Shown here piece after piece: positions 1 to 43,712 of a stretch of 43,712 bases of DNA. The notes under the pieces were generated by a model. It made no database searches and was not told where the DNA came from. It saw nothing but the letters and a program-made list of their open reading frames with translations. Position numbers and translations under genes: made by a program. The stretch is from Marinifilum caeruleilacunae (GTDB lineage: Bacteria > Bacteroidota > Bacteroidia > Bacteroidales > Marinifilaceae), in NCBI RefSeq assembly GCF_013141825.1, contig NZ_RZNH01000044.1, positions 1-43,712 of the forward strand, in the 5' to 3' direction. Position 1 is the first letter of the stretch, and every line of letters begins with the position of its first letter.

Positions 1-57
1 AAGCCCGTTAGCGCCGATGGTACTGCAGAGATGTGGGAGAGTAGGTCGACGCCAACC
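1..57 (+). rRNA. rrf: 5S ribosomal RNA, 3' end only
   Basis: The first bases match the conserved 3' half of bacterial 5S rRNA, including the GATGGTACTGC block and GTGGGAGAGTAGGTCG, the usual Bacteroidota form. The gene starts outside the window, so an rRNA operon probably lies just upstream. The exact 3' end is judged from where the conserved pairing strand (GCCAACCT) stops, just before a terminator hairpin. Confidence 0.93.
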
Positions 58-60
58 TTT

Positions 61-100
61 AAAGAGTCTTATTCCTTATGGAGTGAGACTCTTTTTTTTT
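61..100 (+). terminator. rRNA operon terminator
   Basis: A perfect 9-bp stem (AAAGAGTCT at 61-69 with AGACTCTTT at 86-94) is followed by an uninterrupted T-run to 100. It lies directly behind the 5S gene and so should end the rRNA transcript. Confidence 0.9.
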
Positions 101-120
101 GCCCAAAAGTCAACAAACTT

Positions 121-148
121 TCAGCTGTCAGCTCTCAGCCACCAGCTA
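121..148. repeat. heptanucleotide tandem repeat (TCAGCTN), about 4 units
   Basis: Four 7-bp units follow one another: TCAGCTG, TCAGCTC, TCAGCCA, CCAGCTA. There is no coding frame worth calling. Heptad microsatellites of this TCAGCTN type occur in intergenic DNA of many bacteria; no function is implied. Confidence 0.75.
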
Positions 149-152
149 ACCA

Positions 153-345
153 CAATAATTGTACTATCCAAGGTTACTGAGCGGAGTCAAATATGGTCTC
201 GAAATAATTGTATTGTCCAAAGGTTCCTGAGCGGAGTCGACTGCTATCTTGAAATAATTGTATTGTCCAAAGGTTCCTGAGCGGAGTCGACTGCTATCTT
301 GAAATAATTGTATTGTCCAAAGGTTCCTGAGCGGAGTCGAAGGAC
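153..345. repeat. 50-bp tandem repeat with GAGCGGAGTCGA core, about 3.8 copies
   Basis: Units starting at 201, 251 and 301 share at least 40 bases, from GAAATAATTG to GAGCGGAGTCGA. The copies at 201 and 251 are identical over all 50 bases. A diverged copy (153-200) precedes them, and the last unit ends in GAAGGACC. In that last copy GGTTCCT and AGGACC can pair, making a short hairpin around the GAGCGGAGTC core. That core resembles a short palindromic intergenic element common in Bacteroidota and some other phyla. There are no unique spacers, so it is not a CRISPR array. The rest of 101-436 shows no gene. Confidence 0.88.
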
Positions 346-436
346 CGATTTACTCAATTAATATGATAAAGGATACTTATCCTATTAACTTTCAGTAAAA
401 TTCCTTCGATTCGTCTGATGTTTTTCCTCTTATAAA

Positions 437-466
437 TTGCTTTGTAGAAAATATTGCTTAATTTTG
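437..466 (+). promoter_or_regulatory. rpsO promoter (Bacteroidota type)
   Basis: TTG at 437-439, a 19-bp spacer and TAATTTTG at 459-466 match the TTG/TAnnTTTG consensus of the Bacteroidota housekeeping sigma factor. The start point would be about 473, giving a leader of about 50 nt before rpsO. Confidence 0.72.
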
Positions 467-522
467 CAAATTGATTGTGAATAGCAATCTTTAATAACAA
501 ATTAATTTTAAATAAAAGAATT

Positions 523-792
523 ATGTATTTATCAGCAGAGAAAAAGCAAGAGCTTTTCGAAAAGTACGGGAAGTCTAACAAAGACACTGGGACTGCAGAA
601 TCTCAGATCGCCTTGTTTTCTTACCGTATCGCTCACTTAACTGAGCACTTGAAAAACAACAGAAAAGATTACAGTACCCAACGTGCACTGCAATTGCTAG
701 TAGGTAAAAGAAGAAATCTTCTTGATTACTTAAAAGCAAAAGATATTGAAAGATACAGAGCTATTATCAAAGCTTTAAATATTCGTAAATAA
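523..792 (+). CDS. rpsO: 30S ribosomal protein S15
   Basis: This 89-residue protein is the standard length for S15, the primary 16S rRNA-binding protein that nucleates assembly of the 30S platform. The family signature is clear: the early GTAESQIA segment, the HL-TEHLK helix, and the LVGKRRNLLDYL motif followed by RYRAIIKAL near the C-terminus. ATG at 523 follows an A-rich leader with no Shine-Dalgarno, normal for this phylum. It has its own promoter and a strong terminator, then pnp. The rpsO-pnp order is conserved in many bacteria; in E. coli S15 represses its own mRNA and PNPase takes part in its turnover. No autoregulatory pseudoknot could be confirmed by eye in the leader. Confidence 0.98.
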   Translation: MYLSAEKKQELFEKYGKSNKDTGTAESQIALFSYRIAHLTEHLKNNRKDYSTQRALQLLVGKRRNLLDYLKAKDIERYRAIIKALNIRK

Positions 793-801
793 TATCATAT
801 T

Positions 802-835
802 AAAGCAATCCCGAGTAATCGGGATTGCTTTTTAT
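802..835 (+). terminator. rpsO terminator
   Basis: A perfect 13-bp stem (802-814 with 819-831) is closed by a GTAA tetraloop of the GNRA class and followed by T-rich sequence. It separates rpsO from pnp, so read-through or a separate promoter must supply pnp mRNA. Confidence 0.92.
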
Positions 836-891
836 ATATTGGCGACACCTTGTTGCTTATCCAAAAAGAAGTTTGAAATAAACTACAAAAG

Positions 892-3036
892 ATGAAAGTG
901 ATCGAAAAAATAATTGAATTAGGTGATGGAAGGTCCATCACAATTGAAACAGGTAAATTAGCAAAACAAGCTGATGGATCTGTAGTAGTAAAAATGGGTA
1001 AGACCATGTTGTTGGCAACAGTAGTATCCGCTAAGGACGCAAAACCTGATGTTGACTTTATGCCTTTGTCTGTTGATTACAAAGAAAAATTTAGTGCATT
1101 AGGAAGATTCCCTGGTGGTTTCATGAAAAGAGAAGGTAGACCTTCTGATTATGAGATTTTAGTTTCTCGTCTTGTGGATCGTGCTCTACGTCCACTATTC
1201 CCGGAAGATTATCATGCTGATACTTTTGTATCTATCAGTCTGATTTCTGCGGATGCAGATACCATGCCTGATGCTTTGGCTGGTTTAGCTGCCTCAGCTG
1301 CCCTTGCTGTTTCTGACATTCCATTCCTGGAGCCAATTTCAGAAGTACGTGTGGCTAGAGTTGATGGGGAATATAAAATTAACCCAACTCGTACAGAATT
1401 AGAAGCTGCGGATCTTGATATGATCGTTGCTGCTACTATGGAAAATATTATGATGGTGGAAGGTGAAATGGACGAAGTTTCTGAAGCAGAAATGCTAGAG
1501 GCTATCAAAGTTGCACACGAAGCTATTAAAGTTCAGTGCCAGGCTCAGATTGAATTAACTGAGGAAGTTGGTAAAACTGAAAAGAGAGAATATTGTCATG
1601 AAAATAACGACGAAGAATTGCGTCAGTTAATCATCGACAAAACTTACGACAAGGTATTAGAGGTTGCTCGTCGTAAGAATGCTAACAAACACCAGCGTGC
1701 TGAAGATTTCGCAGCTGTTAAGGAAGAGTTTGTAGCTGAATACTCTGAAGGAAAAGAGGAAGAAGAAATTAATATGACACTTATTGGCCGTTACTACCAC
1801 GATGTGGAAAAAGAAGCGGTTCGAAATATGGTATTGGAAGACAGATTACGTTTAGATGGTCGTGAGACTGCTGAGATTCGTCCAATCTGGTCTGAAATTG
1901 ATTACTTACCAGGAGCTCATGGTTCTGCTGTGTTTACTCGTGGTGAAACTCAATCATTAACTTCTGTAACATTAGGAACTAAACTTGATGAGAAGATTGT
2001 TGATGATGTATTGTATCAAGGAAAAGAGAAGTTTGTTCTACATTACAACTTCCCTCCATTCTCAACTGGTGATGCTCGTCCAACACGTGGTATCAGCCGT
2101 CGTGAAGTTGGTCACGGTAACCTTGCATTCCGTGCTCTTAAAGGTATGATTCCTGCAGATTCTCCATATGCAATCCGTGTTGTTTCGGATATCCTGGAAT
2201 CTAATGGTTCATCATCTATGGCAACTGTTTGTGCCGGAACATTGGCATTAATGGATGCAGGTATCCAAATTAAGAAGCCAGTTACTGGTATCGCAATGGG
2301 ATTGATTTCAACTCCTGGTGCTGAAAAGTATGCTGTTCTTTCTGATATCTTAGGAGATGAAGATCACTTGGGTGATATGGACTTTAAAGTAACAGGAACC
2401 AGAGATGGTATTACTGCAACTCAAATGGATATTAAGGTTGATGGACTTCCATACGAAGTGTTAGCGCAAGCTTTAGAACAAGCACGTCAAGGTCGTTTAC
2501 ATATCCTGGATAAGATTGGTGAAACAATCGAAGAGCCAAGAGAAGACTTGAAACCACATGCTCCGCGTATCGTATCAATGGAGATTCCAAAAGATATGAT
2601 TGGTGCAGTTATCGGTCCTGGTGGAAAAATTATCCAGGAAATTCAGGAAGTTACTGGTGCTGTAATCGTAATTGAGGAAGTTGACGGTAAAGGTATTGTT
2701 GATATTTCAGCTGATAACAAAGAATCGATTGATGCTGCTGTAGCAAGAGTAAAAGGAATTGTTGCTGTACCTGAAGTAGGAGAAATCTACAAAGGAAAAG
2801 TAAAATCAATCGTAACTTTCGGTGCATTTATCGAAATTCTTCCAGGTAAGGATGGATTGCTTCACATTTCTGAAATCGAACACAGAAGACTTCAAACTGT
2901 TGATGAAGTATTGAAAGAAGGTGAGGAAGTAGAAGTGAAGTTGATCGATATCGATGCGAAATCTGGTAAACTGAAACTTTCGAGAAAGGTATTGTTGCCA
3001 AAACCTGAAAGAAAGAAAAAAGAAGAGAAAAAATAA
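892..3036 (+). CDS. pnp: polyribonucleotide nucleotidyltransferase (PNPase)
   Basis: This 714-residue enzyme degrades RNA phosphorolytically from the 3' end, and can add nucleotides in reverse, as a homotrimer in the cytoplasm. Domains in order: RNase PH core 1 (about 12-145), all-helical linker (about 150-225), catalytic RNase PH core 2 (about 320-500, with [18 protein letters not shown] near 390 and [14 protein letters not shown] near 483), KH domain ([11 protein letters not shown] near 573, intact GxGG loop) and S1 domain (from about 628, [16 protein letters not shown]). The tail is a lysine/glutamate run. Length and all domains are complete. ATG at 892 follows an A-rich stretch. It is likely to work with other RNA turnover factors encoded elsewhere. 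Confidence 0.98.
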
Positions 3037-3055
3037 TTGATATATTTTGAATCTT

Positions 3056-3089
3056 AATCCCGGGAAACATTTCCCGGGATTTTTTTTTG
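3056..3089 (+). terminator. pnp terminator
   Basis: AATCCCGGGAAA (3056-3067) pairs with TTTCCCGGGATT (3070-3081) in a GC-rich stem with a tiny loop, followed by nine Ts. Confidence 0.93.
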
Positions 3090-3131
3090 ATTTTGCTTTG
3101 CCTATTTTAGCAGTGTAAAATAAATGAAAGA

Positions 3132-3620
3132 ATGGAAAAGAATTGGGTAGAAGCAATCTCTAAAAAGGTAGACCAGCAGGCTCAGGAATACATATCAGTG
3201 AAGGATTTTCGATTTTATCAGATTGAAAAGCTGAAACGAATTGCCAAATTGTTGGATCGACAAGGCTCTTGTTTGGATTGCAAATATGCAAAGGCAGAAT
3301 TGGAGAAAATTGTAGATGAATTGGATCGCCTGATCAATAAATCCGGAGTAAACAGAAGTGAATACGAGAAACGAGTAGAAAAACTATTGAAGCATCTGAA
3401 AAAAGAGCATGGGGTGTATCAAATTCATCATTTCACCTACACCTATTCGGCCATTTATGGATTGCTAGGAATGGTCTTCGGATTACTTTTAACCTACGGA
3501 TTGTTTTACAGCTTTAACTCTACCGTATTTTTTCTTTGTGCCGGAGTAGGAATGATTGTAGGTAATATTCTGGGCAATAGAAAAGACCGGGAATGCAAAA
3601 GAAATGGAAAGCAATTGTAG
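3132..3620 (+). CDS. small membrane protein of unknown function, two C-terminal helices
   Basis: A 162-residue protein I cannot name. Residues 1-100 are strongly helical and charged, probably coiled coil, with a CLDC pair near residues 38-41 that could bind metal or form a disulfide. Residues about 105-128 and 131-150 are hydrophobic and look like two membrane helices joined by a short turn, followed by a basic tail (NRKDRECKRNGK). The likely topology is a cytoplasmic helical domain tethered to the inner membrane. An ATG 8 nt upstream (3124) is out of frame and closes quickly, so 3132 is preferred. It has a terminator on both sides, so it is probably monocistronic. Confidence 0.8.
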   Translation: MEKNWVEAISKKVDQQAQEYISVKDFRFYQIEKLKRIAKLLDRQGSCLDCKYAKAELEKIVDELDRLINKSGVNRSEYEKRVEKLLKHLKKEHGVYQIHHFTYTYSAIYGLLGMVFGLLLTYGLFYSFNSTVFFLCAGVGMIVGNILGNRKDRECKRNGKQL

Positions 3621-3670
3621 CGACTTGATATTTTTACATAAGTAGCTCAAAAATAACAGGATATAAAAGC

Positions 3671-3719
3671 AAAGAGTCAATGTTGATATTTTTTATCAAA
3701 ATTGGCTCTTTCTTTCTTT
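3671..3719 (+). terminator. terminator between membrane protein and deoxynucleoside kinase
   Basis: AAAGAGTCAAT (3671-3681) pairs with ATTGGCTCTTT (3701-3711) with one wobble, and an inner TTGATA/TATCAA helix extends the hairpin. T-rich sequence follows. Confidence 0.8.
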
Positions 3720-3784
3720 AAAAAAGCCTGATATTTGCGCGTCATTTTTTATTTTTATGTCTCCAAATTACAAACACGTTTTTA

Positions 3785-4420
3785 ATGGATTATAATTTTA
3801 TCGTAATTGAAGGTAATATAGGCGCCGGAAAAACTACTCTTTCACATAAAATATCAGAAGATCGTAATGCGAAACTGATTTTAGAGCAGTTTGCCGAAAA
3901 TCCCTTTTTGCCTAAATTTTATAAAGATCCTGAGAAATATTCTTTCCCATTGGAGATGTCGTTTTTGGCTGATCGGTACAACCAGTTAAAGAAGGAATTA
4001 AGCGAACGTGACCTGTTTAAATCCTTTACCATATCCGATTATTACTTTATGAAATCGCTGATCTTCTCGAAGCAAACCCTTCAGGACGATGAGTACACAT
4101 TGTACCGCCAGTTTTTTCATATCATCTACAATTCACTGCCCAAGCCTGATCTGTACGTTTACCTGCATTCCAATGTAGACAAATTGCTATCGAATATTAA
4201 GAAACGCGGGCGCGATTACGAACAGGAGATTACAGCCGAATATTTACTGAAGATTCAGGACAGTTATTTCGAGTTTTTTAAGCAGCAGCGCGACCTTAAG
4301 TTTTTGGTAATTGATACCAACAATATCGACTTTGTTAACCAAGAAAGTGATTATGAGAAGATTACCGAAGCGATATTTCACACAGAATGTAAAGCAGGCT
4401 TAAATCGAATAATTCTCTGA
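3785..4420 (+). CDS. deoxynucleoside kinase
   Basis: A 211-residue member of the dNK/dCK family, which phosphorylates deoxynucleosides (purine or pyrimidine; the substrate is not decidable here) with ATP in nucleotide salvage. Visible motifs: P-loop GNIGAGKTTL at residues 10-19, the EQFAENPFLPKFY substrate-site segment near 38-50, the DRY motif (LADRYNQL) near 62-69, and the lid RGRDYE near 141-146. The length fits bacterial family members. ATG at 3785 directly precedes the IVIEGNIG strand, so the N-terminus is secure. It is monocistronic between terminators. The last ten residues (KAGLNRIIL) look like a non-conserved tail. Confidence 0.92.
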   Translation: MDYNFIVIEGNIGAGKTTLSHKISEDRNAKLILEQFAENPFLPKFYKDPEKYSFPLEMSFLADRYNQLKKELSERDLFKSFTISDYYFMKSLIFSKQTLQDDEYTLYRQFFHIIYNSLPKPDLYVYLHSNVDKLLSNIKKRGRDYEQEITAEYLLKIQDSYFEFFKQQRDLKFLVIDTNNIDFVNQESDYEKITEAIFHTECKAGLNRIIL

Positions 4421-4477
4421 AAGCCCTGAAAAATCAAATAAAAAGACCGAATAAATTTAATTTGCATAAAATTTTCT

Positions 4478-4485
4478 TAAATTTG
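4478..4485 (+). promoter_or_regulatory. promoter -7 element of the TPR lipoprotein gene
   Basis: TAAATTTG matches TAnnTTTG; the upstream element is weak (TTTA about 18 bp before it). The start point would be about 4492, leaving an A-rich 44-nt leader. Confidence 0.55.
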
Positions 4486-4535
4486 TTTTTGAACTAGAAT
4501 ATAATTTTAAAAGTTAAAATAATTAAGTAGTTGTT

Positions 4536-6260
4536 ATGAAAAGATCAAAGGTTATTTCCTTAGCTTCTTTGGCTTTAGCAGGATTAGTACTTACAAGCTG
4601 TGCTGGTCTTAATAAGATGAAGAAAGAAGCAAGCGATATCAAGTATCAGGTGACTCCTGAAGTGTTGGAAGCACACGCTGATATGGTTGATGTAAAAGTT
4701 GTTGTAAACATTCCAGGTGGATACTTTAACAAGAAAGCCACTGTTGTTGCAACTCCTGTACTTAAGTTCGAAGGTGGCGAAAAAGCATTCCCATCTAAAA
4801 CTTTACAAGGCGAGAAAGTTCAAGGAAACAATACTGTAGTTCCTTTTGAAACTGGTAAAACAATTACCTACACCGGTAAAGTTCCTTACGAACAAGCGAT
4901 GAGAATTTCTGACCTTGAAGTTAGAATGACTGCTAGCAAAGGTGAGCAATCAGTTGATTTCGATCCATATAAAATTGCTGATGGTGTAGTTGCTACAGCT
5001 ACTATGGTGCAGAACAAGCCAATGAACATTATTGGTAAAGATGCTTTCCAAAGAATTATTCCTGAAACTCAAGATGCTGATCTTCACTACCTAATCAACA
5101 GCTCACAAGTTCGTTGGTCGGAAATGAAAGCTGAAGATGTGAAAGCTCTTAAAGCTTACTTAGACGCAGTTAAAGCTGACGAAAAGAAAGAATACAAAGG
5201 AGTTGAAGTATCTGCTTATGCATCTCCTGATGGAAAGCAAGATTGGAATGAGAAATTAGCTGGTAAGCGTGAAGTTTCTTCTTCTAAGTATATCAAGAAA
5301 GAAATGAAGAGAGCTAAGATGGAAGAATATGCTGCTGAAGAATTCTTCAAGTCTAAAGTTACTCCAGAAGACTGGGAAGGTTTCCAAAAGTTAATGAAAG
5401 CTTCAAACATCCAGGATAAAGAATTGATTCTTCGCGTTCTTTCTATGTACTCAGATCCTGAAGTACGTGAAAAAGAAATCAGAAACATTTCTGCTGCTTT
5501 CGACGATGTAAAGAAAGAAGTACTTCCTAAATTAAGAAGAGCTAAATTCACTGTTAACGTTGACCTAATTGGTAAGTCTGACGCTGAATTGAAAGATCTT
5601 GGAATGAATAACCCAGCTGAACTAAACGTTGAAGAATTATTATATTCTGCTACTTTAGTTGAGTCTGCTGATGATAAATTGAAAATTTACGAAGCTGCTA
5701 AGAAGCAATTCTCTAAAGACTGGAGAGGTTATAACGACGCTGGTATGATCTTATTCGGTATGGGTAAAGTTGCTGATGCCAAATCTAACTTCGAAAAAGC
5801 TGATCAGCTTTCAGCTAACAACCCAGTTGTGAAAAACAACTTAGGTGCTGTTGAGTTAGTAAACGGAAACGTTGCTGAAGCAGAAGTTCTTTTCGGTGCT
5901 GCAACTGGTGCTGGTAAAGAAGTAAACTACAACCAAGGTATTGTTGCTATCATGAAAGCTGATTACGATACTGCTGTGAAGCACTTCGGTGACTGTCCAT
6001 CAGTAAACGCTGCTTTGGCTAACATCTTAGCTGGTAAAAACAATGTTGCTCTTGAAAAATTAAACGCTAACACTAGCGATGCTGCAATGGTATACTACCT
6101 AAAAGCTGTTGTAGGTGCAAGAACTGCTAATAACAACTTAGTGTTCACTAACCTTGAAACTGCTGTAGCAAAAGATGCTTCTTTAAAATCAGTAGCGAAG
6201 TCTGATATGGAATTTGCGAAAGTATTCGAAGATGCTAAATTCAAAGCTATCGTTGAGTAA
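4536..6260 (+). CDS. outer-membrane-type lipoprotein with OmpA-like segment and TPR repeats
   Basis: A 574-residue protein with a lipoprotein signal (lipobox LTSC, Cys22), so it is lipidated and probably held in the outer membrane. Residues 40-170 form a beta-rich region; near 225-270 the segment EVSAYASPDGKQDWNEKLAGKR resembles the peptidoglycan-binding helix-strand part of OmpA domains, although the helix that follows is long and lysine-rich. Residues about 375-500 carry TPR-like repeats (WRGYNDAGMILFGMGKVADA, NPVVKNNLGAVELVNGNVAEA). Codon use is strongly biased to a few codons (GCT, GAA, AAA, GTT), as in highly expressed genes. It is monocistronic with its own promoter and terminator. A role as an abundant envelope scaffold is inference. 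Confidence 0.85.
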   Translation: MKRSKVISLASLALAGLVLTSCAGLNKMKKEASDIKYQVTPEVLEAHADMVDVKVVVNIPGGYFNKKATVVATPVLKFEGGEKAFPSKTLQGEKVQGNNTVVPFETGKTITYTGKVPYEQAMRISDLEVRMTASKGEQSVDFDPYKIADGVVATATMVQNKPMNIIGKDAFQRIIPETQDADLHYLINSSQVRWSEMKAEDVKALKAYLDAVKADEKKEYKGVEVSAYASPDGKQDWNEKLAGKREVSSSKYIKKEMKRAKMEEYAAEEFFKSKVTPEDWEGFQKLMKASNIQDKELILRVLSMYSDPEVREKEIRNISAAFDDVKKEVLPKLRRAKFTVNVDLIGKSDAELKDLGMNNPAELNVEELLYSATLVESADDKLKIYEAAKKQFSKDWRGYNDAGMILFGMGKVADAKSNFEKADQLSANNPVVKNNLGAVELVNGNVAEAEVLFGAATGAGKEVNYNQGIVAIMKADYDTAVKHFGDCPSVNAALANILAGKNNVALEKLNANTSDAAMVYYLKAVVGARTANNNLVFTNLETAVAKDASLKSVAKSDMEFAKVFEDAKFKAIVE

Positions 6261-6281
6261 TTAAGAATTACAAGATATATT

Positions 6282-6313
6282 AAAAGCGATCCAGTAATGG
6301 GTCGCTTTTTTTT
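6282..6313 (+). terminator. TPR lipoprotein gene terminator
   Basis: AAAAGCGATCCA (6282-6293) pairs with TGGGTCGCTTTT (6298-6309) across a GTAA loop with one G-T wobble; an eight-T run follows. The loop is the same as in the rpsO terminator. Confidence 0.9.
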
Positions 6314-6390
6314 ATTTAAGAACTTACGATATTTGTGTGATTTTTTTATCTTAGACGATCCTATAAATAAGGATTAAACAAGCGAATAAG

Positions 6391-7182
6391 ATGGAGATAT
6401 TAATTCCTCAGAAACTAACAAATAACTTTCAAGGCGTCGTATTTTTTACCGAACTGTATCATCGTACAAAGAAGTGCTATGGCGAAGAAATCGTGCTTAA
6501 TTTCGAGGAAACAAAAGTCTTTGAATCGAACTTGTTTTCGGCATTGGGCTGCTTGATATCTGTGCTCGAGAAAAAGAAAAACAAACTTCGATTGGTAGGC
6601 ATACAAGAGTCTATTGCCAACCTATTCAACACCAAAAAGCTTGTAAATGGTGCTGCTCGTAAAGATTTGTGGAAGCATTTAATCAAATGCCAGAATTTCA
6701 CCAGTTCAAGCGAGGAAGCCTTATCGGAATACCTGGAAAAGAAGATCTTCCCGGAAAGACCTGATATCAGCCTTAATCAGCACCTAAAAATGGCCATACA
6801 GCTTTGTGTAGCCGAAGTCTTTCGAAATGCATTTGCTCACAGCAAGTGCCGCGAAGTTTTTATTGCACATTACTTTTCGGTATACAACAAAAAGCTATTT
6901 GTAAGCATTGTGAATAAAGGGAAAACTTTTACCGATGTCTCGAGTGTAAACCATCCCATTGCGGCCATGGAGTGGTCGGTTCAAAATGGAACTACCAGTG
7001 CAAAACGAAATCACAAAGGAATTGGAATTTATACCATCAGGCAGTTTGTGATGCAAAACCAGGGTAAAATTCAAATCATGTCGGGATCGGCAGTATGGAA
7101 ACAGGTAAAACAACGAACCTTCTCGAAAGAGTACGAGAAGGCATTTCCTGGATCGCTGATTACCTTGGAGTTTAACCTCTAA
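6391..7182 (+). CDS. STAS-like / HATPase (GHKL) regulatory protein
   Basis: A 263-residue cytoplasmic protein with two recognisable parts. Residues 1-80 resemble a STAS-type regulatory domain (EEIVLNFEETKVFESNLFSALGCLISVL). Residues about 125-263 form a GHKL ATPase domain: N box VAEVFRNAFAH near 146-156, a G1-box-like VNKGKTF near 175-181 and a G2 box KGIGIYTIRQFV near 210-221. The usual Asp of the G1 box is Asn here, which may weaken ATP binding. There is no dimerisation/phosphoacceptor histidine domain, so it is not a standard sensor kinase; anti-sigma or partner-switch-like regulation is one possibility. Its stop lies 1 nt from the stop of the convergent methyltransferase gene. Confidence 0.75.
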   Translation: MEILIPQKLTNNFQGVVFFTELYHRTKKCYGEEIVLNFEETKVFESNLFSALGCLISVLEKKKNKLRLVGIQESIANLFNTKKLVNGAARKDLWKHLIKCQNFTSSSEEALSEYLEKKIFPERPDISLNQHLKMAIQLCVAEVFRNAFAHSKCREVFIAHYFSVYNKKLFVSIVNKGKTFTDVSSVNHPIAAMEWSVQNGTTSAKRNHKGIGIYTIRQFVMQNQGKIQIMSGSAVWKQVKQRTFSKEYEKAFPGSLITLEFNL

Positions 7183-7183
7183 A

Positions 7184-7720
7184 CTACTTTCGATAGTTCA
7201 TTTTCGAGAACAAATCCCAAAGTACAATTCCGCAGCTAACCGAAATGTTGAAAGAGTGCTTGGTGCCAAACTGTGGAATCTCGATGCAACCATCCGATGC
7301 GTCTACCACTTTCTGCTGAACCCCTTTTACTTCGTTCCCAAAAACCAAGGCATACTTTTTCGAAGCATCGGTCTCGAAATTTTCAAGCGAAACACTGTTT
7401 TCTGCCTGCTCTACCGAATAGATTTCAAAGCCATTCTCCTTTAATTGTACAAGAGCATCTTCGGTATTCTTAAAATATTCCCAATGCACCGAATCTTCCG
7501 CGCCCAATGCCGTTTTGTGCAATTCGCGGTGTGGTGGAGTAGCCGTTATGCCACACAAATAAACAGCTTCGATTAATAGTGCATCCGAAGTACGAAATAC
7601 CGAACCAATATTGTTCAGGCTTCTTACATTATCCAATACAATAACAATTGGTGTTTTTTCCGATGCTTTAAATTCTTCTAGACTTTTGCGATCTAATTCG
7701 CTGTTTTTCAATTTTCTCAT
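7184..7720 (-). CDS. SpoU/TrmH-family RNA methyltransferase
   Basis: A 178-residue SPOUT-class enzyme that transfers methyl from S-adenosylmethionine to an RNA 2'-hydroxyl (tRNA or rRNA; target not decidable). All three SpoU motifs are present: motif 1 LDNVRSLNNIGSVFRTSDA (29-47, with the catalytic Arg), motif 2 ALVFGNEVKGVQ (near 123-134) and motif 3 IPQFGTKHSFNISVSCGIVL (near 147-166), which forms the trefoil knot. There is no N-terminal RNA-binding extension, so it is the short TrmH type. ATG at 7720 is the natural start. It is convergent with the HATPase gene and no terminator is visible between them. Confidence 0.92.
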   Translation of the reverse strand: MRKLKNSELDRKSLEEFKASEKTPIVIVLDNVRSLNNIGSVFRTSDALLIEAVYLCGITATPPHRELHKTALGAEDSVHWEYFKNTEDALVQLKENGFEIYSVEQAENSVSLENFETDASKKYALVFGNEVKGVQQKVVDASDGCIEIPQFGTKHSFNISVSCGIVLWDLFSKMNYRK

Positions 7721-7887
7721 TTGATAGTATTCTGTATGGCTTTAATGCGGAACAAAAATATAAAAAGAATCCGAATTCAATTTCCTGTCATCGGGCTAAT
7801 TCAAAACGGCCATCCATTTTATGCCATGCGCTTCTCCTTATAAGACTTTAATTCTTAACAAAATTACTAAATCGATATGCAGTACGC

Positions 7888-7918
7888 GTTGGTCGATGCT
7901 CAGCTATTGTTGGTCGAT
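7888..7918 (+). promoter_or_regulatory. putative LytTR-type operator: direct repeat GTTGGTCGAT x2, 21-bp period
   Basis: GTTGGTCGAT occurs at 7888-7897 and again at 7909-7918, exactly 21 bp (two helical turns) apart on the same face. LytTR-family response regulators bind paired direct repeats of about 9 bp with this period, and GTTGGT fits the core GTTN(A/G)(T/G) of their consensus. The second copy ends 5 bp before a promoter -33 element at 7924. The regulator itself is not in the window. The rest of 7740-7887 shows nothing recognisable. Confidence 0.5.
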
Positions 7919-7923
7919 ATCGC

Positions 7924-7954
7924 TTGTGATTTGAGCTTTCCTTATCTAGTTTAC
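7924..7954 (+). promoter_or_regulatory. putative promoter of the 8.0-9.5 kb accessory cluster
   Basis: TTG at 7924-7926, a 20-bp spacer and TAGTTTAC at 7947-7954 (two mismatches to TAnnTTTG). A weak -7 element next to an activator-type direct repeat fits a promoter that needs activation. A leader of about 90 nt would follow; it contains AGGAGGT at 7976-7982 ahead of a three-codon ORF (7993-8004). Confidence 0.4.
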
Positions 7955-8048
7955 AGGGTGTTATAAAAAAACGAAAGGAGGTGCAAGTTGAAATGATTGA
8001 ATGATTTAGAGAAATAACAGGAATTACAAATTGTTAAAAGCTTTAAAA

Positions 8049-8471
8049 ATGAAAAAGAAATTATTGTTACTGCTGTGTGTGATTACATCTTTATACAGTT
8101 TTGCCCAGGAGAAGAAAATAACGGCTAGCTATTACCACTCTAATGAGTTTGGATTGGCATTCTTTCAAGATAAAACTGTTTATCCTGAATTAAGAATGGA
8201 AGCAAGAAATGAACAATTAAAAGACGCGACTTACTCCATTTTTTTGAGAAATGATTGTGAGATGAACGAATCGTTAGGAATTGATTTATCGTGTGGACTT
8301 GGATTTTCATACTCTAAAAGCGCTGATAAGTATATGAGATTGCCTGTATACATTACGAAGAAAAATGTATTTAGCGAAAATCTCAAATTAATGATAGGGC
8401 TTGAGTTTAAAACTGAATTCGCCGATGAGTTTAAATTATTACCTAAGATTGGAGTGGGGATTAACTTTTAA
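8049..8471 (+). CDS. small secreted beta-rich protein (outer-membrane-like), unknown
   Basis: A 140-residue protein with a clear signal peptide (MKKKLLLLLCVITSLYSFAQ, cleaved after about residue 20). An in-frame TTG at 8031 would add six residues before the lysine start; ATG at 8049 fits a signal peptide far better. The mature part alternates polar and hydrophobic residues, has short beta-prone stretches (ASYYHSNEFGLAFF, LRMEARNE, GLGFSYSKS, KIGVGINF) and ends in Phe, as outer-membrane barrels do. It is too short for a large barrel and I do not recognise a family. It is the first gene after the putative operator, with 11 nt to the next gene, so it is probably co-transcribed with the glycine-zipper lipoprotein. 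Confidence 0.72.
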   Translation: MKKKLLLLLCVITSLYSFAQEKKITASYYHSNEFGLAFFQDKTVYPELRMEARNEQLKDATYSIFLRNDCEMNESLGIDLSCGLGFSYSKSADKYMRLPVYITKKNVFSENLKLMIGLEFKTEFADEFKLLPKIGVGINF

Positions 8472-8482
8472 AAATTTTAATT

Positions 8483-9322
8483 ATGAAGAAACAGTTCGTA
8501 TTATTATTACTCCTAGGCCTCGGAGTTGGATTTATTTATTCTTGTTCAAAAAATGAGGACACAACCAATACAAATGAAGAAACACTTAAGGTTTCTAATT
8601 ACTCAAAGATTGGAGACATACACAATCAGTTTCTTACTAATGTTAAAAATAATTTTGAGGCAATAGATAATGGAGAAGATGTTGATGAAAAAATTGATTT
8701 TATAAATAACTTTAATAAAAAATTTGTTTCAACTTTAGAAATCTCATCTACAGATAAAACTACTCTTATTGGAGAGTTAAATAAGCATAAGGAACTAGTA
8801 GTTGAATCCAACGTAAAAAAAGTAAGTTTTGGGAATGTTGGATTAAAGTCCGGAGATCCTGAAAGTGAGAACTTATTAGATTTAATCGAAAGACTTAAGT
8901 CTGATAACCAAATAAATAGTGATTCTTATAGAATTTTATCTGATTTATATTATAATTTAAAATTAAATTACAATAGAGAGTTATCAGATTATGACTTAAA
9001 GCTTAATGTAGAAAAACTAATAACAGAATTTAATAATGTTGGTTATGATGCTATATCTCAAGAAGGACATATGTTAGCTACTGTTTTAGCAATATCTATT
9101 TCTTCCTTGGAATGGTGGGAAGAAAATCCGGATGCTTATGGAAACACAAAAGTAGCTCCATGGGTTGCAGCCGATATTGGTGGAGCTATCTATGGAGGTA
9201 TCTATGGAGGTATAACAGGAGGGAGTTGGGAATCCGCAGGATGGGGAGCTTTAGGAGGAGCTATTGCTGGATCTACTGGTATTGCAGGGAGAATAGGAAA
9301 GTATTTGTCACGTTTACTTTAG
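8483..9322 (+). CDS. lipoprotein with C-terminal glycine-zipper (bacteriocin-like) domain
   Basis: A 279-residue lipoprotein with lipobox IYSC (Cys21) followed by a low-complexity Asn/Thr/Glu linker. Residues 45-190 are charged and helical (Lys/Asp/Glu/Asn-rich). The last 50 residues change character: after EWWEENPDAYGN comes a Gly/Ala-rich amphipathic segment, WVAADIGGAIYGGIYGGITG then AGWGALGGAIAGSTGIAG, with repeated GxxxG spacing. Such glycine zippers insert in membranes and are typical of class II bacteriocins and some pore-formers. There is no double-glycine leader; export would be by the lipoprotein route. The gene is very AT-rich compared with flanking housekeeping genes, suggesting transfer. 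A small two-helix membrane protein starts 3 nt after its stop. A toxin role is a hypothesis; a structural lipoprotein is the alternative. Confidence 0.75.
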   Translation: MKKQFVLLLLLGLGVGFIYSCSKNEDTTNTNEETLKVSNYSKIGDIHNQFLTNVKNNFEAIDNGEDVDEKIDFINNFNKKFVSTLEISSTDKTTLIGELNKHKELVVESNVKKVSFGNVGLKSGDPESENLLDLIERLKSDNQINSDSYRILSDLYYNLKLNYNRELSDYDLKLNVEKLITEFNNVGYDAISQEGHMLATVLAISISSLEWWEENPDAYGNTKVAPWVAADIGGAIYGGIYGGITGGSWESAGWGALGGAIAGSTGIAGRIGKYLSRLL

Positions 9323-9325
9323 TTT

Positions 9326-9535
9326 ATGAATATGAAAGTAATATTATCAGCATTGCTATTAATATCTATAATACTCTTAATGTATTTTAATATGGGAATT
9401 AGGAGTCTTATCATATTTTTATCCTCTTTTATTTTCGTGGGAATCATAATGGAGCTTGCATTTTGGAGAAAAGCACGCAAAAAAGGTCATAAAGATTTAA
9501 TTGATATAATTAAAGAGAAACTAAAATCAGATTAA
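9326..9535 (+). CDS. 69-residue two-helix membrane protein, possible immunity-like partner
   Basis: It begins 3 nt after the stop of the glycine-zipper lipoprotein gene, so translation is probably coupled. Residues about 4-23 and 27-47 are hydrophobic helices; the rest is a basic, helical cytoplasmic tail (RKARKKGHKD...KEKLKSD). There is no signal cleavage site or lipobox. A second ATG two codons in (9332) is also possible. Small proteins with a few membrane helices and a charged tail are a common form of bacteriocin immunity protein, and the position fits, but no family match is claimed. Base composition matches the AT-rich island. Confidence 0.6.
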   Translation: MNMKVILSALLLISIILLMYFNMGIRSLIIFLSSFIFVGIIMELAFWRKARKKGHKDLIDIIKEKLKSD

Positions 9536-9594
9536 TAGTTCAACTAAACTTTATAAAAATAAAATAATACCAGTAGAGTACGATTTATGATTGA

Positions 9595-9714
9595 GTGTCT
9601 CCAGAATGGAATCTGCTTTGGTTAGGTGGTAATAAATCACTCATTAAAGTGATGATTTTGCTATTTCAAACGGTTGGAATTATCAGTATAATAATAAATG
9701 TGTTATTGGTATAA
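9595..9714 (+). pseudogene. possible gene remnant or 39-residue hydrophobic peptide
   Basis: An open frame of 39 codons begins at GTG 9595, right after an in-frame TGA, and reads VSPEWNLLWLGGNKSLIKVM and then a hydrophobic stretch (ILLFQTVGIISIIINVLLV) that would span a membrane. It ends 12 nt before the next gene. It could be the scrap of a small membrane protein like its neighbour, or a real micropeptide from the internal ATG. The rest of 9536-9725 holds only a weak ATCAC/GTGAT hairpin (about 9638-9656). Confidence 0.25.
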
Positions 9715-9725
9715 AACCTTAAAAT

Positions 9726-10232
9726 ATGGTAGGTATGAAGAATATTATTTTACTCATAGCATTAACAATGGTTGCTTGCACGAAAAGTAAAGATGAAGTA
9801 GCTATTTTAGATTCACATATTGATTATATATTTGAGCTTAGCATACGGGATACCGAAGGAAAGGATTTGTTAAATCCTAATTCATTAAATCATTTTAAGC
9901 ATGATGAAATTAAAGTGTTTTGTTTTAATGATGGAGAAAAAAAGCTTTTGTACGACAATCAAATAGAACCTCGTGATTTTATTTCTAAAAAAGAAAATGG
10001 TACTTACGTAATTTCAGCTAGCACAGGAGGAGGAGTTACAAAAGAATATAATCAAGAAACGGTTGGACAGGATACTGTATTGCTTCAACTTTCAGAGAAT
10101 GTAGTTGATACAATAAAAACAGAATGGAGATTCATAAAATCAAATCAATTCTTTAATACAAAACTATGGTACAATGGGGAATTAAAATGGGAAGTTGGCA
10201 AAACTAGATTGCCCATTGTAATTACTAAATAA
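9726..10232 (+). CDS. lipoprotein of unknown function
   Basis: A 168-residue lipoprotein; the lipobox MVAC places the lipidated Cys at residue 18. A second ATG at 9735 (MKNIILLIAL) gives a more usual signal peptide and may be the true start. The mature protein is beta-rich, with a segment RDTEGKDLLNPNSLNHFKHD that resembles small Bacteroidales lipoproteins I have seen only as uncharacterised. No catalytic motif is visible. AT-rich like the genes before it, so it likely belongs to the same accessory island; it is closed by the bidirectional terminator at 10259-10290. Confidence 0.75.
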   Translation: MVGMKNIILLIALTMVACTKSKDEVAILDSHIDYIFELSIRDTEGKDLLNPNSLNHFKHDEIKVFCFNDGEKKLLYDNQIEPRDFISKKENGTYVISASTGGGVTKEYNQETVGQDTVLLQLSENVVDTIKTEWRFIKSNQFFNTKLWYNGELKWEVGKTRLPIVITK

Positions 10233-10258
10233 GTTGGTATAACAGCACAACCACCAAC

Positions 10259-10290
10259 AAAAAAAGGAATCCAAAACGGATTCCTTTTTT
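10259..10290. terminator. bidirectional terminator between convergent genes
   Basis: AAAAAGGAATCC (10261-10272) pairs with GGATTCCTTTTT (10278-10289), with an A-run on the left and a T-run on the right, so it can terminate both the lipoprotein gene and the convergent arginine deiminase gene. Confidence 0.88.
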
Positions 10291-10311
10291 GTGTTTATTT
10301 TGCGTAATTGC

Positions 10312-11601
10312 TTACCAATTTACTGGCTTACGACGAACCGGCATGGTCATGCATCGTGCACCACCACCACCACGAGGCAGCTCCGAACCTTCAATGGTAA
10401 TTACGTATTTTTCGTAATCAGAAAGTTCCACTTTGTGGCGAATGATATCTTTCGCACGAAGAATTTCAAATCCATTCTTGTTCATGGCTTCCATGGTGTG
10501 GATATTTCTTCCGTATCCAACCACTTTACCCGGTCCAACAGCAAAGAAGTTTGCACCACTGTGCCACTGCTCTCTCTCCTGGTTCCAAGGATCACCGTTA
10601 CCACCACAGAAAACAGGCTTCAAATCCATACCTAATTTTTTCAGTGCTTCCAGAAGGTTGTTTTCTCTTCTGATATCCAATACTTTTCCGTTTTGGATGG
10701 TAATGTGAACGGTCTGGTACTTGTTCGGACGCATAATTAATGGTTCATAAACCATACATGTATCAACATCCAATAGGGTAAATACCATATCGAGGTGAAT
10801 GAAAGATTCTGGCTGACTTGGCAACTCCTGTACCAAAATATGGCGTTGCTTTTCTTCTTTTTGCGACAATAGCTGTGCAAGAATAAAGTCGATACCTTGC
10901 GAGGTAGTTCTTGTTCCGTTACCAATTACAAGAATATCATCGCGAGCAATTAAAACATCACCACCTTCAATCATACAGTTAGGATCCATCAAAGGATTAT
11001 CGATAGGATTTACCGTTTTGGTATTAAATCCTGGCGTGTAATCGAAAATGGATTGCATGATTAATGATTCGCGATCGCGAACACCATTGGCCATTTTACC
11101 AATTAATACTTCGTTCAAAACCGACATGGAAGCATCGCGAGTAAAAAAGAAGTTGTGCAATGGACGCATTGCAAAACGCTCCTTACTTAAAAACTTAGTA
11201 AGGTTGTCGCGCTTTAAGGGTACACCTTCAATTAAAAGTGTTGCCAGCTCATTTGCATCCTGATCCAACAAATAATCTTTAACACAATAGGTATTGCCTT
11301 TTATACCAACCTGTGGCTCCATTAAACAAATCTTATCGATAATGGACTCTTTGGCTGTATCGTTTTTAAGAACATTTGCCAATAGATCTTTTACCTGGTA
11401 GGTTTGTGCAATTTCTCCCAACACACCGCTTAACTGCTTATATTCTTCTCTGGCAACCGCAAGGTTCAGGATATCGCTGTAAAGTGCTCTTTCGGCATTT
11501 TCAGGAGTCATGTTTTCGACTTCTGCACCCGGAGTATGAAGGATTACTCCCTCTAATTCACCAATCTCCGATCTAACATTTAATTCTACATACTTAGTCA
11601 T
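10312..11601 (-). CDS. arcA: arginine deiminase
   Basis: A 429-residue enzyme that hydrolyses arginine to citrulline and ammonia, first step of the arginine dihydrolase route (or part of arginine breakdown for nitrogen or acid resistance). Guanidine-modifying fold with all catalytic groups visible: FTRD (Asp), MIEGGDV (Glu), HLDMVFTLLD (His and Asp), and nucleophile Cys417 in GGGGARCMTMP. The N-terminal EIGELEGVILHTPG segment is typical. Length is slightly above the usual 405-420. No carbamate kinase, ornithine carbamoyltransferase or arginine/ornithine antiporter lies in the window, so it stands alone here. ATG at 11601 is the only sensible start. No consensus promoter was found in 11602-11816. 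Confidence 0.95.
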   Translation of the reverse strand: MTKYVELNVRSEIGELEGVILHTPGAEVENMTPENAERALYSDILNLAVAREEYKQLSGVLGEIAQTYQVKDLLANVLKNDTAKESIIDKICLMEPQVGIKGNTYCVKDYLLDQDANELATLLIEGVPLKRDNLTKFLSKERFAMRPLHNFFFTRDASMSVLNEVLIGKMANGVRDRESLIMQSIFDYTPGFNTKTVNPIDNPLMDPNCMIEGGDVLIARDDILVIGNGTRTTSQGIDFILAQLLSQKEEKQRHILVQELPSQPESFIHLDMVFTLLDVDTCMVYEPLIMRPNKYQTVHITIQNGKVLDIRRENNLLEALKKLGMDLKPVFCGGNGDPWNQEREQWHSGANFFAVGPGKVVGYGRNIHTMEAMNKNGFEILRAKDIIRHKVELSDYEKYVITIEGSELPRGGGGARCMTMPVRRKPVNW

Positions 11602-11816
11602 GCCCGATCTGTTATGTCGTTATTAAAACTTGTTTGTTGTATTATTTTGTGATTTGCAAAAGAAGTAAAAATTAAGTGCATCCCAAAAAATAGTCTTAAG
11701 TAAATTTCATGTTTTTTAAAATCTTCACAAAGACCTATTAATCTTTATAAATACGAGCTTTTCCTGTATTTAATTTAAAATGTCAACTATGTTAAATTAA
11801 ATCGCATAATCCTGCT

Positions 11817-13505
11817 TTAGTAACCAGCTGCCTGACCATCTTTTCTCGACTCAGAAGCACCATAGTACACACCATTTTCTTCGTCGAACAAAATGGCCTG
11901 GTAACCACCAAATCCACCAGCGCTAAATTTAACCCGGTGTCCTTTTTGCATTAGCTCGCGAATGCTCTGGTAAGAGATGCCCGATTCGAGGTTTACCCAA
12001 CCGCCATCTTTCATTTTCGAACCGGTTGGCTGAGACGAACCTTCGTGACGAATTCTTGGTGCATCGCCTGCTTCCTGCAGATTCATGCCAAAATCGACCA
12101 GGTTTACTACAATTTGAGCATGCCCTTGTGGTTGCATGGCGCCACCCATTAAACCAAAGCTGATAAATGGCTTGTCGTCTTTACTAACAAATGCCGGAAT
12201 AATGGTATGGAATGGACGCTTACCCGGGGCATAAACATTGGCATGGCCTTCTTCCAAACTGAACAATTCGCCTCGGTCTTGCAATACAAATCCCAAACCA
12301 GGAGGAGTCATGCCTGAACCCATTCCCCTGTAATTACTCTGAATAAGCGATACCATGTTTCCTTCCTTATCGGCAACTGTAAGGTAAATGGTATTTCCTT
12401 GTTCCAATTCTCCTGCCGGATATTCTCTTGCCGCCCTGTTCGGATCGATTAATGCTTTGCGCTCCTGTGCATATTCGTTCGAAATCAATTCACGGATTGG
12501 AATATCCGAGAAATCGGGATCGGTATAAAACTTTGCGCGATCTTCGAAAGCCAGTTTTTTAGCTTCGATAAAAGTGTGCAGGTATTCTGTTGAGCCAAAT
12601 CCCATCTGGGCAATATCGTAGTATTTTAGAATGTTCAGAATTTGAAGGGCAGCAGTTCCTTGTCCGTTTGGGGGCAATTCCCACACTGTGTATCCCCTGT
12701 AATTTACTGATATTGGGTCAACCCATTCTGAGTTGTGAGAAGCCATATCTTCGTAAGAAAGAAAACCGCCTTGTTCTTTGATGTACTTGGCAATGCTTTT
12801 GGCTATATCGCCTTTGTAAAAAGCATCGCGACCACCTTTGGCCAGTTTTTCATAGGTGTTAGCAAGATATGGATTCTTAAAAATTTCACCCTTTTGAGGC
12901 ATTTTCCCGTTTGGCATATAGGTTTCGGCAAAGCCTGGATATTTTTTTAATCTCTTTGCTGAGCCATTCATATAGTAGGCAATTAGTTCGCTTACCGGAA
13001 AACCTTCCCTTGCATAAGTAATTGCTGGTTGTAGAATGTTTTCCATATCCATCTTTCCAAACTTTTCGTGAATGCTAAACCAGCCATCAACACAGCCTGG
13101 AACAGAAACTGGTAAGGCACCATAGGCCGGAATCTTACCATTGGTATTTTTTTGCAGGTATTCCAGGCTAAGCGATTTTGGAGAACGGCCACTGCCATTT
13201 AATCCATATAATTTTTTTGATTTCGCATCCCAAAGAATTACGAAAATATCACCACCAATTCCACAACCGGTTGGCTCCATTAATCCTAGTGTAGCATTGG
13301 CTGCAATGGCTGCATCAACGGCATTTCCTCCAGATTTTAGAATGTCGAGTGCTACCTGTGTAGCCAGTGGCTGACTGGTGCAAGCCATTCCGTTTTGGGC
13401 AATCACTTCCGAACGGGTTGCAAAATTATGGCCTGTTATTCTATCCTGGGCCGAAACGATTACTGAAGAAATCAGTAAAAGAAATAGGGGAATAAATTTT
13501 TGCAT
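11817..13505 (-). CDS. ggt: gamma-glutamyltransferase (gamma-glutamyl transpeptidase)
   Basis: A 562-residue secreted precursor. Residues 1-20 are a signal peptide (MQKFIPLFLLLISSVIVSAQ), so it acts in the periplasm or outside, removing gamma-glutamyl groups from glutathione and related compounds. Family features: NAVDAAIAANATLGLMEP near 61-78, GIGGD near 82-86, GRSPK near 106-110 and the autoprocessing site. Thr372 in QGNTIYLTVADKEGN is the likely nucleophile and new N-terminus of the small subunit. GLMGGAMQPQGHAQ near 451-464 supplies the oxyanion-type glycines. The pattern is that of the broader GGT/acylase-like branch rather than the close E. coli type, so the substrate could be another gamma-glutamyl amide. 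Separated from arcA by about 215 nt. Confidence 0.9.
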   Translation of the reverse strand: MQKFIPLFLLLISSVIVSAQDRITGHNFATRSEVIAQNGMACTSQPLATQVALDILKSGGNAVDAAIAANATLGLMEPTGCGIGGDIFVILWDAKSKKLYGLNGSGRSPKSLSLEYLQKNTNGKIPAYGALPVSVPGCVDGWFSIHEKFGKMDMENILQPAITYAREGFPVSELIAYYMNGSAKRLKKYPGFAETYMPNGKMPQKGEIFKNPYLANTYEKLAKGGRDAFYKGDIAKSIAKYIKEQGGFLSYEDMASHNSEWVDPISVNYRGYTVWELPPNGQGTAALQILNILKYYDIAQMGFGSTEYLHTFIEAKKLAFEDRAKFYTDPDFSDIPIRELISNEYAQERKALIDPNRAAREYPAGELEQGNTIYLTVADKEGNMVSLIQSNYRGMGSGMTPPGLGFVLQDRGELFSLEEGHANVYAPGKRPFHTIIPAFVSKDDKPFISFGLMGGAMQPQGHAQIVVNLVDFGMNLQEAGDAPRIRHEGSSQPTGSKMKDGGWVNLESGISYQSIRELMQKGHRVKFSAGGFGGYQAILFDEENGVYYGASESRKDGQAAGY

Positions 13506-13544
13506 GATAGTATGTTTTGGTAATTTCCTTAAAGATAGAAAGAT

Positions 13545-13552
13545 TAACTTTG
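13545..13552 (+). promoter_or_regulatory. promoter -7 element immediately before the DUF4294 gene
   Basis: TAACTTTG fits TAnnTTTG exactly, 5 nt before the GTG start at 13557. The usual 5-8 nt distance would put +1 at or next to the start codon, so the mRNA would be leaderless or nearly so. No good -33 element is seen at the normal distance. Confidence 0.45.
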
Positions 13553-13556
13553 AATT

Positions 13557-14201
13557 GTGAAAGGACCATCTGTTTTAAAAATATTACTGATAGGATGTTT
13601 TGCTTTGATGCTTGGCAAAAGTGGAAAAGCCAAAACTTTTGAGGGCAGGCCAAATCTTGTACTCGACACGGTGGTTTTTGCCGATACCAACCTGCATGTA
13701 AATCTCGACGAAATCATTGTAAAACGATACAAAAAACGAAAGCGGAAACATTACCGCAGTACCAGGAAGTACTGGAGAACGGTTCGGAATGTACGAGTGG
13801 TTTACCCTTATGCCGAAGAAGCAAATGTTACCATAGAACGCTTGAATTTGCAGTTGGAGAACATTCACAGCAAAAAGGAGAGAAGAAGACTAATCAGAAA
13901 AGAGTACAAGGGATTGATGAAGGAGTACAAAAAGCCATTAATGAAATTGAAGATTTCGCAGGGAAAATTGCTCATGAAATTGATCGATCGGGAATCTGGA
14001 CATAGCAGTTATCATCACCTAAAGGAATTGAAAGGATCTGTTACAGCAGTTTTTTGGCAATCAATTGCTAGCATGTTTGGAACTTCTTTAAAAGCAGAAT
14101 ACGATCCGCTTGGCGATGATTGGATGGTAGAAGAAATTTTGGACAGAATGAGTAAGCATGAATTGCCTCCACCGCATAAACTGCCCAAAAGAATCAATTA
14201 G
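13557..14201 (+). CDS. DUF4294 family secreted protein
   Basis: A 214-residue protein of a Bacteroidota family of unknown function (DUF4294). The start must be GTG 13557: a TGA stands just upstream in frame and the next ATG lies inside the hydrophobic signal (LKILLIGCFALMLGKSGKA, cleaved near residue 25). The family core is easy to see: YWRTVRNVRVVYPYAEEA near 72-89, a basic helical stretch with KKERRRLIRKEYKGL, then ISQGKLLMKLIDRESG near 134-149 and FWQSIASMFG...LKAEYDPLGDD near 170-190. It is probably periplasmic. The last 8 nt overlap the tail of the convergent membrane-protein gene. Divergent from ggt, 51 nt apart. Confidence 0.88.
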   Translation: MKGPSVLKILLIGCFALMLGKSGKAKTFEGRPNLVLDTVVFADTNLHVNLDEIIVKRYKKRKRKHYRSTRKYWRTVRNVRVVYPYAEEANVTIERLNLQLENIHSKKERRRLIRKEYKGLMKEYKKPLMKLKISQGKLLMKLIDRESGHSSYHHLKELKGSVTAVFWQSIASMFGTSLKAEYDPLGDDWMVEEILDRMSKHELPPPHKLPKRIN

Positions 14202-14751
14202 AATTTTTTAGATAATTTTCGATTCTATCATCAAAGAGTTCCGATTTCTCGATATAATCTTCAAATTTTTCAGGATTAAGATCCAGGTGAGCTTTAATGA
14301 GCTGGAAATTTTCATCGCGCTCCTGTTCAATGCTCATGCGATATCGATTCATCAGCTTTTCAGTAGTTGTTTCCCAGCTAAAGTAGTTTTTTAACAGGTA
14401 TTTCAGCAGGTAGCTAATGGCTAAACTAGCCAATAGAAGTGTCCAGTGGCTTAGCGAAATTTCCAGAAGTAAAGGGATCAGCAAAAGAAAAACCGGAACG
14501 GCTGATGCAATACAATACAAGGCAATAAGCAGGTTGTTGTAGTACTCTGAAAAATGACTGATTTTTTTCTTCACCCTGGAGTAAAATCCTAGCCAATGGA
14601 AAAAGAGGTTTACCGATAGGGAATAGAACAGAATGGCAACTTCCGAAGCTGAATTTAAACTAAAGAAAATCCCAACAAACAAGAACAAGTTGGACAGTAC
14701 AAAAGAATAAATGTGATTTTCGCCAGGATCTTTGGTATTTCTATTCTTCAT
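14194..14751 (-). CDS. membrane protein of unknown function, four predicted helices
   Basis: A 185-residue protein with hydrophobic segments near residues 16-34, 37-56, 73-95 and 100-118, then a cytoplasmic helical tail rich in Glu/Asn (residues 125-185, ERDENFQLIKAHLDLNPEKF). I do not recognise the family and see no catalytic motif. ATG at 14751 follows the short elbB-side intergenic region. Its 3' end overlaps the convergent DUF4294 gene by 8 nt, so neither gene has a terminator between them. Confidence 0.75.
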   Translation of the reverse strand: MKNRNTKDPGENHIYSFVLSNLFLFVGIFFSLNSASEVAILFYSLSVNLFFHWLGFYSRVKKKISHFSEYYNNLLIALYCIASAVPVFLLLIPLLLEISLSHWTLLLASLAISYLLKYLLKNYFSWETTTEKLMNRYRMSIEQERDENFQLIKAHLDLNPEKFEDYIEKSELFDDRIENYLKNSN

Positions 14752-14761
14752 ACGCTAGAGC

Positions 14762-14798
14762 ATAAAGAAAGTACGCATTTGCAGTTTTGCGTACTTTC
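14762..14798 (-). terminator. elbB terminator
   Basis: GAAAGTACGCA (14767-14777) and TGCGTACTTTC (14788-14798) form a perfect 11-bp stem; on the minus strand a short T-rich tail follows. It lies 35 nt beyond the elbB stop. Confidence 0.7.
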
Positions 14799-14832
14799 AG
14801 TTTTATAATTTGATAAGGTCTTTGTGTAATTT

Positions 14833-15483
14833 CTATAAAGCCATGATTGTTTTTACCACATTTTCGGCTCCTTCGCCAATCTGAGCAATGGTAGCATCAA
14901 GCATATAACAAGGAGTAGTAACAATTTTGTTTTCTTTATCGAAAACAATTTCGCCATGAGTTGTATTCACATGGGTTGCTCCCAGTGAGCTGATGGCTTC
15001 AGCAGTTCCCGCATCCTGTCCAATGGTTACCTCAACTGTTCCCAATATTTTAGCAATTAGGGCAGGTGCAATACAAAGTGCTCCAATTGGTTTTTCGGCT
15101 GCGTGCATAGCTTTTACTGCAGTTTCAACATCAGCATTTACATCGCAATCGGGACCTTTAAAAGCAAAGGTGCACAAGTTTTTTGCTACCCCAAATCCAC
15201 CTGGAAGAAGAAGAGCATCGTAATTTGCGGCATCAAACTCTTTCACATCTTTAATGTTTCCTCTGGCAATACGGGCAGCTTCTACAAGCACATTGCGCTT
15301 TTCATTCATTTCTTCACCTGTAAGGTGATTAATAACATGATACTGGTCGGTATTCGGAGCAAATAGTTCATATTCACCTCCGTTTTTCGAGATAGCATAT
15401 AATGCTAAAGTAGCTTCGTGAATTTCAGATCCATCGTAAACTCCCGATCCTGCAAGTATAACGGCAAATTTTTTTGATTTCAT
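14833..15483 (-). CDS. elbB: isoprenoid biosynthesis glyoxalase ElbB (DJ-1/PfpI superfamily)
   Basis: A 216-residue cytoplasmic member of the DJ-1/PfpI superfamily closest to ElbB, which has weak glyoxalase activity in E. coli and was linked to isoprenoid yield. Motifs: FAVILAGSGVYDGSEIHEA near 6-24 (ElbB-type Glu in the active site), ALLLPGGFGVAKNL near 90-103 and the nucleophile elbow GALCIAPALIAK near 133-144 (Cys). The C-terminal GEIVFDKENKIVTTPCYMLD is also typical. Full length. Divergent from thpR. Function in this organism is not certain; the family match is. Confidence 0.92.
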   Translation of the reverse strand: MKSKKFAVILAGSGVYDGSEIHEATLALYAISKNGGEYELFAPNTDQYHVINHLTGEEMNEKRNVLVEAARIARGNIKDVKEFDAANYDALLLPGGFGVAKNLCTFAFKGPDCDVNADVETAVKAMHAAEKPIGALCIAPALIAKILGTVEVTIGQDAGTAEAISSLGATHVNTTHGEIVFDKENKIVTTPCYMLDATIAQIGEGAENVVKTIMAL

Positions 15484-15595
15484 TCCAATAAGATTTTATA
15501 GTTTGACGCAGATAATTTCGATTTCATATGGTTTCCTTTCGAGAAATGAATATTTTAATGCCTGAATACGAACATCCATTAAATATCAGTTCCAA

Positions 15596-16165
15596 GTGGA
15601 AACCAAACGCATTTTCATTGCAATAAAGATACATCATAAAAATCAAATTCGTAAGATATTACCGCAAGTTCAATTGGATTTAAAAGACGAATGGATTAAA
15701 TGGGTTGATTTAAACGGACTTCATATTACACTGGGCTTTATAGGAGCTACAGATGTTAGAAAATTGGAATTGATTAAAATGCGATTGAGGCAGTGTGGCA
15801 ATTTAATTCCTCCTTTTCAAATTCGGTTGAAAGCTTTGGGTGCTTTCCCATCGATAAATAAAGCCAGGGTTTTGTGGTTTGGCGTGGATGGCGACAATTC
15901 GATTTACGATTTGCGGAACGAACTTGTAAATCAATTGGAGCACATTGTTGATTTTAGCGATACCAAATTTTCCCCACATGTTACCTTCGGAAGAATAAAA
16001 CATGGTGTAAAAAATCCAGAAATGGTAAAGCAAAAATTAGAATCATACAATGAATGGTACGATGAAACTTTTTGGGTAAAGGAATTCGTTTTAATGGAGA
16101 GTAAGTTGAGTCAGGATGGCTCTGTATATGAGGTCTTGGATCGTTTTGCATTGAAAGAAGCATAA
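15596..16165 (+). CDS. thpR: RNA 2',3'-cyclic phosphodiesterase
   Basis: A 189-residue enzyme of the 2H phosphoesterase superfamily (formerly 2'-5' RNA ligase). It opens 2',3'-cyclic phosphate ends of RNA to 2'-phosphate. Both HxTx motifs are present: LHITLGFIG near residues 42-50 and SPHVTFGRIK near 124-133; the start IFIAIKI is the first strand. The only suitable start is GTG at 15596, since the frame closes with TGA at 15563 and no ATG lies between. Divergent from elbB across 112 nt. Confidence 0.92.
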   Translation: METKRIFIAIKIHHKNQIRKILPQVQLDLKDEWIKWVDLNGLHITLGFIGATDVRKLELIKMRLRQCGNLIPPFQIRLKALGAFPSINKARVLWFGVDGDNSIYDLRNELVNQLEHIVDFSDTKFSPHVTFGRIKHGVKNPEMVKQKLESYNEWYDETFWVKEFVLMESKLSQDGSVYEVLDRFALKEA

Positions 16166-16203
16166 ATTTAGCCCTCTACTTTTCAAGTTCGTACAAATAA
16201 ATG

Positions 16204-16211
16204 TAAATTTG
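16204..16211 (+). promoter_or_regulatory. promoter -7 element of the MBL hydrolase gene
   Basis: TAAATTTG matches TAnnTTTG; +1 would be about 16218, leaving a short leader of about 16 nt. Confidence 0.5.
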
Positions 16212-16233
16212 GGCTACTAAAAAATTATCGGAT

Positions 16234-16881
16234 ATGATTACAATTGAAACTTTGGTGTTTAATCACTGGCAAGAAAATACATACATATTACATGATGAAA
16301 CAGGAGAAGCAGTATTAATTGACTGTGGCGTTTTTTTCGAAGAGGAAGGCAAGAAGTTGATTGATTTTGTGGAGAAAAAAGGTTTGAAACTGGTAAAACA
16401 ACTGAATACTCACCTGCACATCGATCATGTTTTGGGAAATCAGTTTATGAAAGATGAGTTTAATTTACTGACTTGCGCCCATAAGGATGATGAGTTTTTA
16501 TTGGCCGAAGCACCAAATTATGCAGTTCGTTTAGGCTTGGAGAATGTAGTGGAACCACCAAAAATGGGTGAAGCCATTCAGGATGGAGATGTAATTAAAT
16601 TCGGAAATTCTGAATTGAAAGTATTGCACGTGCCAGGGCACTCGCCAGGACATGTAGTGTTTTACAACGAAGAACAAAAGTTTGTAATTGCCGGTGATGT
16701 TTTGTTCCGTGAAAGTATCGGTAGAACCGATTTGCCTTACGGAAACTACGAACAATTAATTGGTGGAATTAAAGAAAAACTGCTGGTTTTGGACGATGAA
16801 GTAGAAGTTTACCCAGGACACGGCCCTTCAACCACAATCGGTCACGAACGCAATAACAATGTGTTTCTGAAAGGATTATAA
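16234..16881 (+). CDS. MBL-fold metallo-hydrolase (glyoxalase II-like)
   Basis: A 215-residue metallo-beta-lactamase-fold hydrolase of the YcbL/glyoxalase II-like group. All metal ligands are visible: THLHIDHVLGN near 59-69 (HxHxDH), VPGHSPGHVVFY near 134-145, the bridging Asp in IAGDVLF near 153-159 and the final His in YPGHGPSTTIGHE near 193-205. The length suits the short form without the glutathione-binding C-terminal domain of true GloB, so thioesters other than lactoylglutathione are likely. It has its own promoter and a strong terminator. Confidence 0.92.
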   Translation: MITIETLVFNHWQENTYILHDETGEAVLIDCGVFFEEEGKKLIDFVEKKGLKLVKQLNTHLHIDHVLGNQFMKDEFNLLTCAHKDDEFLLAEAPNYAVRLGLENVVEPPKMGEAIQDGDVIKFGNSELKVLHVPGHSPGHVVFYNEEQKFVIAGDVLFRESIGRTDLPYGNYEQLIGGIKEKLLVLDDEVEVYPGHGPSTTIGHERNNNVFLKGL

Positions 16882-16898
16882 CAATTATCACAGGATAT

Positions 16899-16930
16899 AA
16901 AACCTCTTCCACTCGAAGAGGTTTTTTATT
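16899..16930 (+). terminator. MBL hydrolase gene terminator
   Basis: AAAACCTCTTC (16899-16909) pairs perfectly with GAAGAGGTTTT (16915-16925), then a T-run. Confidence 0.92.
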
Positions 16931-16999
16931 TGCTACAATCTGCAAGTTGAAGTAAACAAAATGATTAAGATGTTCGAGAGGGAAAAATTAGCGAAAAAT

Positions 17000-17013
17000 A
17001 TGACAAAAGTCAT
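17000..17013. promoter_or_regulatory. inverted repeat ATGAC-N4-GTCAT upstream of gcvP
   Basis: A perfect 14-bp dyad (ATGACAAAAGTCAT), 168 nt before the gcvP start, in a 300-nt gap with no gene. Its size and 4-bp spacer resemble Crp/Fnr-type operators, but the half-sites are not a known consensus. A small TTCTAGAA palindrome follows at 17024-17031. Confidence 0.3.
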
Positions 17014-17106
17014 CTTTGTATTGTTCTAGAAAACAAAAAGTTAAGATGTTTGTTATTCAAAAAAAAGAATGTTAAAAAACAGCGCCTGAAAAGCTGAATT
17101 AGCTAC

Positions 17107-17135
17107 TTGAAAATTTAAATCTTTTGCTACTTTTA
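17107..17135 (+). promoter_or_regulatory. putative gcvP promoter
   Basis: TTG at 17107-17109, 18-bp spacer, TACTTTTA at 17128-17135 (one mismatch to TAnnTTTG). The leader would be about 40 nt and A-rich. No glycine riboswitch is seen. Confidence 0.5.
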
Positions 17136-17180
17136 CAACAAATTAAATTTTAAACAACAACAACTAAAATAAACAACAAT

Positions 17181-20069
17181 ATGGCAAGCGAAAAGTTTGT
17201 TTCACGTCACATTGGTCCTCGCAACGGCGATATCAAGACCATGTTGGAAACTGTTGGCGCATCTTCTATCGATGCCCTTATTGAAGAAACGATCCCTGCG
17301 GATATTAGAATGGAGAAAGCTCTGAACTTACCAGAAGCTTTATCGGAGTATGAGTATTTTACCAAGATTAAAGGCATTGCTGCGAAGAACAAATTGTTCC
17401 GTACTTTCATTGGTCAAGGGTACTACGATACAATTACTCCTGCTGTAATTCAGAGAAATATATTGGAGAATCCAGGTTGGTACACTCCATATACTCCGTA
17501 CCAGGCAGAAGTTTCTCAAGGTAGATTGGAAGCATTGCTAAACTTCCAGACTATGGTTTTGGATTTAACTAAAATGGAACTGGCAAACTGTTCTCTTTTA
17601 GATGAAGCAACTTCGGTTGGTGAGGCAATGTATATGATGCAGGGACTTCGTTCTCGTGCAAAAAAGAAAGCTGGTGCGAACCAGGTTTTTGTAGATCAGA
17701 ATATTTTTGCTCAAACTCTTGATGTATTAAATACTAAAGCAGCACCTCTTGGACTTGAGTTGATTGTAGGAGATTTTAAAACCTTCGAATTTAACGAGAA
17801 TGTATTTGGTGCAATCGTACAATATCCAGCGGCAAACGGTAGTATTGAAGACTATGCAGACTTTGTTGAAAAAGCTCATGCTGCTGATGCTTTGGTTTCT
17901 GTTGCTGCAGATTTAATGAGTTTGGCACTTTTAACTCCTCCGGGAGAATGGGGAGCTGATATCGTAGTAGGTACAACTCAACGCTTTGGTATTCCAATGG
18001 GTTATGGTGGACCTCACGCTGCATATTTGGCTTGTCGCGAAGCATACAAGCGTAATGTACCAGGTCGTATTATTGGTGTAACCAAAGATGCACAAGGTAA
18101 CCACGCTGTACGTATGGCTCTACAAACTCGTGAGCAGCATATCAAACGTGAAAAAGCAACTTCTAACATTTGTACTGCTCAGGCATTACTTGCAACTATG
18201 GCAGGTTTCTATGGTGTGTATCATGGAGCTGAAGGTTTAAGAAGAATTGCTAAGCACATTCATGCAGGTGCAGGTGAATTGTCTGAAGGATTAAAAGCTT
18301 TAGGTTACCAGCAGAATGTTCAGAACTTCTTCGATACTATTGAAGTTGTAGTTCCTGAAGGAGTTTCAGTAGAAGAGATCAGAAAAGCTGCTTTGGAAGC
18401 TGAGATCAACCTACGCTATGTGAATGAAAATACAATTGGTATTTCTTCTGATGAAAAAATCAGTAAGAAAGAAATCAATACCATCTTGAATATTTTTGCG
18501 AAAGCGGCCGGTAAGGAAGTGGAAGCAAAAGAAGTGGAAGAAAAAATCTACTTCGATAACAAATTTACAAGAACCAGTGATTTCCTAACTCTTGATGTTT
18601 TCAACCGCTATCGTTCAGAAACAGCGATGATGCGTTACATTAAGAACTTAGAGAAAAAAGATATTGCATTGAATACTTCTATGATTTCATTGGGATCATG
18701 TACCATGAAGTTGAATGCAGCTGTTGAAATGTTGCCAATTAGCTGGCCTGAGTTTGGTGGAATTCACCCATTCGTACCAATGAACCAGGTAGATGGTTAT
18801 ACCGAGTTAATTAGCGAATTGGAACAATGGTTATCAGAAATTACCGGTTTTGCAGGATGTACATTGCAACCTAACTCTGGTGCTGCCGGAGAGTATACCG
18901 GTTTGATGGTAATTCGTGAGTACCACATTTCGAGAGGTGAAGGCCACAGAAATGTTGTTTTGATTCCTTCATCGGCACACGGAACCAACCCGGCATCGGT
19001 AACTGTTGCAGGTATGAAAGTGGTAATCGTTGATTGCGATGAGAATGGTAACGTGAAGTTTGATGACCTGAAAGCGAAGGCTGAGAAGCATGCTGAAAAT
19101 TTGTGTGCTTACATGATTACTTATCCTTCAACTCATGGTGTATTCGAAACCGGAATTAAGGAGATGATGGATTTGATCCACGAGAATGGTGGACAGGTTT
19201 ATATGGATGGAGCAAACATGAATGCACAGGTAGGATTAACCAATCCTGGATTAATTGGTGCTGATGTATGTCACTTGAACTTACACAAAACATTTGCGAT
19301 TCCTCATGGTGGAGGTGGTCCAGGTGTTGGTCCAATTGGTGTAGCTGAGCATTTGGTACAATTCTTACCTTCTCACAAATATGTGAAAACAGGTGGTGAA
19401 AATGCAATTACAGCGGTAGCTGCAGCTCCATTCGGATCGGCAAGCGTATTGCCAATTACTTACGGTTACATTGCTATGTTAGGTGCTGAAGGTCTTACAG
19501 AAGTAACCAAAATGGCAATTTTGAATGCTAACTACCTTGCATCTTCATTCCAAAAAATGGGATTCAAGATTCTTTATACAGGTGCAAACGGACGTGTTGG
19601 TCACGAAATGATTTTTGATTGTCGTGAATTCAACAAATCGGTTGGAATTACTGATACTGATATTGCGAAGCGATTGATGGATTACGGATTCCACGCTCCA
19701 ACATTATCGTTCCCGGTACACGGAACATTAATGGTTGAGCCTACAGAGAGTGAGCCATTAGAAGAATTAGATCGTTTCATCGAAGCATTGGCAAAAATCA
19801 ATGAAGAAATGAAAGAGATTGAAGATGGTGTAGCTGATACTGTAGATAATGTATTGAAAAATGCGCCTCACACTCACTTGGTAATGACTGCTGATGAGTG
19901 GAACCATACATACAGCCGTAAGAAAGCTGTATATCCATTAAGTTGGGTTGCTGATAATAAATTCTGGCCTACAGTAGGTCGTGTGGATGATGCATTTGGC
20001 GATCGTAATTTAATGTGTACATGTGCTCCTTTAGAAGTTTACAACGAGGAGTATGTTGATGCTGACTAA
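17181..20069 (+). CDS. gcvP: aminomethyl-transferring glycine dehydrogenase (P-protein)
   Basis: A 962-residue homodimeric PLP enzyme that decarboxylates glycine and loads the aminomethyl group on lipoylated GcvH. The two fused halves of the long P-protein are complete: N-terminal half ([12 protein letters not shown], then [21 protein letters not shown] near 80-100) and C-terminal half with the PLP site [17 protein letters not shown], where Lys703 forms the Schiff base. [10 protein letters not shown] and [16 protein letters not shown] are also typical. No gcvT or gcvH lies in the window, so the other subunits are encoded elsewhere, common in this phylum. It is monocistronic with its own promoter and terminator; codon bias suggests good expression. 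Confidence 0.98.
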
Positions 20070-20097
20070 TTTCTTACGATAAGAAATCAATCATATT

Positions 20098-20130
20098 AAA
20101 ATCCGGTGAATTTATTCATCGGATTTTTTT
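20098..20130 (+). terminator. gcvP terminator
   Basis: AAAATCCGGTGAA (20098-20110) pairs with TTCATCGGATTTT (20115-20127) with one wobble across a TTTA loop, then Ts to 20130. Confidence 0.88.
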
Positions 20131-20140
20131 GTGGAAGGGG

Positions 20141-20328
20141 ATAAAAAGAAACAAGGAGACTGCCCCTGTCTCCTTGTTAATGTTCTATTACTAACCCTAA
20201 AATTTAACTATGAAATAATGAATTGAAAATAATCCATTAAATTCTATACTCTTATTACGTATAAGTTTGAAAAAAGTTTGTGATATTTTAGAGCTTTGGC
20301 TTAGTTTTCAGAGAGTTATTTTCATAAA
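20141..20328 (-). ncRNA. candidate small RNA or structured 3' UTR, GGGTTAGTAA family
   Basis: The minus strand ends in a strong terminator: AACAAGGAGAC/GTCTCCTTGTT (perfect 11-bp stem at 20150-20178) with a loop holding AGGGG, then TCTTTTT. About 20 nt before the stem it carries GGGTTAGTAATAG, nearly the same as in the element at 35196-35400. A possible -7 element (TAATTTTA, 20342-20335) would give a transcript of about 190 nt. It may instead be the 3' UTR of ddl. Two smaller hairpins (CTTAT/ATAAG and AATGGATT/AATTCATT) lie inside. No ORF is present in 20131-20461. Confidence 0.35.
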
Positions 20329-20370
20329 ATTAGAAAGAACCCTTATAAATAGCGCCTTTCGAAAGCGCAA

Positions 20371-20408
20371 AAAAAAATGAAAAAAAATTACTTTTTTTTC
20401 ATTTTTTT
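20371..20408. terminator. perfect A/T palindrome downstream of ddl
   Basis: A 17-bp perfect inverted repeat made of seven A, TG and eight A against its complement, with a TTAC loop (20371-20387 / 20392-20408), 54 nt beyond the ddl stop. On the minus strand the hairpin is followed by further Ts, so it may terminate ddl despite low GC. A GCGC(C)TTTCGAAAGCGC hairpin lies directly to the left (20352-20368). Confidence 0.45.
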
Positions 20409-20461
20409 GAAATTATTAAAACTTTTTTAATCAGGCGTTTAAGCTAAATTAAAATTGAAGT

Positions 20462-21433
20462 TTAGAATTCGTTTTCAATTACCATGTTTAAAATATCTTT
20501 CAATTCACGATTCATTGCAGCCACCTGTTTCGGGATAAAACTATTGGCTGTCATTCCCGGAACCGTATTGGCTTCGAGAATGAAGATCTCATCTTTTCTG
20601 ATCATGTAATCAACACGCACAATTCCTTTGCATTTTAAGGCATCGTATACTTTAGAAGAGATGTCCTGAATTTTTCGGGTCAGTTCATCCGAAATTCTGG
20701 CCGGAGTAATTTCTTCTGCCATATCCGGATCGTATTTGGCTTCAAAATCGAAGAATTCTTTTTTGGGCAGAACTTCGGTAACCGGGAAAACAAGACTCTC
20801 TGCTTCTGTTTTAACCAGACCACAGGTAAATTCCAGTCCATCAATAAACTCTTCTATAATTACCTCTTTGCCTTCCTTAAATGCCTTCTCTATGGCATCA
20901 TTTAAATCTTCAACTTGCTTTACTTTTGATATCCCAAAACTTGAACCATCGGCATTTGGTTTCACAAAGCATGGCATTCCCAGTTTGGCATTGATATCTT
21001 CTACAGAATACGCTTCATCCTTCTTTAAAAGAACCGATTTGGCAAAATTGAAACCTAAACTTTTTAGGTAAGAATTGCAGGCATGCTTGTTAAAACTTAA
21101 AGCACTGCTCAATACATCGCAGGTTGAATAAGGTATTCTCAGCAGGTTCAAATATCCCTGAAGAATTCCATTTTCGCCCGGTGTACCATGAATTGCAATG
21201 TAAGCGAAATCAAACTTGATTTTTTCCCCCTCTTTTGTGAAGCTAAAATCATTCTTATCGATAGGATAGGATTGATCGTCGATTTTTACATTCCAGTCCA
21301 GTTCTTTTAACTCAAGCAGGTAAGGATTGTAAAGCTCTCTGTCTAGTGTATTGAAAATATGATCTGCCGTTTGAAGTGAAATCACAATCTCGGCCGAATC
21401 GCCTCCTGCTACTACTGCAATATTTCTTTTCAT
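20462..21433 (-). CDS. ddl: D-alanine--D-alanine ligase
   Basis: A 323-residue ATP-grasp enzyme that joins two D-alanines for peptidoglycan precursors in the cytoplasm. Visible: N-terminal IAVVAGGDSAE (Ddl usually has GGxSxEhxVS), IHGTPGENGILQGYL near 79-93, the ATP-grasp strands MPCFVKPNADGSSFGISKV near 153-171 and EVIIEEFIDGLEFTCGL near 194-210, and the metal site RVDYMIRKDEIFILEANTVPGMT near 273-295. Last gene of the PASTA-rluD-ddl operon, 24 nt after rluD; this order is conserved in Bacteroidota and links it to envelope growth. Confidence 0.96.
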   Translation of the reverse strand: MKRNIAVVAGGDSAEIVISLQTADHIFNTLDRELYNPYLLELKELDWNVKIDDQSYPIDKNDFSFTKEGEKIKFDFAYIAIHGTPGENGILQGYLNLLRIPYSTCDVLSSALSFNKHACNSYLKSLGFNFAKSVLLKKDEAYSVEDINAKLGMPCFVKPNADGSSFGISKVKQVEDLNDAIEKAFKEGKEVIIEEFIDGLEFTCGLVKTEAESLVFPVTEVLPKKEFFDFEAKYDPDMAEEITPARISDELTRKIQDISSKVYDALKCKGIVRVDYMIRKDEIFILEANTVPGMTANSFIPKQVAAMNRELKDILNMVIENEF

Positions 21434-21457
21434 CGTGCTTGTTTGGGTTTGAGTATT

Positions 21458-22513
21458 TTATTCTTCTCTGTGTGCTGTGTAATCTCTCCATTTCTGGATT
21501 ACAGTACTCATGTCTTCAGGAATTTCAGAATTAAAGGAAACGTACTCACCAGTTACAGGGTGATCGAATCCTAAGGTTTTGGCATGTAATGCTTGTCTCG
21601 GACAGATCTTAAAACAGTTCTGTACAAATTGTTTGTATTTGGTGAAAGTAGTTCCTTTTAAAATCTGGTCTCCACCGTAATCTGAATCATTAAAAAGTGG
21701 GTGACCAATATGCTTAAAGTGAGCCCTGATTTGGTGGGTTCTACCTGTTTCCAGAATACATTCTACCAGGTTCACATATCCCAGGCGTTCAAGAACTCTA
21801 TAGTGAGTAACGGCATGCTTTCCATATTCTCCATCAGGAAAAACATCCATCACCTTCCTGTTTTTTAAATTTCTTCCAATGTGCCCGGTAATTGTTCCTT
21901 CATCATTTTCCAGGTTTCCCCAAACCAAAGCGCGATACTTTCTATCGCTGGTTTTGTTGAAGAATTGCAAACCAAGCTTGGTTTTGGCCTCTTCCGTTTT
22001 TGCAATCACCAAAATTCCCGAAGTATCTTTATCGATACGGTGAACCAAACCTGGCCTTGGGTCTTTTGAATTGAAAAGTGGCAAATCTTTTAGGTGGTGA
22101 GCCAAAGCATTCACCAATGTTCCCGAATAATGTCCATAGGAAGGATGAACCACCATTCCAGGATTTTTATTCACAATCAGAAAGGCATCATCTTCGTAAA
22201 CAATATTTAAAGGGATATCCTCAGGAATAATTTCAATTTCTCTTGGAGGGTAGCTTAAAACAATGGTAATTACATCATTTGGCTTTACCTTGTAATTTCT
22301 TTTAACTGGTTTATCATTTACATTGATACAGCCCGAATCAGCAGCTTCCTGAATTTTATTTCGCGAAGCATTTTGCATTCTGTCCACCAGGTATTTGTCA
22401 ATTCTAAGCATGCTTTGCCCAGGATCAACTTCGAAACGAAAATGTTCGAATACTTCCTGATTGGCATCCATCTCCTCTTCAGGATTGAAATTATCTTTTG
22501 GTTCTTGTGTCAT
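21458..22513 (-). CDS. rluD: RluD-type 23S rRNA pseudouridine synthase
   Basis: A 351-residue RluA-family pseudouridine synthase. An acidic N-terminal stretch of about 30 residues precedes an S4 RNA-binding domain (LRIDKYLVDRMQNASRNKIQ near 37-56, then GCINVNDKPVKRNYKV). The catalytic domain holds RPGLVHRIDKDTSGILVIAK near 154-173, with the catalytic Asp in HRIDKDTSG, and the later GRTHQIRAHFKHIGHPLFND motif near 257-276. S4 plus this core is typical of RluD, which modifies helix 69 of 23S rRNA; RluC-like specificity cannot be excluded. Central gene of a three-gene operon with 15-nt and 24-nt gaps. Confidence 0.92.
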   Translation of the reverse strand: MTQEPKDNFNPEEEMDANQEVFEHFRFEVDPGQSMLRIDKYLVDRMQNASRNKIQEAADSGCINVNDKPVKRNYKVKPNDVITIVLSYPPREIEIIPEDIPLNIVYEDDAFLIVNKNPGMVVHPSYGHYSGTLVNALAHHLKDLPLFNSKDPRPGLVHRIDKDTSGILVIAKTEEAKTKLGLQFFNKTSDRKYRALVWGNLENDEGTITGHIGRNLKNRKVMDVFPDGEYGKHAVTHYRVLERLGYVNLVECILETGRTHQIRAHFKHIGHPLFNDSDYGGDQILKGTTFTKYKQFVQNCFKICPRQALHAKTLGFDHPVTGEYVSFNSEIPEDMSTVIQKWRDYTAHREE

Positions 22514-22528
22514 TAGTCCTTTGGTATT

Positions 22529-23356
22529 TTAATAAAGCACTTTGCTTAATCGTTGTTGAAGCAGTGAATCTGCTTGCTGAAGTTTTAAAGTATCCCTTGT
22601 TAACCAGATATCAATATTGTTTCCTGGACGGATTTTACGATCCTCGTTGTAGGAAGGATATTGCTTGAATACTTTTGCATTTAATGAATCGCTATGTGAT
22701 ACAATTGATTCGTCGAATTCGACTTTACCAATATTTAAATTCGAAAGGATAATCTTCTCTTTTGCCTGGGCATTGCTTTTTCCCATTAGGTTAGGAGCCA
22801 ATACACCAAATGTATTACCTCGTCCCAAAACCAAATCAATGGTTGCCCCCTTGTCAATCATTGTACCTGCGCCAATTGAATCTCCCTTGTGTTTAGGGTA
22901 AAGTACAAGGTTAAAAAACTGACTTTTCGAATACTCTAAACGACCAATTTTAAATCCATTGGTAATAAGCAGTTCGTAGGCCTGTCGGAAAGAATTGTCA
23001 ACCAGGTTTGGGAATCGCACCTGCTCAGGTTGATGAGCATTAATGGTTAAAAACAGATTTCGGTTGCGCTTTACAATGGCTCCTGCCAATGGTCTTTGAT
23101 CCAAAACCGTTCCCGGTGCATATTTGGGATTGTAGATTGAATCGTATACTGTAAATCTCAGGTTTTCTTCGTCAATTTTCTGCTCGGCTTCTTCCAGGCT
23201 TCTTCCATACAAATTCGGAACAGTTAATTTCTCGCCATGATGAGTATACCATTTTAAACCTGATAGTGTAATCCAAACCAATACAATAGTGATTCCTAAA
23301 GCAATACCGACCTGAATTAAAAAGAATTTACTTTTAAAAAAATGATTTGATTTCAT
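22529..23356 (-). CDS. membrane-anchored PASTA domain protein
   Basis: A 275-residue protein with one N-terminal membrane helix (residues about 11-33, FFLIQVGIALGITIVLVWIT) and three PASTA repeats outside: LTVPNLYGRSLEEAEQKI (39-56), VRFPNLVDNSFRQAYELL (113-130) and GVLAPNLMGKSNAQAKEKI (184-202). PASTA domains bind muropeptides or beta-lactams in Gram-positive Ser/Thr kinases and PBPs, but here no kinase or transpeptidase domain is attached. First gene of the operon with rluD and ddl, which suggests a cell-wall role. No strong promoter motif was found in 23357-23460. Confidence 0.9.
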   Translation of the reverse strand: MKSNHFFKSKFFLIQVGIALGITIVLVWITLSGLKWYTHHGEKLTVPNLYGRSLEEAEQKIDEENLRFTVYDSIYNPKYAPGTVLDQRPLAGAIVKRNRNLFLTINAHQPEQVRFPNLVDNSFRQAYELLITNGFKIGRLEYSKSQFFNLVLYPKHKGDSIGAGTMIDKGATIDLVLGRGNTFGVLAPNLMGKSNAQAKEKIILSNLNIGKVEFDESIVSHSDSLNAKVFKQYPSYNEDRKIRPGNNIDIWLTRDTLKLQQADSLLQQRLSKVLY

Positions 23357-23528
23357 CCTAATCTGTTTTTCTGTTGGGTTGGCTATCGATGATAAGTTCG
23401 ATAGTTGGTAAACGGCAAATCAATGAGTTTATTTCTAATTTTTTTGCGTTTTACAAAAATAGCAGAGATTTTTAGATTTAGGAAATGAGCTGCCTCATTT
23501 GATAGCGTATTCTTGCAAAAATTAGGGC

Positions 23529-23554
23529 AAAAAAAAAGAGCTCCTCTGGAACTC
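23529..23554 (-). terminator. second, weaker terminator-like hairpin upstream of the PASTA operon
   Basis: On the minus strand GAGTTCC-AGA-GGAGCTC (one mismatch) is followed by nine Ts. It lies about 35 nt beyond the rpmH terminator, so it may be a back-up or a relic of a lost gene; 23555-23590 shows no ORF. Confidence 0.6.
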
Positions 23555-23587
23555 AGTCAAATGTAGAAAGGGCGTAGCCATTAAATA

Positions 23588-23622
23588 CAAAAAAGTAAAG
23601 AATTTGAATTCTTTACTTTCTG
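23588..23622 (-). terminator. rpmH terminator
   Basis: AAAGTAAAGAATT (23592-23604) and AATTCTTTACTTT (23607-23619) are perfectly complementary; on the minus strand a T-rich tail follows. It is 27 nt beyond the rpmH stop. Confidence 0.82.
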
Positions 23623-23646
23623 TATATCGGTTACTTAATTGTACAA

Positions 23647-23805
23647 TTAAGCTTTGTGTCTGCGCTCGCTTGAAACAGAAACTTTCTTTCTGCCTTTAGC
23701 TCTTCTACGAGATAGTACGGCTCTTCCGCTTACAGAAGACATTCTTTCTCTGAAACCGTGCTTATTTCTTCTCTTTCTATTTGATGGTTGAAATGTTCTT
23801 TTCAT
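23647..23805 (-). CDS. rpmH: 50S ribosomal protein L34
   Basis: A 52-residue basic protein, easily missed because of its size. It begins [20 protein letters not shown], the hallmark of L34, followed by [20 protein letters not shown] and a short Ser/Arg/His/Lys tail. L34 binds 23S rRNA in the large subunit. Length is a few residues above the E. coli protein, as in other Bacteroidota. The usual partner rnpA is not next to it here; rsmG lies upstream on the same strand with its own promoter, and the gene has its own promoter (23857-23885) and terminator. Confidence 0.98.
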
Positions 23806-23856
23806 CGCGAAAAATTTTTATCTAATAAAGTTATTATATCCGTTGATTTTGGACTG

Positions 23857-23885
23857 CAAAAATAAGTTTTTTTTTAATCTAACAA
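23857..23885 (-). promoter_or_regulatory. rpmH promoter
   Basis: On the minus strand TTG (23885-23883), an 18-bp A-rich spacer and TATTTTTG (23864-23857). The start point would be near 23849, 44 nt before the rpmH ATG. Confidence 0.62.
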
Positions 23886-23908
23886 AAGGATGATGCAAAT
23901 TATTTTGC

Positions 23909-24529
23909 CTAAAGCTCAAGATGAACCACTTTTTTTGTTTCGAAAAAGTCTTCTTCGAAAAATTTAGTGCAATCGAAAAGCTGCACTTTATCGCCATAGC
24001 CGGCGATTTCTTCCTGAAAATCTCCCCCTTTGATATATAGGATGCCATTGGCTAAACTATTTTTATCTTTTGGTGAAGAATTTTTACGAACCATGTTTAC
24101 AAATTTTGGGAATGCAGTAACAGCCCTGCTTACAATAAAGTCGAATTTTTCTTTTACTTGCTGAACTCGAGTGTGTTCGGCTTTTACATTTTTAAGCCCC
24201 AGTGCAGCAGCAACCTCATTTACCACTTTAATTTTTTTTCCTATCGAATCTACCATGTAAAAATTACATTCCGGAAAAAGAATGGCCAAAGGTATGCCCG
24301 GAAATCCGCCTCCACAACCTACATCCATAATTTGTGTTCCAGCTTTAAACTGGATTACTTTGGCAATCGATAATGAATGCAAAACATGATGCAAGTACAA
24401 GGAATCAATATCTTTACGCGAAATGACGTTGATTTGACTGTTCCAGTGCGTATACAAATCCTGTAACTGAGCGAAACGTGACTTTTGTTCCTCAGTTAAA
24501 TCTGTAAAATATTTTTCAATGATTTCCAT
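23909..24529 (-). CDS. rsmG: 16S rRNA (guanine527-N7)-methyltransferase
   Basis: A 206-residue Rossmann-fold methyltransferase (formerly GidB) that methylates G527 of 16S rRNA. The S-adenosylmethionine site MDVGCGGGFPGIPLA is at residues 68-82, preceded by the typical NVISRKDIDSLYLHHVLHSL (34-53) and followed by MVDSIGKKIKVVNEVAAALG and FIVSRAV (near 131-137). Loss of this enzyme gives low-level streptomycin resistance in other bacteria. ATG at 24529 is 16 nt after the likely +1. Confidence 0.95.
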   Translation of the reverse strand: MEIIEKYFTDLTEEQKSRFAQLQDLYTHWNSQINVISRKDIDSLYLHHVLHSLSIAKVIQFKAGTQIMDVGCGGGFPGIPLAILFPECNFYMVDSIGKKIKVVNEVAAALGLKNVKAEHTRVQQVKEKFDFIVSRAVTAFPKFVNMVRKNSSPKDKNSLANGILYIKGGDFQEEIAGYGDKVQLFDCTKFFEEDFFETKKVVHLEL

Positions 24530-24551
24530 GCCAATTTTAATTTTAGGTTGG

Positions 24552-24559
24552 CAAAGATA
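24552..24559 (-). promoter_or_regulatory. rsmG promoter -7 element
   Basis: TATCTTTG on the minus strand (24559-24552) is an exact TAnnTTTG match, 23 nt before the rsmG ATG; no clear -33 box. Confidence 0.55.
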
Positions 24560-24595
24560 GAACTAATTCGCATTCATTGTTTTCCAACAAGAATA

Positions 24596-25210
24596 TTATT
24601 TCTTTTTCTTGTCGATTTTAACTTCCGAATCTTTTAAGTTGTTGAAAAGTAATTCCCTGGCTCTAAAAAGTTGAGCTTTTACTGTTCCAATAGGCAGCTT
24701 TAGTTCCTGGGCAATTTCTTCGTAAGAGAATTCTTCAAAGTAACGCAGTTCAATAAGTCTTCGGTATCTTTCTTTTAACTTGCCCACCTCGCTACGCATG
24801 ATTTTGGCCTTTTGTTTTTTTACAAATTCCTGTTCAGGATTCAGGCCGCTGGACTCAAGTGTAATGGTTCTCTCATTTTCAGCATCATCTTTTCCATCGA
24901 TCGAAATGGTATTGCCTTTCTTCTTGCGAAGGAAGTCGATACAGTTGTTCGATGCAATTTTAAACAACCAGGTACTAAATGCGTATTTTGGAGAATATTG
25001 TCTGATGTTTCGAAAAGCCTTACCGAAAGCCTCAAAGGTTAAATCTTCCGCATCATTCTTGTTATTAACCATTTTTAATAACATGAAAAATATAGCGTCC
25101 TTGTATCTTTTAAAAAGCTCCTCGTATGCTTTCTGATCTCCATTAACCGAAGCTTGTACAAGCCTGTAGTCGTATTGAGCTTTTTCTGAGAGGTTCGGAT
25201 TTATTTCCAT
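24596..25210 (-). CDS. sigma-70 family RNA polymerase sigma factor (ECF-like)
   Basis: A 204-residue sigma factor with region 2 (FKRYKDAIFFMLLKMVNNKNDAEDLTFEAFGKAFRNI, about 29-65, and FSTWLFKIASNNCIDFLRKKK near 78-98) and region 4 (LIELRYFEEFSYEEIAQELKLPIGTVKAQLFRARELL, about 152-188). Region 3 is absent, as in ECF sigma factors. No anti-sigma factor is next to it. It overlaps the upstream glycosyltransferase gene by one base (TAATG), so the two are translationally coupled. A long Lys-rich tail (SEVKIDKKKK) ends it. Targets are unknown. Confidence 0.93.
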   Translation of the reverse strand: MEINPNLSEKAQYDYRLVQASVNGDQKAYEELFKRYKDAIFFMLLKMVNNKNDAEDLTFEAFGKAFRNIRQYSPKYAFSTWLFKIASNNCIDFLRKKKGNTISIDGKDDAENERTITLESSGLNPEQEFVKKQKAKIMRSEVGKLKERYRRLIELRYFEEFSYEEIAQELKLPIGTVKAQLFRARELLFNNLKDSEVKIDKKKK

Positions 25211-26334
25211 TATGATCGTTTACTGTAGGTGCAACTTTGGATATAAAATATCAAATTATAGATAGGTCTTAAAAAGACATATACATACGAAGATAAAAAT
25301 AAATTCTCTTCCCTCAAATGCCTTAAAGCATTTTTAAAGCTGTATCCTTTAACGGCAATTTTTACAAGGTACAAGGCGAGTAAGGAAAAGTACAGCTGTG
25401 TATAAATAGCGGATAGAATTAAAAAGAGAAGAAATAAAAATTGAGCAACTGGTTCAAGGTCCAACAAAAATTTTCTTTTAAAAGGGATGTGTTTTCGACT
25501 TCTGAAGTAATACTTCTTTAGGGTTCTCCACACTTTAGCCTGGTTTTTAGCATCGACACTTAGTTTTGTGTCGGGCATACTTGAAAAGGTGTAATCTGTT
25601 TTTTTTGCCAAATCTATCGATAAAATATGATCGTAGCCTGCCTCGAAATGCGCATTGCCTGCGTAACCTTTGTTGTTTAGAAAATCAGTTTTTGAAAAGC
25701 TCATATTGTATGCATTGCCGGCATAAAGCTTATTGGATTTTGTAAAAGCGGCTAATTTTATCATTTGTTTGCTAAGATCATACCTGTAGAAGTTATAAAA
25801 GAAGCCTTTGCGATAATCAAAATTGCTATATGCATTGTAGAGTTTGCCCTCGGCTTGTGCCATGGTATTTTGTAACCATGTTTCACTGTTGGCAAAACTG
25901 TTAGGGTTCAGGTGTAGAATTCGGTCGTGTTTTGCTGCTTTAACACCAATTGTAATGGCCAGTTTCTTGTTGTGTTTAAACTTGTCATCAATGGGAATTT
26001 TGGTTGATCTTAAATGAGGATATTCATTCTTTAACCTGATTAAAACATCTTCGGTATCGTCTACACTTCCGTTATCAACCACTATGATTTCAAAGTTCGG
26101 ATAGTCCTGATTTAAAAATCCTCTTAAGTTTTTCTCTAAATAATGTGCCTGATTTTTAGCGCAAATTACAATTGAAACAGGGGTGGAAGCCGAGTTAATT
26201 CTTGCTTCTTGTTTCTTTTTGATTTTTCTTAAATAGAAGTTTGAGTAGAATAATTCTGTTAGAAATGACAGTGCTAAACCGATTATTAAAAACCATTGAA
26301 ATGGTGTAAGAGAGTGATAAAAATAAGTTTCCAA
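25210..26334 (-). CDS. family 2 glycosyltransferase, membrane-bound
   Basis: A GT-A fold glycosyltransferase of 374 residues if it starts at TTG 26334. The frame is open to another TTG at 26430, but the extra 32 residues are not family-like and would contain the likely promoter, so the shorter start is preferred. One membrane helix near residues 11-28; then the GT2 core: VSIVICAKNQAHYLEKNLRG, FEIIVVDNGSVDDTEDVL (the Asp of the nucleotide site) and HLNPNSFANSETWL in place of the usual DxD. Two to three C-terminal membrane helices follow (FLFLLFLILSAIYTQLYFSLLALYLVK). Substrate unknown. It overlaps the sigma-factor gene start by one base. Confidence 0.85.
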   Translation of the reverse strand: METYFYHSLTPFQWFLIIGLALSFLTELFYSNFYLRKIKKKQEARINSASTPVSIVICAKNQAHYLEKNLRGFLNQDYPNFEIIVVDNGSVDDTEDVLIRLKNEYPHLRSTKIPIDDKFKHNKKLAITIGVKAAKHDRILHLNPNSFANSETWLQNTMAQAEGKLYNAYSNFDYRKGFFYNFYRYDLSKQMIKLAAFTKSNKLYAGNAYNMSFSKTDFLNNKGYAGNAHFEAGYDHILSIDLAKKTDYTFSSMPDTKLSVDAKNQAKVWRTLKKYYFRSRKHIPFKRKFLLDLEPVAQFLFLLFLILSAIYTQLYFSLLALYLVKIAVKGYSFKNALRHLREENLFLSSYVYVFLRPIYNLIFYIQSCTYSKRS

Positions 26335-26357
26335 TACAATATTTTTTTTGTGCAGTT

Positions 26358-26365
26358 CAAATTTA
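26358..26365 (-). promoter_or_regulatory. possible promoter -7 element of the glycosyltransferase-sigma operon
   Basis: TAAATTTG on the minus strand (26365-26358), 24 nt before the proposed TTG start, followed by an A-rich leader. No good -33 element. Confidence 0.4.
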
Positions 26366-26474
26366 AACGAATCTTCATCATCTAAGGCCTGGGGAAATAA
26401 TTTAAATCGAAAAAAAATAGCGGGAATCAAATGTTTTTTGTCTGTTTAAACTACTTTATTCTGGAATAAGATTT

Positions 26475-26508
26475 ATTAACCTGAGTTCGATTAAAAATAT
26501 TGTCACAG
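26475..26508 (-). repeat. inverted repeat, left copy
   Basis: The core TAACCTGAGTTCGATTAAAAATAT at 26477-26500 is the exact reverse complement of 26720-26743. After a 1-2 nt difference GTCACAG matches again. Lies between the divergent glycosyltransferase and tgt genes. Confidence 0.93.
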
Positions 26509-26710
26509 TTTATTCTGGTTTTGAGTAGAAATTTTCTCAAATACTCGCAGTAATATCGGGATATTTCGAGAGAAATTGAGGAAATTTATGCCAAAAGCAG
26601 GTAAATTCTTTTAAAAATCATCTTCATCCAATCTTTACATTAAAAAATCTTCAAAATACCCTGGTATTCTTTCTGATTTTTTAAAGTAAATCCTGAATAA
26701 ATATGATTTT

Positions 26711-26745
26711 CTGTGACTGATATTTTTAATCGAACTCAGGTTATT
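26711..26745 (+). repeat. inverted repeat, right copy
   Basis: Reverse complement of the left copy: 24 bp perfect plus CTGTGAC. It sits just before the tgt promoter -7 element (26748-26755). The 202 bp between the arms contain no ORF and no clear promoter. Confidence 0.93.
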
Positions 26746-26747
26746 AG

Positions 26748-26755
26748 TATCTTTG
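26748..26755 (+). promoter_or_regulatory. tgt promoter -7 element
   Basis: TATCTTTG, an exact TAnnTTTG match, 54 nt before the tgt ATG and directly beside the right arm of the inverted repeat, so a protein bound to the repeat would contact RNA polymerase. Confidence 0.55.
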
Positions 26756-26808
26756 TTGCCGATTTTGCAAAAGCCGACTTTTGTTTTTGCAGTTTTAAAA
26801 CAGTCAAT

Positions 26809-27939
26809 ATGGATTTTAAATTACATAAAACCGATCCAAAATCTTCTGCCAGAACAGGAGAGATAACGACAGATCATGGAAAAATAGAAACTCCGATTTT
26901 TATGCCGGTAGGAACACTTGGTTCGGTAAAAGGAGTGCATCAGCGTGAGCTTCGCGATGATATCAATGCAGAAATTATTTTAGGAAATACATATCATTTG
27001 TACTTGCGTCCGGGGTTGGATGTTTTGGAAAAAGCAGGAGGCTTGCACAAGTTTAATGGCTGGGATTGTCCTATATTGACTGATAGTGGGGGATTTCAGG
27101 TCTTCTCTTTGGCCGACAACAGAAAACTTACCGAAGAAGGGGCCATGTTCCGTTCTCATATCGACGGATCGAAACATTTCTTTACACCAGAAAATGTAAT
27201 GGACATCCAAAGAACCATTGGTGCCGATATTATTATGGCATTCGATGAGTGTCCTCCGGGAACTTCGACCTACGAGTATGCTAAAAACTCTTTGGAACTA
27301 ACCCAGCGTTGGTTGGAACGTTGTGTGAAAAGATTTGACGAAACAGAACCTAAATATGGATACTCTCAAACCCTTTTCCCAATCGTTCAAGGTTGTGTAT
27401 ACGACGATTTAAGAATCAAGGCTGCCGAACATGTGGCTTCTTTGGATCGAGAAGGATATGCAATTGGAGGTTTAGCAGTTGGTGAGCCGGTTGAGGAGAT
27501 GTACTCGATGATTGAGGTGGTAAATGACGTTCTTCCGGAAGACAAGCCACGATATTTAATGGGAGTAGGTACACCTGTTAATATTTTGGAAGCCATTTCA
27601 CGAGGTGTTGATATGTTCGACTGTGTAATGCCTACCAGAAATGGACGTAACGGAATGATCTTTACAAGCGAAGGGATTATCAATATTAAAAACAAGAAGT
27701 GGGCCGATGATTTTTCACCAATCGATCCTAATGGAACTTCTTTTGTTGATTCAGCTTATTCGAAAGCCTATGTTCGTCACTTGGTACATTCAGGCGAGTT
27801 GTTAGGTTCACAGATTTGTAGTATCCATAATCTTGCATTTTACCTGTGGCTGGTACGTGAGGCGAGAGAACAGATTAATGCAGGAACATTTGCAGCATGG
27901 AAAGATATCATGGTTAAAAAGTTAGCAACGCGTTTATAA
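26809..27939 (+). CDS. tgt: queuine tRNA-ribosyltransferase (tRNA-guanine transglycosylase)
   Basis: A 376-residue TIM-barrel enzyme that swaps guanine 34 of GUN-anticodon tRNAs for preQ1 in queuosine synthesis. An in-frame GTG at 26713 would add 32 residues but lies before the promoter; ATG 26809 (MDFKLHKTDPKSSARTGEI) is correct. Catalytic motifs are intact: TDSGGFQVFSL near 88-98 (Asp), QGCVYDDLRIKAAEH and GGLAVGEP near 220-227, and DCVMPTRNGRNGMIF near 271-285 (nucleophile Asp region). The usual zinc site CxCxxC is absent: the segment reads DPNGTSFVDSAYSKAYVRHL instead. The later IHNLAFYL is kept. No other queuosine gene lies nearby. Confidence 0.96.
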   Translation: MDFKLHKTDPKSSARTGEITTDHGKIETPIFMPVGTLGSVKGVHQRELRDDINAEIILGNTYHLYLRPGLDVLEKAGGLHKFNGWDCPILTDSGGFQVFSLADNRKLTEEGAMFRSHIDGSKHFFTPENVMDIQRTIGADIIMAFDECPPGTSTYEYAKNSLELTQRWLERCVKRFDETEPKYGYSQTLFPIVQGCVYDDLRIKAAEHVASLDREGYAIGGLAVGEPVEEMYSMIEVVNDVLPEDKPRYLMGVGTPVNILEAISRGVDMFDCVMPTRNGRNGMIFTSEGIINIKNKKWADDFSPIDPNGTSFVDSAYSKAYVRHLVHSGELLGSQICSIHNLAFYLWLVREAREQINAGTFAAWKDIMVKKLATRL

Positions 27940-27972
27940 TTGTTAAAAAATCTTACAATACGCTTGCTCTAA

Positions 27973-28002
27973 TTGATATTTGAAGAATTAGTTATACTTT
28001 TA
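27973..28002 (+). promoter_or_regulatory. promoter of the LptF/G permease gene
   Basis: TTG at 27973-27975, 19-bp spacer, TACTTTTA at 27995-28002 (one mismatch). The leader would be about 50 nt. Confidence 0.5.
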
Positions 28003-28058
28003 ATCCGGTAAGTTTTTTTTGGAATTCACCGAAAAAATCAGAATTTAAAAATCAGGTT

Positions 28059-29135
28059 TTGAAGAAATTAGATTTATATATTATCCGAAAGTTTTTGGGT
28101 ACATTCTTTTTTGCGATTGTTCTTATTATCAGTATCTCTGTTATTTTCGATTTTTCGGAACATATCGATGAATTTATTGATAAAGAAGCACCGCTTAGGG
28201 CAATTCTATTCGATTACTACCTGAACTTCATTCCCTATTTTGCCAATCTTTTTAGTGCCTTATTCACTTTTATTGCAGTAATATTCTTTACTTCAAAAAT
28301 GGCCTATAACACCGAAATTATTGCCATTCTAAGTAGTGGGATTAGCTTTAGGAGAATGATGTTTCCTTATTTTATCGCTTCGCTGATTATTGGCGTGTTT
28401 TCCTTTGCCTTGAGTAATTTTATTATCCCCCCGGCAAATGCAAAAAGGATAGATTTTAACGAAACTTACATTAAAAAGAGATACATTAATAAAGATAGAA
28501 ACATACATCGCCAGATAGAGCCAGGTTTGTTTATTTACATGCACAACTGGGAGACTTCGAGCAATACGGGTTACCGATTTTCATTGGAAAAGTTTGAAGG
28601 TAAGGAGTTGAAATCAAAATTGACGGCGAGAAATATCAAGTGGAACAAAAAAGAAAATAAATGGACCATTAATGACTACTTTATCAGGAGTTATGATGGC
28701 GAAAAAGAAAGTTTTGAGCACGGTAAAAAAATAGATACAACATTAAGTTTTGGTCCAAAAGAATTTGGGCGTAAAAAATATTTGGTTGAAGCGATGAACT
28801 ATAATGAGCTGAACGATTATATCGATCAGCAAACCTTGAGAGGTGACAGTAATATTAATGCTTATAAAATTGAGAAATATAAAAGAATGGCCAATCCATT
28901 CTCAACTTTCATTCTAACTTTAATTGGAGCCTCACTGGCTTCGCGAAAAATTCGTGGAGGTATGGGATTGCATTTGGGGATAGGATTACTGTTAAGTTTC
29001 TCGTTTATACTATTCTTACAGATTTCGGTTGTTTTCGCTACCAATGGTAGCATGAACCCGATGCTCGCCGTTTGGTTACCAAATATTGTTTTTACCTGTG
29101 TTGCCCTGTATTTGTATCGAATTGCTCCTAAATAG
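28059..29135 (+). CDS. LptF/LptG family permease (lipopolysaccharide export)
   Basis: A 358-residue inner-membrane protein of the YjgP/YjgQ family, which with LptB drives lipopolysaccharide from the inner membrane to the outer-membrane translocon. The start codon is TTG (28059); MKKLDLYIIRKFLGTFFFAI is the canonical N-terminus, so it is well supported. Membrane helices lie near residues 12-33, 55-77, 98-120 and, after a periplasmic beta-jellyroll region (about 125-260), near 277-293, 300-322 and 330-352. In this phylum one or two such proteins occur; LptF versus LptG cannot be decided. No lptB or lptC is adjacent. Confidence 0.92.
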   Translation: MKKLDLYIIRKFLGTFFFAIVLIISISVIFDFSEHIDEFIDKEAPLRAILFDYYLNFIPYFANLFSALFTFIAVIFFTSKMAYNTEIIAILSSGISFRRMMFPYFIASLIIGVFSFALSNFIIPPANAKRIDFNETYIKKRYINKDRNIHRQIEPGLFIYMHNWETSSNTGYRFSLEKFEGKELKSKLTARNIKWNKKENKWTINDYFIRSYDGEKESFEHGKKIDTTLSFGPKEFGRKKYLVEAMNYNELNDYIDQQTLRGDSNINAYKIEKYKRMANPFSTFILTLIGASLASRKIRGGMGLHLGIGLLLSFSFILFLQISVVFATNGSMNPMLAVWLPNIVFTCVALYLYRIAPK

Positions 29136-29157
29136 AACTATTCTAAATAGTTTTTTA
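29136..29157 (+). terminator. LptF/G permease gene terminator
   Basis: AACTATT (29136-29142) pairs with AATAGTT (29146-29152) across CTA, followed by Ts. Only moderately stable. Confidence 0.6.
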
Positions 29158-29220
29158 GGAAAAGTTTTGATTATCAGGCTAAAGAGTTTATTTTATATGG
29201 CTGGAACACTAAGCTAGTAA

Positions 29221-29292
29221 ACGCCAGAATTTTTTTCTAGCGTAAAAATTGCTAACGTTGTAGCTTGGAATTTCATGAGCTATTGAAATTCA
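29221..29292 (+). promoter_or_regulatory. paired hairpins in the mmdA leader region
   Basis: Two inverted repeats precede mmdA: ACGCCAG/CTAGCGT (29222-29244, one mismatch) and GAATTTCA/TGAAATTC (29269-29276 / 29285-29292, perfect). An ATATAT-rich near-palindrome follows at about 29295-29312. They may be operators or leader structure; no TAnnTTTG box was found in 29158-29334. Confidence 0.3.
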
Positions 29293-29334
29293 ACATATAT
29301 AGAGATATATATTTTCTAACTAAATGTACAGATT

Positions 29335-30879
29335 ATGTCATTGAAACGAAACATTCTTGATCTTAGAAAGAGAAAAGAAAAAGTGCTTCAAGGTGGCGGT
29401 GAAAAAGCTATCCAGAAGCAAGTTGCGATGGGAAAGTTGACTGCTAGAGAAAGGGTAACATCAATTTTAGATGAAGATTCTTTTCATGAGTACGATATGT
29501 TTGTTGAGCATGAAGCTCGCGACTTTGGTATGGAAAAGAAACAACTTCATGGTGATGGTGTTATTATTGGAACAGGAACTATCTACGGGGAGCCAGTGTG
29601 TATTTTTGCACAGGACTTTACAGTAGCTGGTGGTTCTTTAGGTCTTATGCATGCACGTAAAATCACTAAAATCATGGATCATGCATTAAAAATGCGTGTA
29701 CCATTGATCGGTATTAATGATTCGGGTGGAGCTCGTATTCAAGAAGGTGTTAATTCACTTGCTGGATATGGTGAAATCTTTTTCCGTAATACATTAGCAT
29801 CAGGTGTAATCCCTCAATTATCCGTTATTCTTGGTCCATGTGCTGGTGGAGCTGTTTATTCTCCTGCGCTTACCGACTTCGTGTTTGTGGTAGAAAACAT
29901 TTCAAAAATGTTTATTACCGGCCCTGAGGTAATTAAAACTGTATTGGGTGAAGAAATTAGTATGGAAGAACTGGGTGGAGCTAAAGTTCATAGTGAAATC
30001 ACAGGTAATGCTCATTTCTATGCTCAAAGCGAGTACGAATGCTTCGAACAAATTAAGAAGCTACTTACCTTCATTCCTTGGCACAATGCGAAGAAAGCAA
30101 AAGCTTTCCCACCAAAGCCTCCAAAACCAGAGTACAAAATTGAGGAAATTGTTCCTGTTGATCCAACTCAACCATACGATATCCGTAACGTAATCAGAGC
30201 TATTTCTGATGATTCAGATTTCTTTGAAATCATGGAGAATTTCGCAAGAAATATCGTTATTGGTTTCGGTAGAATGAATGGTGAAACAGTTGGTTTTGTT
30301 GCTAATCAGCCAATGGTATTAGCTGGTGTATTGGATTGTGATTCATCTGATAAAGCCGCTCGTTTTATCCGTTACTGTGATTCATTTAATATTCCAATTG
30401 TTACTCTTGAGGATATGCCAGGTTACCTACCAGGTGTTGATCAGGAGCACATGGGAGTTATTCGTCATGGTGCTAAGATTCTTTATGCTTACTCAGAAGC
30501 AACTGTACCTAAGATTACAGTAATTATCCGTAAAGCATACGGTGGAGGTTATATTGCAATGAACTCTCGTCATATGAAGGCAGATTTCATGTTTGCATGG
30601 CCAACCGCAGAAATTGCTGTAATGGGACCTGAAGGAGCGGCTAACATTATCTTCCGTAAGGAAATTATGAATGCTGAAGATCCTGAAGCAATGCGTAAAG
30701 AAAAAGTTGCAGAATATAAAGAGAAGTTCGCTAATCCTTATGTTGCAGCTGCTAAAGGTTATATCGATACTGTTATTGAGCCGGAAGAGACTCGTAGTAT
30801 GTTATTACACTCTATCGAGGTGTCAAATAATAAAGTTGATAGAAGACCAGCTAAGAAGCACGGTATTCCTCCATTCTAA
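29335..30879 (+). CDS. mmdA: acyl-CoA carboxylase/decarboxylase carboxyltransferase subunit (MmdA-type)
   Basis: A 514-residue carboxyltransferase with two crotonase-like halves, of the propionyl-CoA carboxylase beta / methylmalonyl-CoA decarboxylase alpha family. Visible: KLTARERVTSILDEDSFHEYD near 33-53, the CoA site GGSLGLMHARKITK, NDSGGARIQEGVNSLAGYGE near 126-145, GPCAGGAVYSPALTD near 165-179, then AYGGGYIAMNSRHM near 400-413. The biotin carrier gene follows 12 nt later but no biotin carboxylase is present. A carboxyltransferase plus carrier without carboxylase fits a methylmalonyl-CoA decarboxylase (sodium pump, membrane subunit elsewhere) of propionate fermentation; a carboxylase using a distant AccC is the alternative. 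The GCT/GTT/GAA-rich codon use suggests high expression. Confidence 0.9.
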   Translation: MSLKRNILDLRKRKEKVLQGGGEKAIQKQVAMGKLTARERVTSILDEDSFHEYDMFVEHEARDFGMEKKQLHGDGVIIGTGTIYGEPVCIFAQDFTVAGGSLGLMHARKITKIMDHALKMRVPLIGINDSGGARIQEGVNSLAGYGEIFFRNTLASGVIPQLSVILGPCAGGAVYSPALTDFVFVVENISKMFITGPEVIKTVLGEEISMEELGGAKVHSEITGNAHFYAQSEYECFEQIKKLLTFIPWHNAKKAKAFPPKPPKPEYKIEEIVPVDPTQPYDIRNVIRAISDDSDFFEIMENFARNIVIGFGRMNGETVGFVANQPMVLAGVLDCDSSDKAARFIRYCDSFNIPIVTLEDMPGYLPGVDQEHMGVIRHGAKILYAYSEATVPKITVIIRKAYGGGYIAMNSRHMKADFMFAWPTAEIAVMGPEGAANIIFRKEIMNAEDPEAMRKEKVAEYKEKFANPYVAAAKGYIDTVIEPEETRSMLLHSIEVSNNKVDRRPAKKHGIPPF

Positions 30880-30891
30880 AAATTATTCGTT

Positions 30892-31200
30892 ATGGAAAAT
30901 TTAAAAGAATTCAACGTTGATGGTACTGTTTACACAACAGAATTGACCAAAAAGTTTGAAAGAAGAAAAAATTGGGAGAGACCAAATCCTAAAAATATTA
31001 TGTCTTTCATTCCAGGAACAATTGTTGAAATTTTCGTTAAAGAAGGGCAGGAAGTAAAGGCTGGAGAAAGCTTAATGATTCTTGAAGCTATGAAGATGAA
31101 GAATCAGATCGAAATGCCTTTCGACGGTGTTATTAAAAAGATTCATGTTGAAGAAGGAGTAAAAGTCCCTAACAAAATGTTAATGGTAGAGATTGAGTAA
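30892..31200 (+). CDS. biotin carboxyl carrier protein (MmdC/BCCP-type)
   Basis: A 102-residue biotinyl carrier. Residues about 36-102 form the lipoyl/biotinyl domain: IMSFIPGTIVEIFVKEGQEV, then ILEAMKMKNQI with the biotinylated Lys68, and IKKIHVEEGVKV, the mirrored half. The first 35 residues are a basic linker (KKFERRKNWERPNPKN), not the Ala/Pro linker of Gram-positive carriers. It carries carboxyl groups for the adjacent MmdA-type subunit; the 12-nt gap shows co-transcription. Confidence 0.92.
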   Translation: MENLKEFNVDGTVYTTELTKKFERRKNWERPNPKNIMSFIPGTIVEIFVKEGQEVKAGESLMILEAMKMKNQIEMPFDGVIKKIHVEEGVKVPNKMLMVEIE

Positions 31201-31219
31201 TCTTTCTGATATGAAAATA

Positions 31220-31254
31220 TTAAGGGATTGTTGTAATGACAATCCCTTTTTATT
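31220..31254 (+). terminator. mmdA operon terminator
   Basis: AAGGGATTGT (31222-31231) pairs perfectly with ACAATCCCTT (31239-31248), followed by Ts. Convergent ispE ends 17 nt beyond. Confidence 0.9.
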
Positions 31255-31270
31255 TGCTGATAACTGGAGT

Positions 31271-32086
31271 TTATAATTTACCACTCCAAATAAAATGCTT
31301 TTTCCAGTTCTCCTGGATTTCTGGTTCTCTTTCGAAAATGCCAAACATGCTCGATCCACTTCCCGACATTGCTGCATAAATGGCGCCCGATTCATACAGT
31401 TCTTCTTTTAGTTTTTTAAGTTCAGGATGATTTGGGAAAATGCTATCCTCAAAATCGTTGAAAATATTTTCTTTCCAATCTTTCAGTGGTAGTTTAATTA
31501 ATTCTTTTACCGATTTTTCCGGCTTTTTAGGCGAAACACCCGAATAAGCCTCCGGTGTACTAATGTGAATGTCAGGCTTGATTAAGGCAATGTGATATCC
31601 ACTTAAATCGAGCTGAATAGAAGAAAAAATTTCGCCCTTTCCTTCGGCGAAAACAGCTTCGTTTTTAATAAACACAGGACAGTCGCTGCCAATTTGAATG
31701 GCAAATTCTTCCATTTGTTGAATACTTAAACCCAAACTGTAAAAATCGTTCAGCATTTTAATCATGTAGGCAGCATCGGCCGAGCCACCACCCAATCCGG
31801 CTCCAAAAGGAATGTTTTTGTGCAAGTGAATTGCAGTAGAGGGAATCTCAAATTTCGAGGCAATTAAATCAAAGGCTTTAATCACGATATTTTGAGAGGG
31901 ATCTATCCCGATAGGAATTCCCGATGAACTGAACTCATAAGTTTCATTGGAATCGCTTTGGGCAATTTCGAGAGCATCGCACAAAGGAAAAGGGTAAAAA
32001 ACGGTTTCGATATTGTGAAATCCATCGGGTCTTTTCTCAATGATGTTAAGACCCAAATTTATTTTGGCATTTGGAAAGCAAAGCAT
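31271..32086 (-). CDS. ispE: 4-diphosphocytidyl-2-C-methyl-D-erythritol kinase
   Basis: A 271-residue GHMP kinase of the MEP isoprenoid pathway; it phosphorylates CDP-methylerythritol with ATP. ATG 32086 (MLCFPNAKINLGLNIIEKRPDGFHNI) is the family start; an in-frame upstream start at 32137 would add 17 unrelated residues. The ATP loop PFGAGLGGGSADAAYMIKML is near 92-111, and the third GHMP motif GAIYAAMSGSGSSMFGIF near 236-253. The substrate-site Lys and Asp (AKINLGL; the SDCPVF loop) are present. Convergent with the mmdA operon, divergent from dnaB. Confidence 0.95.
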   Translation of the reverse strand: MLCFPNAKINLGLNIIEKRPDGFHNIETVFYPFPLCDALEIAQSDSNETYEFSSSGIPIGIDPSQNIVIKAFDLIASKFEIPSTAIHLHKNIPFGAGLGGGSADAAYMIKMLNDFYSLGLSIQQMEEFAIQIGSDCPVFIKNEAVFAEGKGEIFSSIQLDLSGYHIALIKPDIHISTPEAYSGVSPKKPEKSVKELIKLPLKDWKENIFNDFEDSIFPNHPELKKLKEELYESGAIYAAMSGSGSSMFGIFEREPEIQENWKKHFIWSGKL

Positions 32087-32173
32087 ATTTAGTATTCTTG
32101 ATAAATGTGCCTTAAAAATACTCGTTTTAAAGAGCAAAAAAAATCAAATTATAGCATTTTAATTTTCTATCTT

Positions 32174-32181
32174 TATCTTTG
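32174..32181 (+). promoter_or_regulatory. dnaB promoter -7 element
   Basis: TATCTTTG, exact TAnnTTTG match; leader of about 80 nt to the dnaB ATG. Confidence 0.55.
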
Positions 32182-32269
32182 CATTCTCAAATTTTTCGAC
32201 ACAAATTTGAATGAGTACGTGATAGAGAGATGGTGTTGAAATCTGAAGAATTAAATATTTAAAAGGTAT

Positions 32270-33802
32270 ATGGCTGGAGCAAACAATTATAAGAATCAAT
32301 CGAAAAATAAAATTGATCTGGAATACGGTAAGGTACCACCTCAGGCAGTGGAATTGGAAGAGGCTGTTTTGGGTGCTTTAATGTTGGAAAAAGATGCAAT
32401 TATTTCGGTTGGAGACTTGTTAAAAGTTGATTCTTTTTACAAGGATGCTCACCAAAAGATTTATAAGGCCATTATGAATCTTTCCACCAAAGAAGAACCT
32501 ATCGATATTTTAACTGTAACCGAAGAGTTGAAGCGAGAAGGAACTTTGGATGAGGTAGGTGGACCTTTTTATATTACCCAGTTAACCAACCGTGTAGCCT
32601 CGGCCGCTCATATCGAGTTTCATGCTCGTATTATTGCCCAAAAGCACATTCAGCGTGAATTGATTCGTGTTTCGTCCGATATTCAGAACCAGGCTTTCGA
32701 TGATAGCATTGATGTTGCCGATTTATTGGATAAGGCGCAGCAGGAAGTTTTTGATATTGCAGAAGGAAATATTAAAAAAGAATCTGCACACATTCGTCCA
32801 CTGGCCGATGAGGTAATTAACCAGATTGTTGAGGCTGGGAAACGCCCCGATGGATTGAGTGGTGTGCCTTCCGGATTTACCGCATTGGACAGAATTACTT
32901 CGGGCTGGCAAAAATCCGATTTGGTGATTATTGCAGCGCGTCCATCGATGGGGAAAACTGCCTTTGTACTATCCATGACCCGAAATATGGCTGTGGAGCA
33001 CAAAGCGCCAATTGCAATTTTCTCTCTGGAGATGGGTGGCGATCAGTTGGTGAAACGTATGATTTCCAGTGAAACCGAATTGGGCTCGGAGAAGCTAAGA
33101 AATGGTAAACTGGAAGATTTCGAGTGGGAGCAATTGCATGTTAAGATTAAAGATTTGGTGGATGCTCCAATTTATGTAGATGATACACCTGGTTTGTCGA
33201 TTTATGAATTGCGTTCAAAGTGTCGTCGACTAAAAGCCAAATATGATATTGGTTGTGTGATTATTGACTACTTGCAGCTGATGACAGCAGGTTCCGATAT
33301 GAGAGGGAATCGTGAGCAGGAGGTATCTTTGATATCGCGACAGCTAAAGATCATCGCAAAAGAGTTAAATATTCCGGTAATTGCACTTTCTCAGCTGAAT
33401 CGTGGGGTTGAGCAGCGAACCGGTGATGCTAAAAAGCCAATGCTTTCCGACCTTCGTGAGTCTGGTGCAATTGAGCAGGATGCCGATATGGTGTTGTTTA
33501 TTCACCGTCCGGAGCGTTATGGAATTACAGAAGATGCCGAAGGGAATTCATTAATTGGTATTGCTGATATCATTATTGCAAAACACCGTAATGGTGCGGT
33601 TGGCGAAATTCAGTTGAGATTCCGTAACCAGCTGGCTCGATTTATGGATTTGGAGGGCGAAAGTTTGAATCCATTTGGCGATGATGGTCCCGAAGAAGTT
33701 AAAACTTTCAGTTCTAGTATGAATCAAGACTCAGGTGGCTTCGAAGATCCAAATGCAGGACTTGTAGGTGGTAGCGATTTTGAAGACGCTGCTCCTTTTT
33801 AA
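32270..33802 (+). CDS. dnaB: replicative DNA helicase DnaB
   Basis: A 510-residue hexameric helicase that unwinds DNA at the replication fork. The N-terminal primase-interacting domain (about 23-125, PPQAVELEEAVLGALMLEKD) precedes the RecA-like motor: Walker A AARPSMGKTAF near 222-232, IFSLEMGGDQL, Walker B VIIDYLQLM near 329-337, ALSQLNRGVEQR near 373-384, and the arginine-finger segment KHRNGAVGEIQLRF near 444-457. No intein interrupts the motor. The acidic, Gly/Ser-rich C-terminal tail of about 40 residues is usual for the phylum. Confidence 0.97.
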   Translation: MAGANNYKNQSKNKIDLEYGKVPPQAVELEEAVLGALMLEKDAIISVGDLLKVDSFYKDAHQKIYKAIMNLSTKEEPIDILTVTEELKREGTLDEVGGPFYITQLTNRVASAAHIEFHARIIAQKHIQRELIRVSSDIQNQAFDDSIDVADLLDKAQQEVFDIAEGNIKKESAHIRPLADEVINQIVEAGKRPDGLSGVPSGFTALDRITSGWQKSDLVIIAARPSMGKTAFVLSMTRNMAVEHKAPIAIFSLEMGGDQLVKRMISSETELGSEKLRNGKLEDFEWEQLHVKIKDLVDAPIYVDDTPGLSIYELRSKCRRLKAKYDIGCVIIDYLQLMTAGSDMRGNREQEVSLISRQLKIIAKELNIPVIALSQLNRGVEQRTGDAKKPMLSDLRESGAIEQDADMVLFIHRPERYGITEDAEGNSLIGIADIIIAKHRNGAVGEIQLRFRNQLARFMDLEGESLNPFGDDGPEEVKTFSSSMNQDSGGFEDPNAGLVGGSDFEDAAPF

Positions 33803-33870
33803 ATCATTTCGTTTTTCCTTTAGCATGTGATTTTGTACTTTCGAAGTAAATCAATTGATCGATCGTACTT

Positions 33871-35139
33871 ATGAATAGCATGTTAAAATCATATCTAATA
33901 CTTCTTTTATTCTGCTTTAACTTGTTTCCGGCATTCTCGGCAAGTTTGTTAATTCCTATGGATGATTCTCAGAAAAATCATCTAAAATCCTATGGAATTG
34001 CCTATTGGACCTTGGAGAACAATTATGAAATTCACTGGTTGTTGAATTATCGTGGAGGTTCATTTCTCTTGCCTTTGAATAAATCGATTGAGGATGAGTG
34101 TAAAATTCGTGGTGTAAGCTATTCTGTAGTTTCTGAGGCTGCAGTCGCTCAAATGATGAATGAGATTTCATCGCCTGAAGCCAATATGGATGCCGTTAAG
34201 CTTGAAAAGCCTCCTAAGATAGCCGTTTATACACCCAAAGGGAAAAAGCCCTGGGATGATGCTGTAACCCTGGCACTTACCTATGCCGAAATTCCATATG
34301 ATATTGTGTATGACGATGAAGTTTTAAACAATAAACTTTCGGATTACGATTGGCTTCATTTGCATCATGAAGATTTTACAGGGCAGCATGGTAAATTTTA
34401 TGCCTCGTACCGAAATATGCAGTGGTATAAAGATGAGGTAAGTGACAATTTAGCAAGGGCTAATAAATTTGGCTTTTCAAAAATATCAGATTTGAAAAAA
34501 GCGGTTTCGCAAACCATTCGGAAATTTGTTGAGAATGGTGGTTTTCTATTTGCCATGTGTTCTGCTACCGATACTTTCGATATAAGCCTTGCGGCCGATA
34601 AAACGGATATCTGCAATCATGTTTTCGATGGTGATCCTATGGATGAACATGCCCAGGAAAAGTTGGATTACAATAAAACATTTGCTTTTACTGATTTTAC
34701 ACTGGAAACCAACCCGTATGTGTACGAGTTTTCGGATATTGATGTCACCTTATCACGTAAAGTGAATAGAGATGAAGATTACTTTTCTCTGTTTGATTTT
34801 TCGGCGAAGTGGGATCCTGTACCCACCATGCTCTGTCAGAATCACAAGAACCTTATTAAAGGATTTATGGGACAAACCACTGCCTTCAAGAAAGAATTGA
34901 TTAAGCCTGGAGTTTTAATTATGGGAGAAAATAAATCGGCTGGCGAGGCACGTTATATCCATGGGAAGTTTGGTAAGGGGACATGGACTTTTTATGGGGG
35001 ACACGATCCGGAAGATTACCAACATTTAGTTGGAGATCCTCCAACAGATTTGAATTTAAAAAAGAATTCGGCAGGATACCGATTGATTTTGAACAATGTG
35101 CTGTTTCCAGCTGCTAAAAAGAAGAAGAGAAAAACTTGA
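33871..35139 (+). CDS. secreted conserved Bacteroidota protein (often labelled asparagine synthetase B)
   Basis: A 422-residue protein with a signal peptide (MNSMLKSYLILLLFCFNLFPAFS, cleaved near residue 23), so periplasmic or exported. It then reads LLIPMDDSQKNHLKSYGIAYW and WLLNYRGGSFLLP, a stretch I associate with a Bacteroidota family named asparagine synthetase B in databases. The middle (PPKIAVYTPKGKKPWDDAVTLALTYAEIPYDIVYDDEV; NGGFLFAMCSATDTFDISLA) resembles a glutamine-amidotransferase/ThuA-like Rossmann fold with a possible Cys in the AMCSATD elbow. There is no N-terminal catalytic Cys and no ATP pyrophosphatase loop, so it is not AsnB. A basic tail (KKKKRKT) ends it. True function unknown. 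Confidence 0.8.
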   Translation: MNSMLKSYLILLLFCFNLFPAFSASLLIPMDDSQKNHLKSYGIAYWTLENNYEIHWLLNYRGGSFLLPLNKSIEDECKIRGVSYSVVSEAAVAQMMNEISSPEANMDAVKLEKPPKIAVYTPKGKKPWDDAVTLALTYAEIPYDIVYDDEVLNNKLSDYDWLHLHHEDFTGQHGKFYASYRNMQWYKDEVSDNLARANKFGFSKISDLKKAVSQTIRKFVENGGFLFAMCSATDTFDISLAADKTDICNHVFDGDPMDEHAQEKLDYNKTFAFTDFTLETNPYVYEFSDIDVTLSRKVNRDEDYFSLFDFSAKWDPVPTMLCQNHKNLIKGFMGQTTAFKKELIKPGVLIMGENKSAGEARYIHGKFGKGTWTFYGGHDPEDYQHLVGDPPTDLNLKKNSAGYRLILNNVLFPAAKKKKRKT

Positions 35140-35195
35140 TGTGATTTGTAGATGGACTCAATTATCTATGGGTGAAATAATGAAAAAATAGGATT

Positions 35196-35235
35196 GAGAA
35201 AAAAGAAAAGGCTGTGTCCCCTAAACACAGCCTTT
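35196..35235 (-). terminator. terminator of the candidate small RNA
   Basis: On the minus strand AAAGGCTGTGT (35235-35225) and ACACAGCCTTT (35217-35207) form a perfect 11-bp stem with loop TTAGGGG, followed by TCTTTTTTC. Confidence 0.85.
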
Positions 35236-35400
35236 ATATCAACATCGTTTGTATAGTCTAACTCTATATTTTATTAACCATTTGTATATCTATTAACCCT
35301 GTAACTCTTACTAACCCATTAGAATTTTTATGGAAGTTACATACAAACTTATGATGTTGACAAAACGGAAGGGTTACCAAGCCTGTCCGTCACAATTACC
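35196..35400 (-). ncRNA. candidate structured small RNA, about 200 nt
   Basis: Minus strand, in a 374-nt gap without genes. A promoter -7 box TATATTTG (35412-35405) puts +1 near 35400, and a strong terminator ends it near 35196. Inside, TCAACATC (35360-35353) and GTTTGTAT (35348-35341) pair perfectly with ATACAAAC (35254-35247) and GATGTTGA (35246-35239): 16 bp with a 4-nt bulge, enclosing about 86 nt. A 5' hairpin ACGGA/TCCGT precedes it. The enclosed part holds GGGTTAGTAAGAG, shared with 20141-20328. A long stem with an open centre recalls 6S RNA, but I cannot confirm that; it may also be the 3' UTR of yjjG. Confidence 0.55.
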
Positions 35401-35404
35401 GCTG

Positions 35405-35412
35405 CAAATATA
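35405..35412 (-). promoter_or_regulatory. promoter -7 element of the candidate small RNA
   Basis: TATATTTG on the minus strand, an exact TAnnTTTG match; the -33 region is only T-rich. Confidence 0.5.
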
Positions 35413-35514
35413 GACTTTGTTTTGTTACGAAAAACATGCTATTCGGCAGTTTCAGCTTATGAATTGTTAAAAAATCTTAAAAACAGGTTTGAAATTGTAA
35501 GGATTCTGTTCGGG

Positions 35515-36216
35515 TTATAGAATTTTAGTGATTTCAATTAAATTGTTGATTTCATAAGTGGGTTGATCCTCGTGTTTATTCTTGTGTGCATTGAAGTATA
35601 TTTGATCGATTTCTGACTTTCTGGCGCCAGCGATATCGGTTTTTAGATCATCGCCAACCATTATGCTGTTACTTCTTGTTGCACCAGCGCTTTTTAGGGC
35701 ATAATCGAAAATTAGTGGCGATGGTTTATTGGCTTCAGCATCTTCGGAGGTGATAATTTCTGTAAAGTAGGAGATGAGCCTGCAGTTTGATAGTTTTTTA
35801 TATTGAACCTCGTTAAAGCCATTGGTGATGATGTGGAGATTGTAGCCTTTGTCTTTTAAATACTGCAATGTTTTATGCGCGTTAGGAAAGGTTTTTGTTT
35901 GTAGTGGGCTAATTTCAATAAAATCCTGCGCAATTTCTTTTGCCAGGTCCAGGTCATCAGTGCCCGCCTCTTTTAAAGTCAAATAGAATCTTCTGTACAT
36001 TAAATCTTCTTTCCGAATTCTGTTTTGATAGTAGGCATTCCAAAGTTTCCCATTGTGGTATTCAAACCTTGATTTAAAGAAAAGAAAACTTCCAAAAATG
36101 CTTTGGAGTTGATAATCTCTGAATAATTGATTCAGTGTAATTTCGGAGTTGGAATCAAAATCCCACAGAGTGCGATCGAGATCGAAGAAGAGGTGTTGAT
36201 ATTTAGAGCTATTCAT
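35515..36216 (-). CDS. yjjG: HAD-superfamily phosphatase, YjjG type
   Basis: A 233-residue HAD hydrolase of the YjjG (noncanonical pyrimidine nucleotidase) group, which clears damaged or analogue nucleoside monophosphates. Motif I HLFFDLDRTLWDFD near 9-22 (nucleophile and acid Asp), motif II IITNGFN near 134-140, motif III Lys in EANKPSPLIF near 164-173, and motif IV MVGDDLKTDIAGAR near 190-203. The helical cap is inserted after motif I (residues 20-100). Full length. Divergent from the first surface-protein gene. Confidence 0.88.
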   Translation of the reverse strand: MNSSKYQHLFFDLDRTLWDFDSNSEITLNQLFRDYQLQSIFGSFLFFKSRFEYHNGKLWNAYYQNRIRKEDLMYRRFYLTLKEAGTDDLDLAKEIAQDFIEISPLQTKTFPNAHKTLQYLKDKGYNLHIITNGFNEVQYKKLSNCRLISYFTEIITSEDAEANKPSPLIFDYALKSAGATRSNSIMVGDDLKTDIAGARKSEIDQIYFNAHKNKHEDQPTYEINNLIEITKIL

Positions 36217-36252
36217 GATTTCCTGATTTGGAAGATATGCTTTTTAACAATC

Positions 36253-36260
36253 TAATTTTG
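36253..36260 (+). promoter_or_regulatory. promoter -7 element of the first surface-protein gene
   Basis: TAATTTTG, exact TAnnTTTG match, with TTTG about 22 bp upstream. +1 near 36267, leader of about 74 nt. Confidence 0.5.
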
Positions 36261-36340
36261 TGTTAAAAGAACAAAAAAATATTTACTTCGTACAAAATTT
36301 TCATACCAGTTTATTAAACATCATTATCAGAGATTGTAAT

Positions 36341-38524
36341 ATGCTCAATACGAATAAGAAGTTTGAAAAAAATATAAAAAGACAATTCGAATTGTTTCGA
36401 TGGAAACACGTGTTCGTATTGTTTTTATTCGTACATATGGTTTTGAGTTCTTTTTCTCAAGAGCAGGTGATGGCAGATTTCCAGTTCTCTTCCAATGGAG
36501 ATTTAAGTGTGCAACCAGGTTCGATAGGAAGTCCTTCAGTGAGTATATCGTCAAATGTTCGATTTTCGGGAAGTTATGGTAACCCATTTTCTTCACTTTA
36601 TACAAGTAGTGACAATAGTTTTATCGAATTAAGTATTTCTACCCTTGGATATGAAAATATTAGCGTAGAATGGGATGGAGGTTATTGGTTTGGGAACAAC
36701 AATGGAACGCATCAATGGTTACTGTCTGCTGATAGTGGAAGTGGATTTGGAGGAAGCTTGTATACTCAAAATTGTAGCAGAGACACATGGCAAGCTGTAT
36801 CTTATGATTTAGGCAATAGTTTTAACGATAATGCCAATGTTAGAATTCGGATAACTTCGAATGTTAGCAATAGTCGCTATGTTTATTTGGATAACCTTGT
36901 GATTAAGGGTAGTCCGATTGTTCCTGACCTTACTGCACCTACTTTCCAGAATCCGCAAACAGATATGAGTGTAAATATTGATGACGGAGTTTGTGGTGCT
37001 GTAGTTAATTATACCATCCCGTCAGCTACTGATGATCAAAGTCTTTTTACCGGAAATTTATCTGGTTACACAAATTTGGGAATTTGGAACAATCATTCCT
37101 ATTATTATTCAAATGGTTCTGCTAATGCCACCACAGCAATTCAAAATGCATTGGATTTAGGAGGTCATTTGGTTACCATCAATTCTCAAGCTGAAAATGA
37201 TTGGTTAGATGCCCAGTTAGGAGGAATATGGATTGGATTAACGGATGCTTCCTCGGAAGGTAATTTCGAATGGGTTACTGGTGAACCTGTTGATTTTGAC
37301 AATTGGAATGGTGGTGAACCAAATGATTGGGGAAGTGGGGAGGATTATACTGAGATGTATAGCAATGGTAGATGGAATGATTTAAGAGGAACAAATAATA
37401 GACGCTATGTGGTAGAATTTCAAACGGTAACAGTGGTTCAAACTCAGGGCTTGCCACCGGGGTCTTTATTTCCGGTAGGAACAACTACCAATACCTTTGT
37501 GGCCACAGATGAGTCAGGAAATTCTACAAGTCATACTTTTACGATTACAGTTGTGGATAATCAGGCTCCTAAAATTTCTCAATGGACTGCTGAATATTAT
37601 TCGGGCCGTAATTTTGAAACTTACCAGGAAACTTTAACGGTTGATGAGTTAAATTATAGTTGGGGAAGTGGTCCGCCAGAGTCTTCTTTGGTTGGGAATA
37701 ACCAATTTTCCATCCGATTTCAAGGTGTAGTTAAGGCTCCTCAAACAGGGACTTATACATTTTATACAAATTCTGATGATGGAGTTCGCTTATGGGTGAA
37801 TGGAATACAATTGATTGATGATTGGAGAGATCATGGGGTTCAACAAAGATCTGGAACTATTGATTTAACTGCAGATGAACTTGCTTCGGTACGACTGGAT
37901 TATTATGAAAATGGTGGTGGCGCTGTAGTTAGGCTAGAGTGGGTTGGACCTGGTCAGGCCAGAGACTATGTAAGAAATACTGGAGATGCAACATGCCAGG
38001 ATTTGGTTTTGGATCTTAATGCAAGCGGATCGGGAAGTATTACTGTTGATGATGTTGATCCTGGCTATATTGATGAATGTGGAATTGGGAGCAGAACATT
38101 AAGTCGGACCGACTTTGATTGCAATGATGTAGGAGATAATGTTGTTACTTTAACGGTTGAGGATGTTAACGGAAATGTTTCAACCTGCGATATCACACTT
38201 ACTGTTAATATGTTGAATGTAGCAGATAACTCTCTTGCTGTAAGTGGAGATTCTAAATGCCAGGGCGAAATTGCCAATTTTACCGTTCATGCCAGCGAAA
38301 CGGGTGTGGTATATAGTTTGTATAGAGGTGCAGTTAAAGTGGGTAGCAGTGCCAATGGAACAGGTGCTGATCTTCCGATTGCTATCCCATCTTCCGAATT
38401 AAATTTAGGGGATAATATCATTTCTGTAAAAGCAGCTAAAGGAGTCTGTGAATTGGATCTTGTAAATACGGCTAATGTTAGAATTTATGCTACTCCTGTT
38501 CCAGTAGGGATCTATCATGATTAA
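36341..38524 (+). CDS. secreted multidomain adhesin-like protein (C-type lectin, PA14, HYR)
   Basis: A 727-residue exported protein. ATG 36341 is preferred; the frame is open 27 codons further up but those would precede the signal peptide, whose hydrophobic core is VFVLFLFVHMVLSSFSQ (residues 24-40). Then a beta-sandwich domain (about 45-190, ends YVYLDNLVIKG), a HYR domain (about 197-405) into which a C-type lectin domain is inserted (about 241-361, with GGHLVTINSQAENDWL, EPNDWG and RWNDL), a PA14 carbohydrate-binding domain (about 414-546, GTYTFYTNSDDGVRLWVNG), a further HYR/PKD-like domain (552-623) and an Ig-like end. It ends in PVPVGIYHD. No TIGR04183-type T9SS domain is seen. Probably a surface glycan-binding protein. 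Confidence 0.88.
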   Translation: MLNTNKKFEKNIKRQFELFRWKHVFVLFLFVHMVLSSFSQEQVMADFQFSSNGDLSVQPGSIGSPSVSISSNVRFSGSYGNPFSSLYTSSDNSFIELSISTLGYENISVEWDGGYWFGNNNGTHQWLLSADSGSGFGGSLYTQNCSRDTWQAVSYDLGNSFNDNANVRIRITSNVSNSRYVYLDNLVIKGSPIVPDLTAPTFQNPQTDMSVNIDDGVCGAVVNYTIPSATDDQSLFTGNLSGYTNLGIWNNHSYYYSNGSANATTAIQNALDLGGHLVTINSQAENDWLDAQLGGIWIGLTDASSEGNFEWVTGEPVDFDNWNGGEPNDWGSGEDYTEMYSNGRWNDLRGTNNRRYVVEFQTVTVVQTQGLPPGSLFPVGTTTNTFVATDESGNSTSHTFTITVVDNQAPKISQWTAEYYSGRNFETYQETLTVDELNYSWGSGPPESSLVGNNQFSIRFQGVVKAPQTGTYTFYTNSDDGVRLWVNGIQLIDDWRDHGVQQRSGTIDLTADELASVRLDYYENGGGAVVRLEWVGPGQARDYVRNTGDATCQDLVLDLNASGSGSITVDDVDPGYIDECGIGSRTLSRTDFDCNDVGDNVVTLTVEDVNGNVSTCDITLTVNMLNVADNSLAVSGDSKCQGEIANFTVHASETGVVYSLYRGAVKVGSSANGTGADLPIAIPSSELNLGDNIISVKAAKGVCELDLVNTANVRIYATPVPVGIYHD

Positions 38525-38629
38525 AGTATGTGTGTTGCAAAATTTTGAAGTTTAAATATTCTTTGTGTAAAGAAAATTAAACAAAAGTGATTTTTTTTCG
38601 TAGATCTCTGGAGTTGTAATATAATTAAT

Positions 38630-38637
38630 TATTTTTG
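38630..38637 (+). promoter_or_regulatory. promoter -7 element of the second surface-protein gene
   Basis: TATTTTTG, exact TAnnTTTG match, 43 nt before the ATG at 38680; no consensus -33 at the right distance. Confidence 0.45.
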
Positions 38638-38679
38638 ACACAAGCTATTTCTACCTAGATTATCCAAATGTAAACGCCT

Positions 38680-41600
38680 ATGCTAAGTTCTACTCAAAAG
38701 ACTTACCAAAATACTTCTGCCTATAAAATTGTACGCGCTGTTTTACTTTTATTAATCATTGTATGTTCTTCGCTTGCAGTAAATGCACAGGTTACGATTT
38801 GGTCTGAGGATTTTTCGGACAATAGCAATGGCGATACCTCGGAAAGTGGAAGGTGGACTACAAGTGGATTTAATGGTGCTGATGGGAATGACTGGTTTCA
38901 GGTTCGAAATGGAAAATTGGAACTTCGTGATAACAATAGGTCAGTTGCTGAGTGGACTACTACAGCTGCAATTGATATCTCTGCCTATATTGACATTTCT
39001 ATTTCTATTGATGCACAGGAATCTGGAGGTTTGGAGCCGCAAGGTAATGGAGATGAGGATTATATCTTATTTCAATACAATCTTGATGGAGGTGGATGGC
39101 AAAATTTTGATGCTACTAATCCATGGTACGATGATTTTCCTGCTAACAATACCGATAGGAATGCTTCTGTAAGTGGATTGAATGGATCTAGTCTGGAGAT
39201 AAGGGTGCGAATGAAGAATGGTACAGGAAATCAAGAATACTATAGAATTGATGATATACTGGTTCAGGGCAATATAGATTATTGTGCAGCAGGATCTTCT
39301 GTGATTTGGCAGGAAGATTTTGAAGGTGCCAACCAGGGGTGGACTCTGAATAATAACGGACAGGGAACAATTAGTAGCAGGACTTATCCAGCCAATGGTA
39401 GTGGTGGTACAGGAATCGCAGGGACTGATCTTGATAATATAGGAGAATGGACCACAAATGCCATAGATATATCTGCTTATGAGCAAATGAAAATAAGCAT
39501 GGATATTGGTTCATGGGGCAATGAGATGGAGGATGTTGACTACCTGAGAATTTACTATTCGGTTGATGGAGGCGCAGATGTGCTTTTTGCTTCAAATGGT
39601 TCACACATAAATGATATTTCTGCAATGCAGGCATGTACAGATATTCCTGATGGGAATACATTGGTAATTAAGGTGCAGATGCGAAATACCTGGACCAATG
39701 AGTTTTATTATATGGATAATGTTGTGGTTTCGGGTGAGCCTAAAAGTACCGACCTGGTTAGTTTGAGTGTTAGTCCTACATCGATTAATGAGAATGGTGG
39801 CATTGCTAGCATTACAGCCTCGCTTGTAGGTGCACAAGCTTTTCCTGTAACTGTTAATTTGAGTTATACAGGCGGAAGTGGATCTGATTACTCTTCTGCA
39901 AGTCAAATTGTAATTCCGGCCGGTTCAACTTCTGCAAGTACTAATTTTACTGCCATTGATAATAGTATCAATGATGGCGACATTAATGTGGTTGTTGATA
40001 TCACTTCAGTGATAAATGGGAGTGAAGATGGTGTTCAGGAAGAAACCATTACAATTGTAGATGATGATCTTCCATCTACAGATCCAATAGAAGTGGATGA
40101 TAAATCTCCGGAAAATAGCTACTCTGCAGAGAACCTTGTGAAAAATGTATTGGTTACGGGTTGTTTAACAACCGATAATATCGTGTATTCAGGAGATGAG
40201 ACAAGAGGCTTGGGATATTTTAATGCTGGGACTTCTGACTTTCCACTTTCTTCTGGGATTATTATATCTACTGGAGATGTAAATAGTGCAGAAGGTCCAA
40301 ATACAGGAAATTCGAGTCAGAATATTGGGGATGCTGGTAATGATTCTGATGTCAATGCCCTAACCGGTAATAATGGAAATGATGCTCAAATTCTTGAATT
40401 TGATTTTGTTCCTGCAGGTGATGTGCTGGAGTTTAGATACGTTTTTGCTTCAGAGGAATATCCAGAATATGCATGTAGTGCTTACAATGATGTATTTGCT
40501 TTTATCATTAGTGGACCGGGAATTACAGCTGATGCGGGATTATCAGGGAAAAATATCGCTTTGATACCAGGTACTTCAAATCCGGTTACCATTAATAATG
40601 TAAATGATAACTGTGGGAATTCGACCTACTATATTGATGAAGCTGGTGGTTTTGCGACACAGTTTGATGGAAGAACAACTGTACTTACTGCTTCAGCAAA
40701 CGTACAACCATGTCAAACCTATCATATTCGATTGATTATTGCTGATGTGTGGGATGCAAGCTACAATTCAGCCGTATTCCTGGAAGCTGAGAGTTTTAAA
40801 TCAAACGAAGTTATCATTCAGAATGGTATTGGAGTTGAAGAGGACGTTGACGTAATGTATGAAGGCTGCTCGGGTAGTTTTATTAAATTCAAAAGAGAAG
40901 AAGATCTTGACGTTGATCTTACATTTGATTTAAATATTTCAGGTACTGCTGAAAATGGGGTCGATTATATTTATGTAGATGAATTTGGCTCACAGATTGG
41001 TGATGGTAAAATACCAAGTACCGTAAATATGTCTCCGGGAGTTACCGAAGTTACATATTATTACCAGGCTGTTAGTGATTCTGGTATTGAGGGAGATGAA
41101 GATTTGCGTTTGTCTTTCTTAAAAAGTTGCCCTTGTTCGGCACCTGAATACTATGAAAAGGTCGTTACCATTATCGATATCCCGGAAATTGAAGCTTCGC
41201 CAACAAGTTTGGTTTCTTGTGATGGGGCAACACCCGTTGCGACCATTACTGTGGATTTGAAATCAGGATTAGATCCTGCAGATTATCAATACAGTTTAGA
41301 TGGAGGTCCATTTCAGGATGACAATGTTTTTACCTTGAATAACCCAAAGGTTGGGGATGTTTATACAATTACCGTTCAGGATAGATATGCTTGTAGAAAT
41401 GAAAGTTTCGATGTAACAATCCCTGGTGTTACACCAATATCTGCCGAGGCAGGTCCTGCAAAATCGATTTGTGAAGGTGAAACAACACAGTTAGAAGGGA
41501 GTGGAGGGATCTACTACGAGTGGGCTTGTTCTCCTGCTTCCGGATTAAGCTATTTAAGCGACATTTACGTGCCGAATCCGACTGTTGATGAGAATATTCC

Positions 41601-42231
41601 ATTTGGAACCTATACATTCACACTTACCGTTAAGGAGTCTGCCTCAGCTACAGCATCTTGTGTCGATACAGATAATATGGTGCTGACAGTAAGAGAAAAT
41701 TCTCACTTTACAATTGCAGCCGATAAAGCGGAATATTGTAGTGGCGAAGTAATTAGTTTATCTGCCACAATTTCCAATTCCGATGCAGGTGATACTTACT
41801 TGTGGACTCCCACAGCAGAGGTGAATTCTCCTAACTCAGCAAATACTACTGTCGTTTATAATACGGCTGCATTAATGGCAAAAGATTTTTCATTAACGAT
41901 AACTAAGACCAATGGATGTAGTAATATTGAACACATTTCGGGAATACTTGTAAACCCACAACCAAGTGTGTCACTAAATGCTTCGAGTGTAGTATGTACC
42001 AATGGAACAAGCGGTCAGTTAAATGTTGATGTTACAGGAGGAACTCCAAATGGATCGAGTCCATTCTATACATACAGCTGGAGTCATGATGGAGGTTTGA
42101 ATTCACCCAATGCAAGTTCTTTGGGAGTTGGAACATATACAGTCACAGTAACTGATTCAAAATCATGTACTGCGCAAGGTACTTTTGATATTGGTGTGGA
42201 GCCAAATCCTGTTGGAATTTATCATGATTAA
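38680..42231 (+). CDS. giant secreted protein with Calx-beta and choice-of-anchor L domains
   Basis: A 1183-residue exported protein. Signal peptide at residues 1-37 (hydrophobic core VRAVLLLLIIVCSSLAVNAQ). Two similar jelly-roll domains follow, each starting IW-x-EDF and ending in a DDILVQG or DNVVVSG strand (38-197 and 208-352). Next is a Calx-beta-like domain (360-463), then a choice-of-anchor L domain (about 478-706; LVKNVLVTGCLTTDNIVYSG, YVFASEEYPEYACSAYNDVFAF), another Calx-beta-like region (710-850) and several PKD/Ig-like modules with paired cysteines. The end PNPVGIYHD is almost the same as the preceding protein's end. Probably displayed on the surface via type IX or a related route; ligand unknown. 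Confidence 0.88.
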   Translation: MLSSTQKTYQNTSAYKIVRAVLLLLIIVCSSLAVNAQVTIWSEDFSDNSNGDTSESGRWTTSGFNGADGNDWFQVRNGKLELRDNNRSVAEWTTTAAIDISAYIDISISIDAQESGGLEPQGNGDEDYILFQYNLDGGGWQNFDATNPWYDDFPANNTDRNASVSGLNGSSLEIRVRMKNGTGNQEYYRIDDILVQGNIDYCAAGSSVIWQEDFEGANQGWTLNNNGQGTISSRTYPANGSGGTGIAGTDLDNIGEWTTNAIDISAYEQMKISMDIGSWGNEMEDVDYLRIYYSVDGGADVLFASNGSHINDISAMQACTDIPDGNTLVIKVQMRNTWTNEFYYMDNVVVSGEPKSTDLVSLSVSPTSINENGGIASITASLVGAQAFPVTVNLSYTGGSGSDYSSASQIVIPAGSTSASTNFTAIDNSINDGDINVVVDITSVINGSEDGVQEETITIVDDDLPSTDPIEVDDKSPENSYSAENLVKNVLVTGCLTTDNIVYSGDETRGLGYFNAGTSDFPLSSGIIISTGDVNSAEGPNTGNSSQNIGDAGNDSDVNALTGNNGNDAQILEFDFVPAGDVLEFRYVFASEEYPEYACSAYNDVFAFIISGPGITADAGLSGKNIALIPGTSNPVTINNVNDNCGNSTYYIDEAGGFATQFDGRTTVLTASANVQPCQTYHIRLIIADVWDASYNSAVFLEAESFKSNEVIIQNGIGVEEDVDVMYEGCSGSFIKFKREEDLDVDLTFDLNISGTAENGVDYIYVDEFGSQIGDGKIPSTVNMSPGVTEVTYYYQAVSDSGIEGDEDLRLSFLKSCPCSAPEYYEKVVTIIDIPEIEASPTSLVSCDGATPVATITVDLKSGLDPADYQYSLDGGPFQDDNVFTLNNPKVGDVYTITVQDRYACRNESFDVTIPGVTPISAEAGPAKSICEGETTQLEGSGGIYYEWACSPASGLSYLSDIYVPNPTVDENIPFGTYTFTLTVKESASATASCVDTDNMVLTVRENSHFTIAADKAEYCSGEVISLSATISNSDAGDTYLWTPTAEVNSPNSANTTVVYNTAALMAKDFSLTITKTNGCSNIEHISGILVNPQPSVSLNASSVVCTNGTSGQLNVDVTGGTPNGSSPFYTYSWSHDGGLNSPNASSLGVGTYTVTVTDSKSCTAQGTFDIGVEPNPVGIYHD

Positions 42232-42258
42232 TTAAATCTATTAAGGATATAAAATTAT

Positions 42259-42266
42259 TATCTTTG
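42259..42266 (+). promoter_or_regulatory. promoter -7 element upstream of the third surface-protein gene
   Basis: TATCTTTG, exact TAnnTTTG match, but 292 nt before the proposed start. If used, the leader would be about 285 nt and carry two tiny ORFs. Apart from this, 42232-42558 shows only AT-rich sequence and a CTTTGACTAAAG dyad (42351-42362). Confidence 0.45.
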
Positions 42267-42558
42267 TGAATTTTACATTAAATGATGAAGCTAAGAGGTA
42301 GCGTATAAAGAGGGCATATTTCTATTTTAATAAATGAATTAAGCCAAATCTTTGACTAAAGACTTTAATTATTGGATGAATGACACCGATGACAAGGTGT
42401 ATTTAAGATAAAAAATAAAAAAATACTGATTATATTCGCATTTATTATAAAAAAACTAAACACTTTTTAACAATTGCCGTATAGGTGTTTAAGAAAAATA
42501 AAGCAAGCGTGTAATCTGAACTAAAACAAAACTAGAGTTTTACCCTAAAATAAAGATA

Positions 42559-43712
42559 TTGACGAAACATTTCTACATAAAATATATCTTATTGTTTTTA
42601 GTTGTTGTCTGGCCTAAAGTAGATCTTTATGCACAGACAAACCTGTCTCCAAACGAAAGTGTTTGTGAAGGAGAATTAAGAACTTATAGGGTGGAAGGAA
42701 ATTCTGGTTCAACCATTTATTGGACAATTACTGGAGGTGTAATTGTGAATGATGGTACTGATCAGGGTACAACTTTCAACGAGCCAACTGTAGCTTCCGG
42801 TGCAAATTATGAAAGTATAATTCAAATTCGCTGGGGAAGTGCAGGTAACTACCAGGTTACTGCCAGAGAAGAAACACCTACGGCTTGTGTTTCAGGCGAT
42901 TTGGTTTTAAATGTAACCGTGAATCCGCTTCCGGATATTTCTTCACTTGATTTTAACGTGTCATCACCAGTATGTCACAATACTTCACCTGTACTTACTG
43001 TTACAGGTTTAAGTGCAAATACTGATTATACTGTTGGGTATAACGATAATGGAACCTCAAAATCAGAAGTTGTTACAACAGATGGATCCGGATCAGCAGT
43101 TTTAACTACAGACGCGATAACAAGTGACGGAACTTACAATATTGAGAGTATTGCATTTAGTGATGGATCGACAAATTGTGAAGCGAACCCTGCTCCAGCC
43201 TTAACGGCCAAAACTGCTGAAATCGATAATGTTGATCCAAGTTTATTCTGCGTTTCAAATCAAAGTAAAAATACCGATTCAGGTCAATGCTATTATACCG
43301 TGTCTGGAACTGAATTCGATCTTCAGTCTTATTCGGATAATTGTACTGTAGCATCAGTGTCTAATGATTTTAATGGAGGCACAACTCTTGATGGTGCTCA
43401 AATTCCAACAGGAACAACTACAATTATTTGGACTGTTACTGATAATGCTGGAAATAATAATACTTGTAGTTTTGATGTAACAGTAAGTGATAATCAGGCT
43501 CCTGTCGCTGATTTGGCAACACTTGCCGATGTAAATGCACAGTGTGAGGTAACAAGTTTAACAGCTCCAACTGCCACAGACAATTGTGACGGCGCAATTA
43601 CGGGTACACATACAGAAACTTTCCCAATCACGACAAGTAAGGTTGTGGTTTGGACCTATACTGATGCAAGTGGCAATTCAATCACTCAAAATCAGAATAT
43701 CGTAATTGATGA
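42559..43712 (+). CDS. secreted HYR/PKD multidomain protein, 5' part only
   Basis: An open frame that runs off the window end; 384 residues are visible. The start must be TTG 42559, as TGA at 42517 closes the frame upstream and no ATG or GTG fits. It begins with a signal peptide (MTKHFYIKYILLFLVVVWPK, cleaved after LYAQ near 26). Then a PKD-like domain (28-125, SVCEGELRTYRVEG, YWTITGGVIV), an Ig-like domain with VCHNTSPVLTVTGL (126-220), one HYR domain (226-312; YSDNCTVASV, GTTTIIWTVTDNAGNN) and the start of a second (from 313, APTATDNCDGAITGT). Third in a series of similar genes; it may carry the cluster's C-terminal sorting domain beyond the window. Confidence 0.85.
   Translation, partial: MTKHFYIKYILLFLVVVWPKVDLYAQTNLSPNESVCEGELRTYRVEGNSGSTIYWTITGGVIVNDGTDQGTTFNEPTVASGANYESIIQIRWGSAGNYQVTAREETPTACVSGDLVLNVTVNPLPDISSLDFNVSSPVCHNTSPVLTVTGLSANTDYTVGYNDNGTSKSEVVTTDGSGSAVLTTDAITSDGTYNIESIAFSDGSTNCEANPAPALTAKTAEIDNVDPSLFCVSNQSKNTDSGQCYYTVSGTEFDLQSYSDNCTVASVSNDFNGGTTLDGAQIPTGTTTIIWTVTDNAGNNNTCSFDVTVSDNQAPVADLATLADVNAQCEVTSLTAPTATDNCDGAITGTHTETFPITTSKVVVWTYTDASGNSITQNQNIVID

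What the first reader, a model, noticed from the sequence alone, without database searches (positions are those of the whole stretch)
8483..9535. Glycine-zipper lipoprotein with a coupled two-helix membrane protein: bacteriocin/immunity-like pair?
Seen: a lipoprotein whose last 50 residues are a Gly/Ala-rich run with GxxxG spacing behind a Trp/Glu-rich turn, and a 69-residue two-helix membrane protein starting 3 nt after its stop. The block is more AT-rich than its flanks. Known: glycine zippers with such ends are typical of class II bacteriocins and other membrane-inserting peptides, and immunity proteins are often small membrane proteins encoded directly downstream. Inference: a cell-surface, contact-type toxin with its protector. 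The lipid anchor would make it unlike secreted bacteriocins.
Basis: partly seen in the sequence, partly recalled or inferred. Interest (0 to 1): 0.75.

Follow-up and report, generated by a model that had tools for sequence, protein, structure and literature searches.

The report
Likely surface lipoprotein toxin, immunity partner
A probably marine bacterium carries an inserted gene pair that most likely makes a fat-anchored surface toxin with a membrane-inserting tail plus a small membrane protein that protects its owner, and related pairs, some with swapped tails, occur in other Bacteroidota.

Summary
In detail: a 279-aa lipoprotein (8483-9322) with a Gly/Ala-rich C-terminus, then, 3 nt after its stop, a 69-aa two-helix membrane protein (9326-9535). 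Neither matches a known family at curated cut-offs. Both sit in a 2.48-kb insertion (7777-10255) absent from the same site in four same-genus genomes. The lipoprotein belongs to a patchy Bacteroidota family. A small protein with at least two TM segments follows at once in 33 of 69 members examined, against 13 of 361 control ORFs; in the six loci nearest by tail, 6 of 6. The strongest clue: in two genomes of another genus, five modules share 97-100% identical upstream DNA, yet carry different tails, each with its own partner; the one shared tail keeps its identical partner. That is the pattern of polymorphic toxin/immunity modules. All three copies in this genome lie downstream of LytTR-type repeats that also precede a LytTR regulator and a RiPP cluster. 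Toxin plus immunity is most likely. Toxicity, surface display, contact delivery and membrane insertion are inferred, many relatives lack the partner, and no structure could be predicted.

The parts
7777..10255 (.). Inserted segment (2.48 kb) holding the pair; in four same-genus genomes the flanks lie 19 nt apart
   Evidence: in L070-L073 (G002, G003, G004, G001) 7776 and 10256 align 19 nt apart; an imperfect direct repeat AAAAAGAATCC (7762-7772) / AAAAAAAGGAATCC (10259-10272) was read by eye
7868..7918 (+). Three 9-bp direct repeats spaced 21 bp (TAAATCGAT, TTGGTCGAT, TTGGTCGAT), LytTR-type site
   Evidence: with up to 3 mismatches, 0 of 100 shuffles of the window reach 2 matches
8049..8471 (+). 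Upstream gene with signal peptide, perhaps a small outer-membrane barrel, function unknown (ORF listed from TTG 8031)
   Evidence: barrel character judged by eye from the C-terminal KIGVGINF; an ORF of 80 aa or more ends within 150 nt upstream in 1 of the 19 usable members checked (this one)
8483..9322 (+). Lipoprotein, proposed toxin (279 aa)
8483..8545 (+). Signal peptide and lipobox, lipidated Cys21
   Evidence: C21 invariant in the 11 rows of A3
8546..8560 (+). SKNED after Cys21: resembles the surface lipoprotein export signal
8609..8635 (+). Family motif IGxxHNxxL (His47, Asn48, Leu51)
9101..9118 (+). Family motif SSxxWW (Trp212 invariant in A8), ahead of the variable tail
9161..9319 (+). 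C-terminal Gly/Ala zipper, proposed membrane-inserting toxin tail (residues 227-279)
9326..9535 (+). 69-aa two-helix membrane protein, proposed immunity protein
9726..10232 (+). 168-aa lipoprotein-like gene in the same insertion; no family, role unknown

Best explanation
The pair is a lipoprotein-borne polymorphic toxin and its immunity protein. Inferred path: the toxin is exported by Sec, lipidated at Cys21 and flipped to the outer face of the outer membrane by its export signal; residues about 25-215 form a helical presentation domain; the Gly/Ala zipper tail (about 227-279) inserts into a membrane of a neighbouring cell, probably the inner one, and disrupts it. The 69-aa two-helix protein sits in the producer's inner membrane and blocks the tail. 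The cassette is acquired as a unit and switched on by a LytTR-type regulator. Shown here: anatomy, partner linkage, insertion, tail/partner swapping in relatives, shared upstream repeats. Inferred: toxicity, membrane insertion, surface display, delivery, action of the partner, regulation by LytTR. The confidence is for the toxin/immunity nature, whatever the delivery; the first rival is a variant inside it.
For: Partner linkage 33 of 69 against 13 of 361 controls and 5 of 69 lipoprotein-like controls; Fisher 6e-20 and 9e-8; the six loci nearest by tail 6 of 6, one of them the G005 copy. Tail swapping: five modules in G872 and G1004 share 97.2-100% identical upstream DNA, then differ in tail and partner, except the one tail found in both genomes (98%), whose partner is 100% identical. 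Empty site in the 4 genomes whose flanks were compared, while the G005 relative lies elsewhere. Orphan partner homologue on contig C49 (24/50 and 28/49 identities, 0 of 500 shuffles as good), with no family lipoprotein found on C49 by the profile. Repeats upstream of 3 of 3 own copies. Broken copies in G000:C90, G005, G002 and G010. One relative's zipper (L033) passes the Pfam cut-off of DUF6861, a family of unknown function.
Against: No toxicity data and no structure. 36 of 69 relatives lack a follower under the strict rule; some of these have a one-TM or larger membrane protein, including two of the g437 partners, but others have a secreted neighbour or none. Two members left out of that count were checked later: L028 has a 97-aa two-TM follower, L050 has none (34 of 71 with them). 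Outside the extra g437 modules, partner similarity tracks the 80 residues before the tail at least as well as the tail (Mantel). GxxxG spacing alone is near chance for the tail's composition. The repeats were not found upstream of members of other genomes. The g437 modules show no lipobox, partly because contigs end there. Broken copies in draft genomes may be assembly errors.
Confidence: 0.7

Rival explanations
1. Same toxin/immunity pair, but released: a surface protease cuts between the lipid-anchored part and the tail, and the tail diffuses as a bacteriocin, as for Fab1 and BcpT. (A variant of the best explanation; its odds overlap with it.)
For: Fab1 and BcpT are Bacteroidales antibacterial proteins activated by fragipain-type proteases, with immunity genes directly downstream (passages). 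The tail boundary in g437 lies shortly after the SxxYW motif.
Against: No cleavage site or protease was looked for. Fab1 (about 50 kDa) and BcpT (499 aa) are larger. tblastn with the window lipoprotein found nothing at E 1 or better in the plasmid or phage collections; whether BcpT's plasmid is among them was not checked.
Confidence: 0.25
2. Not a weapon: an envelope lipoprotein with a structural Gly zipper and a small inner-membrane accessory protein.
For: Weak similarity to the YiaD glycine-zipper/OmpA-like lipoprotein model (4 of 21 members at E 1 or better, best E 0.078). Many relatives have no small membrane partner.
Against: Tail/partner swapping, empty site, patchy presence (22 of 392, 22 of 392 and 20 of 396 genomes), broken copies.
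Confidence: 0.15
3. An intracellular defence or addiction pair (toxin and membrane antitoxin) that acts on the host cell, for instance against phage.
For: Two-gene cassette in an insertion; the C81 copy lies a few kb from a tyrosine recombinase gene.
Against: Lipobox and acidic residues after it recur in relatives; no PHROG family and only a weak PADLOC match (ZorD, E 0.021).
Confidence: 0.08

Closest known systems
SitA/SitI of myxobacteria (PMC5562445, passages read)
   Same: Toxin is itself an outer-membrane lipoprotein with a shared N-part and polymorphic C-terminal toxin domains; immunity gene directly downstream; a predicted barrel gene (sitB) can precede it, as 8049-8471 may here
   Different: SitA tails studied there are nucleases delivered by TraA outer membrane exchange; here the tail is a Gly/Ala zipper, the partner a two-helix membrane protein, the host Bacteroidota. 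Sequence homology with SitA was not tested.
Cdz system of Caulobacter (PMC5380434, passages read)
   Same: Cell-surface toxins with glycine zippers; small membrane immunity protein encoded next to them
   Different: CdzC/D are 86 and 84 aa, exported by a type I system, not lipoproteins; CdzI is predicted to have three TM helices; two toxin proteins
Fab1/Rfab1 and BcpT/BcpI of Bacteroidales (PMC8406203 outline and passages; PMC9308784 passages)
   Same: Bacteroidales antibacterial protein with downstream immunity gene; BcpT has a lipoprotein signal; BcpI is 57 aa
   Different: Larger toxins, activated by proteases; BcpI is a lipoprotein, not a two-helix membrane protein; homology not tested directly
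LytTR-controlled bacteriocin genes (PMC6193735, passages read)
   Same: Direct repeats, mostly 12 bp apart, upstream of bacteriocin genes and of the regulator operons
   Different: Described there chiefly in Streptococcus mutans; here repeats are often triple, in a Bacteroidales genome, and also precede genes of other kinds

Membership tests
Polymorphic toxin/immunity systems | Shared N-part with exchangeable C-terminal domains | tested here: met
   in relatives G872 and G1004 (genus g437); not seen in the window's own genus
Polymorphic toxin/immunity systems | Immunity gene directly downstream, exchanged with the tail | tested here: met
   but 33 of 69 family-wide under the strict rule
Polymorphic toxin/immunity systems | Tail is toxic and the partner neutralises it | not testable with these tools
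   needs expression tests
SitA lipoprotein toxins | Lipobox lipoprotein toxin | tested here: met
   lipobox only: (Cys21 invariant in the 11 rows of A3); toxicity not tested
SitA lipoprotein toxins | Sequence homology to SitA N-part and TraA-dependent transfer | not tested
   no SitA sequence was compared and TraA was not sought
Class II bacteriocins | Small secreted peptide with double-glycine leader | tested here: not met
   279 aa with a lipobox signal peptide; no bacteriocin model at cut-off
Cdz systems | Two small (84-86 aa) glycine-zipper proteins exported by an adjacent type I system | tested here: not met
   one 279-aa lipoprotein instead; absence of type I genes judged only from the ORF list 4000-14500
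Surface-exported Bacteroidota lipoproteins | C-X-K-(D/E)2-X after the lipobox (Capnocytophaga), or other acidic versions | tested here: inconclusive
   window C-SKNED is close, not exact; by eye, 14 of 19 usable members have Lys at +3 and an acidic residue at +4 to +6, 3 of 19 fit exactly; no control set of periplasmic lipoproteins; location not tested (signal from passages)
LytTR regulon | 9-bp direct repeats 21 bp apart upstream, and a LytTR protein in the genome | tested here: met
   binding not tested
Fab1/BcpT protease-activated toxins | Activation by a fragipain-type surface protease | not tested
   no protease or cleavage site was sought

The most novel reading that the evidence does not exclude
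Bacteroidota own a widespread class of surface-anchored polymorphic toxins whose exchangeable part is a short membrane-inserting glycine zipper, each tail matched by its own tiny two-helix immunity protein; in this Marinifilum they are wired, with a second unrelated lipoprotein/two-helix family and a grasp-type RiPP cluster, into one LytTR competition regulon like the bacteriocin regulons of streptococci.
Probability: 0.4. Interest if true: 0.85.

Novelty: new variant of a known kind. Interest (0 to 1): 0.68.

Why it matters
If true, it gives a simple route by which Bacteroidota antagonise neighbours without a secretion machine of their own: a lipoprotein needs only Sec, Lol and the surface export pathway. 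It would add membrane-inserting tails to lipoprotein polymorphic toxins, give two-gene cassettes with a searchable signature (lipobox, IGxxHNxxL, SxxYW, W..(A)DvxGA plus zipper, then a small TM ORF), and make it directly testable how a surface lipoprotein can reach a neighbour's inner membrane.

Tried and rejected
Known families: nothing at curated cut-offs for the pair. Weak matches taken as chance: for the partner YrzO (Pfam, E 0.0069, 16.7 bits against cut-off 27) and TIGR04561 (E 0.035); for the lipoprotein several NCBIfam models from E 0.02 and PADLOC ZorD (E 0.021); no PHROG. PDB sequence search of the 21-row profile: 14 hits, best E 0.065; the partner's single hit, 8e1e_A (SG122_C3, E 0.00068), was not followed. 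No relative in phages or plasmids (single-sequence tblastn, E 1) or viral contigs (two short peptide patterns). A partner-only search of the own genome gave four weak hits; L022 was checked and is not a pair, the other three were not.

SitB idea (a conserved barrel gene upstream): rejected as a family trait, 1 of 19 usable members (ORFs of 80 aa or more within 150 nt). LytTR repeats as a family trait: not seen; at 21-bp spacing 4 of 32 upstream regions, three from this genome and one (L168) a low-complexity repeat (up to 700 nt, exact or 8 of 9 repeats only). Tail-partner coevolution as independent evidence: unclear outside g437 (33 rows, L149 skipped). Second lipoprotein family (L115): two copies in the own genome, no match at E 1e-5 in the other 294 of 295 genomes searched.

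Rows and the 33-of-69 count: 71 members were listed by hand; two were dropped for contig ends (L045, L055). Broken copies are included. L130 was left out as the same locus as L004; L178, L180 and several second pieces of one gene as fragments or duplicates. L056, L060, L156, L030, L031 and L038 look unrelated. L028 and L050 had been left out wrongly (one search read L050 in a wrong frame); checked they look like members, one with and one without a partner, which makes 34 of 71. The weak one search hits (L003, L005-L008, L010-L013, L015-L017) were not counted; L005 and L007 were looked at. Controls are ORFs of 150 aa or more, six frames, from the fetched loci and the window, with ORFs bearing the HN motif removed; they are not a random genome sample, may include spurious ORFs, and may include the second lipoprotein family. 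TM segments are by a Kyte-Doolittle rule (19 residues, mean 1.6), not a trained predictor.

Literature: searches listed no paper that, by title and abstract start, describes this family; the family has no name, so this is weak. PMC8406203 was seen as outline and passages; PMC9308784, PMC5380434, PMC5562445, PMC6193735 and PMC5080379 as passages; all others as listings.

Full report
WHAT IS THERE. The window holds a 279-aa lipoprotein gene at 8483..9322 and, 3 nt after its stop, a 69-aa membrane protein gene at 9326..9535. The lipoprotein has a signal peptide with lipobox (Cys21), a long middle part, a LEWWEENP turn and a tail of 16 Gly and 7 Ala in the last 50 residues. Given that composition the GxxxG spacing is only weakly special (P 0.09), though for the whole protein it is (P 0.0002). 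The small protein has two hydrophobic segments and a charged, Lys-rich C-terminus. Pfam and NCBIfam give no match at their cut-offs.

IT IS AN INSERTION. In four genomes of the same genus (G001-G004) the DNA matching window position 7776 and that matching 10256 lie 19 nt apart, with 83-86% identity on both sides. The 2.48-kb segment is present here and absent there; an imperfect direct repeat of a terminator stem flanks it (read by eye). The fifth, G005, has no match for the flanking arginine deiminase gene, and its nearest relative of the pair lies at a different chromosomal place. G005 contig C115 has the length and the genes of public record JAOARS010000320.1, Marinifilum sp. isolate McD1.5, so the window's genus is very probably Marinifilum (inference). 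The segment has GC 31.0% against 37.7% for the rest of the window. It also carries a signal-peptide gene upstream, perhaps a small barrel, and a lipoprotein-like gene downstream, both without a family.

THE FAMILY. Profile searches gave matches in 22 of 392 genomes of the order (E 1e-4), 22 of 392 of the phylum and 20 of 396 of the class (E 1e-6). The sets overlap, each includes the own genome, and a few matches look false (L056, L060, L156). Invariant or nearly invariant in the 21-row alignment are His47, Asn48, Trp212, Trp227, Asp231, Gly234 and Ser264. The signature is a lipobox, IGxxHNxxL, a variable stretch, SxxYW, then W..(A)DvxGA and a Gly/Ala zipper. Of the 21 members, three match DUF6861 at E 1 or better and one, L033, passes its Pfam cut-off, over the zipper; DUF6861 has no known function. 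The six loci found by the tail in named genomes are MAGs: Marinifilum, Bacteroidales, Flavobacteriales (two), Prevotellaceae and one uncultured bacterium.

THE PARTNER. In these six loci, all six tails are followed after 1-17 nt by a small membrane protein of 52-107 aa. Family-wide, with a strict rule (40-120 aa, ATG at -25 to +40 nt, at least two TM segments), it is 33 of 69 members: 29 of 49 with a rule-defined zipper and 4 of 20 without. Among control ORFs it is 13 of 361, and 5 of 69 among lipoprotein-like ones (Fisher 6e-20 and 9e-8). Two members left out in error bring it to 34 of 71. Some of the rest have a one-TM or larger membrane protein; others, such as L041, L144, L146, L164, L166 and L168, have a secreted neighbour or none. 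So the partner goes with many tail types but is not universal.

SWAPPING. Two genomes of genus g437, in the same class, carry repeated modules. Upstream of the tail their DNA is 97.2-100% identical over 141-270 nt; after DAWW the tails differ (local matches of 29-45% identity over 23-60 positions) and so do the partners (93, 109, 155 and 171 aa). The one tail present in both genomes (98% identical) has the same partner (100% identical) (ORFs). Contigs end inside the repeated part and no module shows a lipobox, so they may be orphan modules, and draft assembly is a caveat; but m1 and m2 lie together on one contig in each genome. Shared part, variable tail and variable partner are the mark of polymorphic toxin/immunity systems, and this is the strongest argument that the tail is the toxin and the small protein its immunity protein. 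A Mantel test of tail against partner similarity was positive (r 0.36; partial on the preceding 80 residues 0.28), but without the three extra g437 modules the preceding part correlates at least as well (0.45 against 0.40). Only g437 separates the two.

ORPHAN PARTNER AND DECAY. On contig C49 of the own genome a 57-aa two-helix protein resembles the C81 partner (24 of 50 identities) and a G005 partner (28 of 49), 0 of 500 shuffles being as good; the profile found no family lipoprotein on C49. It stands beside a gene that looks like a thioredoxin by eye, whose relative (67 of 114 identities) lies near the intact pair in G005. Copies with a frameshift or stop occur in G000:C90, G005:C115, G002:C68 and G010, unless these are assembly errors. 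Both fit immunity and toxin genes under changing selection.

REGULATION. Position 7868-7918 holds three 9-bp repeats at 21-bp spacing. The pattern GTCGAT-N15-GTCGAT occurs 44 times in the own genome (reversed control 1), once in G001 and not in the other four same-genus genomes searched. The 44 form 28 clusters by my count, two pairs of which look like one site on overlapping contig ends. All three own family copies (window, C81, C90) have one upstream. Others precede a protein with LytTR and 7TMR-DISM domains (C174), a cluster with a grasp-with-spasm maturase above its NCBIfam cut-off and a 64-aa peptide just below Pfam's cut-off for Bacteroidetes ribosomal peptides (C177), and a second lipoprotein/74-aa two-helix pair (C129; its C81 copy lies behind the family copy). 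By eye they also precede an ABC transporter, TonB-dependent receptors, a sigma factor and other genes, so it is not a pure weapons regulon. LytTR operon repeats are mostly 12 bp apart (passages of PMC6193735), which matches. The motif was not found upstream of members from other genomes, so it belongs to this species.

LOCATION. Residues after Cys21 are SKNED. By eye, 14 of 19 usable members have Lys at +3 and an acidic residue at +4 to +6; 3 of 19 fit the Capnocytophaga optimum C-X-K-(D/E)2-X exactly (signal from passages of PMC5080379). No set of periplasmic lipoproteins was compared, so surface location is a prediction.

MECHANISM. Most likely the lipoprotein is displayed on the surface and its zipper tail inserts into a neighbour's membrane, while the two-helix partner in the producer's inner membrane blocks it. 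Delivery is open: contact, as in Cdz and SitA, or release by proteolysis, as in Fab1 and BcpT.

VERDICT. It resembles SitA in architecture and Cdz in its tail, without being shown to be a member of either. I rate it a new variant of a known kind.

Noticed in passing
G000:C81 (L069:5719-6653) and G000:C129 (L115:3784-4714): A second, unrelated lipoprotein family (230-232 aa, C-terminal SSGTVxGSxEAMxCVAFGPSCAxGTSIGCA) followed in 2 of 2 copies by a 74-aa two-helix protein, behind the same LytTR-type repeats; no match at E 1e-5 in 294 other genomes of the order.
   Followed up: partly
G000:C177 (L120:2163-4587): RiPP-type cluster: 64-aa peptide with a GG motif and a grasp-with-spasm ATP-grasp maturase (TIGR04192 above cut-off), behind the same repeats.
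   Followed up: partly
G000:C174 (L118:342-1934): 7TMR-DISM/LytTR membrane-bound regulator with the repeats 214 nt upstream of its own start: candidate autoregulated master regulator.
   Followed up: partly
window 7762-7772 and 10259-10272: The insertion lies in the terminator region between the rRNA methylase (7184-7720) and arginine deiminase (10312-11601) genes and is flanked by an imperfect direct repeat of the stem; no transposase or integrase ORF is evident in the insert. How it moved is unknown.
   Followed up: partly
G000:C81 (L069:1885-3165): A tyrosine recombinase gene lies about 4 kb from the C81 copy of the pair.
   Followed up: no
L184 (G757:C13): Two different family members lie close together in G757, another candidate for module exchange.
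   Followed up: no
window 9326-9535: Residues 25-63 of the partner match PDB chain 8e1e_A (SG122_C3) at E 0.00068; perhaps chance.
   Followed up: no
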